Shown: positions 1 through 38,159, numbered from the stretch's first letter. The stretch is 38,159 nt of DNA from Anaeromyxobacter sp. (GCA_025360965.1 JANYBC010000127.1:1-38159), one strand, 5' to 3'. The notes: generated by a model not told the origin, from the letters alone. Program-made: numbers and translations.

Positions 1-462
1 ATGACCTACGGCAACATCTATGTCGCCAAGGTCGCGTTTGGGGCCAAGGACGCCCAGACCGTCAACGCCATGAAGGAGGCCGACAGCTACCCGGGCGCCG
101 CGCTGGTGCTGGCCTACTCGCACTGCATCGCGCACGGCTACGACATGGCCGACGCGCTCACGCAGCAGGAGCGGGCCGTCGACTCCGGCTACTGGCCGCT
201 CTTCCGCTACGACCCGCGCCGGGTGGCGGCCGGCGAGAGCCCGCTCAAGATGGACAGCCCGGCGCCCAAGGTCGACCTGTCGGCCTTCGTGGACGGCGAG
301 ACCCGCTTCAAGCAGGTCGCCATCTCCAACCCCGAGGGCTACAAGAAGATGATGGACCAGGCCCAGGCCGACATCCGCGACAAATACGCCCTCTACGACC
401 AGCTCTCCAAGGCCATGAACCCGACCAACATGGTGCCGGGCGGCAACAAGCCGAAGAGTTAG
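1..462 (+). CDS. nifJ: Pyruvate:ferredoxin (flavodoxin) oxidoreductase, C-terminal fragment
   Basis: This is the last 153 residues of a PFOR, the thiamine-diphosphate iron-sulfur enzyme that cleaves pyruvate with CoA to acetyl-CoA, CO2 and reduced ferredoxin in the cytoplasm. The segment MTYGNIYVAKVAFGA, the LAYSHCIAHGY stretch and the GYWPLFRYDPR stretch are typical of the end of the TPP-binding domain of single-chain PFORs. The full protein is normally about 1,200 residues, so the gene is cut by the window edge; the ATG at base 1 is an internal Met, not a start. The tail ends in a Lys/Pro-rich GGNKPKS. A short GC hairpin follows the stop. Confident in family; the symbol is by family, since such genes are also called por. 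Confidence 0.93.
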   Translation: MTYGNIYVAKVAFGAKDAQTVNAMKEADSYPGAALVLAYSHCIAHGYDMADALTQQERAVDSGYWPLFRYDPRRVAAGESPLKMDSPAPKVDLSAFVDGETRFKQVAISNPEGYKKMMDQAQADIRDKYALYDQLSKAMNPTNMVPGGNKPKS

Positions 463-468
463 CCGCGA

Positions 469-485
469 CGGCGCCAGTCGCGCCG
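469..485 (+). terminator. Short GC hairpin after nifJ, weak terminator candidate
   Basis: Six bases after the nifJ stop, CGGCGC and GCGCCG form a perfect 6-bp stem around a 5-base loop (CAGTC). There is no T-run after it, so it would be a weak or Rho-assisted terminator at best. The rest of the gap to 624 shows nothing else that I recognise. Confidence 0.25.
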
Positions 486-624
486 GGACGCCACCCCCCC
501 GCGGGGCCGCGCCGACCCAGCCGCGCACGGGGGATGGGCCGGCGCATCAACCTGGATTGACGGGCGTTTTCTTCGACCGCCCGCGGCACCCCCCATGCAT
601 TGGTGCCAGTCAGGAGAACTGAAG

Positions 625-897
625 ATGGCCCAGCCCGGTTGCCCCTTCGCGTCAGAGTGCGCACTTCATCGGAACATCTCCATGGAGGCGGCGTTCCGTG
701 TCTGGGAGTCGTTCTACTGCGACGGTGCCTTCCACCGGTGCGAGCGCTACCGCCTGCACGAGGCGGGGCAGGAGGTGCCCGACCAGCTCCTCCCCAACGG
801 CCGCCTGCTGGAGGGCGTCGGGGATCCCCGCCCCGCCAGCTCCCGGCACGACCGGCTGCGCCTGGTGGTGTCGTCCGGGGATCGGCGCCAGCGCTGA
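625..897 (+). CDS. Small Cys-rich protein with CPF..C / YC..C.RY motif
   Basis: A 90-residue protein preceded by a good ribosome site (AGGAGA at 612-617) that fixes the ATG at 625 rather than the upstream ATG at 595. It has four cysteines in two pairs: CPFASEC near the N-terminus, then FYC and CERYR about 25 residues later. A closely similar pattern (CPFF, then YC, then C-x-RY) recurs in many small deltaproteobacterial/myxobacterial proteins, alone or attached to regulatory domains. The four Cys could bind a metal or Fe-S cluster, but this is inference. No signal peptide or membrane segment. It sits alone between nifJ and the ECF sigma gene. Function unknown. Confidence 0.72.
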   Translation: MAQPGCPFASECALHRNISMEAAFRVWESFYCDGAFHRCERYRLHEAGQEVPDQLLPNGRLLEGVGDPRPASSRHDRLRLVVSSGDRRQR

Positions 898-936
898 AGC
901 CGCGCTACACTCCGGCCAGATCCTTTTCGAAGCCTC

Positions 937-1584
937 GTGCGTTCACCTCGCCGAGGCCCGCGTGAGGCCGTGGCGGCGGACGAGACCGACGAGCAGCTCA
1001 TGCGGAGGTTCCAGCGCGGCGACGCGCGGGCCTTCGAGACGCTCATGCTCCGACACCGCACGCCGGTCCACTCCTTCCTGCTCCGGCTCACCGGCGAGCG
1101 GACCCGCGCCGAGGACCTGACCCAGGAGACCTTCCTGCGCCTGGTCCGGGGGGCCGCCGGCTGGGAGCCGCGCGCCGCGGTGCGGACCTGGCTCTTCACG
1201 ATCGCCCGCAACCTCGCGGCCGACGAGGCCCGGCGGCAGGTCTTCCGCGCCACCGAGTCGCTCGACTCGCTGGCCCCCGGTGGCGACCGGCCGCGTCACG
1301 CCGAGCCGGCCGAGCCCGGCCCGGGCCCGGACGAGGCGGCCGAGGCGGCCCGGCTCCGGCCCGTGCTGGAGGGCGCGCTGGCGGCGCTCCCGCAGGAGCA
1401 GCGCGAGGTATTCCTGCTGCGCGAGCACGCCGGCCTCTCCTTCGGCGAGATCTCCGGGGCGACCGGCGTCAACGAGAACACCGTCAAGAGCCGGATGCGC
1501 TACGCCCTGCTGGCGCTGCGCGAGCGGCTGGCCGCCGCCGGCGTCGTCCCGGCAGCGGCGCCGCCAGGGAGCACCCCGCCATGA
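937..1584 (+). CDS. RNA polymerase sigma factor, ECF (sigma-70 group 4) family
   Basis: An extracytoplasmic-function sigma factor that directs RNA polymerase to a small regulon under control of the anti-sigma factor encoded next. Region 2 lies at about residues 18-73 (DEQLMRRFQRGD, then EDLTQETFLRL). Region 4 lies at about 142-199 (ALPQEQREVFLLRE, then GVNENTVKSRMRYALLALR, a helix-turn-helix for the -35 element). An acidic, Pro/Gly-rich linker joins them. The length is normal. The coordinates use GTG 937; the Arg-rich first 11 residues are atypical, and GTG 970 (VAADETDEQL) fits the family start better. Neither has a clear ribosome site. The stop overlaps the anti-sigma start as ATGA, so the two are translationally coupled. 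A TACACT sequence at 906-911 could be a -10 element. Confidence 0.93.
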   Translation: MRSPRRGPREAVAADETDEQLMRRFQRGDARAFETLMLRHRTPVHSFLLRLTGERTRAEDLTQETFLRLVRGAAGWEPRAAVRTWLFTIARNLAADEARRQVFRATESLDSLAPGGDRPRHAEPAEPGPGPDEAAEAARLRPVLEGALAALPQEQREVFLLREHAGLSFGEISGATGVNENTVKSRMRYALLALRERLAAAGVVPAAAPPGSTPP

Positions 1585-2519
1585 CCACCGAACCCCGCCG
1601 CGAAGAGCTGCTCGACCTGGCGCTCGGACTGCTCGAGCCGGCCGAGGCCCGGGCGCTGGAGGCGCACGCCGCCGCCTGCGCGGCCTGCCGGGCCGAGCTC
1701 GACTCGCTCCGCCGCACCCACCGGCTGGTGGCGGGGCTGCCGCCGCTGGAGGCGCCGGAGCGCGGCGCGGCCATCCTGCTGGCCGCGGGGAGGCAGGCAG
1801 CGGACCTGGCCGAGGCACGGTCGCCTCGCTGGTGGGTGCCGCGCTGGCTGGCCGGCGGTGCCCTCGGGCTGGCCGGTGCTGCGGCATTGGCCCTGCTGGT
1901 GCTCCGCGTCGGGGGCCCGCCCGCCCGCGGCCCGCTCTCCGACGACCGCGAGGCCTTGCTCGGCCGGGCGGCCCCGGCGCTGGCCCCGGCGCCATCCCCG
2001 GCCAGAGTGGTGGCGGACCGCGTGGAGCTCGACCGGCCGACCGCCGAGGCGGCCCCGGCGAAGAAGGCCGAGGCCGTGGCTGCGACGACCGAGCAGGCGG
2101 CGGGGAGCGGCGCGCTGCAGGCCGCCGGCGAGCGGCGAAAGGAGGCCAGGGCCGCCCTCGCCGAGGGCCCGTCCAGGGCGTCGCGCGCGGCCGCCTTCGC
2201 CGGCAACGCGGCCGACGGGGAACGGCCGCCCTGCCGGCTCGAGCAGCGCCGCCGCCTGCTCCGTGACGAGGAGGGGCGCGTCGTCGGGCGGGTTCGCGAG
2301 GGTCGCTACCCGACTGACGGCGTCGAGGTGGCGCTCCGCGTCGAGGAGCGCTTCAGCGCCGCGGGCCGCCTGCTGGGCGGGACCGTGCGCGCCGGCGACC
2401 GGCTCTTCACCGTGGGTACCCAGGAGCTGGCGGAGGGCCGCGTCGAGCCCCTACCGGGCGTCCGGCTGGCGGCGAGCGCGGCCGAGGCGGAGCTGGCCGA
2501 GCCGCGCTGCGAACCATGA
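1581..2519 (+). CDS. Membrane anti-sigma factor with zinc-binding ZAS-type domain
   Basis: A 312-residue single-pass membrane protein, very likely the regulator of the ECF sigma factor whose gene it overlaps by 4 bases. Residues 1-55 carry the anti-sigma domain with H29-x3-C33-x2-C36, the zinc-binding signature of ZAS-type anti-sigma factors. One transmembrane segment is at about 89-110 (GGALGLAGAAALALLVLRV). Beyond it is an Ala/Glu-rich, probably flexible segment and then a compact C-terminal region (about 235-312) with Cys residues (PPCRLEQRRRLLR and EPRCEP) that would be periplasmic and may sense the signal. Typical use: the cytoplasmic zinc domain holds the sigma factor until the periplasmic part is perturbed. 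The signal cannot be read from the sequence. Confidence 0.85.
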   Translation: MTTEPRREELLDLALGLLEPAEARALEAHAAACAACRAELDSLRRTHRLVAGLPPLEAPERGAAILLAAGRQAADLAEARSPRWWVPRWLAGGALGLAGAAALALLVLRVGGPPARGPLSDDREALLGRAAPALAPAPSPARVVADRVELDRPTAEAAPAKKAEAVAATTEQAAGSGALQAAGERRKEARAALAEGPSRASRAAAFAGNAADGERPPCRLEQRRRLLRDEEGRVVGRVREGRYPTDGVEVALRVEERFSAAGRLLGGTVRAGDRLFTVGTQELAEGRVEPLPGVRLAASAAEAELAEPRCEP

Positions 2520-2558
2520 CAAGGAGGGGCCTGGCCGGTGACGCCCTGTGACGAGACC

Positions 2559-2586
2559 TTGCCTCTCGCGCCGGGCGCCCTAAGCT
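2559..2586 (+). promoter_or_regulatory. Candidate promoter for the OmpA/TSP3 gene
   Basis: TTGCCT (2559-2564) and TAAGCT (2581-2586) are separated by 16 bases and resemble -35 and -10 elements of the housekeeping sigma factor. The ATG lies only 6 bases after the -10, so a transcript from here would be leaderless or nearly so. The same geometry appears at 13764-13792, 35217-35244 and, less tightly, 8956-8984. Confidence 0.4.
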
Positions 2587-2592
2587 GCCGCC

Positions 2593-4083
<1,491 letters not shown>

Positions 4084-4099
4084 GGCCAGCGCGCCACCG

Positions 4100-4795
4100 A
4101 TGGCCCGACTCCTCGCTGCCCTGCTGGTCGTGGCCATCGCCGCGCCCGTCCGCGCCGAGGGCAGCGACCCGGCGGTGACCGCGCTGCGCAGGGACGCCTC
4201 GCTCAAGGTCCGGACCCAGGCAGCCATCGTGCTGGGACAGCGTGGCTCGCCCGAGGCCGTCGCCGCCTTGCGCGAGGCGGTGGCCGGCGACCAGGCCCCG
4301 GCGGTGCGCCTGGCGGCGGTCTCTGCGCTGGGCCGGCTCATGGCTCGCGGCGCCCGGCTCACGCTGCAGGCGGCCGCCCAGGCCGATCCGGAGGAGGCGG
4401 TCCGCGCCGCTGCCGGCAGGGCGCTGGTGGCGCTCGGCCCGGTCTCGCTCACCGTCGAGGAGGCGGGCGGCCCCTTCGGACCCCGCCTCGGCGCGGCGGT
4501 GGCGGCCCAGCTCCGCGAGCGCGGCCTCACGGTGGCCGAACAGGGCGAACTCAAGGTCAGGCCGAAGCTGGTGGTCGCCACCTCCGAGGCCGGCGGCCGC
4601 ACCACCTTCGAGGCCCGCGCCTCGCTGGCGGTGATAGACGGTGACGGCCGCATCGACCTGCTCGAGACCCAGGCCAGGGCGGCGGTCAACGGCGCGGTGG
4701 CCGAGGCCCGGCGGGGCCCGTACCTGCAGAAGGTGGTCGACGCGGCCGGAAAGGGGCTCGGTGACGATCTCGCGAACAAGCTCGGACGGCGCTAA
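4100..4795 (+). CDS. Secreted HEAT-repeat protein
   Basis: A 231-residue protein with a signal peptide (residues 1-19, MARLLAALLVVAIAAPVRA) and HEAT/PBS-lyase-like helical repeats over about residues 20-110, for example SLKVRTQAAIVLGQRGSPEAV and APAVRLAAVSALGRL. The second half (about 115-231) is not repeat-like. It begins VSLTVEEAGGPFGPRLGAAV and contains several strands, so it may be a separate small periplasmic domain. HEAT arrays usually serve as protein-binding scaffolds. It lies between the OmpA gene (17-base gap) and the HAMP protein (13-base gap), suggesting a common operon, possibly handling an envelope assembly or signalling task. Partner and function unknown. Confidence 0.8.
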   Translation: MARLLAALLVVAIAAPVRAEGSDPAVTALRRDASLKVRTQAAIVLGQRGSPEAVAALREAVAGDQAPAVRLAAVSALGRLMARGARLTLQAAAQADPEEAVRAAAGRALVALGPVSLTVEEAGGPFGPRLGAAVAAQLRERGLTVAEQGELKVRPKLVVATSEAGGRTTFEARASLAVIDGDGRIDLLETQARAAVNGAVAEARRGPYLQKVVDAAGKGLGDDLANKLGRR

Positions 4796-4808
4796 GAGTG
4801 GAGAGGCC

Positions 4809-5456
4809 ATGAACACCGTCGGCACCAACGCCACCGACCAGGCCACGCCCCCGGGCGCCGGCCAGGACGCGCGCTCGCACCGGCGGCTGCGCAACTACCT
4901 GGTCGACACTTCGCTGCAGCTGCGCCTCGCCAGCTACCTGATCGGCGTGGCGGTGCTGCTCTCGGTCGGCCTGGGGTGGATGCTCTGGCAGGCCTACGAG
5001 GAGACCAGCCGGGTCATCGCGCTCGGCGCCCCCGACGCCGCCGACACGCTGGCCGGCGCGCTGGCGGCCGAGGATCGCGGCCGCATCCTGCTGGTGGCGA
5101 TGGCGCTGGCCGGGGTGCTCTGCTGCTTGCTGGCCGCCGCGGTGGTCATCACCCACCGCATCGCTGGCCCGGCCTTCGCCATCGGCCGCACCTGCCGGCT
5201 GGTGGGCGAGGGCAGGCTGGCCCGGCCTCGGCCGCTCCGGAGCGGTGACCTGCTGGTCGATCTCTCCGAGGAGGTGGCCGGGATGGTCGACGCCCTGCGA
5301 GCCCGGGAGGAGGCCGAGCGCGAGGTGGCGCTGGCGGCGGCGCGCGCCTTGCGCGATGCTGGGGCGGGGCCGGAGGACCGGGCGGCGGCGCGGGAGCAGG
5401 CCGCGGCCGCGTTGGCCCGGTTGGCCGAAGAGAAGGGGAAGCGCCTGCAGGGCTGA
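4809..5456 (+). CDS. Two-pass membrane protein with HAMP domain and no output domain
   Basis: A 215-residue protein. A strong ribosome site (GGAGAGG at 4800-4806) selects ATG 4809. It has an N-terminal cytoplasmic segment (SHRRLRNYLVD), TM1 at about 41-60, a short 30-residue periplasmic loop, TM2 at about 92-114 (ILLVAMALAGVLCCLLAAAVV), then a HAMP-like region at about 115-167 starting THRIAGPAF. The remaining 45 residues are an Ala/Glu/Arg-rich coiled coil. No kinase, cyclase or methyl-accepting domain follows. Similar short HAMP proteins occur in other myxobacteria and geobacters. It may act as a membrane adaptor whose coiled coil signals to a partner; that is inference. It is likely in an operon with its neighbours. 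Confidence 0.8.
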   Translation: MNTVGTNATDQATPPGAGQDARSHRRLRNYLVDTSLQLRLASYLIGVAVLLSVGLGWMLWQAYEETSRVIALGAPDAADTLAGALAAEDRGRILLVAMALAGVLCCLLAAAVVITHRIAGPAFAIGRTCRLVGEGRLARPRPLRSGDLLVDLSEEVAGMVDALRAREEAEREVALAAARALRDAGAGPEDRAAAREQAAAALARLAEEKGKRLQG

Positions 5457-5470
5457 GGCCCGGACGGACC

Positions 5471-6715
5471 ATGACCATGCGGAACACCACGACCACCACG
5501 CTGCTCTGCCTCACCTTCTCCCTGCTGCCCGGCTGCGGCTGCGACACCGTGCCTTCGGCCGCGCTGCAGGACTGCCAGGCCGCCCAGGTGCTGCCCGACA
5601 AGGTCCAGACCGACATCCTCTTCGTCGTCGATGACTCAGGGTCGATGTCCGAGGAGCAGGCCAACCTGGCCGCCAACCTGGGCGCCTTCATCGACACGCT
5701 GGCCGCCTCCCCGGTCGAGAACCAGTTCCGCATCGCGGTCACCAACACCTCGGTGGAGGGCTACCTCGCCACCGAGCAGAGCTACGCCGCCGGGCCGTCG
5801 AGGAACGTGCCGTACCCGGACGGGAGCCTGCTGGCGGTGGCCCAGGTCAACGCCCTCGGCGTCGCCGGGAGGTACCTCTACGACACCAACCTCTACCCGC
5901 AGGCCGGCGGCTGGGGCGGCAACCGCATCCTCGACGCCGGGGCGCCCTCGCTGGTGCAGGACTTCAAGGCCAACGTGCTGGTCGGGATCAGCGGCAGCGG
6001 CCGGGAGCAGCCCCTCCGCGCCGCCCAGCTGGCGCTCACCGACCGCCTGGCGGCAGCCAACGCCGGCTTCCTGCGCCCTGGGGCCAGGCTGGCCATCATC
6101 ATCCTCAGCGACGAGGACGACTGCTCCGGGCCGGTCAGCCCGCTGGTGGCGGGCAACAACCAGTGCCACGACCTGACCGTGAAGAACAACCCGGCCCTGC
6201 TCACCCGCATCGCCGACTTCGTGGCCTTCCTCGACGGGCCCATCGGTGGCGAGCTGCGCCAGGTGACCGTCGGGGTCATCGGCGGCCTGAGCCCGCTGAC
6301 GCTGGCGCCCTCCTGCGCCGCCTGCGCCAACAAGGACTGCCTCACCGCGCTCGACGGCGGTGACCGCTTCACCCAGCTGATGACGGCGCTCGGCCCCAAC
6401 CGCATGCGCCTCGGCTCGATCTGCGACCCGAGCTTCGCGCAGACCCTGGCCGAGTTCGCCCAGGTGCTCATGCCCACCTCCCTGCCGCTCAAGGGGGCGC
6501 CCGCCGACTGGCGCATGCTGGCCGTCAAGCTGACCAAGGCCAGCGGCCAGGTGGTCGCCTGCTCGGTGGCCCTGGAGGGGACGCCGGCCGCCACCACCGC
6601 CGACGCCGTCTACTGGCCGCCGGCCGCAGGCGCCCCGGCCACCATCACCTTCCACAACGCCTGCCAGCTCGGCGTCGGCGACGCCATCGACGTCTCGGTG
6701 GTCTGCGCCGGGTAG
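5471..6715 (+). CDS. Lipoprotein with von Willebrand factor A domain
   Basis: A 414-residue exported lipoprotein. The lipobox LPGC places the lipidated Cys at residue 22, after a Thr-rich start and a short hydrophobic stretch. Residues about 47-290 form a vWA fold: the strand DILFVVDDSGSMS contains the metal-ion site D54-x-S56-x-S58, and a later strand (LAIIILSDEDDCSG) fits the middle of the fold. Ten or more Cys outside the signal (for example SCAACANKDC) suggest disulfides in the periplasm or at the surface. vWA domains bind partner proteins or peptides through the metal. Such lipoproteins are expanded in myxobacteria. The stop is 22 bases from the glycosyltransferase start. Ligand unknown. 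Confidence 0.87.
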   Translation: MTMRNTTTTTLLCLTFSLLPGCGCDTVPSAALQDCQAAQVLPDKVQTDILFVVDDSGSMSEEQANLAANLGAFIDTLAASPVENQFRIAVTNTSVEGYLATEQSYAAGPSRNVPYPDGSLLAVAQVNALGVAGRYLYDTNLYPQAGGWGGNRILDAGAPSLVQDFKANVLVGISGSGREQPLRAAQLALTDRLAAANAGFLRPGARLAIIILSDEDDCSGPVSPLVAGNNQCHDLTVKNNPALLTRIADFVAFLDGPIGGELRQVTVGVIGGLSPLTLAPSCAACANKDCLTALDGGDRFTQLMTALGPNRMRLGSICDPSFAQTLAEFAQVLMPTSLPLKGAPADWRMLAVKLTKASGQVVACSVALEGTPAATTADAVYWPPAAGAPATITFHNACQLGVGDAIDVSVVCAG

Positions 6716-6737
6716 CCCCGGGGCCGGGGCGCTTGAG

Positions 6738-7841
6738 ATGCGGATCCTCTACGGTGTGGCGGGCGAGGGGATGGGGCACGCCACCCGCTCCCGCGTGGTC
6801 ATCGACCACCTCTCGCGCCAGCATGAGGTGGAGGTGGTGGTCTCGGGCCGGGCCCACGACTACCTCAAGGCCCGGGAGCACGACCGGCTCGGGGTCAACA
6901 AGATCTGGGGCCTGTCGATCGTCTACGAGGACAACCAGGTGCGGCACCTCCGCACCATCCTCTCCAACCTGAAGGGCGCCTTCACCGGCGGCCTGCCCAG
7001 GAACCTCCGGACCTACTTCGACCTGACCTCGCAGTTCCGGCCCGACGTGGTGGTCTCCGACTTCGAGAGCTGGAGCTATCTCTACGGCACGGCCCACGGC
7101 CTGCCGGTGGTCAGCCTCGACAACAACCAGGTGGTCAACCGCTGCTCCTTCCCGCCCGACGTGCTGGAGGGGCGGGAGACCGAGTACCTGACCGCCAAGG
7201 CCGTCGTGAAGGCCAAGCTGCCGGGCTGCTTCCACTACCTGATCACCAGCTTCTTCCGGCCCGAGATCACCCACCCGCGCACCACCCTCCACCCGCCGGT
7301 GCTGCGCCCGGAGATCCGCGCCGCCCGGCCCGAGCCGGGCGAGCACCTGCTCGTCTACCAGACCACCACCAGCAACGCCGCGCTCCCCGGGATCCTGGCC
7401 GGCTGCGGGCGCGAGTGCCGCGTCTACGGCCTGCGGCGCGACCTGAAGAAGGAGGTGCGCGAGGGGAACCTGCGCTACCGGCCCTTCAGCGAGGCGGCCT
7501 TCATCGAGGACCTGCGCACCGCGCGGGCCGTGATCTCCGGCGGCAGCTTCACGCTGATGAGCGAGGCGGTCCACCTCGGCCGCCCCATGCTCTCGGTGCC
7601 GGTGAGGAAGCAGTTCGAGCAGACGCTCAACGGCCGCTACCTGCAGAAGCTCGGCTTCGGTCTGACCGGCGAGCAGGTGACCGCCGGCAGGGTGGGGGAG
7701 CTGCTGGAGCGGACCGGCGAGTTCGAGCGCAACCTGGCCGCCGCCCCGCGCCCGGGCCACGAGGAGACCCTGGCCAGCCTCGAGGCGACGCTGGCCCGGG
7801 CGCTGGCCGAGGGCGGCCCGCCCGACAGGGACGCGCCGTGA
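6738..7841 (+). CDS. Glycosyltransferase of the MJ1255/VC2487 family (GT-B fold)
   Basis: A 367-residue cytoplasmic protein whose N-terminus (RILYGVAGEGMGHATRS) is the nucleotide-sugar-transferase-like signature of the MJ1255/VC2487 family, related to MurG and UDP-glucuronosyl transferases. A C-terminal Rossmann half carries the donor-site segment AVISGGSFTLMSEAVHLGRPML (broken here as GGSFTLMSEA and HLGRPML), comparable to the GG-x-x-T-x-x-E region of GT-B enzymes. Substrate is unknown; homologues are usually cell-envelope or exopolysaccharide enzymes. Its stop overlaps the rlmH start as GTGA, so the two genes are co-translated although their functions look unrelated. Confidence 0.85.
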   Translation: MRILYGVAGEGMGHATRSRVVIDHLSRQHEVEVVVSGRAHDYLKAREHDRLGVNKIWGLSIVYEDNQVRHLRTILSNLKGAFTGGLPRNLRTYFDLTSQFRPDVVVSDFESWSYLYGTAHGLPVVSLDNNQVVNRCSFPPDVLEGRETEYLTAKAVVKAKLPGCFHYLITSFFRPEITHPRTTLHPPVLRPEIRAARPEPGEHLLVYQTTTSNAALPGILAGCGRECRVYGLRRDLKKEVREGNLRYRPFSEAAFIEDLRTARAVISGGSFTLMSEAVHLGRPMLSVPVRKQFEQTLNGRYLQKLGFGLTGEQVTAGRVGELLERTGEFERNLAAAPRPGHEETLASLEATLARALAEGGPPDRDAP

Positions 7842-8299
7842 AGGTGCGGCTGCTGGCGGTGGGGCGCGATCGCTCCGGCCTCTACGCCCCGGCGGTGGAG
7901 GAGTACGTCAAGCGGCTCTCCCGGCAGCTCAGGTTCGAGCTGGTCGAGCTGCCCGAGGCGAGGAAGCAGGCCGGGACGCCGCAGGCCCGCGACGAGGAGG
8001 CGGTCACCATCCTGGCCCGCCTCGACCCCCGTGAGCGGCTGGTCGCGCTCGACGAGCGCGGCGACCAGCCGACCAGCCTGGAGCTGGCCTCGCGGGTGCA
8101 GCGGTGGATGACCCGGGGAAAGGACGTGGCGCTGGTGATCGGCGGCTCCGACGGGCTGGCGCCGGCGGTGCTGGAGCGGGCCGAGGAGAGGCTGGCGCTC
8201 TCGAAGCTGACGCTGGCCCACCGCCTGGCCCGGCTGGTGCTTGTGGAGCAACTCTACCGGGCCATGACCATCATCCGCGGCGAGCCGTACCACAAGTAG
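7838..8299 (+). CDS. rlmH: 23S rRNA (pseudouridine1915-N3)-methyltransferase RlmH
   Basis: A 153-residue SPOUT-class methyltransferase that uses S-adenosylmethionine to methylate pseudouridine 1915 in helix 69 of 23S rRNA on the assembled 70S ribosome. The knot region is clear: RLVALDERG, then ALVIGGSDGL, then HRLARLVLVEQLYRAMTI and the terminal RGEPYHK that is diagnostic for the family. The length is normal. It starts at GTG 7838, overlapping the upstream glycosyltransferase stop by 4 bases. It is not next to rsfS, its partner in many genomes. It faces the nucleosidase gene tail to tail with an 18-base gap. Confidence 0.96.
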   Translation: MKVRLLAVGRDRSGLYAPAVEEYVKRLSRQLRFELVELPEARKQAGTPQARDEEAVTILARLDPRERLVALDERGDQPTSLELASRVQRWMTRGKDVALVIGGSDGLAPAVLERAEERLALSKLTLAHRLARLVLVEQLYRAMTIIRGEPYHK

Positions 8300-8317
8300 G
8301 CCGTGGCCGGCCGCCGC

Positions 8318-8893
8318 TCAGCCCCGCAGCACCGGGCCGAGCGCCTCGATGAGCTTGAGGCTGACGGCGGCGTGGTTCGCCGTCCACTCGGCGTGCGCGT
8401 CGGGTCCGACCCGGTTGGCCACCGCCAGCGCCCCGGCCACCGGCACCCCGGCGGCGAAGGCCGCGGCGAAGACCCCGGCCAGCTCGAGGTGCTCGGCGGC
8501 GGCCAGCGCCGACAGCCGGCGGGCTCCCTCGACGGTCAGGGTGATGCCGGGGGTGACGGCCACCTCGTGGGGCGGGAAGGGGAGCGCCCAGCCCGGGACC
8601 CAGCGCGCCACCTCGAGCGCCGGGCGGTAGGCGCGCCCATCCAGCAGGTCGAGCGAGGTCGAGCGCACCGCCGAGACCGAGATCAGGTCGCCGACCTGGA
8701 GCCGTTCGTCGTAGGCGCCGCAGGTGCCGGCGAAGAGCACCCGCGACGGGCGCCGCTCGGCCAGCAGCCGCGCCGTGACCGCGGCGGCGGCCAGCGCCCC
8801 GACCCCGGTGAGGGCCACGCGCCAGCCCGGAGGCGGAGCGGCGTCGAGGCCGGCCAGCTCGGGCGGGAAGGCTGCGAGGAGCAGGGCGTCCAT
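8318..8893 (-). CDS. Nucleoside phosphorylase-superfamily protein (MTAN/futalosine hydrolase-like)
   Basis: A 191-residue member of the PNP/UDP phosphorylase superfamily, judged by the N-terminal strand-turn (MDALLLAAFPPELAGL), the glycine turn VALTGVGALAAAAV, the strand VLFAGTCGAYD and the late segment EHLELAGVFAAAFAAGVP followed by LAVANRVG. In MTA/SAH nucleosidase and futalosine hydrolase the equivalent of HLELAG reads MEMEGA or similar, with a catalytic Glu; here a Glu is kept in HLELAG. The exact substrate cannot be decided: methylthioadenosine/SAH or futalosine (menaquinone pathway) are the leading options. ATG 8893 is preferred over the upstream ATG 8932 because it matches the family start. 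Divergent from the beta-barrel gene, with a 101-base shared promoter gap. Confidence 0.72.
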   Translation of the reverse strand: MDALLLAAFPPELAGLDAAPPPGWRVALTGVGALAAAAVTARLLAERRPSRVLFAGTCGAYDERLQVGDLISVSAVRSTSLDLLDGRAYRPALEVARWVPGWALPFPPHEVAVTPGITLTVEGARRLSALAAAEHLELAGVFAAAFAAGVPVAGALAVANRVGPDAHAEWTANHAAVSLKLIEALGPVLRG

Positions 8894-8955
8894 GGTGCCG
8901 CATCGTGGACCAACCACGCCCCCGATGGCCACTCCCTGGCGGTGGTCGTGGGCAG

Positions 8956-8984
8956 TTGTCCCCTGCGACCGATCGTGGGAGGCT
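8956..8984 (+). promoter_or_regulatory. Candidate promoter for the beta-barrel gene at 8995
   Basis: TTGTCC (8956-8961) and GAGGCT (8979-8984) are 17 bases apart, ending 10 bases before the ATG at 8995. The -35 is good, the -10 imperfect. The GGGAGG at 8977-8982 could instead serve as a ribosome site, in which case the promoter lies further upstream. Treat as a weak candidate. Confidence 0.25.
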
Positions 8985-8994
8985 CCACCCCCTC

Positions 8995-9723
8995 ATGACT
9001 CTCCTCTCCGCCGCCGCCATGGCCCTGTTGCTCGCCTCGGACCCCGCTCCAGCACCCGTCGAGGTGGCGCCCGCCGCCCTTCAGGCGACCCCGGCGGCCG
9101 TCTGGATGGTGGCCCCGGTGGCCGGCCCCGAGCTGGCGGCCTCGGTGGCGCCGGTCGCGGCGCACAAGCTCTTCCTGGCGCGCCAGGTCCGCGCCGGCCT
9201 GGGCGTCAGCGTCACCAATGCCGACAAGGGCTTCGCCTCGACCATGCAGGTGGGAGTCCAGCTCGACCCGTGGGAGGTGTTCGGCTTCCGCGCCGGCGCC
9301 GGGATGACCACCAGCGTGGTGGGCGCCGGCGGCTGGGACGCGGCCGAATTCAGCGGCTCGGCCGTCCTCCACCCGTTCGGCCTCGGCCGTCGCATCCAGC
9401 CCTACCTCGGAGTGGGCGTCCAGTTCGCCTTCATGGCTGTCTTTCCGGACGACGCGCCGCCCCCGCCGCAGGGGCTGGCGAAGCTGGGTACCGGCCACCT
9501 GGCGCCGTCGCAGGTGGCCGCCGAGGGGACCTTCCCGGCCAAGGTCGACGGCTTCGGCGGCACCAACCAGTTCAAGGTGATGCCCGAGGCGACGGTGGGG
9601 GCGCTCTTCCGCCTGACCTCGAAGCTGAGCCTCGACGCGGCGGCCCGGTACCAGCCGCTGGTCTGGAACGGCACCACCTACAATGGCCTGTCGGTGATCG
9701 CCGCGATCTCCACGCCGTTCTAG
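8995..9723 (+). CDS. Outer membrane beta-barrel protein, uncharacterised
   Basis: A 242-residue protein. Start ATG 8995 is chosen over GTG codons further upstream because GGGAGG lies 12 bases before it and the protein then opens with a hydrophobic leader (MTLLSAAAMALLLASDPAP). After an Ala/Pro-rich segment (about 18-55), residues about 60-242 show the alternating pattern and aromatic-ended strands of a small outer-membrane barrel: VRAGLGVSVTN, FGFRAGAGMTTSVVG, IQPYLGVGVQFAF and a C-terminal strand ending in Phe (VIAAISTPF), the usual BAM recognition signal. No ligand or transport function can be inferred. The gpmI gene follows 24 bases later on the same strand. Confidence 0.72.
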   Translation: MTLLSAAAMALLLASDPAPAPVEVAPAALQATPAAVWMVAPVAGPELAASVAPVAAHKLFLARQVRAGLGVSVTNADKGFASTMQVGVQLDPWEVFGFRAGAGMTTSVVGAGGWDAAEFSGSAVLHPFGLGRRIQPYLGVGVQFAFMAVFPDDAPPPPQGLAKLGTGHLAPSQVAAEGTFPAKVDGFGGTNQFKVMPEATVGALFRLTSKLSLDAAARYQPLVWNGTTYNGLSVIAAISTPF

Positions 9724-9747
9724 CCGGCCTCACTTCAAGGCGTCCGC

Positions 9748-11298
9748 GTGCCCAAGCTGAAGCCGGTCCTGCTGGTGGTCCTCGACGGCTGGGGGCTGCG
9801 CGCCCAGACCGAGGCCAACGCCATCGCCGCCGCCGGCACGCCCAACATGGACGCGCTGGCGCGCGAGTTCCCCACCACCCGGCTCGAGACCAGCGGGCTC
9901 TCGGTCGGCCTGCCCGACGGGCAGATGGGCAACTCCGAGGTGGGCCACACCAACCTCGGCTGCGGCCGGATCGTCTACCAGGACCTGGTCCGCATCAACC
10001 GCGCCGTCGAGGACGGCTCCTTCTTCCAGAACGACGCGCTGGTGCTCGCCTGCCGCCGCGCCAAGGCCCACGGCGGCGCGCTCCACCTGGCCGGGCTGGT
10101 CTCCGACGGCGGCGTCCACTCCAGCCTGGAGCATCTCACCGCCTGCCTCGAGCTGGCCCGGCGCGAGGGCGTGGCCCGCTGCTTCGTCCACGCCTTCATG
10201 GACGGGCGCGACACCCCGCCGTCCTCGGGCGTCGAGTACATGCGGGCGCTGGAGCAGCGGCTCTCGGCCACCGGCTACGGCCGGGTGGCCACCGTCCACG
10301 GCCGCTACTACGCCATGGACCGCGACAAGCGCTGGGACCGGGTGGCGCTGGCCTGGGCCGCCATGGTGCGGGGCACCGGCTACCGCGCCGGCAGCGGGCT
10401 CTCCGCCGTCGAGTCCTCCTACGCCCACGGCGAGACCGACGAGTTCATCAACCCGACCGTGATCGTCGACGCCGACGGCAAGCCGGTCGGCCCGGTCAAG
10501 GACGGCGACGCCGTCATCTTCTTCAACTTCCGCTCCGACCGAGCCCGCGAGTTGACCCGGGCGCTGGCCGAGCCGGACTTCAAGGAGTTCGAGCGGCCGG
10601 TGGTGCCGAAGCTGGCGGCCTACGTCTGCATGACCCAGTACGACGAGACCTTCCCCTGGCCGGTGGCCTTCCCGCCGCAGACCCTGGAGCAGATCTTCCC
10701 GGAGCTGGTGAGCAAGGCCGGGCTGAAGCAGCTGCGCTGCGCCGAGACCGAGAAGTACGCCCACGTAACCTTCTTCTTCAACGGCGGTCGGGAGATGGTC
10801 TATCCGGGCGAGGAGCGGATCCTCGTCCCGAGCCCGCGCGAGGTTCGGACCTACGACCTGAAGCCGGAGATGAGCGCCCGCGAGGTGACCGACAAGCTGG
10901 TGGCCGCGCTCGGCACCGGGAAGTACGGCTTCGCGCTCGTCAACTTCGCCAACCCCGACATGGTCGGCCACACCGGGATCATGGAGGCGGCCGTCAAGGC
11001 GGTGCGGGTGGTCGACGAATGCGTCGGCCGGCTCTGGCAGGTCGCGAAGCAGCAGGGGATGGCCATGCTGGTCACGGCCGACCACGGCAACTGCGAGCTG
11101 ATGACCGACCCGGTGACCGGGCAGCCGCACACCGCCCACACCCTCAACCCGGTGCCGTTCATCCTCGCCGACCCCGACTACCGCGGCGCCAAGCTCCGCT
11201 CGAACGGCGTGCTGGCCGACGTGGCACCGACCGCGCTGCAGGTGATGGGGCTGCCGCAGCCGAAGGAGATGAAGGGGCTGGGGCTGCTGCAGCGGTAG
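9748..11298 (+). CDS. gpmI: 2,3-bisphosphoglycerate-independent phosphoglycerate mutase
   Basis: A 516-residue manganese enzyme of the alkaline phosphatase superfamily that interconverts 3- and 2-phosphoglycerate in glycolysis and gluconeogenesis. VVLDGWG holds the first metal ligand (D13). MGNSEVGHTNLG contains the catalytic phosphoserine S63. HAFMDGRDTPPSSG, FFNFRSDRARELTR, NFANPDMVGHTG and VTADHGNCE are the other conserved motifs, in the expected order. Length is normal and the gene looks intact. GTG 9748 is the start that gives the usual N-terminus. It borders the accessory segment that begins at 11299, so it may mark the left edge of a variable region. Confidence 0.97.
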   Translation: MPKLKPVLLVVLDGWGLRAQTEANAIAAAGTPNMDALAREFPTTRLETSGLSVGLPDGQMGNSEVGHTNLGCGRIVYQDLVRINRAVEDGSFFQNDALVLACRRAKAHGGALHLAGLVSDGGVHSSLEHLTACLELARREGVARCFVHAFMDGRDTPPSSGVEYMRALEQRLSATGYGRVATVHGRYYAMDRDKRWDRVALAWAAMVRGTGYRAGSGLSAVESSYAHGETDEFINPTVIVDADGKPVGPVKDGDAVIFFNFRSDRARELTRALAEPDFKEFERPVVPKLAAYVCMTQYDETFPWPVAFPPQTLEQIFPELVSKAGLKQLRCAETEKYAHVTFFFNGGREMVYPGEERILVPSPREVRTYDLKPEMSAREVTDKLVAALGTGKYGFALVNFANPDMVGHTGIMEAAVKAVRVVDECVGRLWQVAKQQGMAMLVTADHGNCELMTDPVTGQPHTAHTLNPVPFILADPDYRGAKLRSNGVLADVAPTALQVMGLPQPKEMKGLGLLQR

Positions 11299-11380
11299 CG
11301 CGCAGGAGCCGGCGGCCGCGTGTGGAGGGTAGGTCATTCAACCCGCCGATCGGTGGAGCCCCGGCTTGCCGGTAGACCGC

Positions 11381-11393
11381 CATACATTGTATG
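11381..11393. promoter_or_regulatory. Perfect 13-base palindrome, likely operator of the PIN toxin-antitoxin pair
   Basis: CATACATTGTATG is a perfect inverted repeat with 6-bp arms (CATACA and TGTATG) and a central T. Its last three bases are the ATG at 11391, the first possible antitoxin start. Toxin-antitoxin operons of this class are usually repressed by the antitoxin binding such a palindrome over the promoter, so this is the natural autoregulatory site. The AT-rich core also stands out from the GC-rich surroundings and may overlap the -10 element. Confidence 0.6.
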
Positions 11394-11657
11394 ACGCTCG
11401 GCATGGCTACCAAGGACGTCATCATCCCGGTCCGCGTCACCAAGGCCGAACGGGACTTGCTGAAGCGCATGGCGCCGGGCGGGTCGGTATCCGCCTGGCT
11501 GCGCGACATGGCGCTCGCTGAGGCTCGGAAGCGGCGGGCGGTCGTCGATCTGGCGCGGCTGCTCGACGCAGCAAAGGGGGATGGTGACATGACCGACGAG
11601 GAGGCGGCCGAGCTGGCCGCCGAGGCGAAGCGCGAGGTGCGGAGCCGCCGCCGGTGA
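11391..11657 (+). CDS. Antitoxin of a PIN-domain toxin-antitoxin system
   Basis: An 88-residue protein directly upstream of a PIN-domain ribonuclease gene and overlapping it by 4 bases (GTGA), the typical antitoxin position. Residues about 5-45 (DVIIPVRVTKAERDLLKRMA, then SVSAWLRDMALAEA) look like a ribbon-helix-helix DNA-binding fold: a beta strand followed by two helices. The charged C-terminal half (MTDEEAAELAAEAKREVRSRRR in part) would wrap the toxin. It would repress its own operon through the palindrome at 11381-11393. The start could be ATG 11391 or ATG 11403 (MATKDV); neither has a ribosome site, so the mRNA may be leaderless. Confidence 0.75.
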   Translation: MTLGMATKDVIIPVRVTKAERDLLKRMAPGGSVSAWLRDMALAEARKRRAVVDLARLLDAAKGDGDMTDEEAAELAAEAKREVRSRRR

Positions 11658-12085
11658 CCCGCGCCGTCATCGACACGAACGTTGTGGTGAGCGGCATCCT
11701 CAACCGAGCCGGCGTGCCGGCTGCCGTCCTCAGGGCTGCCGGGCTCCGCTACGAGCTGGTGTGGACGCCAGCCATCGCCGTCGAGTGCCGCCGCATCCTC
11801 GACCTGCCGCGAATCCAGAAGCGCCTGAAGGGGCGCGAGGCGCAGGCCCGACAGGTGCTTGCCAGGCTCGCGACCATCGCCACAATGGTGCCCGCCGAAC
11901 TGCTCGGCGAGGTGCGGGTCGTCAAGGAGGACCCCGACGACGACGTGCTCTTCGCGACGGCGCTCGCCGCTGGCGCCCGGATCATCGTGAGCGGCGACGC
12001 GGCGGTGCTCGCCATCGGCAGCTTCGCGGGCGTCCTGGTGGTCAGCGCGGCCGAGTTCCTAACGACGCTCGGCGAGGTGAGCTAG
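11654..12085 (+). CDS. PIN-domain toxin (VapC-like, COG1569 type)
   Basis: A 143-residue PIN-domain protein, predicted to be a magnesium-dependent ribonuclease that cuts RNA when not bound by its antitoxin. The N-terminal strand AVIDTNVVVSGIL carries the first catalytic Asp (D6 in IDTN). An acidic Glu in ECRRILDLP and the later DPDDDVLFATALAAGA stretch supply the remaining acidic residues, and VSGDAAVLAIG ends the fold. This matches the group of PIN toxins annotated as putative toxin-antitoxin components. It starts at GTG 11654, overlapping the antitoxin stop. Its stop codon overlaps that of the convergent beta-barrel gene in the shared sequence CTAG. Confidence 0.88.
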   Translation: MTRAVIDTNVVVSGILNRAGVPAAVLRAAGLRYELVWTPAIAVECRRILDLPRIQKRLKGREAQARQVLARLATIATMVPAELLGEVRVVKEDPDDDVLFATALAAGARIIVSGDAAVLAIGSFAGVLVVSAAEFLTTLGEVS

Positions 12086-12669
12086 AAGACGATCTTGACG
12101 CCGGCGTTGGCGTAGAAGGATCGGCTCTTGCCCACGTCGACGGTGGAGAGGCTGGAGTAGTCGGTGAGCGACCACTCGTACGCCAGGTCGACGAAGAGGA
12201 ACGCCACGTCGACGCCGGCGCCTGCGAAGACGCCCCAGGTCGGGCTGGTGAAATTCGACTTGGTGAGGCCGGGAGCGGTGACGTCGGCGACGATGAAGGC
12301 GGCGCCGCCGCCGAACACGCGCAGCGCGAAGAAGTCCTTGGGGGCGCCGAGGATGTGGAAGCCGACCATCGCCGGGATGCGCAGGCCGCTGACCCCGGTG
12401 TCGAACTTGGCATGGCTGCTGGTCTCGGTGAAGCCCAGGTTCTTCCTGGCATAGAGGAGGCCGCCTTCGACGTAGAGCGTCTCGCCGTAGAGCACGGTGA
12501 GGCCGAACTGGTATCCGACCTGGGCGCTGTACGTACCGCTGACGGGGTTCTTGGAGAGGCTGGTGTAGGTGAGGCCGAGGGCCGGCTTGAGCTCGAGCTG
12601 CGCCTGGGCCAGTCCGGGCATGACGAGCAGGGCCAGCGCGAGGGCGGCGGCGAGGGCGGTACGAAGCAT
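12082..12669 (-). CDS. Outer membrane beta-barrel protein (porin-like fold)
   Basis: A 195-residue exported protein with a clear Sec signal peptide (residues 1-23, ending GLAQAQ) and a good ribosome site (AGGAGA) before ATG 12669. The mature part begins LELKPALGLTYTSL and continues as a series of amphipathic strands (VGYQFGLTVLYGETLYVEGGLLYA, read in pieces; RIPAMVGFHILG; WGVFAGAGVDVAFLFVDLAYEW) and ends with AGVKIVF, a C-terminal Phe that fits outer-membrane insertion. It resembles the generic outer-membrane beta-barrel/PorT-like families. It lies between two toxin-antitoxin operons. Cargo or ligand unknown. Confidence 0.82.
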   Translation of the reverse strand: MLRTALAAALALALLVMPGLAQAQLELKPALGLTYTSLSKNPVSGTYSAQVGYQFGLTVLYGETLYVEGGLLYARKNLGFTETSSHAKFDTGVSGLRIPAMVGFHILGAPKDFFALRVFGGGAAFIVADVTAPGLTKSNFTSPTWGVFAGAGVDVAFLFVDLAYEWSLTDYSSLSTVDVGKSRSFYANAGVKIVF

Positions 12670-12800
12670 GGTTGTTCTCCTGGGTGAGGGTGGCCGACGC
12701 AGCGGGATCTCTCTGTATCCAGTAGATAACCCCGCCCGGACCGGCTGGACGTCACGCTTGGAGGGTTCCGCGAGCGGTCAGCGGCCGTCGATGAGGGCGG

Positions 12801-13307
12801 TTAGGAGCGCGAGCGCCGGCGACGACGACGAGTGGGACGGGGAGGAGCGGCCTTCACCAAGCGGGGGTCGAAGGCGAAGAGGATCGGACCGTCGAGGGAG
12901 AGCTGGGAGAAGTCGGGGTGATTCGGGTTGAGGATGAGGTTGCGTTCCTGTGGCACGAGGACCGAGGGCACGACGAGAACCACGGAGCGGTATGAGTGAG
13001 CCCACTCAGCGCCGAAGGCTCGGGCGTGATGGGAGTTGGTGGGGTTGTTCCAATCGGCTGGCAGTGAAGCCAGGTCCGGCTCCTCGATAAGCGCAGGGGG
13101 TACGTCCACGCCGAAGGCGTAGCGAACGCTCTTGAGGTGACGAATCTCAGCGTGGGCGAGGGTCTCTAGCGCGGCGAGAGCAAGGGAGCTGCTGGTGTAG
13201 ATGACGGGCACGCCAGCAGGGTGCCAGCGGCCCGCGAAGCGGCGAGCGCCTTCACCGCTGAAGGTGGCGGTGGGGTCGCGAAAGCGGGACAGGCGCCAGG
13301 CTCGCAT
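12801..13307 (-). CDS. RES-domain toxin (NAD+-degrading type)
   Basis: A 168-residue RES-family protein, the toxin of a RES/Xre toxin-antitoxin pair. RES toxins degrade cellular NAD+ and share an ADP-ribosyltransferase-like fold. The conserved residues named for the family are present: Arg in GRWHPAG (R27), Tyr in VIYTSSSLALAALETLAH (Y37, with the Glu E48 of LET), and a Ser near the strand VLVVPSVLVP (S115), followed by NLILNPNHPDF, a hallmark of the domain. The C-terminus is unusual: PPRPTRRRRRRSRS, an Arg-rich tail beyond the normal end. ATG 13307 overlaps the antitoxin stop (ATGA). The remaining 131 bases to the barrel gene hold no further gene. Confidence 0.9.
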   Translation of the reverse strand: MRAWRLSRFRDPTATFSGEGARRFAGRWHPAGVPVIYTSSSLALAALETLAHAEIRHLKSVRYAFGVDVPPALIEEPDLASLPADWNNPTNSHHARAFGAEWAHSYRSVVLVVPSVLVPQERNLILNPNHPDFSQLSLDGPILFAFDPRLVKAAPPRPTRRRRRRSRS

Positions 13308-13756
13308 CAGCTGTAGACGCCGAACTCGATGCGTCCAAGGACTTCGAGGACCCGCTCGGCGCCGAGATCGGTGTCGAGGAGTTGCAGGGGAGGCTCGCCG
13401 CCGAGGGAGCGGTTGGGGGTGGTGAGCCAGTCGAGGGCTGTGGCGCGATCGCCAAGGACATGGCGGGCACGAGCCGCGATGCGGGCCAGTCGCATGATGC
13501 GCTCGGACTCGACCTGGGAGAGGCGAGCGGCCTTCCGGCGGTGCAGGCTGCGAGAGCTGAGCTGCAGGGTGGTTTGGACGTCCTTGAAGGACAGCGTCAG
13601 CTCAGAAGCCACGCAGCGGAAGGCGTTGTAGGGGAGGCCTCGGCGAACGAGCTCCATGTAGTCCGCCTTGGTGTGGGGTGTGACGCCAAGGGTCTTGGCG
13701 CCCCCGAGGAGGTGGAGGAGGTCGCTGGCTTCGGAGTTGCTGGAGGAGTCTGCCAT
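13307..13756 (-). CDS. Xre/MbcA/ParS-type antitoxin
   Basis: A 149-residue antitoxin of the DUF2384 (MbcA/ParS/Xre) family placed before, and overlapping by 4 bases, the RES toxin gene. Residues about 40-85 form the helix-turn-helix-containing part (LPYNAFRCVASEL, then LSSRSLHRRKAARLS). Residues about 90-149 form the C-terminal toxin-binding domain, with the typical ARARHVLGD, ALDWLTTPNRSLGG and PLQLLDTDLGAERVLEVLGRIE pieces (the family pattern: W-L-x-x-P-N-x-x-L-G-G-x-x-P). It should neutralise the RES enzyme and repress the operon. A well-formed promoter lies just upstream, giving a leaderless transcript. Confidence 0.9.
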   Translation of the reverse strand: MADSSSNSEASDLLHLLGGAKTLGVTPHTKADYMELVRRGLPYNAFRCVASELTLSFKDVQTTLQLSSRSLHRRKAARLSQVESERIMRLARIAARARHVLGDRATALDWLTTPNRSLGGEPPLQLLDTDLGAERVLEVLGRIEFGVYS

Positions 13757-13763
13757 ATGGCGT

Positions 13764-13792
13764 AGCCTAGTGTGTCACCTGGCCTCGTGCAA
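13764..13792 (-). promoter_or_regulatory. Candidate promoter of the RES/Xre operon
   Basis: On the minus strand TTGCAC (13792-13787) and TAGGCT (13769-13764) are 17 bases apart. The ATG at 13756 lies 7 bases after the -10, so the mRNA would begin at or next to the start codon. There is no ribosome site, in line with leaderless translation. The spacing is ideal for the housekeeping sigma factor. The antitoxin probably binds across it, but I see no strong palindrome. Confidence 0.5.
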
Positions 13793-13898
13793 GGGGACGA
13801 GCCGGCACCTCCTGGGTGCGCTGACCCGGCTAGGGCGGCATACCCCGCTCGGGGAACCCTCCCATCAGCCCGTGGCGCGGGATCGGTCAGGTCGATAG

Positions 13899-15165
13899 GT
13901 GACCACCATGGGCCAAGTACCTGCGCCGTTGACCGGGCCCGACCTCAACCAGGGCGTCGAGCTGTCCGAGCTGGCGGAGGGCGGCCTGCGACTCGGGAAC
14001 GCCCACGGTGAGCCGGTCCTCCTGGTTCGAGACCGCGGCGAGGTCTTCGCCGTGGCCGCCACCTGCACGCACTACGGCGGACCGATCGCCGAGGGCATCG
14101 TCACCGACGGCGAGGTGCGGTGCCCGTGGCACCACGCCTGCTTCGCGCTGCGCACCGGCGCGGCGACTCGGCCGCCCGCCTTGAACCCGCTGCGTCGCTG
14201 GAGGGTGGAGCGTCGCGGATCGCGGGTCTTCGTCGGCCAGCCGCTCGACGCGCCCTCCCCGCCCCGGGCGGTGGCCAGCGCGGTGGCGAGCGTGGTCATC
14301 GTCGGGGCCGGGGCGGCCGGCAACGCCGCGGCCGAGGCGCTGCGGCGGGAGGGGTACCCGGGGCCCGTGACCCTGATCGGCGCCGAGCCGACCGGCCCCG
14401 TCGACCGACCCAACCTCTCCAAGGACTACCTGGCCGGGACCGCCCGGAGCTACGGCGCGCTGCTGCTGGCCACCGGCGCCGACCCCGTCAAGCTCACCGT
14501 CCCCGGCGGCGACGGGCCGCTGGTCCACTCCCTGCGCTCGTTGGCGGACAGCCGGGCCATCATCGCCGGCGCCACCGGCGCCACCCGCGCGGTGGTGGTG
14601 GGCGCCAGCTTCATCGGCCTGGAGGTGGCCGCGGCGCTGCGAGCCCGAGGGCTCGAGGTGCACGTGGTCGCGCCCGAGGCCTGCCCACTCGAGCGGGTCA
14701 TGGGCCAGGAGCTGGGTGGCTTCATCCGCTCGCTGCACGAGGAGCACGGCGTCATCTTCCACCTCCAGCACACGCTCGCCAGCGTCGGCGATCAAGCCGT
14801 GGCCCTCGACGACGGGACCACTCTCCCCGCCGACCTGGTGGTGGCCGGCGTCGGAGTCCGCCCTTCGGTCGGGCTGGCGGAGCAGGCAGGACTGCGCCTG
14901 GATCGCGGCATCCTGGTGGACCCGTACCTTGAGACCAGCGCCCCGGGGGTGTACGCCGCCGGAGACGTGGCCCGCTGGCCGGACCCGCACACCGGCAAGG
15001 CCATCCGCGTGCTACGATCTCACCATCTCCTACGTGGGACATGCGGACGGGTGGGACAGGCTCGAGGTGGCCGGCCAGCTGGCGCAGAAGAGCTTGCGGG
15101 CGGAGGCCCTGCTCGAGCAGGGAGACCAGCCTGGCCTGGAAGCGCTGCTGGCGGGCAACCGGTAG
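13899..15165 (+). pseudogene. Rieske-FAD/NAD(P)H reductase (ferredoxin reductase type) with three internal deletions
   Basis: The gene encoded a fusion of an N-terminal Rieske [2Fe-2S] domain (C56-x-H58 and C75-x2-H78, numbered from GTG 13899; ATG 13908 is also possible) to an FAD/NAD(P)H-dependent ferredoxin-reductase or AIF-like domain: SVVIVGAGAAGNAAAEAL, VDRPNLSKDYLAG, ALLLATGADP, AVVVGASFIGLEVAAALRARG, and APGVYAAGDVARWPDP. Compared with the family from memory, three stretches are missing: about 50-60 residues after KDYLAGTA (junction near 14444, in frame), about 30 after HTGKAIR (near 15010, shifting the frame) and about 30 after EVAGQLAQK (near 15092). Past 15010 the correct frame reads YDLTISYVGHADGWDRLEV and ends LLAGNR at 15165. 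The original frame runs on in nonsense to 15536. Probably inactive. Confidence 0.8.
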
Positions 15166-15189
15166 GGCGTCCGGAAGGGGGCTCGGCAC

Positions 15190-15289
15190 ATGGACCCGCT
15201 GGCGCAGCTCTTCGACGAGACCGCCGGCGCGCCGCTCCCGCTCCCGCCCGAACTGCTGGCGCTCTACGGGCCGCTCCGGCTCGTCCGGT
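15190..15289 (+). pseudogene. 5' stump of a gene, possibly RibD-C/dihydrofolate-reductase-like
   Basis: About 33 codons from ATG 15190 read MDPLAQLFDE then LPLPPELLALYGPLRL, a start that I recall from pyrimidine reductase-family (RibD C-terminal or dihydrofolate reductase-like) proteins, which would continue for some 200 residues. After about 15285 the reading frame continues to 15519 only as low-quality sequence, and a different, minus-strand gene fragment occupies the same bases. The body of the gene has therefore been lost. Start is 24 bases after the Rieske-FAD stop, so both were probably one operon. Family identity rests on memory and is uncertain; the truncation is better supported. Confidence 0.4.
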
Positions 15290-15465
15290 CCGCGGTCGGG
15301 CCCCTGGTCGAGCAGCCCGGCCTCGCGGAAGCTCATCTTGCGCGGCGGGGCGGTCGTGCAGCCGATCTGGCCGGCCAGCGCGCCGAGGAGCGCGACCGCG
15401 ACGGCGAATCGCGCCGCGCCGGAGCAGGAGCCGTGGGTGGTCGAACCACCCGCGAATCCTCGCAC
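15290..15465 (-). pseudogene. 5' stump of a lipoprotein gene
   Basis: On the minus strand, from GTG 15465, a signal peptide (ARFAVAVALLGALAGQIGC) ends in a lipobox G-Q-I-G-C, followed by TTAPPRKMSFREAGLLDQ. This looks like a genuine lipoprotein start. After Q (15304-15306) the frame enters the antisense of the plus-strand stump and becomes Pro/Arg/Glu-rich shadow sequence. The join at about 15285-15303 thus links two genes that pointed at each other and lost their 3' ends together. The tandem hairpins at 15487-15606 lie upstream of this start. Confidence 0.45.
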
Positions 15466-15486
15466 GGCTCGGCCGGGCGGGAAAAT

Positions 15487-15529
15487 GCCCGGGCTGCCTA
15501 CATCTCAGGGGAGATGTAGGCAGCCGGGC
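15487..15529 (-). terminator. Long stem-loop with T-run on the minus strand
   Basis: GCCCGGGCTGCCTACATCTC (15487-15506) pairs with GAGATGTAGGCAGCCGGGC (15511-15529) around the loop AGGG: a 19-bp stem with one bulged base. On the minus strand the stem is followed by ATTTTC, as in a Rho-independent terminator for the ice-binding-like gene upstream of it (in minus-strand direction). It is far longer than most intrinsic terminators and could also be the remnant of a mobile inverted repeat. Confidence 0.6.
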
Positions 15530-15562
15530 ACACTGATGCCTGCTGGATGTCCGATCCGGGAT

Positions 15563-15606
15563 GGCACGCCCCGGGGCTCGGCAGGTCCGAGCCACCGAGG
15601 CGTGCC
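15563..15606 (-). terminator. Second, interrupted stem-loop just after the ice-binding-like gene
   Basis: Outer arms GGCACGCC (15563-15570) and GGCGTGCC (15599-15606), and inner arms GGCTCGG (15575-15581) and CCGAGCC (15587-15593), plus three further pairs between them, give about 18 bp with one mismatch, one bulge and a 5-base loop. It begins 18 bases beyond the stop of the minus-strand gene. No T-run follows, so it may protect the mRNA 3' end or pause polymerase before the second hairpin. Confidence 0.5.
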
Positions 15607-15624
15607 GTGGAGACTGAGAAGCGC

Positions 15625-16821
15625 CTAGTGGGCGTCCTCGCTGTCGGCGCCGTCGCACGAGTTGCCGTGGTCATGGCCGGTGTGGAGCTGGATGTTCCCG
15701 CCGCCGAGCCTGCCCGAGGCGGTGTAGCCGTTCGAGAGCCGGATGGCGAACGTGTCGTCCCGGCCCGGCTCGCCCTTGTCGCTCACGTCCACCTGGTAGG
15801 TGAAGCCGGGCTGGCCGTCCACGTTCGCGTCGCCCTCGATCCGACGCGTGGTGGCGTCGAGGGCCGAGTAGCCGGTGACGCTGGTGCTCTTCACCATCGC
15901 GCCGTCTTCGCCGTGGTCCTGATAGGTGAGATGGCCCCAGAACGCGCCGTGCTTGATGCCACCCGACACGCCGAAGGTGCCCTTGGTGATGGACCGCTTG
16001 GCCAGGGAACCCTCGACCGGGGGCGTGAGCTCGATCCAGCCGCCGCCCGTCACCCAGTCCTTTGCGCCGCACGACGTGGCGCCGCCGCCGAGCGCACAGC
16101 CGGTCACGGCGTCGCCGGTGATGGTTACCGCTGCCTTCGCGTAGGCGTCACCGTTGAAGGTCCCCCGGGTGAGAGTGATGGCGGCGCCGGCGAGGATGGT
16201 CCCCACGAACTGCGAGTCGGTCATGGTGGCGGCCTCAGCGACCCACCAGAAGACGCTGCCGCAGGGCAGCGTCGAGCCTTCCGGCCCGACCTCCGAGAAG
16301 TTGGTGCCGGTCAGGGCGCCCGTGCCGAGCGTCCCGACCTTGAAGATCCAGATCCCATTGGCGGGCCCGCTGAGCGTGAGCACGCCGCCCGTCGACGTCA
16401 CCGCCGCGTCGAAGCAGTAGACGCCGGGTGCGAGCGTCAGGCCGTCGAGGGTGGTCAGGGTCTGGTCGCAGGCCATGGCCTGGAACGCGTCATATGCCGT
16501 GAAGAAGTCGATCTGCGCCGCGGCCGCAGCCGGGTCTCCGGCGTGGAGGGTCCCGGTCACGGGACAACTGGTGAGGGTGATGGAGGTGCCGGGGGAGACG
16601 CCCACGTCGCCGACCACCGTGCCGTCGGTACAGGTCACCGCCGTGCCGGCCAGGACGGCGAAGCTGCCGGCGGCGCCGAGCGAGGGCGTCCCGGAAGATG
16701 CTGGGGCGGCCTTGAGGGACGGATCACCCGAGGCCGGCGAGGACGCGGGTTGGCTTCCGCCCGCGCACGCGAGGAAGGAGACTGCGGCGAGAGAGACGAA
16801 CCATCTGCTTTGTGTAGCCAT
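15625..16821 (-). CDS. Lipoprotein with ice-binding-like (DUF3494) domain and C-terminal post-COAP-like domain
   Basis: A 398-residue exported lipoprotein. A GGAG ribosome site precedes ATG 16821, which is preferred over an upstream start at 16941. SFLACAGG gives a lipidated Cys at residue 19. Residues about 46-235 match the ice-binding (DUF3494) beta-solenoid: AAGSFAVLAGTAVTCTDG, VVGDVGVSPGTS, GVYCFDAAVTSTGG, NGIWIFKVG, GTILAGAAITLTRG. Residues about 250-385 (WVTGGGWIEL, GAFWGHLTYQDHG, DTFAIRLSNGY, LGGGNIQLH) match a domain often annotated post-COAP-1. The end is His/Asp-rich (HTGHDHGNSCDGADSEDAH), possibly metal-binding. DUF3494 domains also serve as adhesins, so ice binding is not implied. 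Confidence 0.85.
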   Translation of the reverse strand: MATQSRWFVSLAAVSFLACAGGSQPASSPASGDPSLKAAPASSGTPSLGAAGSFAVLAGTAVTCTDGTVVGDVGVSPGTSITLTSCPVTGTLHAGDPAAAAAQIDFFTAYDAFQAMACDQTLTTLDGLTLAPGVYCFDAAVTSTGGVLTLSGPANGIWIFKVGTLGTGALTGTNFSEVGPEGSTLPCGSVFWWVAEAATMTDSQFVGTILAGAAITLTRGTFNGDAYAKAAVTITGDAVTGCALGGGATSCGAKDWVTGGGWIELTPPVEGSLAKRSITKGTFGVSGGIKHGAFWGHLTYQDHGEDGAMVKSTSVTGYSALDATTRRIEGDANVDGQPGFTYQVDVSDKGEPGRDDTFAIRLSNGYTASGRLGGGNIQLHTGHDHGNSCDGADSEDAH

Positions 16822-17058
16822 GTGAGTGCTCCAGGCGGGTGCCGAGTAAACAGCCGAACCAACGCTTCTTCGCACGGGCACGCTCGCGTCCAGCCGAGCG
16901 AGTGCAGAGCCCTGCCGTGCTTGTCCCCCCGCTACACGCATCGGCCATGCCGCCCCTGCCGGGGGTCGAAGAGCTCGAAAGGCCTTGCAAGGAGGGGCGT
17001 ATCTGGCGCTTCGGCCGGAAGCGCGCCGGTTCGTGAACGGCGGCGAACGTTCGCTGAG

Positions 17059-17277
17059 CTACGGATCTGGAGCGCGCATCTTCGGGAAGTTCCCCACCGA
17101 GAAGACCTTCCGCAGCAGCTCGGCCCGGGGCACCCGGTAGCGACGCCCAGCGGTAGGGGTTCGCTTCCCCTGGAGCCGCGGTCGAGCCGCGCCGATCTGC
17201 GAGCCAGCGGCGTAGCGGGGGGTGAGCGCGGGCGGGATGCGCCGGCTGGCGCGGTCGGCTCCGAACGAAGTCTGACG
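17059..17277 (-). pseudogene. Possible C-terminal remnant of an IS91-type transposase
   Basis: A 72-codon open stretch on the minus strand, bounded by in-frame stops, contains GRRYRVPRAELLRKVFSV close to its end. This resembles the R-V-P-W-A-E-L-L-x-R-V-F-x-V-D segment found before the terminal zinc-finger motif in IS91/IS801-type transposases. The CxxC motif that should follow is absent; it ends GNFPKMRAPDP. No start codon with a ribosome site and no flanking IS ends could be recognised. The match is short and from memory, so this is a hint only. Confidence 0.3.
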
Positions 17278-17282
17278 TCAGA
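17271..17282. repeat. Perfect 12-base palindrome TCTGACGTCAGA
   Basis: A self-complementary site 124 bases before comF, with TGACGTCA at its centre. A direct repeat CGAAGT flanks it (17266-17271 and 17288-17293). It could be a binding site for a dimeric regulator of comF or part of an insertion-sequence end. Nothing in the sequence decides between these. Confidence 0.4.
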
Positions 17283-17405
17283 ACTCGCGAAGTAACTCTG
17301 GGTACGTGTCGCTGACTGAACCGCCTTGCTCGCATCCGGGCTCCAAGCCCGAACCTTGAGTGAGTCCGCCACCACCCGGCACGCCTCCTGCTCTCTCGGA
17401 GCCGG

Positions 17406-18083
17406 ATGGTCCGCCCGCTCATCGCCGCGCTCCTCGATCTCCTCTACCCGCCGCGCTGCGCCGCCTGCGGCGAACCGGGCGAACCGTTCTGCGCCCCCTG
17501 CGCCGAGGCCCTGCTCCCGCCCGGCGACGGGTGTCCGCGCTGCGGCCGGCCCGGCCGCGCCGCGACCTGCGGCCCCTGCCTGCTCCATCCCCCCGCCTAC
17601 GACGGCCTGCAGGCCGGCGGCCTCTTCGGCGGGCCGCTGGCCGACGCGGTGCACGCCCTCAAGTACGGCGACCGACCGGCGCTGGCCCGGCCGCTGGGGC
17701 GCTGGCTGGCCGGGCGGGTCACGCTGCCGCCCGGGGCGCTGGTGGTGGCGGTGCCTCTCGGCCGGCGCCGCCGGCAGGAGCGAGGCTACGACCAGGCCGG
17801 CCGCCTCGCCGAGGCGCTGGCCAGCGCGGCCGGCGCCGGGCGGCTCACCGGGGCGCTGCGCCGCACCCGGGAGACCCCGCCCCAGGTCGGCCGCTCCCGC
17901 GCCGCCCGCGGCGCCAACGTGGGCGGCGCCTTCACCGCCGACCCGTCCCTGGTGGCCGGCCGCGAGCTGGTGCTGGTGGACGACGTGGTGACCACCGGCG
18001 CCACCGCCGACGCGGCGGCCAGGGCCCTGCTCGCGGCCGGGGCGCGGCGGGTCACGGTGGTGGCGCTGGCCCGCGCCGAGTGA
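17406..18083 (+). CDS. comF: ComF family phosphoribosyltransferase-like protein
   Basis: A 225-residue protein of the ComF family, needed for natural transformation in several bacteria and thought to act with the DNA-uptake helicase. The N-terminus has the double zinc-finger pattern (CAAC, C-x2-C in FCAPC, and CPRCGRPG). The middle has HALKYGDRPALARPLGRWLA and VAVPLGRRRRQERGYDQA, and ELVLVDDVVTTGATADAAARALL at about 186-208 (here broken for length) is the PRPP-binding loop of type I phosphoribosyltransferases. Length is normal. ATG 17406 gives MVRPLIAALLDLLYPPRC, the expected start. It stands alone, downstream of the structured gap. Confidence 0.93.
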   Translation: MVRPLIAALLDLLYPPRCAACGEPGEPFCAPCAEALLPPGDGCPRCGRPGRAATCGPCLLHPPAYDGLQAGGLFGGPLADAVHALKYGDRPALARPLGRWLAGRVTLPPGALVVAVPLGRRRRQERGYDQAGRLAEALASAAGAGRLTGALRRTRETPPQVGRSRAARGANVGGAFTADPSLVAGRELVLVDDVVTTGATADAAARALLAAGARRVTVVALARAE

Positions 18084-18228
18084 GCCGAATCAGCCGAGGC
18101 GCCGGGCGGCAGGCGCCGGGTGCGCAGCTGCGGAGGTGCCACGAGTCGCGACCCGTGACCGGCGCAAGGAGAAGTGGTCTACTCACCCCACGTCCGCGCT
18201 GCGCGGACGCCCCAGCCCGGAGCCACCG

Positions 18229-18516
18229 ATGAAGCGCCTCGCCCTCCTCCTCGCCCTCTCCGCACCGCTGGCCGCCCAGGCCGGCGAGTCGGGGCTGGTG
18301 GTCTTCCACGGAAAGTGCACGCGGTGCCACGGCGCCGACGGGCGGGGCAAGGCCATCTTCAACACCCCGAGCATGCTCACCTCCAAGCTGAGCGCCGCCG
18401 AGATGGAGCAGGTTATCGCCAACGGCCGCGCCAAGATGCCGGCCTTCAAGGCCCAGCTCGCCCCCGACGAGATCAAAGCGGTGGCCGCCTTCATCAAGGC
18501 CGAGCTCAAGCCGTAG
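18229..18516 (+). CDS. Small periplasmic class I cytochrome c
   Basis: A 95-residue exported monohaem cytochrome. Residues 1-18 are a signal peptide ending in AQA. The haem-binding motif is C30-T-R-C33-H34 and the likely axial Met is M70 in KMPAFKAQL. The rest (LSAAEMEQVIANG, then PDEIKAVAAFIKAEL) is the normal helical closure of the fold. GGAG 7 bases before ATG 18229 fixes the start. It probably shuttles electrons in the periplasm; a partner oxidase or reductase is not encoded nearby. A 7-bp hairpin (GTCCGCG/CGCGGAC, 18192-18208) sits in its 5' leader region. Confidence 0.93.
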   Translation: MKRLALLLALSAPLAAQAGESGLVVFHGKCTRCHGADGRGKAIFNTPSMLTSKLSAAEMEQVIANGRAKMPAFKAQLAPDEIKAVAAFIKAELKP

Positions 18517-18562
18517 TGCCGACGCCCGGGGCAACCGCGACCAGCTCCCTCCCCGGCGCCGC

Positions 18563-21500
18563 GTGACCGCCCCGCTCCTCGCGCTCTGCGCGCTGCTGGC
18601 CGCGGCGCCGCTTCCTGCCGCGCCCGGAGCGGAGGCCCCCCGCGACCTGGCCGCCGAGCGCGTCGCCGCCGCCATCGCCGCCCTCGACCGCGACCACGGC
18701 CCGCGCGCCGTGGTCGCCATGGCCGAGCTGCGCGAGCTGGCCGACCAGGTCCCTGATCGCACCAGGGCGATGCTGGCGCTCGGCCGGCTGCTCGACGATC
18801 CGGCCGCCGACGCCGAACTCCGGGCCCTGGCGCGCCTGCGGCTGGCCCGCGAGGAGCGGGCCCGCGGCAACCTGCAACGCGCTGCCACCCACCTCGGCAA
18901 GCTCGGCTTCGTCGGCCGCTGGCTGGTGATCGGCCCCTTCGACGACGAGGGGCGCCTGGCCCACGACCGCGCCGCGCCGCCCGAGCAGGCCATCGACCTC
19001 GGCGCCCGGCTGCCGGGAAAGGGGCGTGAGGTCGGCTGGCGTCCGCTGCCGCCCGAGGCGATCGTGGACGGTGAGGTGGCGCTCGGCGCCGTGCTCCGCC
19101 CCGCCGAGCAGGTGGCGGCCTACGCCCTGGCGGTGGTCGACAGCCCGCGCGAACAGCCGGCCCGCCTCTGGCTGGGGGCCAGCGGGCGGACCAAGGTCTG
19201 GGTCAACGGGGTGCAGGCGCTGGAGGACCGCGTTGACCACCCGGTCCGGCTCGACCAGCACGGGGCGCTGGTGACGCTGCGGGCCGGCCCGAACCGGCTG
19301 CTGGTCAAGCTGGCGCACGGCACCGGCTGGATGGGCTTCAGCCTGCGCCTGGCCGACGCCCACGGCGACGGCCTCTACTTCACGAATCGTGAACCCTCGG
19401 CGGTGCTGGAGTCGCTGCCGCCGCTCCCCGCCCCCGGGGCTGCGCCGCAGCCACTCCCGGGGCTGGTGGAGCGGCTGGGCCAGAAGGTGGCCGCGCTGGG
19501 GGTGGTGGGCGGCGAGGCGGGCCGGCGGGCCAAGGCCGAGGCGCTCTTCGCGCAGGTGGTCGCCCTGGCGCTGCGCCGCACCTTCGAGCCGCGCACCGCC
19601 GAGCCGGCGGTGCTGGCGCGGAAGCTGGTCGAGCTGGCGCCGCGCTGGCTGGAGGCGCGGCTGCTGGCCGCCTCGCAGGAGGAGGACCGCAACCGCCGCC
19701 TGCTCCAGCTGCGCGCCGCCGAGGCGCTCGACCCCGGTGAGCCCCGGGTGCAGCGCCGGCTCGCCGAGGAGCTGCTGCGGCTCGACCGGGCCCAGCAGGC
19801 GGTGCCGGCGGCCGAGCGGGCGGTGGCGGCGGCGCCGGGCTGGGTGGAGGGGCGGCTGGCCCTGGCCGAGGCGCGGGAGCGGGCCGGGCAGGGGGCGCGG
19901 GCCAGGCGTGAGCGGCTGGGGCTGGCCGACCTGGTGCCGGCCACCTCGCCAGCGCTGGAGGCGGCCGCAGCGGCGGCGCGCGACGGCGGCGAGCTGCGGC
20001 GGGCCGCGGGGCTCATGCGGACCGCGGTGGCGCTGGCCTTCGACCTGCCGGCCCCGCGCGCCCAGCTGGTCGGGTTGCTGCTGCAGCTGGGTGACGTGGC
20101 CGGGGCGGCCGTGCTGCTGCAGGAGGCGCTCCGGCTCGATCCCGGCGACGCCTCGGTGCGGCTGCGGCTCGGTGACCTGCTGGCGGCCAACGGCCGGGAG
20201 CCGGAGGCCGAGGCCCAGTACGCGGCGGCGCTGGCGCTCTGCGAGGAGGACGCCGAGGCCTGGGAGCGGCGCGGCAGGGCCCGGCTGCGGGCCGGGCGGC
20301 GCGGCGAGGCGCTCGCCGACCTGCGCCGCTCGCTGGAGCTGCGCCCTCAGCAGCCGGCGCTCAAGGAGCTGGTGCTCGGCCTCGAGCCGCAGCGCGAGCC
20401 GTTCGAGGCCCCCTACGCCATCGACGCCGCGGCGCTGGCGAGCCGGCCGCTGCTGGCCGCGCCCGGCGACGACCTCGTGGTGCTGGCCGACCTCGAGGTG
20501 GTCCGGGTGCAGCCGAGCGGCCTCTCCTCGCGCTACCAGCAGACCGTCATCAAGGTGCTGACCCAGCGAGGCGCCGACCAGGCACGCCAGCAGTCGGTCT
20601 CCTTCACGCCGGGGCGGCAGGAGCTGCGGGTGGAGCGCGGACGCATCCACAAGCCGGGCGGCGCGGTGGTCGAGGCCTGGGACGACCGCGAGTCGAGCGG
20701 CAGCGAGCCCTGGTACCGGATGTACTACGACACCCACGTCCGCACCCTGAGCTTCCCGTCGCTCCAGCCCGGCGACGTGCTCGAGGTGGCCTGGCGGCTC
20801 GACGACGTGGCCGACGCCAACCTGCTCTCCGACTCCTTCAACGAGCTGGTGCTGGTCGACGGCGGGCCGGCGCGCCGCCGCCTCGACTACGTGCTGCTGG
20901 TCCCGGCCGGGCGGGTCGTCCACGCCAACCAGCCGCGCGGGGTCACCCACACCGAGCGCTCTCTCCCCGGGCGGCTCATCGAGCACCGCTGGACCGCAAC
21001 CGACCTCCCCCGCTTCGTCTCCGAGCCGCGCCAGCCGGGCTGGTCGGAGCTCTTCAGCTTCCTCCACGTCTCCACCTTCGCCAGCTGGGACGAGGTCAAC
21101 CGCTTCTACTGGGGGCTGGTGAAGGACCAGCTCCGGCCCGGCGACGAGCTGCGCGCGCTGGCCAACCAGCTGACCGGCGAGGCGCTCAAGGCCCGCGGGC
21201 TTTCGCCCACGCTGCCGGCCGGCGGCGGCGACGCGCTCGAGCCGGGGGCGCGCCGCGCCGTGGTGGCGGCGCTCCACGCCTTCGTGGTGACCCAGACCCG
21301 CTACGTGGCGCTCGAGTTCGGCATCCACGGCTACAAGCCCTACGCGGTCGACCAGGTGCTCAACCGCCGCTTCGGGGACTGCAAGGACAAGGCCTCGCTG
21401 ACCCACGCGCTGCTGGCGTCGGTCGGGATCGACTCGCGCCTGGTGTTGCTTCGGATGAGCAACCTCGGCGCCATGCCGGCGGCGCCGGCCTCGCTGGCGA

Positions 21501-22330
21501 TCTTCAACCACGCCATCCTGCGCGTCCCCTCGCTCGACCTCTGGCTCGACGGCACCGCCGAGCAGAGCGGCAGCATGGAGATCCCGGGCGCCGACCGCGG
21601 GGCCACCGTGCTGGTCATCAACCCCGACGGGCCGCCCGGCTTCGGCACGCTGCCGCAGGCCCGGCCGGACGAGAACCGCTCCGAGACCACCATGGCCTTC
21701 TCGCTGGCCGCCGACGGCTCGGCCGCGCTCGAGGCGAGCTACCTGCAGGTCGGGGCGCGGGCCCCGGCCCTGCGCCGCGCCTACCGGGCGGAGGTCGACC
21801 GCACCAGCTCCCTGGAGCGCTCGCTGGGACGGCTCTACCCGGGGCTGCGGGTCGAGCAGGTCAGCTTTTCCGACCTCACCCAACTGGAGGAGCCGGTGCG
21901 CCAGCGCTACACCGCCAGCCTGCCGCGCTTCGCCCGCGCCGAGCCGGGCGCGCTCACCTTCAACCCCTTCGGCGAGCCGCCCAGCATGACCGACGCCTGG
22001 GCCCCCTTCTCGTCGCGCCGCCAGCCGCTCAGGCTGGAGGAGCCGTCCACCAGCCGGGCCAGCTACCGGGTCACCCTCCCGGCCGGGTCCACCCTGGGTG
22101 AGCTCCCGGCACCGGCCGGCTCCGACGGCCCGCACCTGGCCTGGGCGCTCGTCTACCGGGTCGAGGCCGGGCAGCTCACCGCCGAGTTCACGCTCACCTG
22201 GAAGAGCATCACCATCCCGGCCGAGGACTACCCGGTCTTCCGCGCCCAGCTCATCGCCCTCGACCGGGCGGTGACGCGGCGGCTGACGGCCCGCCTGGCG
22301 CCGCCTGGCGCGGCAGGGGCTCCGCGGTGA
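18563..22330 (+). CDS. Giant secreted protein: beta-sandwich, TPR, DUF3857 and transglutaminase-like domains
   Basis: A 1,255-residue exported protein. Residues 1 to about 22 are a signal peptide. Residues about 113-265 look like a jelly-roll domain (GRWLVIGPFDDEG, ARLWLGASGRTKVWVNGVQ, NRLLVKLAHGTG). TPR-like helical repeats span about 320-610. A DUF3857 domain is at about 640-810 (SRYQQTVIKVLTQRGADQ, LQPGDVLEVAWRLDD). A transglutaminase-like domain is at about 890-1000 with an intact triad: C940 in FGDCKDKA, H983 in FNHAIL and D996 in WLDGTA. A beta-rich tail follows. DUF3857-transglutaminase proteins are typically exported and of unknown substrate. It starts at GTG 18563 and overlaps the next, paralogous gene by 4 bases. 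Confidence 0.85.
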   Translation: MTAPLLALCALLAAAPLPAAPGAEAPRDLAAERVAAAIAALDRDHGPRAVVAMAELRELADQVPDRTRAMLALGRLLDDPAADAELRALARLRLAREERARGNLQRAATHLGKLGFVGRWLVIGPFDDEGRLAHDRAAPPEQAIDLGARLPGKGREVGWRPLPPEAIVDGEVALGAVLRPAEQVAAYALAVVDSPREQPARLWLGASGRTKVWVNGVQALEDRVDHPVRLDQHGALVTLRAGPNRLLVKLAHGTGWMGFSLRLADAHGDGLYFTNREPSAVLESLPPLPAPGAAPQPLPGLVERLGQKVAALGVVGGEAGRRAKAEALFAQVVALALRRTFEPRTAEPAVLARKLVELAPRWLEARLLAASQEEDRNRRLLQLRAAEALDPGEPRVQRRLAEELLRLDRAQQAVPAAERAVAAAPGWVEGRLALAEARERAGQGARARRERLGLADLVPATSPALEAAAAAARDGGELRRAAGLMRTAVALAFDLPAPRAQLVGLLLQLGDVAGAAVLLQEALRLDPGDASVRLRLGDLLAANGREPEAEAQYAAALALCEEDAEAWERRGRARLRAGRRGEALADLRRSLELRPQQPALKELVLGLEPQREPFEAPYAIDAAALASRPLLAAPGDDLVVLADLEVVRVQPSGLSSRYQQTVIKVLTQRGADQARQQSVSFTPGRQELRVERGRIHKPGGAVVEAWDDRESSGSEPWYRMYYDTHVRTLSFPSLQPGDVLEVAWRLDDVADANLLSDSFNELVLVDGGPARRRLDYVLLVPAGRVVHANQPRGVTHTERSLPGRLIEHRWTATDLPRFVSEPRQPGWSELFSFLHVSTFASWDEVNRFYWGLVKDQLRPGDELRALANQLTGEALKARGLSPTLPAGGGDALEPGARRAVVAALHAFVVTQTRYVALEFGIHGYKPYAVDQVLNRRFGDCKDKASLTHALLASVGIDSRLVLLRMSNLGAMPAAPASLAIFNHAILRVPSLDLWLDGTAEQSGSMEIPGADRGATVLVINPDGPPGFGTLPQARPDENRSETTMAFSLAADGSAALEASYLQVGARAPALRRAYRAEVDRTSSLERSLGRLYPGLRVEQVSFSDLTQLEEPVRQRYTASLPRFARAEPGALTFNPFGEPPSMTDAWAPFSSRRQPLRLEEPSTSRASYRVTLPAGSTLGELPAPAGSDGPHLAWALVYRVEAGQLTAEFTLTWKSITIPAEDYPVFRAQLIALDRAVTRRLTARLAPPGAAGAPR

Positions 22331-25300
22331 GCCGCCGCGCCCTGGCCTTGTGCGCCGCCGCGGCGCTGCTCCTGCTCGGCGCCTGCGCCGGACCGGCCGG
22401 GCTGGCCGGAGCCGGCGACGCCCCCTCTTCGGCCACCAGGCGGGCGCTCGATGGTTGGCTCGGCGGGCGGGCCGATCCGGCCCGAGCCCAGCTCGAGACG
22501 CTGGCGGCGGCCCGCCCCGACGACCCCTGGGCGCGCCTGGGAGCAGCGCTGCTGGCGGAGCGGGCGCTCCAGCCGGAGCGGGCGGTCGCGCACCTGGCGG
22601 CGCTCGTGGGGGCCAACCCGGACCACCCGCTGGCGCTGGTGGCGCTGCGCTCGCTGGCCCGGCTCAGCGCCGAGGCTCCCGACCAGGCGCTGGCCATCGA
22701 GCAGGCGCTGGCGGGGCTGCGCCCGCGACGGCCGCTGCAGGGGCTGGCGGCCTACCGGGTCCGCGTCGCCCGCATCGTCGTCGCCGAACGGCGCGGGGAC
22801 GGCGAGCGGGTGGCGGCGCTGCGGGCCGAGAACGGCACCATCTCGCGCTGGACCCTGGCCGGGCCCTTCGGCGCCTTCGCGCCGCTCGACTTCGAGCGCC
22901 CCTTCGCCCCCGAGCTGGGAACGCTCCCGGCCTCGCTGGAGGGGCCGCTGCTGGGACCGGCCCGGCCGACCCACCCGCTCGAGGTGCCGTCCGGGGAGCT
23001 CTCGCTCGACGGCGAGCCGTTCGACGGCGCCTACCACTACCTGGTCGCAGACGTCGAGGTGCTGGAGGGCGGTCCGCACCTCGCCATGGTCCGCGCCGAG
23101 GGCTCCTGGCGGGCTTGGCTCGACGGCGCGCCGCTGGCGGAGCGGCGCAGCTGGACCGGCACCGAGCCGGTGCAGCGCTTCGTCGCCGTCGATCTCGCTC
23201 GCGGCCCCCACCAGCTCCTCGTGAAGCTGGGGCGGGAGGCCGGTCCGCCGTCCCTGCTGCTCGGCTTCTCCCGCCTGGATGGCCGTCCGGCGCGGCTCAT
23301 CTCCAGCCCGCGGCCGCCCGGTCCGCTGCTCCCGGTGCGCGCCGGGCCCTTCCCGCCGGCGGCCTGGCGCCCCTCCGAGCTGGTGGCGGCGCTGCTGCCG
23401 GGCGGTCGGCCCGAGGCGCTGCTGCTGGGCGCGCTCGACTCGGTCAACGACCTCGAGACCGCCAAGGCGCTGGTGGAGGAGGGGCTGGCGCGCTCACCCG
23501 GCAACGCTCCCCTGCTGGCCCTGCGCGGCCGGCTCCACTGGAACGACGGATCGCTCGACGAGCAGGCGCGCCGCAACCTCGCCGAGCAGGCCTGGCGGCA
23601 GGCGCTGGCGCTCGACCCGGGCGACGGGCCGGCGCGGATCGAGCTGGCCCAGCTGCTGGTGGCGACCGAGCGCGCCGGGGACGCCGAGCGGCTGCTCTCC
23701 GAGTTGCCGGCACCGCTCGGCGAGCGCGGCCCGGCGCTGGTGGCGCGGGCCTACGTGGCCCAGGCGCGAGGCCAGTCCGAGGCGGCCACCGCGCTGTTGG
23801 AGCGGGCCCGGGCGGCCGGGACGCCCTGCGGCGCCGCGCCGCTCTTGATCGCCCAGGCGGTGGAGCGCGAGGCGGCGGCGCGGGAGGACGCCCTGGTGCT
23901 GGAGGGGCGCGGCTGCCCCGGCGGCCTGGAGCGGCTGGCGCAGCAGCGGCTGCGCCGTGGTGATCCGGCAGGCGCGCTGGAGCTGCTCGAGCCGCTGCGA
24001 CGCTGGCGTCCCACCGAGGCGCCGCTCGGCGCCAGGGTGGCCTCGGCGCGGCGGGCCTCCGGCGACGCGGCTGGGGCGGTCGCCCTCCTCCGGTCGCTCC
24101 GCGAGAGCTGGCCTCGCGATCCCTGGCTGGCCCGCGAGCTGGCCGACCAGCGCGAGCTCGGCGGTGATCGGGCCGGGGCCCGCGCCGCCCGCGAGGAGGC
24201 GCTCCGGCTCGACCCGGCCGACCTCGCCACCCGGCGGCTGCTGGCGCTCGAGGACGGGCGCGAGGCGCTCGACGACCTGGCCAGCGACAGCGGCCCGGTG
24301 CTGCGCGACTACCGGGCTGGCGATCCGAAGGAGACCGGCTCGTCGGTGCTGGTGCTCGACGCGGCCGCCGTCGAGCTCCACCCGGGCGGGGCCTCGACCG
24401 AGCGGGTCCACCAGGTGATCCGGCTGCTCGACCAGCAGGCGGTCGACCGTTACGGCGAGGTGATCCCGCCGGAGGGAGCCCAGCTGCTCCTGCTGCGGAC
24501 CATCAAGGCCGACGGCCGGGTCATCGAGCCGGACCTCGGCGACGCCAAGGGGAGCCACTCGCTCTCCAACCTCGAGCCTGGGGATTACTTCGAGCTCGAG
24601 TACCTGCGCGCCGAGCGGGCGCCGCGCCCGGTGCCGCCGCTCGGCACCAGCCCCTTCTACCTGGCCGAGCTTGGCGAGCGGGTCTTCGCCTCCAGCTACG
24701 TGGTCAGCGCCCCGCGCGGCTTCGCGCTGCAGGCCGACTCGCACCGGCTCGAGCCGCCGGCGGCGGTGGTGTTGGAGGGTGACCGGCAGGTGGTGCGGGT
24801 GGCGCGGCGCGAGGTGGCGCAGCTGCGCGCCGAGCCGCACTCGCCGCCCGGGCCGGAGCTGCTGCCGTTCGTCCAGGTCGGGGTCGGCGACGGCAGCGAG
24901 CCGGTGCAGGCCTGGCGGGCCAGCGGCATGATCGGCCTGCTCCGCTCCACCGGCGAGCTGCGGGCGGCGGCGGCGGCGGTCCGGGCCCGCTGCGGCGCCG
25001 GGGCCAGGCCCGAGGCGCTGGCGCGGGCCGCCTGGGAGGAGACCCGCCAGCGGCTCACCGGCGCGCCCGACCCGCAGCTGGCGCCGGCCAGCGTCATCCT
25101 CTCGCGGGGGCGCGGCAACCGGCTGGTGCTGATGGCGGCGCTGCTCGACGCGCTCGGGGTCGAGGCCCGCTTCGCGCTCGTCAACCCGTTCGACGCCAAC
25201 CAGGAGCCCTACCGCTTCGGCCGCGAGGAGGCCTGGCCGGTCCTCTTGCTCAAGGTGAGCCTGCCGGGTGGCGCCGCCTGGCTGGCCGGGAACGCCCGCC

Positions 25301-26049
25301 AGCTCCCCTTCGGCGCGCTGGCGGAGCGGCTGCGCGACCGCGAGGCGCTGCTCCTGCCGCGGCCGGGCGAGCCGCCAGTCCGGGAGCGGACGCCGGCCAG
25401 GGCGCCGGTGGCGGAAGGGCGCGAGATCGACTTCACGGTGCGGCTCTCGGCCGACGGCGCGGCCGAGCTCGACGTGATCGAGCGCTTCCACGGCGCGGTC
25501 GGCGCCGAGATCAAGGACGCCTTCGCCCGCATGGACCGCTCGCGCCTCAAGGAGGTGGTCGAGTCGCTCTACGCCGGCGCGCTGACCGGCCTCGCCATCG
25601 CCGAGGTCTCGCTCGACGGCGTCGAGTCGGCGGAGGGGCCCATGGGCATCCGCTGGCGCGGGCGCGCGCCGTCGCTGGGGAGGGCCAGCGGCGAGGGGCT
25701 GCAGGTGGAGCGGGTCGGGCTGCCGCTCCAGCTCGCCAGCCGGCTGGCCACCGTGGCGGCGCGGGCCCAGCCGCTGCTGCTCCCGGAGGCGATCGGCCTG
25801 ACTGCGCGGGTCCGGCTGGTCCCGCCGGCCGGGCTGGCGGCGGCGCCGGGGCCGGAGCTGAAGCTCGCGTCGCCGTTCGGCGGCTACCATCGGCGCGAGT
25901 GGATCGAGGACGGGGCGCTGCGCTGGGAGGAGCGGGTGACGGTGCCGCTGGCCCGCATCTCGCCGGCAGACTTCCCGGCCTTCGCCGCCTTCGCCGCGGC
26001 CATCGACGAGGCCCAGACCCGGCCGGTGGTGCTGCGCCAGGCACCCTGA
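22327..26049 (+). CDS. Giant lipoprotein paralogue with DUF3857 and a Cys-less transglutaminase-like domain
   Basis: A 1,240-residue lipoprotein (lipobox LLLGAC, Cys 20) with the same domain order as its upstream neighbour: helical start, jelly-roll-like region at about 175-320 (WTLAGPFGAF, WRAWLDGAPLAERRSW, HQLLVKLGRE), TPR-like repeats at about 355-645, DUF3857 at about 670-840 (TERVHQVIRLLDQQAVDRYG, LEPGDYFELEYLR) and a transglutaminase-like region at about 875-990. Where the paralogue has GDCKDKA, this one has GRGNRLV (residues 928-934), so the catalytic Cys is replaced by Gly. The domain is likely structural or binding only. The GTGA overlap implies the two are made together and may form a complex. 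Confidence 0.83.
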   Translation: MSRRALALCAAAALLLLGACAGPAGLAGAGDAPSSATRRALDGWLGGRADPARAQLETLAAARPDDPWARLGAALLAERALQPERAVAHLAALVGANPDHPLALVALRSLARLSAEAPDQALAIEQALAGLRPRRPLQGLAAYRVRVARIVVAERRGDGERVAALRAENGTISRWTLAGPFGAFAPLDFERPFAPELGTLPASLEGPLLGPARPTHPLEVPSGELSLDGEPFDGAYHYLVADVEVLEGGPHLAMVRAEGSWRAWLDGAPLAERRSWTGTEPVQRFVAVDLARGPHQLLVKLGREAGPPSLLLGFSRLDGRPARLISSPRPPGPLLPVRAGPFPPAAWRPSELVAALLPGGRPEALLLGALDSVNDLETAKALVEEGLARSPGNAPLLALRGRLHWNDGSLDEQARRNLAEQAWRQALALDPGDGPARIELAQLLVATERAGDAERLLSELPAPLGERGPALVARAYVAQARGQSEAATALLERARAAGTPCGAAPLLIAQAVEREAAAREDALVLEGRGCPGGLERLAQQRLRRGDPAGALELLEPLRRWRPTEAPLGARVASARRASGDAAGAVALLRSLRESWPRDPWLARELADQRELGGDRAGARAAREEALRLDPADLATRRLLALEDGREALDDLASDSGPVLRDYRAGDPKETGSSVLVLDAAAVELHPGGASTERVHQVIRLLDQQAVDRYGEVIPPEGAQLLLLRTIKADGRVIEPDLGDAKGSHSLSNLEPGDYFELEYLRAERAPRPVPPLGTSPFYLAELGERVFASSYVVSAPRGFALQADSHRLEPPAAVVLEGDRQVVRVARREVAQLRAEPHSPPGPELLPFVQVGVGDGSEPVQAWRASGMIGLLRSTGELRAAAAAVRARCGAGARPEALARAAWEETRQRLTGAPDPQLAPASVILSRGRGNRLVLMAALLDALGVEARFALVNPFDANQEPYRFGREEAWPVLLLKVSLPGGAAWLAGNARQLPFGALAERLRDREALLLPRPGEPPVRERTPARAPVAEGREIDFTVRLSADGAAELDVIERFHGAVGAEIKDAFARMDRSRLKEVVESLYAGALTGLAIAEVSLDGVESAEGPMGIRWRGRAPSLGRASGEGLQVERVGLPLQLASRLATVAARAQPLLLPEAIGLTARVRLVPPAGLAAAPGPELKLASPFGGYHRREWIEDGALRWEERVTVPLARISPADFPAFAAFAAAIDEAQTRPVVLRQAP

Positions 26050-26083
26050 ACGGCCCTTCGGCCTCATCAAGCGCCGCCAGGCT

Positions 26084-26275
26084 GTGCGACTTCGAGTCCC
26101 GGACGGTGAGTGCGGCCCGCCCATCCACCTCTACAAGCCCTTCAAGAACGGGGCCTGCATGCAGTGCCACTCGACCACGGCCAAGAGCTACCTCGAGAAG
26201 CACGCCGACAACGTCGAGGAGATCCGGTCCGAGGCGGTCCGCTGCATACCCCGCCGGCGGAGTAGCCGGCGCTAG
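26084..26275 (+). pseudogene. Remnant of a c-type cytochrome gene
   Basis: A short frame downstream of the giant lipoprotein contains IHLYKPFKNGACMQCHSTTA, with a full haem-binding CMQCH, then KSYLEKHADNVEEIRSEAVRC. This looks like the C-terminal part of a multihaem cytochrome where the last C-x-x-C-H would start at RC but instead reads RCIPRRRSSRR. No signal peptide or ribosome site is found upstream: the only start is GTG 26084, 34 bases after the preceding stop. It may be a truncated gene, or the two could once have been joined. The stop overlaps the hemW stop region (CTAG), tail to tail. Confidence 0.5.
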
Positions 26276-27411
26276 ACGAAGAGCCGCTCCGCCACCGCGC
26301 TCTGCAGGTCGAGCCCGCGGCTGGTGAGCACCAACCGGTCGTCGCGCACCACCGCCAGCCGCCGCCGCAGCAGCGCCGACACCTCGCCGGCCTTGGAGCC
26401 GTCGAGCAGCGTCAGCGGGACGCCGCGCGCGGTGCGCAGGCCGAGCATGAGCCGCTCGTTCCGGTCGGCGATGGCGTCGAAGCGATCCTCCTCGCCGGTC
26501 GGGAGCCGCCCGGCCTCGACCGCCACGAGCCAGGCGTCGGCGTCGCGCAGGTTCTGCCAGCGCACCCCGCCCGCCTCGCCGCGCAGGCAGCCGGCCGCGC
26601 CGGCCCCGAGCCCCAGGTAGCTCTCCCCCTCCCAGTAGAGCCGGTTGTGGCGCGACTCGAAGCCGGGCCGGGCGAAGTTGGAGAGCTCGTAGCGGCGCAG
26701 CCCGAGCCGCCGCAGGGTGGCGCGGGCGGCGCGGGCCTGGGCCAGCGCCTCCTCGTCGCCGGGGAAGGCCAGCCGGCCGGTGCGGGCGGCGCGGGCCAGC
26801 GGCACCTCCTCGGCCATCACCTCCGGGTCGAGGGTGAGCGCGTAGGCCGAGACGTGGACGGCGCCGCAGGCCACGGCCCGGGCGGCGTCGGCGACGGCGA
26901 TGGCCACCGAGGAGCGGCGCCCGGCCTGGATCAGGTCCACGCTGACGTTGGGGATGACGCCGGCCGCGGTGGCGATGGCGCGGGCCGCGGTCTCGCCGTC
27001 GTGGCGGCGCCCCAGCTGCGCCAGCACGCCCGGGTCGAAGGACTGCACGCCGATCGAGACCCGGGTGACGCCGGCCTCGCGCCAGGCCAGCAGCCGCTCC
27101 CGGTCGCAGGACTCCGGGTTGGCCTCGATGGTCACCTCGGCGCCGGCGCGCAGGCCGAAGCCGCACCGCACCCCGGCCACCACCGTCGCCACCTCGGCGG
27201 GTGCCCAGCGAGATGGCGTGCCTCCGCCCAGGAAGAGGCTGACGCAGTCGAGCGGCCGGAAGGGCGCGCCCCGCAGGCCGAGCTCGGCCAGCACCGCCGC
27301 GGCGTAGCGGCCATCGGCCGGCACCGGCCGGGTGGTCACGGCGAAGTCGCAGTAGGGGCAGCGGTGGGCGCAGTAGGGGAAGTGGACGTAGACGCCGAAG
27401 GGGCGGGGCAT
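26272..27411 (-). CDS. hemW: HemW-type radical SAM protein (haem chaperone/coproporphyrinogen III oxidase-like)
   Basis: A 379-residue radical SAM protein. The N-terminus GVYVHFPYCAHRCPYCDF contains the C14-x3-C18-x2-C21 cluster motif, followed by FLGGGTPS, TIEANPES, and RVSIGVQSFDPGVLAQLGRRH, the usual HemW order, and a C-terminal HemN_C-like part (RRYELSNFARPGFESRHNRLYW). HemW proteins bind haem and are thought to deliver it to cytochromes, unlike the true oxidase HemN. The length is right for HemW. One oddity: after VDLI the usual GLPGQT-type motif is replaced by QAGRRSSVA (see findings). First gene downstream in a minus-strand run with two envelope genes. Confidence 0.9.
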   Translation of the reverse strand: MPRPFGVYVHFPYCAHRCPYCDFAVTTRPVPADGRYAAAVLAELGLRGAPFRPLDCVSLFLGGGTPSRWAPAEVATVVAGVRCGFGLRAGAEVTIEANPESCDRERLLAWREAGVTRVSIGVQSFDPGVLAQLGRRHDGETAARAIATAAGVIPNVSVDLIQAGRRSSVAIAVADAARAVACGAVHVSAYALTLDPEVMAEEVPLARAARTGRLAFPGDEEALAQARAARATLRRLGLRRYELSNFARPGFESRHNRLYWEGESYLGLGAGAAGCLRGEAGGVRWQNLRDADAWLVAVEAGRLPTGEEDRFDAIADRNERLMLGLRTARGVPLTLLDGSKAGEVSALLRRRLAVVRDDRLVLTSRGLDLQSAVAERLFV

Positions 27412-27429
27412 GGCGTGGCGGAGAGGCGG

Positions 27430-28371
27430 CTAGCGGAGCGGGGCCAGGTGGGAGGAGCGCAGCAGCACCGGCAGCACCTCGCCGCTCTCGACGATCGCCA
27501 TGTGGGCGTGCTGTGACTTCAGGTGAACCATGCGCGCCGAGCGGGCCGGGCCGTCGAGGCCGCCGTCGGGCGGCGGCACCACCGGGAGCGACAGGGCGCC
27601 GGGGACGCTGGCGGCCAGCGCCTCCGCCGCCGGGAGGGTCTCGTCCGAGACCAGCACCAGCCGGCGGGGCCGCGGCGCTCCGTGCCCGCCCGCGGCGCCG
27701 CCGCCGAGCAGCCAGCCGCGCAGCTGGGCCTCGCCCCGGTAGAGGCCGTCGAGCAGCAGGATCTCCTCCAGCTTCGGGTGCGAGAGCCAGGAGAGGATGG
27801 GGCGGAAGGCGCCGGAGTGGCCCATCACCACCACCGGCCCGGGCGGCGGCTTGAGGCCGATGCGCCGGAAGGTCTCCGAGAGCAGCTCCTCGAGGTCGGG
27901 CCAGACCCCCTCCTCGCCGTTCCAGGCGGGCGCCTCGGCGACGATGAAGAGGGCGTTGCGCCCCGAGGCGGCGAACTGATCGGCCAGCCGGTGGTCGGCC
28001 ACCGCCTGGTCGACGTTGGTGAAGTAGCCGTGCAGGTAGACGCAGGTGCCGGCGTCGCGGGCCCGGTAGGCGGCCGGGCGCCAGGCCCAGACCGTGCCGC
28101 GGGCCGTCCCGATCCGCCAGCTCACCCCGTCGGCGGCGGCGCCGGCCTCGACCTCGCCGACCCCGAGCAGCCTCACCGGCGTCTGCGACCATGGCGCCTG
28201 CGAGCGGTCCGGCGGCGCGAAGGGATCCTGGCTCTGTGGCGCCTGGTGCGGCAGGGGCGGCGCCGGTGCCGGCGCCCCGCCGATCGGGGGCGGGGAGCCC
28301 GGCCCCTGCGGTGCGGCGCAGGCGGCGCCGAGGAGTGCCAGCGCGAGCAGGTGCGCTCCAGGCCGGCGCAT
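27430..28371 (-). CDS. Lipoprotein with alpha/beta-hydrolase fold
   Basis: A 313-residue lipoprotein: signal ALALLGAAC gives the lipidated Cys at 18, then a Pro-rich linker (about 20-60). Residues about 95-300 look like an alpha/beta hydrolase: CVYLHGYFTNVD is the oxyanion-hole strand, VVVMGHSGAFRPI has the nucleophile elbow G184-H185-S186-G187, LEEILLLDGLY supplies a possible acid, and SQHAHMAIVESGEV a late His. Strictly the elbow is G-H-S-G-A rather than G-x-S-x-G. The substrate is unknown; a peptidase or esterase acting at the envelope is plausible. It is 6 bases after the upstream gene's stop and 18 before hemW, so a three-gene operon is likely. Confidence 0.75.
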   Translation of the reverse strand: MRRPGAHLLALALLGAACAAPQGPGSPPPIGGAPAPAPPLPHQAPQSQDPFAPPDRSQAPWSQTPVRLLGVGEVEAGAAADGVSWRIGTARGTVWAWRPAAYRARDAGTCVYLHGYFTNVDQAVADHRLADQFAASGRNALFIVAEAPAWNGEEGVWPDLEELLSETFRRIGLKPPPGPVVVMGHSGAFRPILSWLSHPKLEEILLLDGLYRGEAQLRGWLLGGGAAGGHGAPRPRRLVLVSDETLPAAEALAASVPGALSLPVVPPPDGGLDGPARSARMVHLKSQHAHMAIVESGEVLPVLLRSSHLAPLR

Positions 28372-28377
28372 GGCGCC

Positions 28378-29604
28378 CTACCTGGCGGCCTTCCGCGTCA
28401 CCAGCAGGTGGTAGCGGCCGGCCGGCTTGTCGCCGTCCTTCACGCCGTCGATGTAGCCGTAGCGGAACGGCAGCTTTCGCACCGGCTGCGAGCCCCAGAG
28501 CTCCTTGAACTCGGCGTTGATCGACTCGCTGGCCTCCAGGAAGGAGACCTCGAAGGAGCCGTAGGTCTCCTGCGTGAAGCCGGCCGGCGTGGCCCAGTGG
28601 GGCGGGATGCCGGTCGAATCGGAGATCATCAGCGTCATGTGGCCGAGCAGGTACTTGCGGACGCGGGAGAAGTCGTCGCGCCAGAGCAGGTAGGAGGCGG
28701 CCTTGGTCATGGCCGCGACCGTCCCCTTGGCCTCCAGCCAGGCGACGATCCCGGTCTTGGCGAGTGCGGCGTCGGAGAGATCCCAGGCGATGTGCCGGTG
28801 GACCCGCGCCGCGGTGGCCGGGTCTTCGCCCTTCTTCACGAAGGTGAGCTCCGAGTTGGAGAAGGCCATGGAAAAGTCGGGCTCGGTCCACTTGCCGCGC
28901 AGCAGCTTGGCCTCCTGCCCCTGCAGCGCCGCGATCTCGCCGGGGGTGAAGTAGTGGAGCGCACCGTTCTTCTCGATCTTGAAGTACCTGAGGCTGATCG
29001 GCTCGAAGCCGTGGATGGCGAGCGCGGTGAGGAAGAAGGCGAGCTGCCCGGGGATCTCGCCGCGCTGCCCCTTCATCAGGTTCTCGGTCTTGGAGTCGGA
29101 GGCGTAGAGCAGGCCGCTGGAGGTGGAGCGAATCAGCTCCAGCGAGTCGGCCAGCTGCTCCTTGCTGGTGATGGCGGAGAGGCGGCGCGGGTCGCCGGCG
29201 TGCTCCAGCGAGAGCGTGGTCAGGTCGCGGGCCTCGGGGTAGGTGGTGAGCGCGGAGACCAGATCGCCGCCGCCGAACGGGTAGACCACCGTGGTCGGGG
29301 TTCCGGCCGGGCGCAGCTTCGCCAGGAAAGGGGCCGCCAGCGGCAGGTAGCGGTCGCGGTAGGCGGCGATGGCCTTCGACTGCTTCTTGCAATAGGCGGC
29401 GACGGTCGCCTCGTCGAAGCCGTGGGGGAGGGCGTCGTCGCCCTGGCAGGTGACGGTCCGCATCAGGGCGCGGGCCTCGGCGATGAAGTCGGCGGGAGCG
29501 GCGGCGGCGGTCGCGGTGGAGGCGGTCGCGGTGAAGGCCTCGGGCGCGGCGGCGGCGAGGGCCAGGACGACCAAAGTAGTGAGCGCGGCGGTCATGGCGC
29601 TCAT
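28378..29604 (-). CDS. Conserved secreted protein of unknown function
   Basis: A 408-residue exported protein. I choose ATG 29604 (MSAMTAALTTLVVLALAAAAPEAF, a signal peptide) with ATG 29595 as an alternative; a GGGGG-rich stretch precedes the first. The mature part contains VVYPFGGGDLVSALTTYPEARDL (in pieces), LTTLSLEHAGDPRRL, and later FEPISLRYFKIEKNGALHYFTPGEI, then HMTLMISDSTGIPPHWATP and ETYGSFEVSFLEA. Related secreted proteins exist in other myxobacteria, to my memory, without assigned function. No catalytic motif is evident. It heads the minus-strand run and diverges from the permease gene, whose start is only 13 bases away, so each promoter must lie inside the other's coding sequence. 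Confidence 0.65.
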   Translation of the reverse strand: MSAMTAALTTLVVLALAAAAPEAFTATASTATAAAAPADFIAEARALMRTVTCQGDDALPHGFDEATVAAYCKKQSKAIAAYRDRYLPLAAPFLAKLRPAGTPTTVVYPFGGGDLVSALTTYPEARDLTTLSLEHAGDPRRLSAITSKEQLADSLELIRSTSSGLLYASDSKTENLMKGQRGEIPGQLAFFLTALAIHGFEPISLRYFKIEKNGALHYFTPGEIAALQGQEAKLLRGKWTEPDFSMAFSNSELTFVKKGEDPATAARVHRHIAWDLSDAALAKTGIVAWLEAKGTVAAMTKAASYLLWRDDFSRVRKYLLGHMTLMISDSTGIPPHWATPAGFTQETYGSFEVSFLEASESINAEFKELWGSQPVRKLPFRYGYIDGVKDGDKPAGRYHLLVTRKAAR

Positions 29605-29617
29605 GTACCATGCCCCC

Positions 29618-30934
29618 GTGCGCACTGCCTCCATCCCTCCCAAGCTCCACCTCGCCTCCGGCGTCGGCATGGTCGCCGCCAACATGATCGGCTCCGGCGT
29701 GTTCGTCTCGGCTGGATACATGGCCCTGGACATGGGGCCAGGGCAGATCCTGCTGGCCTGGGTCGCCGGGGCCGTGCTGGCCCTCTGCGGCGCGGTCGCC
29801 TACGGCGCGGTGGCCCGGCTGGTGCCGCGCTCGGGCGGCGAGTACCGCTACCTCTCCGAGCTGCTCCACCCGGCGGTCGGCTACCTGGGCGGCTGGGCCT
29901 CGCTGCTGGTCGGCTTCTCGGCGCCGCTGGCGTTGGACGCAGTGCTGGCAGGAGCTTTCGCCACGACCATCTTTCCATCGCTCCACCCGACGTGGGCCGC
30001 CGCCAGCATGGTGGTGCTGCTCACCGGCTTCCATGCGATCGGCTTCCGCTCGAGCGCCCGCACCCAGAACCTGCTCATCGTCGTGAAGGCCACGTTGCTC
30101 ATTGGCTTTGTTGGGGTCGGCCTCACACTCGGCTCCCACAGCTGGCCCACGTGGACGCCGCCCCACGCGCAAGCAGCCTTTCCCTTGAGCCCGTTCGCCA
30201 GCTCGCTCTTCTACATCGCGCTGGCCTTCTCCGGCTGGAACGCCGCCGTTTACGCCGCCGAGGAGTTCGAGAACCCCGCCCGCACCGTGCCGCGCGCCAT
30301 GATCATCGGCACCGTGCTGGTGGCCGCCCTCTACCTGCTGGTCAACTGGATCTTCGTCGCCAACCTCGATCCCGGAACCGCCTACTTCACGGTCAGCGAC
30401 GAGACTCGGAGGGTCACCCTGGGCCACGCCGTCATGGAGCGGCTGGTGGGCCCTACCGCAGCTGGCGCATGGTCGGCGGCCACCGTGCTGGTCTTCCTCT
30501 CGGCCATGTCGGCCATGACCTTCCTCGGGCCACGCGTCTACGCCGCCATGGCGGCCGACGGCTTCCTGCCGAAGTTCCTGCGCGCCAGCCCCGAGGGCCA
30601 TCCGCCGCGGTCGTCCCTCGTGCTGCAGGCCCTCATCACGCTGTTCTTCGTATTCGTGCAAGGGGTGCGCGAGACGCTCGTCCAGGTCGGGGCCATCCTG
30701 GTGCTCTTCGCGGCGCTGGTGGCGCTCGGCCTGGTGGTGGCGCGGGTCCGCGGCATGAAGCCGACCCCCTCGAAGCGCGCCGTGGTGGCGGCGGTCATCT
30801 ACGTGGTCTCGTCGGCCTGGATGTTCTGGAAGGGGTTCGGCGACCGGCCGCAGTCGTTGCTCTGGGTGGCCGGCGTGGCGGTGGTCTTGTTGGTCGCCTG
30901 GGCGCTGTCGCGGCGGCGGGGAGTTCAAGAGTAG
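29618..30934 (+). CDS. APC-superfamily amino acid permease
   Basis: A 438-residue inner-membrane transporter with about 12 hydrophobic segments. The first, ASGVGMVAANMIGSGVFVS, carries the GSGVF motif (residues 25-29) that binds the substrate carboxylate in APC transporters. A central SGWNAAVYAAEEFENPARTVPRAM (in pieces: AFSGWNAA, AAEEFENPARTVPRA) is the typical middle motif of the family. Several helices and a Pro/Lys-rich loop follow. The likely substrate is an amino acid or related metabolite; which one is unclear. GTG 29618 is chosen by comparison with the family; ATG 29603 is also possible. It converges on the pseudo-receiver gene with a 28-base gap. Confidence 0.9.
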   Translation: MRTASIPPKLHLASGVGMVAANMIGSGVFVSAGYMALDMGPGQILLAWVAGAVLALCGAVAYGAVARLVPRSGGEYRYLSELLHPAVGYLGGWASLLVGFSAPLALDAVLAGAFATTIFPSLHPTWAAASMVVLLTGFHAIGFRSSARTQNLLIVVKATLLIGFVGVGLTLGSHSWPTWTPPHAQAAFPLSPFASSLFYIALAFSGWNAAVYAAEEFENPARTVPRAMIIGTVLVAALYLLVNWIFVANLDPGTAYFTVSDETRRVTLGHAVMERLVGPTAAGAWSAATVLVFLSAMSAMTFLGPRVYAAMAADGFLPKFLRASPEGHPPRSSLVLQALITLFFVFVQGVRETLVQVGAILVLFAALVALGLVVARVRGMKPTPSKRAVVAAVIYVVSSAWMFWKGFGDRPQSLLWVAGVAVVLLVAWALSRRRGVQE

Positions 30935-30962
30935 GCCAGAGGCCGGCGCCAGCGCGACTGCC

Positions 30963-33428
30963 CTACTTCCCGAGCAGCTTCGCCGAGAGGTCGCGGTTCT
31001 TCTGGGTGTAGCGCGCCACCTCGCCGTTCAAGAACTCGTTCTCGTCGCGCAGGTCGTCGAGCTCGGTCTCCAGCTCGGTGAAGCGGGCCTGCAGCGCGGT
31101 CAGGGTGGCGGCGTCGACCGCCGGCGCTGGCGCCGGGGCCTCCCCGGCCGCCTTGACGGCCGCCTCCAGCTCGCCGATGCGACGCTTGAGCTGGTGCTCG
31201 ATCCTGGCTCGCCCCTCGAGGTGGCGCTCCAGCTCGGCGGCCGTCGCCTTGACCCGCTGGAGGTCGGCGGCGTGGCGCGCCTCCGACTGCGTCGACCCCT
31301 CCCGGAAGGTGCCGCGGGCCTGCTCCGCCGCCTGCCGCTCGCGCTGCAGGTCGGCCTGCGCTTGCGCCGCGGCCTGCTCGGCGTCGGACTGCCTCCGCTG
31401 GGACTGGGTCAGCTCGCCCTCCAGCCGCCGCACCTCCGACTGCAGCTGGCCGGTCTCGATCGAGAGCCGCTCGGCCAGTTTGGCCCGCTCGCTGGCCTGC
31501 GCCTGCGCCGCCCGCGACGAGGCCTCGGCCGCCTGGGTCCGCTGCTGCACCAGCTCCTTCAGGGCCGGCAGCTCCTTGCGCAGGCGGACCACCTCGGCGG
31601 CCACCGCCTCGTGGGGGGCCAGCCGCGCCACCTCCAGCTCCAGCCGCGCCACCCGCTCGCGGGCCTCGGCCTCCCGCGCCCGGGTCGCCTCCAGCTCGGA
31701 TGCCAGCCGCCTGGCCTCGGCCTCGGCCTCGGCGGCGCGGTGCACCGCCTCGGCGCGGCCGGTCTCGGCCCGCGCCAGCTCGCCGCGCACCCCCTGGGCC
31801 GTGGCCTTCCCGGCCTCCAGGGCGCCGGCCTGCTCGGCCACCCTGGCTCGCTCCGCGGCCAGCTCGGCCTGCCGCGCCGTGGCCGCCTGCTCGGCGTCGC
31901 CGGCGCGCGCCAGCGCCGCCTCCAGCTCGGTCCGGACCTGGGCCAGCGCGGCGTCGAGTTCGGCCCGCGAGGCCTCGCTCTGGGCCAGCTGCTGCTCGGC
32001 CGCCTCGCCACGGGCCGTCAGCTCGGCCACCTCGCCGGCCGAGAGCTGGGCCCGCCCCTCGACCTCCGCCAGCCGCGCCTCGAGCGCCGCCTGGGTCTCG
32101 GCCGCTACCCGCGCCGCCCCCTCGGCCGCCTCCTCGACATCGGCCAGCTTCGAGGCGGTGGTGGCGAAGCTGTGGTCCAGCTCGTCGCGCTCGCTGGAGA
32201 GCTCGACCAGCTGCGCCGAGGCCGCCTCGGCCGCGGTCCGCGCCGCCTCCCGGTCGGCCTGCCGCTCGGCGTCGAGCTGGAGCAGCGCCGCCGCCTGGTC
32301 GGCCTCGGCCCGGAGCCGGGACTCCTCGCTGGCGGCCCGCTCGTCGGCGCGGTCGGCAGCGATGGCCTGCAGCTCCTTGACGTGGGCCTCCTGGGCCTCG
32401 GCCAGGGCCCGCTCCACCTCGGCGCGGGCGGAGTCGGCGGCGGCCACGCGCGCCGACCACTGCTGCTCGGACCGCTCGTTCTCCTGCATCGTCTCCGAGA
32501 GCACCTCGGAGAGCGACTGGCGCGTGGCGTCGACGTCGGTGACGCGGCGCTCGAGCTCGGCGCGCTGGGCGAGACCGGCCGCCACCTCCTGGGCCGCCTC
32601 GCCGAGCCGGGCCTCGAGCGAGGCCACCTGGCTGACCCTGGCGGCCAGCGTGGCGCGCAGCTCCTCGCCGTCGCCGATGAGCTGGGCCGCCTCGGTCTTG
32701 AGCTCGCCGATCGCCTCGCGCAGCCTCGGCATGTAGCCGTCGCGGACCCGGAGCCGCTCGCGGAAGTACTCGAGCTTCTCCTCCGGCGTCCCCTTGGGCG
32801 GGGCCGGGTCGCGAGGCCACTCGGCCAGCAACTCCTCGGCCCGGACCCCGGCGGTCTTGAGCCGGGTGGCGGGGGCGGGCTGCGCGGCCAGGACCACGGT
32901 GGGGCGCGGCGGCGGAGCGGGAGGGCGTGGCGGCGGGCCCGGCGCTGCAGCCGGGCGCGGGGGTGGTGGCGCGGCGGCGATCGGACGGGCACCGGCCGGC
33001 GGGTGCGGCGAGACCGGGGGGGCGGCGGGGGAGGTGGCGGCCTGAGCCGGAGCCGCGGGATCGGCGTGGAGCAGCTGCGCCGCGTGGCCGAGCAGGTCGG
33101 CCATGTCGAGCGGCGCGCGCAGGTAGGCGTCGGCCCGCCCTTTGGAGGCGCGGTGGGCCTCGACGGCGCCATCGGTCGCCTCGCGGGTGTAGAGGATGAG
33201 CGGCGTGGACGGCAGGGCGCGCTTGAGCCGGTTGCAGACCGAGAAGCCGCTCATGTCGGGGAGCTCGGCCGAGAGCAGGATCAGGTCCGGCGGCGCGGCG
33301 CGGGTCCGCTCCAGGGCGCTCTCGCCGGCCTCGGTGGCGCCGACCACGAAACCGGCCGGCGCGAAGGCGGCACGGATCTCGTCGGCGACGGCGGCATCGG
33401 CCTCTACCAGCATCACGTTCCAGCTCAT
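30963..33428 (-). CDS. FrzS/AglZ-like protein: pseudo-receiver plus long coiled coil
   Basis: An 821-residue cytoplasmic protein. Residues 1 to about 118 are a response-regulator receiver (VMLVEADAAVADEIRAAFAP, LPDMSGFSVCNRLKRALP). The phospho-acceptor Asp is replaced by Ser (S53 in LILLSAELPDMSG) and the conserved Lys region reads YLRAPLD, so this is probably not phosphorylated in the usual way. A Pro/Ala-rich linker (about 120-185) precedes a near-continuous coiled coil from about 205 to the end (Glu/Ala/Arg/Leu/Gln-rich). This is the architecture of the Myxococcus motility proteins FrzS and AglZ, which move between cell poles. Start ATG 33428 has no clear ribosome site. Its exact orthology is undecided. 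Confidence 0.8.
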   Translation of the reverse strand: MSWNVMLVEADAAVADEIRAAFAPAGFVVGATEAGESALERTRAAPPDLILLSAELPDMSGFSVCNRLKRALPSTPLILYTREATDGAVEAHRASKGRADAYLRAPLDMADLLGHAAQLLHADPAAPAQAATSPAAPPVSPHPPAGARPIAAAPPPPRPAAAPGPPPRPPAPPPRPTVVLAAQPAPATRLKTAGVRAEELLAEWPRDPAPPKGTPEEKLEYFRERLRVRDGYMPRLREAIGELKTEAAQLIGDGEELRATLAARVSQVASLEARLGEAAQEVAAGLAQRAELERRVTDVDATRQSLSEVLSETMQENERSEQQWSARVAAADSARAEVERALAEAQEAHVKELQAIAADRADERAASEESRLRAEADQAAALLQLDAERQADREAARTAAEAASAQLVELSSERDELDHSFATTASKLADVEEAAEGAARVAAETQAALEARLAEVEGRAQLSAGEVAELTARGEAAEQQLAQSEASRAELDAALAQVRTELEAALARAGDAEQAATARQAELAAERARVAEQAGALEAGKATAQGVRGELARAETGRAEAVHRAAEAEAEARRLASELEATRAREAEARERVARLELEVARLAPHEAVAAEVVRLRKELPALKELVQQRTQAAEASSRAAQAQASERAKLAERLSIETGQLQSEVRRLEGELTQSQRRQSDAEQAAAQAQADLQRERQAAEQARGTFREGSTQSEARHAADLQRVKATAAELERHLEGRARIEHQLKRRIGELEAAVKAAGEAPAPAPAVDAATLTALQARFTELETELDDLRDENEFLNGEVARYTQKNRDLSAKLLGK

Positions 33429-33569
33429 GAAGGGGCCATGGTAGCGCCAAACGCCCGACCTGTTCAGCCTTCGCACCGGGCGATATCGACGCACCCGCGG
33501 GCCGGCGGCGCTGGATCGGCGGGGCCGGACGGGGTAGGCAGGGCTCCGGACCGCAAGGAAGAGGCAGAC

Positions 33570-34475
33570 ATGGCCAGCTGGTCGGTGACCGTCGACGTGG
33601 AGCGCGATGAGGCCGAGGAGGTCGCAGCGGCGCTCATGGAGGAGGGGGCGGGGGGCGTGGAGCTCCGCGACGGCGAGGGGATTCCCATGCCCGGCTCGCG
33701 CCAGCCCGAGGCCGGACGGGCGCTGGTGGTCGCCTTCTTCGCCGAGCGGGCCGCCGCGGCGGAGGCCGCCGCCGCGCGTGGAGGCTCGCTCGCGGAGCTG
33801 CCCGACCAGGACTGGGGCGAGACGTGGAAGGAAGGGCTCGCGCCGCTCCGCATCGGCCGGGTCTTCGTCCGGCCGAGCTGGATCGCCGCCCAGACGCCGC
33901 CCGGGCTGGTCGAGGTGACGCTCGATCCGGGCATGGCCTTCGGCACCGGCACCCACCCGACCACCTCGCTCTGCCTGGCCGCGCTGTCCGAGCGGCTGGC
34001 CGCCGTGCCGGGCGCCCGGGTGCTCGACGTCGGCACCGGCTCCGGGCTGCTGGCCATCGCCGCCCGCAAGCTCGGCGCGCCGGTGGTGATCGGCAACGAC
34101 AACGACCCCGTGGCCATCCGCGTGGCGCTGGAGAACGCGGCGCTCAACGGCGTGTGCGTCGACTTCGACCTGCGCGACGTCCACGAGCAGCCCGGGCCGT
34201 TCGACCTCATCCTCGCCAACATCCTCGCCAACACGCTCTGCGAGCTGGCGCCGGCCATCGCCGCCCAGCTCGAGCCGGGCGGTGTGGTGCTGCTCTCCGG
34301 CATCCTCACGCCGCAGGAGGCCGAGGTGCGGGCCGCCTACGTGGCCGCCGGGCTGCGCCCATCCCCGGGCGGCGACCGCCGCGACGGCGAGTGGTCGCTG
34401 CTGGCCATGGAGCGGCCCGGGCCGGCCATGGAGCGGCCGGCTGAGGAGCGGCCGGCCGGGGAGCGCCGCGCGTGA
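33570..34475 (+). CDS. prmA: Ribosomal protein L11 methyltransferase
   Basis: A 301-residue SAM-dependent enzyme that trimethylates several amino groups on ribosomal protein L11. The N-terminal substrate-recognition domain begins SWSVTVDVERDEAEEV and includes DQDWGETWKEGLAP. The catalytic domain has DPGMAFGTGTHPTT, VLDVGTGSGLLAIAARKLG and ILANILANTLCELAP, all classic for the family. AAGGAAGAGG upstream fixes ATG 33570. The C-terminus carries an extra degenerate Pro/Glu/Arg tail (MERPGPAMERPAEERPAGER) from a repeated ATGGAGCGGCC unit. The stop overlaps rsmE as GTGA. A prmA-rsmE pair is common. A weak promoter, TGGATC-17-TAGGCA (33512-33540), lies upstream. Confidence 0.95.
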   Translation: MASWSVTVDVERDEAEEVAAALMEEGAGGVELRDGEGIPMPGSRQPEAGRALVVAFFAERAAAAEAAAARGGSLAELPDQDWGETWKEGLAPLRIGRVFVRPSWIAAQTPPGLVEVTLDPGMAFGTGTHPTTSLCLAALSERLAAVPGARVLDVGTGSGLLAIAARKLGAPVVIGNDNDPVAIRVALENAALNGVCVDFDLRDVHEQPGPFDLILANILANTLCELAPAIAAQLEPGGVVLLSGILTPQEAEVRAAYVAAGLRPSPGGDRRDGEWSLLAMERPGPAMERPAEERPAGERRA

Positions 34476-35212
34476 TCCGCCGCCGCGTCCACCTGCCGCC
34501 GGAGCGGATCGGCGCCACCCGGGCCGAGCTGACCGAAGAGGCGCGCCACTACCTGCGCGACGTGCTGCGGCTGGCGCCGGGGGCGGCGGTGGAGCTCTTC
34601 GACGGGCGCGGCGCGGCATGGGAGGCGGTCATCGAGCCGGGCTTCGCGACGCTGGCGGTCGGGGCGGCTCGCGCGGCGCTGGCGTCGGGTCCGGCGCTCT
34701 CGCTCCTCTTCGCGCTCTCCAAGGGGGAGAAGGGCGAGCTGGTGGTGCAGAAGGCGACCGAGCTGGGCGTGGCGCGGCTCTGCCCGTGGGCGGCCGAGCG
34801 CTCGGTGCTGAAGCTCGACGCCGGCAAGGGGCAGGAGCGGGCCGAGCGCTGGCGGCGCATCGCCGGGGAGGCGGCGCGCCAGTGCGGGCGGGCCGACGTG
34901 CCCGAGGTGATGGCGCCGGTCGGGCTGGCCGAGGCGCTCGTCGCGGTGCCGGCCGGCCACCGGCTGGTGGTGCTGCACGGCCCGGGGGGCGCCCCGCTGT
35001 CGGCGCTCGGGCTCGACGGCGCCCCGGGCGTGGCGCTGGTGGTCGGGCCCGAGGGTGGCTTGACGACAAGTGAACTGGCGGCCTGCGAGGCGGCCGGAGC
35101 GGTGCGCGGTGCGCTCGGGCCGCGCACGCTGCGGGCCGAGACCGCCGCCATCGCCGGCCTGGCGGTGCTGCAGGCGGTGGCGGGGGACCTGGGCGACCGG
35201 CCGCCCAACTGA
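34472..35212 (+). CDS. rsmE: 16S rRNA (uracil1498-N3)-methyltransferase RsmE
   Basis: A 246-residue SPOUT methyltransferase that methylates uridine 1498 in helix 44 of 16S rRNA. It opens RRRVHLPPERIG, the PUA-like RNA-binding domain, followed by HYLRDVLRLAPGAAVELFDG. The catalytic knot is seen as LSKGEKGELVVQKATELGV, IAGEAARQCGRADVPEV, LVVGPEGGLTTSEL and LGPRTLRAETAAI. All match the family in order and spacing. It starts at GTG 34472, overlapping prmA by 4 bases, so the two ribosome-modifying enzymes are co-translated. Gene looks intact. Confidence 0.96.
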   Translation: MIRRRVHLPPERIGATRAELTEEARHYLRDVLRLAPGAAVELFDGRGAAWEAVIEPGFATLAVGAARAALASGPALSLLFALSKGEKGELVVQKATELGVARLCPWAAERSVLKLDAGKGQERAERWRRIAGEAARQCGRADVPEVMAPVGLAEALVAVPAGHRLVVLHGPGGAPLSALGLDGAPGVALVVGPEGGLTTSELAACEAAGAVRGALGPRTLRAETAAIAGLAVLQAVAGDLGDRPPN

Positions 35213-35216
35213 TTCC

Positions 35217-35244
35217 TTGCCCGGACCCACCGCCGGGTTAGCGT
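35217..35244 (+). promoter_or_regulatory. Candidate promoter for the RDD gene
   Basis: TTGCCC (35217-35222) and TAGCGT (35239-35244) are 16 bases apart. ATG 35252 follows 7 bases later, again implying a leaderless mRNA. It begins 4 bases after the rsmE stop. Confidence 0.4.
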
Positions 35245-35251
35245 GGAGCCA

Positions 35252-35665
35252 ATGGCCAGACCCCACCTCATCGAGCTGCGCCGCGCACCGTCGCGCCGCC
35301 GCGCCGCCGCCTGGGTGGTCGACGGCCTCCCCTTCGCCCTGGGCGCCTGGTGGATCTTGGCCTGGCTCGGCCCGGAGCCGAGCCTGCTGGTCCCGGCGCT
35401 GACGGCCCTCGGCCTGGCGGCCTTCACCTACCAGTTGCTCTGCACCTGGCTGCTCGGCGCCAGCCTCGGCAAGCTGCTCAACCGCATCGCCGTGGTCGGG
35501 CCCGACGGGGCGCGCCCCGGGCTGGCGCGGAGCGCCCGGAGAGCCGCCGCCTCGGTGGTCGGCGTGCTGCTGCTCGGCGCCGGCCCGCTCCTGGCCCTCT
35601 TCACCCGCACCGGGCGTGGACTGGACGACCTGGCGGCCGGCACCGCCGTGGTCGAGGCGCCTTGA
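35252..35665 (+). CDS. RDD-family small membrane protein
   Basis: A 137-residue integral membrane protein of the RDD family, named for an Arg-Asp-Asp signature. The first helix begins RRAAAWVVDGLPFALG, with Arg and Asp near the membrane face; the second is near LLVPALTALGLAAF and the third near SVVGVLLLGAGPLLALF. LLGASLGKLLNRIAVVGPDG is the typical central loop, and RTGRGLDDLAAGTAVV is the typical closing motif. RDD proteins have been proposed as ion exchangers or accessory proteins; the role here is open. ATG 35252 is chosen over GTG 35243. The neighbouring downstream gene has its own promoter overlapping this stop. Confidence 0.87.
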   Translation: MARPHLIELRRAPSRRRAAAWVVDGLPFALGAWWILAWLGPEPSLLVPALTALGLAAFTYQLLCTWLLGASLGKLLNRIAVVGPDGARPGLARSARRAAASVVGVLLLGAGPLLALFTRTGRGLDDLAAGTAVVEAP

Positions 35666-35691
35666 CCGGGTCGTTCCTCGGGGCCTAGAAC
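35662..35691 (+). promoter_or_regulatory. Candidate promoter for the GspE_N/HEAT gene
   Basis: TTGACC (35662-35667, overlapping the RDD stop) and TAGAAC (35686-35691) are 18 bases apart. Unlike the others, a ribosome site (GGGGGGAAG, about 35697-35705) and a normal short leader follow before GTG 35711. Confidence 0.45.
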
Positions 35692-35710
35692 CGAAGGGGG
35701 GGAAGACATC

Positions 35711-38159
35711 GTGGCGCGCGAGCTTTCACAGCTCCTCCTCGAGGAGGGGATGGTCTCTGCCGACGACCTGCAGCGCGCCGCGGCGCGGCAGAAGGAGGCC
35801 GGAGGCACGCTCGACACCGCCCTGCTGGAGCTCGGGTTCCTGCAGGAGAATCGGCTGGTGGCCGCGCTCGGCCGCGCCTCCGACCTGCCGGCCGCGCCGC
35901 TCTCGGCCTACGAGCGGATCGACGCCCGCGCCCGGCGCCTCTTCCCCTCCAAGGTGGCCGAGCGCCACGGGCTGGCACCGTTCGCGCTGGACGGCCGCGA
36001 GCTCTCGCTGGTGGCCACCTGCCCGGTCGATCTCGGGCTGCTCGACGAGGTCAGCTTCATGCTCTCCCTCCACCTGACCGCGCACGTCGGTCCGGAGTGG
36101 CGGGTCCGCACCCTGATCCAGCGGCTCTACGGCGGGGCGCTCCCACCCCGCCTGGCCCGGCTGGGCGAGCAGTCGGCGCAGCGGGGAACGAGCCCCGGCG
36201 TGGTGGCGGTGGCGCCACCCGAGCCGGAGGCTCCCGCCTTCGTCAGCGGGCCGGGGCCGGTGCCTGAGCTGGAGCCGGGCGACGAGCCGGAGGGCGTCTA
36301 CCTCGGGTCGGCCATGCCGGCGGTGCACACCTCCGGGCCGCAGCCCGAGGCCTGGGAGCCGACCCGGCCGCCCCCCGGCTTCGCCGGCTTCTCACGCGAT
36401 AGCGGCGAGCCGCTCGAGCCACTGGCCGCAGCGCTCTTCGAGGCGCTGGAAGCCTTCGACCTGGAGCAGACCGATCCGCCCCCGATCCCGGCCCGGGCTC
36501 CCGTCGCGGTCGAGACCCGGGCGGTGGAGGCGCCGGCTCTCGAGACGCCGGCCCTCGAGGCGACGCCGGCCCGGCCGCTCCCGACGCTCGAGGCCGCGGT
36601 GCTCGACCGCGCGGCACCGCCCCGCTGGACCCTGGAGCAGGCGCGAGCCATGCTGGCGCAGGCCAGGACCCGCGACGAGGTGGTGGTCGCCACGCTCCGC
36701 TACGCCCGCGACTTCTTCCAGTTCGCCGCTCTCTTCGCGGTGACCCGCGACGCCGTGGCCGGGCACGACGGGCTCGGACCGGAGGGCGACGCCCGGGACC
36801 TGGTCCGCACCGTGGCCATCTACACCAGCGACCCGGGGATGTTCCGGACCGCCATCGAGATCATGGCCCCGTACCTCGGCAAGGCCGATCGCGCCGCGGC
36901 CGGGAACCAGGTCGTGCTCGATGGGCTGGGGCGAGGGATTCCGCGCACCATCCTGGTGACCCCGGTCCTGATGCGCCACCGGCCGGTCTGCCTGCTCTAC
37001 GCCGACAACGGCGCGGCCCCGGTCTCGGCCCGGCGGCTCGGCGACCTGCTCCTCTTCTGCTCCACGGTCGGCGCCGCCTTTGAGCGGATCATCATGTCGC
37101 GCAAGGGCGAGCTGAAGGCGCGTCTGGAGCCGGTGGTCGTCCCGCCGGCGGAGCCGGTCGAGGTCGAGCCGCCGCCCCCGCAGGCCGAAGAGACCCCCGC
37201 CGTCGAGGTGTCGCTTGTCGTCGAGGTGCCGCCCGAGGTCGAGGTGTCGCCAGCCACCGGGGCCGAGTTCTTCGAGTCGGCCGAGGCGCCGACGAAGGTG
37301 GAGGGCTTCTTCGGCCGGCCCGAGTCGGCCTGGCGAGGCCCTGAGGGGTCTCCGCCGCCGGTGAGCGCCTCCGAGGCCCAGTACCTCGCCGCCGGAGGGC
37401 GCCTCGATCCGGAGGAGTTCTCCTCGCCGCCGCCGCTTCCTCCACCACTGCCTCCGCCTGCGCCAGGGGAGGAGATCCCGCCCGAGATCGCGGAAGCCTA
37501 CCCCAACCTCGACCCGGCATCGCTCGCCGGCGTCGTCGTCTCGACGCGGCCCGAGTCGGTGCCGGTCGTTGAGGTCTGGCCGCTGGAGCCGCCCCTGGCC
37601 GAACTGCCTGCTCCGATCGAGCCGCCTGCTCCGATCGAGCCGCCTGCGTCGATCGAGCCGCCCGTGGCCGACCGGATGGCCGAGCCGGCGAACTCTCCGG
37701 CCGAGCTGACCGACGACCCGGCCTACCTGGTCGGCGCCTTCATGACCACGGTGCCCGGCACCCCGGCGCACCTCGACCTGCTCGCCCAGATCCTGGCCCA
37801 GGCGGCGGCCACCGCACCCATCCTCTGCGAGCTGCTCCCCGGCCCCATCGAGGTGGCGCCCGAGGAGCTGGCCACCTCGCCGGCGGCGGCCCAGGGGCCG
37901 GTCTTCGAGGCGCTGGCCGCCATGGGGCAGGCTGCGGTCCCCGCGCTGCTCGGCGTCATGACCGCGTCCGAGCCCCTGCGCCGCCGCGCCGCCACGGTTC
38001 TGCTCGGCGCGCTGGGCGATCCGACCACGCTGGTGGCGCTGGCCGATCGCTGCCTCGACGCCGACGAGGCGGTGGCCGAGGCGGCCCGCACCGCGCTCTC
38101 CGCGCAGCGCGGCACGCCGGCCATGCGCCCCATCCCCGAGCGCCCGGCGCAGCCGCTCG
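35711..38159 (+). CDS. GspE/PilB N-terminal-domain protein with GAF-like and HEAT-like regions, truncated by window end
   Basis: An open frame of 816 codons runs to the window edge without a stop. Residues 1 to about 145 are a type II secretion/type IV pilus ATPase N-terminal domain (ARELSQLLLEEGMVSADDLQ, TLDTALLELGFLQENRLV, ARRLFPSKVAERHGLAPF). No Walker A or B follows. A Pro/Glu-rich linker (about 150-300) leads to a GAF-like region at about 305-470 (RYARDFFQFAALFAVTRD, then RHRPVCLLYADNG, FERIIMSRKGEL). A second, long Pro/Glu/Val-rich linker (about 470-660, with a tandem repeat) precedes HEAT-like repeats (AAVPALLGVMTASEPLRRR, then GDPTTLVALADRCLDADEAV). GTG 35711 has a strong ribosome site. 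It may be an adaptor for a pilus or secretion machine. Confidence 0.78.
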   Translation, partial: MARELSQLLLEEGMVSADDLQRAAARQKEAGGTLDTALLELGFLQENRLVAALGRASDLPAAPLSAYERIDARARRLFPSKVAERHGLAPFALDGRELSLVATCPVDLGLLDEVSFMLSLHLTAHVGPEWRVRTLIQRLYGGALPPRLARLGEQSAQRGTSPGVVAVAPPEPEAPAFVSGPGPVPELEPGDEPEGVYLGSAMPAVHTSGPQPEAWEPTRPPPGFAGFSRDSGEPLEPLAAALFEALEAFDLEQTDPPPIPARAPVAVETRAVEAPALETPALEATPARPLPTLEAAVLDRAAPPRWTLEQARAMLAQARTRDEVVVATLRYARDFFQFAALFAVTRDAVAGHDGLGPEGDARDLVRTVAIYTSDPGMFRTAIEIMAPYLGKADRAAAGNQVVLDGLGRGIPRTILVTPVLMRHRPVCLLYADNGAAPVSARRLGDLLLFCSTVGAAFERIIMSRKGELKARLEPVVVPPAEPVEVEPPPPQAEETPAVEVSLVVEVPPEVEVSPATGAEFFESAEAPTKVEGFFGRPESAWRGPEGSPPPVSASEAQYLAAGGRLDPEEFSSPPPLPPPLPPPAPGEEIPPEIAEAYPNLDPASLAGVVVSTRPESVPVVEVWPLEPPLAELPAPIEPPAPIEPPASIEPPVADRMAEPANSPAELTDDPAYLVGAFMTTVPGTPAHLDLLAQILAQAAATAPILCELLPGPIEVAPEELATSPAAAQGPVFEALAAMGQAAVPALLGVMTASEPLRRRAATVLLGALGDPTTLVALADRCLDADEAVAEAARTALSAQRGTPAMRPIPERPAQPL
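37610..37663 (+). repeat. Three tandem 18-base repeats in a Pro/Glu linker
   Basis: GCTCCGATCGAGCCGCCT occurs exactly at 37610-37627 and 37628-37645, then as a variant (GCGTCGATCGAGCCGCCC) at 37646-37663. It encodes A-P/S-I-E-P-P in the second linker of the GspE_N/HEAT protein. The exact copies suggest recent expansion, and copy number may vary between strains. Confidence 0.85.

Follow-up and report, generated by a model that had tools for sequence, protein, structure and literature searches.

LapG is a periplasmic transglutaminase-fold enzyme that is held and controlled by the membrane-bound protein LapD (PMC4359373). Papain/transglutaminase folds that lack the cysteine are kept as binding modules in menin, Rad4/XPC and PAN2, according to the part of PMC10318531 consulted. 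These proteins are eukaryotic and, unlike the second protein reported below, none is described in that part of the paper as a lipoprotein in tandem with an active paralogue. The solved structure 3KD4 (BDI_1141, Parabacteroides distasonis; labelled 'putative protease') comprises a DUF3857 domain, a transglutaminase domain and a DUF3858-type C-terminal module. In the literature searched, no functional account of DUF3857 was found, one paper using the term noting only a gene beside lolA. No relevant paper connecting a transglutaminase with Myxococcus or Myxococcota was found there.

The window analysed here was a stretch of 38,159 nucleotides from a 3.8-Mb draft genome of Anaeromyxobacter sp. (GCA_025360965.1 JANYBC010000127.1:1-38159). 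Two of its genes, P1 and P2, were judged with a little better than even confidence to encode an ancient envelope enzyme-pseudoenzyme pair, made up of an exported cysteine enzyme and a membrane-anchored, non-catalytic partner. Their features, numbered from the first nucleotide of the window, were as follows.

18563-22330, + strand: P1, predicted exported TPR/DUF3857/transglutaminase-fold protein with an active-type site (GTG start, 1255 aa).
18920-19387, + strand: P1 beta jelly-roll, residues ~120-275 (AlphaFold2 secondary structure).
19448-20383, + strand: P1 TPR superhelix, residues ~296-607 (Pfam, AlphaFold2 model, fold match).
20516-21013, + strand: P1 DUF3857 domain (Pfam).
21086-21577, + strand: P1 transglutaminase-fold domain with GDCKDKA motif (Pfam, alignment, AlphaFold2 model).
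21380-21382, + strand: codon of the P1 catalytic-type Cys940 (invariant column, alignments of 25 and 38).
21509-21511, + strand: P1 His983 codon (invariant column, alignments of 25 and 38).
21548-21550, + strand: P1 Asp996 codon (invariant column, alignments of 25 and 38).
22327-22330, + strand: GTGA, the 4-base overlap of the P1 stop and the P2 start.
22327-26049, + strand: P2, predicted lipoprotein paralogue without the catalytic residues (GTG start, 1240 aa).
22384-22386, + strand: P2 lipobox Cys20 codon, in LGAC (Cys column conserved in the family).
22846-23316, + strand: P2 beta jelly-roll, residues ~174-330 (AlphaFold2 model).
23371-24252, + strand: P2 TPR region, residues ~349-642, with family-conserved C501 and C530 (Pfam, model, alignment).
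24340-24816, + strand: P2 DUF3857-like domain, residues ~672-830 (sub-threshold Pfam match at 745-831, model).
25111-25122, + strand: P2 residues 929-932 (R-G-N-R), the pseudo-active site that replaces GDCKDKA (61-row alignment).
25342-26046, + strand: P2 C-terminal domain (AlphaFold2 model).

An earlier sequence-only reading of this DNA had described two open reading frames of about 1,250 residues, overlapping by 4 bases and sharing jelly-roll, TPR, DUF3857 and transglutaminase-like parts in that order. The gene calls above agreed with it, and so did AlphaFold2 models, which were made of each protein singly from family alignments of 38 (P1) and 61 (P2) sequences. Mean pLDDT was 90.6 for P1 (pTM 0.66) and 94.1 for P2 (pTM 0.91). 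Domains were named from secondary structure, Pfam and the match to 3KD4. Both models contained, in the same order, N-terminal helices, a beta jelly-roll, a TPR superhelix, a DUF3857 beta-sandwich, a transglutaminase fold and a C-terminal domain. 3KD4 was the best PDB fold match of both (P1: E 7e-22, TM 0.82 on target; P2: E 2e-19, TM 0.71), the match extending over the DUF3857, transglutaminase and C-terminal parts. It shares the succession of DUF3857, transglutaminase and DUF3858-type modules with P1 and, to judge by the fold match, probably with P2; unlike them, it has 506 residues and no TPR or jelly-roll.

P1 scored 83.9 bits against Pfam DUF3857 (PF12969; cut-off 24.6) and 26.0 bits against Transglut_core (PF01841; cut-off 23), and its TPRs were above the curated Pfam cut-offs. 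Transglut_core was matched by all 38 P1-type members at E<=0.01, the DUF3858 profile by 32 of the 38 relatives, the window's own P1 not among them, and RhaB_D2 (alpha-L-rhamnosidase domain D2), a profile that bears on the jelly-roll, weakly by 4 of 38. The LapG (BTLCP) profile belongs to a different Pfam family and gave no match in P1 up to E = 1. P1 is predicted to carry a Sec signal; Sec-like signals are common to its relatives, mostly without a lipobox.

The Cys-His-Asp triad claimed for P1 was intact, C940, H983 and D996 being invariant in an alignment of 25 sequences and their columns again in one of 38. GDCKDKA was retained in nearly all P1s, and the His and Asp with it. It may be argued that in effect neither P1 nor P2 works as an enzyme, the P1 triad being kept for folding and both proteins serving as a structural or adhesive scaffold. 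The Transglut_core score lies barely above its cut-off (26 against 23), and the literature searched gives no substrate or activity for the DUF3857 family, as such a scaffold would allow. Set against this, the triad and the D-x-K-D-K residues around C940 were invariant in 38 P1-type proteins whose mean column identity was 43%, and the scaffold reading was considered very improbable.

P2 presented the reverse picture in its transglutaminase fold. Its TPRs were found by Pfam, its DUF3857 match scored 22.3 bits, below the cut-off, with 3KD4 nonetheless the top fold match, and Transglut_core gave no match up to E = 1. GRGNRLV had been proposed to stand where GDCKDKA should be, with the Cys gone. 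The position and the loss of the Cys were upheld by the alignment of relatives; the loss proved wider than stated, as it extends to the His and, in this copy, to the Asp. The Cys turn was removed by a 3-residue deletion that leaves G-[NS]-R. This turn replaces GDCKDKA in most P2s, with G930 in 61 of 61 rows, N or S next in 57 and R932 in 58. The catalytic Cys was absent from every P2 aligned, and there was no conserved His column among them. The Asp was kept in most Myxococcia and was absent from Polyangia and from the window's own copy. A Cys supplied from another loop was likewise not found: none was conserved in the P2 transglutaminase fold, scattered Cys occurring in only 18 of the 61 rows. 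A candidate in-frame TGA (selenocysteine) at the lost Cys was discarded after a profile search and a check of coordinates, the 'stops inside' matches being terminal stop codons.

The P2 fold is under constraint. Compared with the P2 of its nearest full-length relative, that of the window species was 69% identical over the whole protein and 77% identical across the transglutaminase and DUF3857 regions, so that the dead transglutaminase domain ranks with the best conserved regions of the protein; dN was 0.22 and dS 0.47 (NG86). The replacement of the Cys turn is old and conserved, and P2 is therefore not a decaying gene. P2 has lost its catalytic residues while retaining the fold and purifying selection, and in this operational sense it can be called a pseudoenzyme. 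As judged from sequence, P1 has an active-type site, P2 has lost it and the dead fold is constrained.

The P2 turn might itself form a different site, binding a ligand or carrying out Cys-free chemistry. Its own conserved signature (the G, N/S and R columns counted above) and its placement in the AlphaFold2 models, at the beginning of the helix on which P1 has its Cys, are in keeping with this. A glycine-rich helix cap would account for the pattern equally well, however, and no His or Asp companion is conserved across the phylum, the Asp being mostly confined to Myxococcia. We regard a separate P2 site as improbable, and retain the reading of P2 as a non-catalytic partner of P1.

The designation of P2 as a lipoprotein was supported. 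The window sequence reads LGAC with C20, and 58 of 61 rows had the Cys in the lipobox-region column, at which the window's own row was trimmed. The exceptions formed one genus, g6 (L056, L057 and L058), in which the lipobox is lost and an ordinary signal peptide is found instead; the anchor is non-essential there, since the lipobox is lost. Two further cysteines in the TPR part, C501 (23827-23829) and C530 (23914-23916), were kept in 53 of 61 relatives, as would suit a disulfide formed where conditions are oxidising.

Relatives of P2 were found in 57 of 60 related genomes in a first search. The phylum-wide draw comprised 146 genomes, 97 of them in the order; the results of a profile search and of a search with an alignment of the transglutaminase domain were combined, and counts were taken by hand from the search tables. 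P1 and P2 were both present in 95 of the 97 genomes of the order, some P2s being cut by contig ends. The remaining two (G004 and G012) were without P1 and full-length P2, G012 having a P2 fragment. Their joint absence was dropped as evidence of a functional link: the orthologue of the neighbouring hemW is missing in G004 and lies at a contig edge in G012, so assembly gaps are equally likely. Outside the order, strong P1 matches (>150 bits) were obtained in 19 genomes. P2 lay directly downstream in 15; the remaining four have a contig end at that point. One P2 of the collection, L095 (BNCN01000002.1), is titled Comamonas sp. KCTC 72670; it is a typical Myxococcaceae P2 (1570 bits), and the record is therefore probably misnamed.

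A tree of 72 DUF3857-to-C-terminus regions placed 30 of 30 P1s and 30 of 30 P2s each behind a single branch (SH-aLRT 99). The two clades branch in parallel by family (Myxococcia, Polyangiaceae, Sandaracinaceae and deep Myxococcota), which dates the duplication to before the split of the Myxococcota families sampled. Midpoint rooting was used and P2 has some long branches, which leaves the branching order of P1, P2 and a third clade, P3, unsure. P3 lies beside P1 and consists of Cys-bearing proteins of similar size with intact GDCKDKA or GDCKDKS. Its members (L177-L183, L187, L188, L190 and L194) come from deep Myxococcota families and some Myxococcaceae, and some have a lipobox-like motif. Distances within P1 and P2 were correlated (mirror-tree r = 0.93, without species control), as expected from common species history alone.

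The genes were adjacent in most families. A start codon giving the 4-base overlap was present at 33 of the 40 tandem loci; removal of seven duplicate (same-genome) records left 27 of 33. Flanking genes differed between classes while the pair persisted, and no other gene was common across classes. The persistence of linkage through these changes of flank is the strongest sign that P1 and P2 form a unit, and not frozen synteny. Conservation as a unit, put forward earlier as a phylogenetic check, was thus supported by the two parallel clades, by the 95 of 97 genomes, by 15 of 15 loci outside the order and by the recurring overlap. At the level of sequence, these data show a single old duplication followed by co-retention and linkage, usually with a 4-base overlap.

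The neighbouring genes gave no clue to function. The genes gpmI, comF and hemW flank the pair in Myxococcia only, and these, the small cytochrome c and prmA were set aside as housekeeping or local, none being shared as a neighbour outside Myxococcia. The small cytochrome c-like gene (CTRCH) lies just upstream of P1 at 18229-18516 of the window and, among the loci compared, is common only to the closest relative, L052. A short stretch with a haem-type CMQCH motif (26080-26265), in which no gene was called, lies between P2 and hemW.

In families f2, f3, f4 and f6 the two genes lay on separate contigs or at a distance of 27-150 kb, both still being present. Among these families is the large-genome group to which Citreicoccus belongs, as do, by name, Myxococcus and Corallococcus; Myxococcaceae are among the families that keep both genes at a distance. 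The second gene standing alone had been named as evidence against the pair. This was seen only at the level of the locus, in the Myxococcaceae and in a small number of further families, and P1 was still in those genomes. The co-expression in equal amounts that was proposed earlier was not sustained as a requirement: entire families have the two genes at separate places, so co-translation is not obligatory.

These split families, together with the P2s of g6 that have no lipobox, weigh against a partnership. A rival account gives the proteins separate jobs, an old tandem duplication having been held in place by vertical descent while P2 took on an unrelated role as a binding lipoprotein. Retention of both unlinked genes in Myxococcaceae and three more families is consistent with this, as is the faster evolution of P2 (mean pairwise difference 0.73, against 0.63 for P1). 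It is less easily reconciled with a linkage and 4-base overlap that outlived rearrangement of all flanking genes, or with the almost constant co-presence of P1 and P2. Separate jobs were accordingly rated unlikely, and the most credible of the rivals to an enzyme-pseudoenzyme pair.

The enzyme-pseudoenzyme pair would work as follows. P1 would be exported by Sec, and its Cys-His-Asp site in the transglutaminase fold would act by cleavage or transfer on a substrate in the envelope or outside the cell, at an amide or peptide bond. P2 would be held by its lipid anchor in a membrane. It would most likely bind P1 through the TPR superhelix, the duplicated DUF3857-transglutaminase module or both. P2 may thereby tether P1 at the membrane and control or feed its active site, or present substrate to it, and the jelly-rolls may supply target binding. 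We infer from the data above a physical complex in which P1 is active and P2 regulates it; the cell compartment, the substrate, a location on the outer surface as opposed to the periplasm, and equal amounts of the two proteins are similarly presumptive. The most likely role of P2, by analogy with LapG/LapD and the inactive papain-fold scaffolds, would be to tether or regulate P1 or to present its substrate. LapG/LapD provides a model of how a membrane partner may control such an enzyme, although LapD is a c-di-GMP receptor and, unlike P2, not a dead paralogue.

Comparison outside the phylum drew on plasmid and viral collections. A plasmid record of Persicobacter psychrovividus, of the phylum Bacteroidota (L199:4203-8047), contained two DUF3857-transglutaminase genes sharing ATGA as a 4-base overlap, the first with YGDCKA and FNHVI and the second with TGNSAD and FNNVV. 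A plasmid record of Persicobacter sp. JZB09 (L202:4431-8271) contained a YGDCKD gene followed, after a 1-base gap, by an NTSNEA gene; its setting is unlike that of L199, with a SusD gene ~3 kb away. As in P1/P2, a Cys-less gene comes directly after an active-type gene. The Persicobacter proteins differ from P1/P2 in their size (613-671 aa) and in having no TPR or jelly-roll. Their Cys is replaced, whereas that of the Myxococcota P2 was removed by deletion, and the differing replacement motifs hint at possibly independent losses. Records from Aureibacter, Paraburkholderia and Agrobacterium had single DUF3857-transglutaminase genes. Active-plus-dead tandems thus recur beyond Myxococcota, in a tiny sample of two Persicobacter loci.

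The P1 transglutaminase-domain profile aligned YGTPLEIA of 3KD4 with FGDCKDKA of P1 (aligned residues 242-326). 3KD4 is therefore taken to lack the Cys, because GTPLEIA aligns to GDCKDKA. A broader proposal would make active-plus-dead tandems a general principle of DUF3857-transglutaminase proteins, the pairing having arisen or been kept in at least two phyla (giant TPR/jelly-roll forms in Myxococcota, short ones in Bacteroidota), with the dead half an obligatory partner and 3KD4 a dead half, not a protease. It is put forward tentatively, as the balance of probability lies somewhat against it.

P1 and P2 would represent an enzyme-pseudoenzyme pair from a known, uncharacterised domain family. 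A solved DUF3857 structure that is labelled a putative protease, and that by alignment has no catalytic Cys, serves as a warning. In Myxococcota, P1 and P2 are a near-universal, undescribed pair of ~130-kDa proteins, presumably of the envelope. They would be a clean case in which an enzyme and its dead sister have stayed together from a time before the families of the phylum split.
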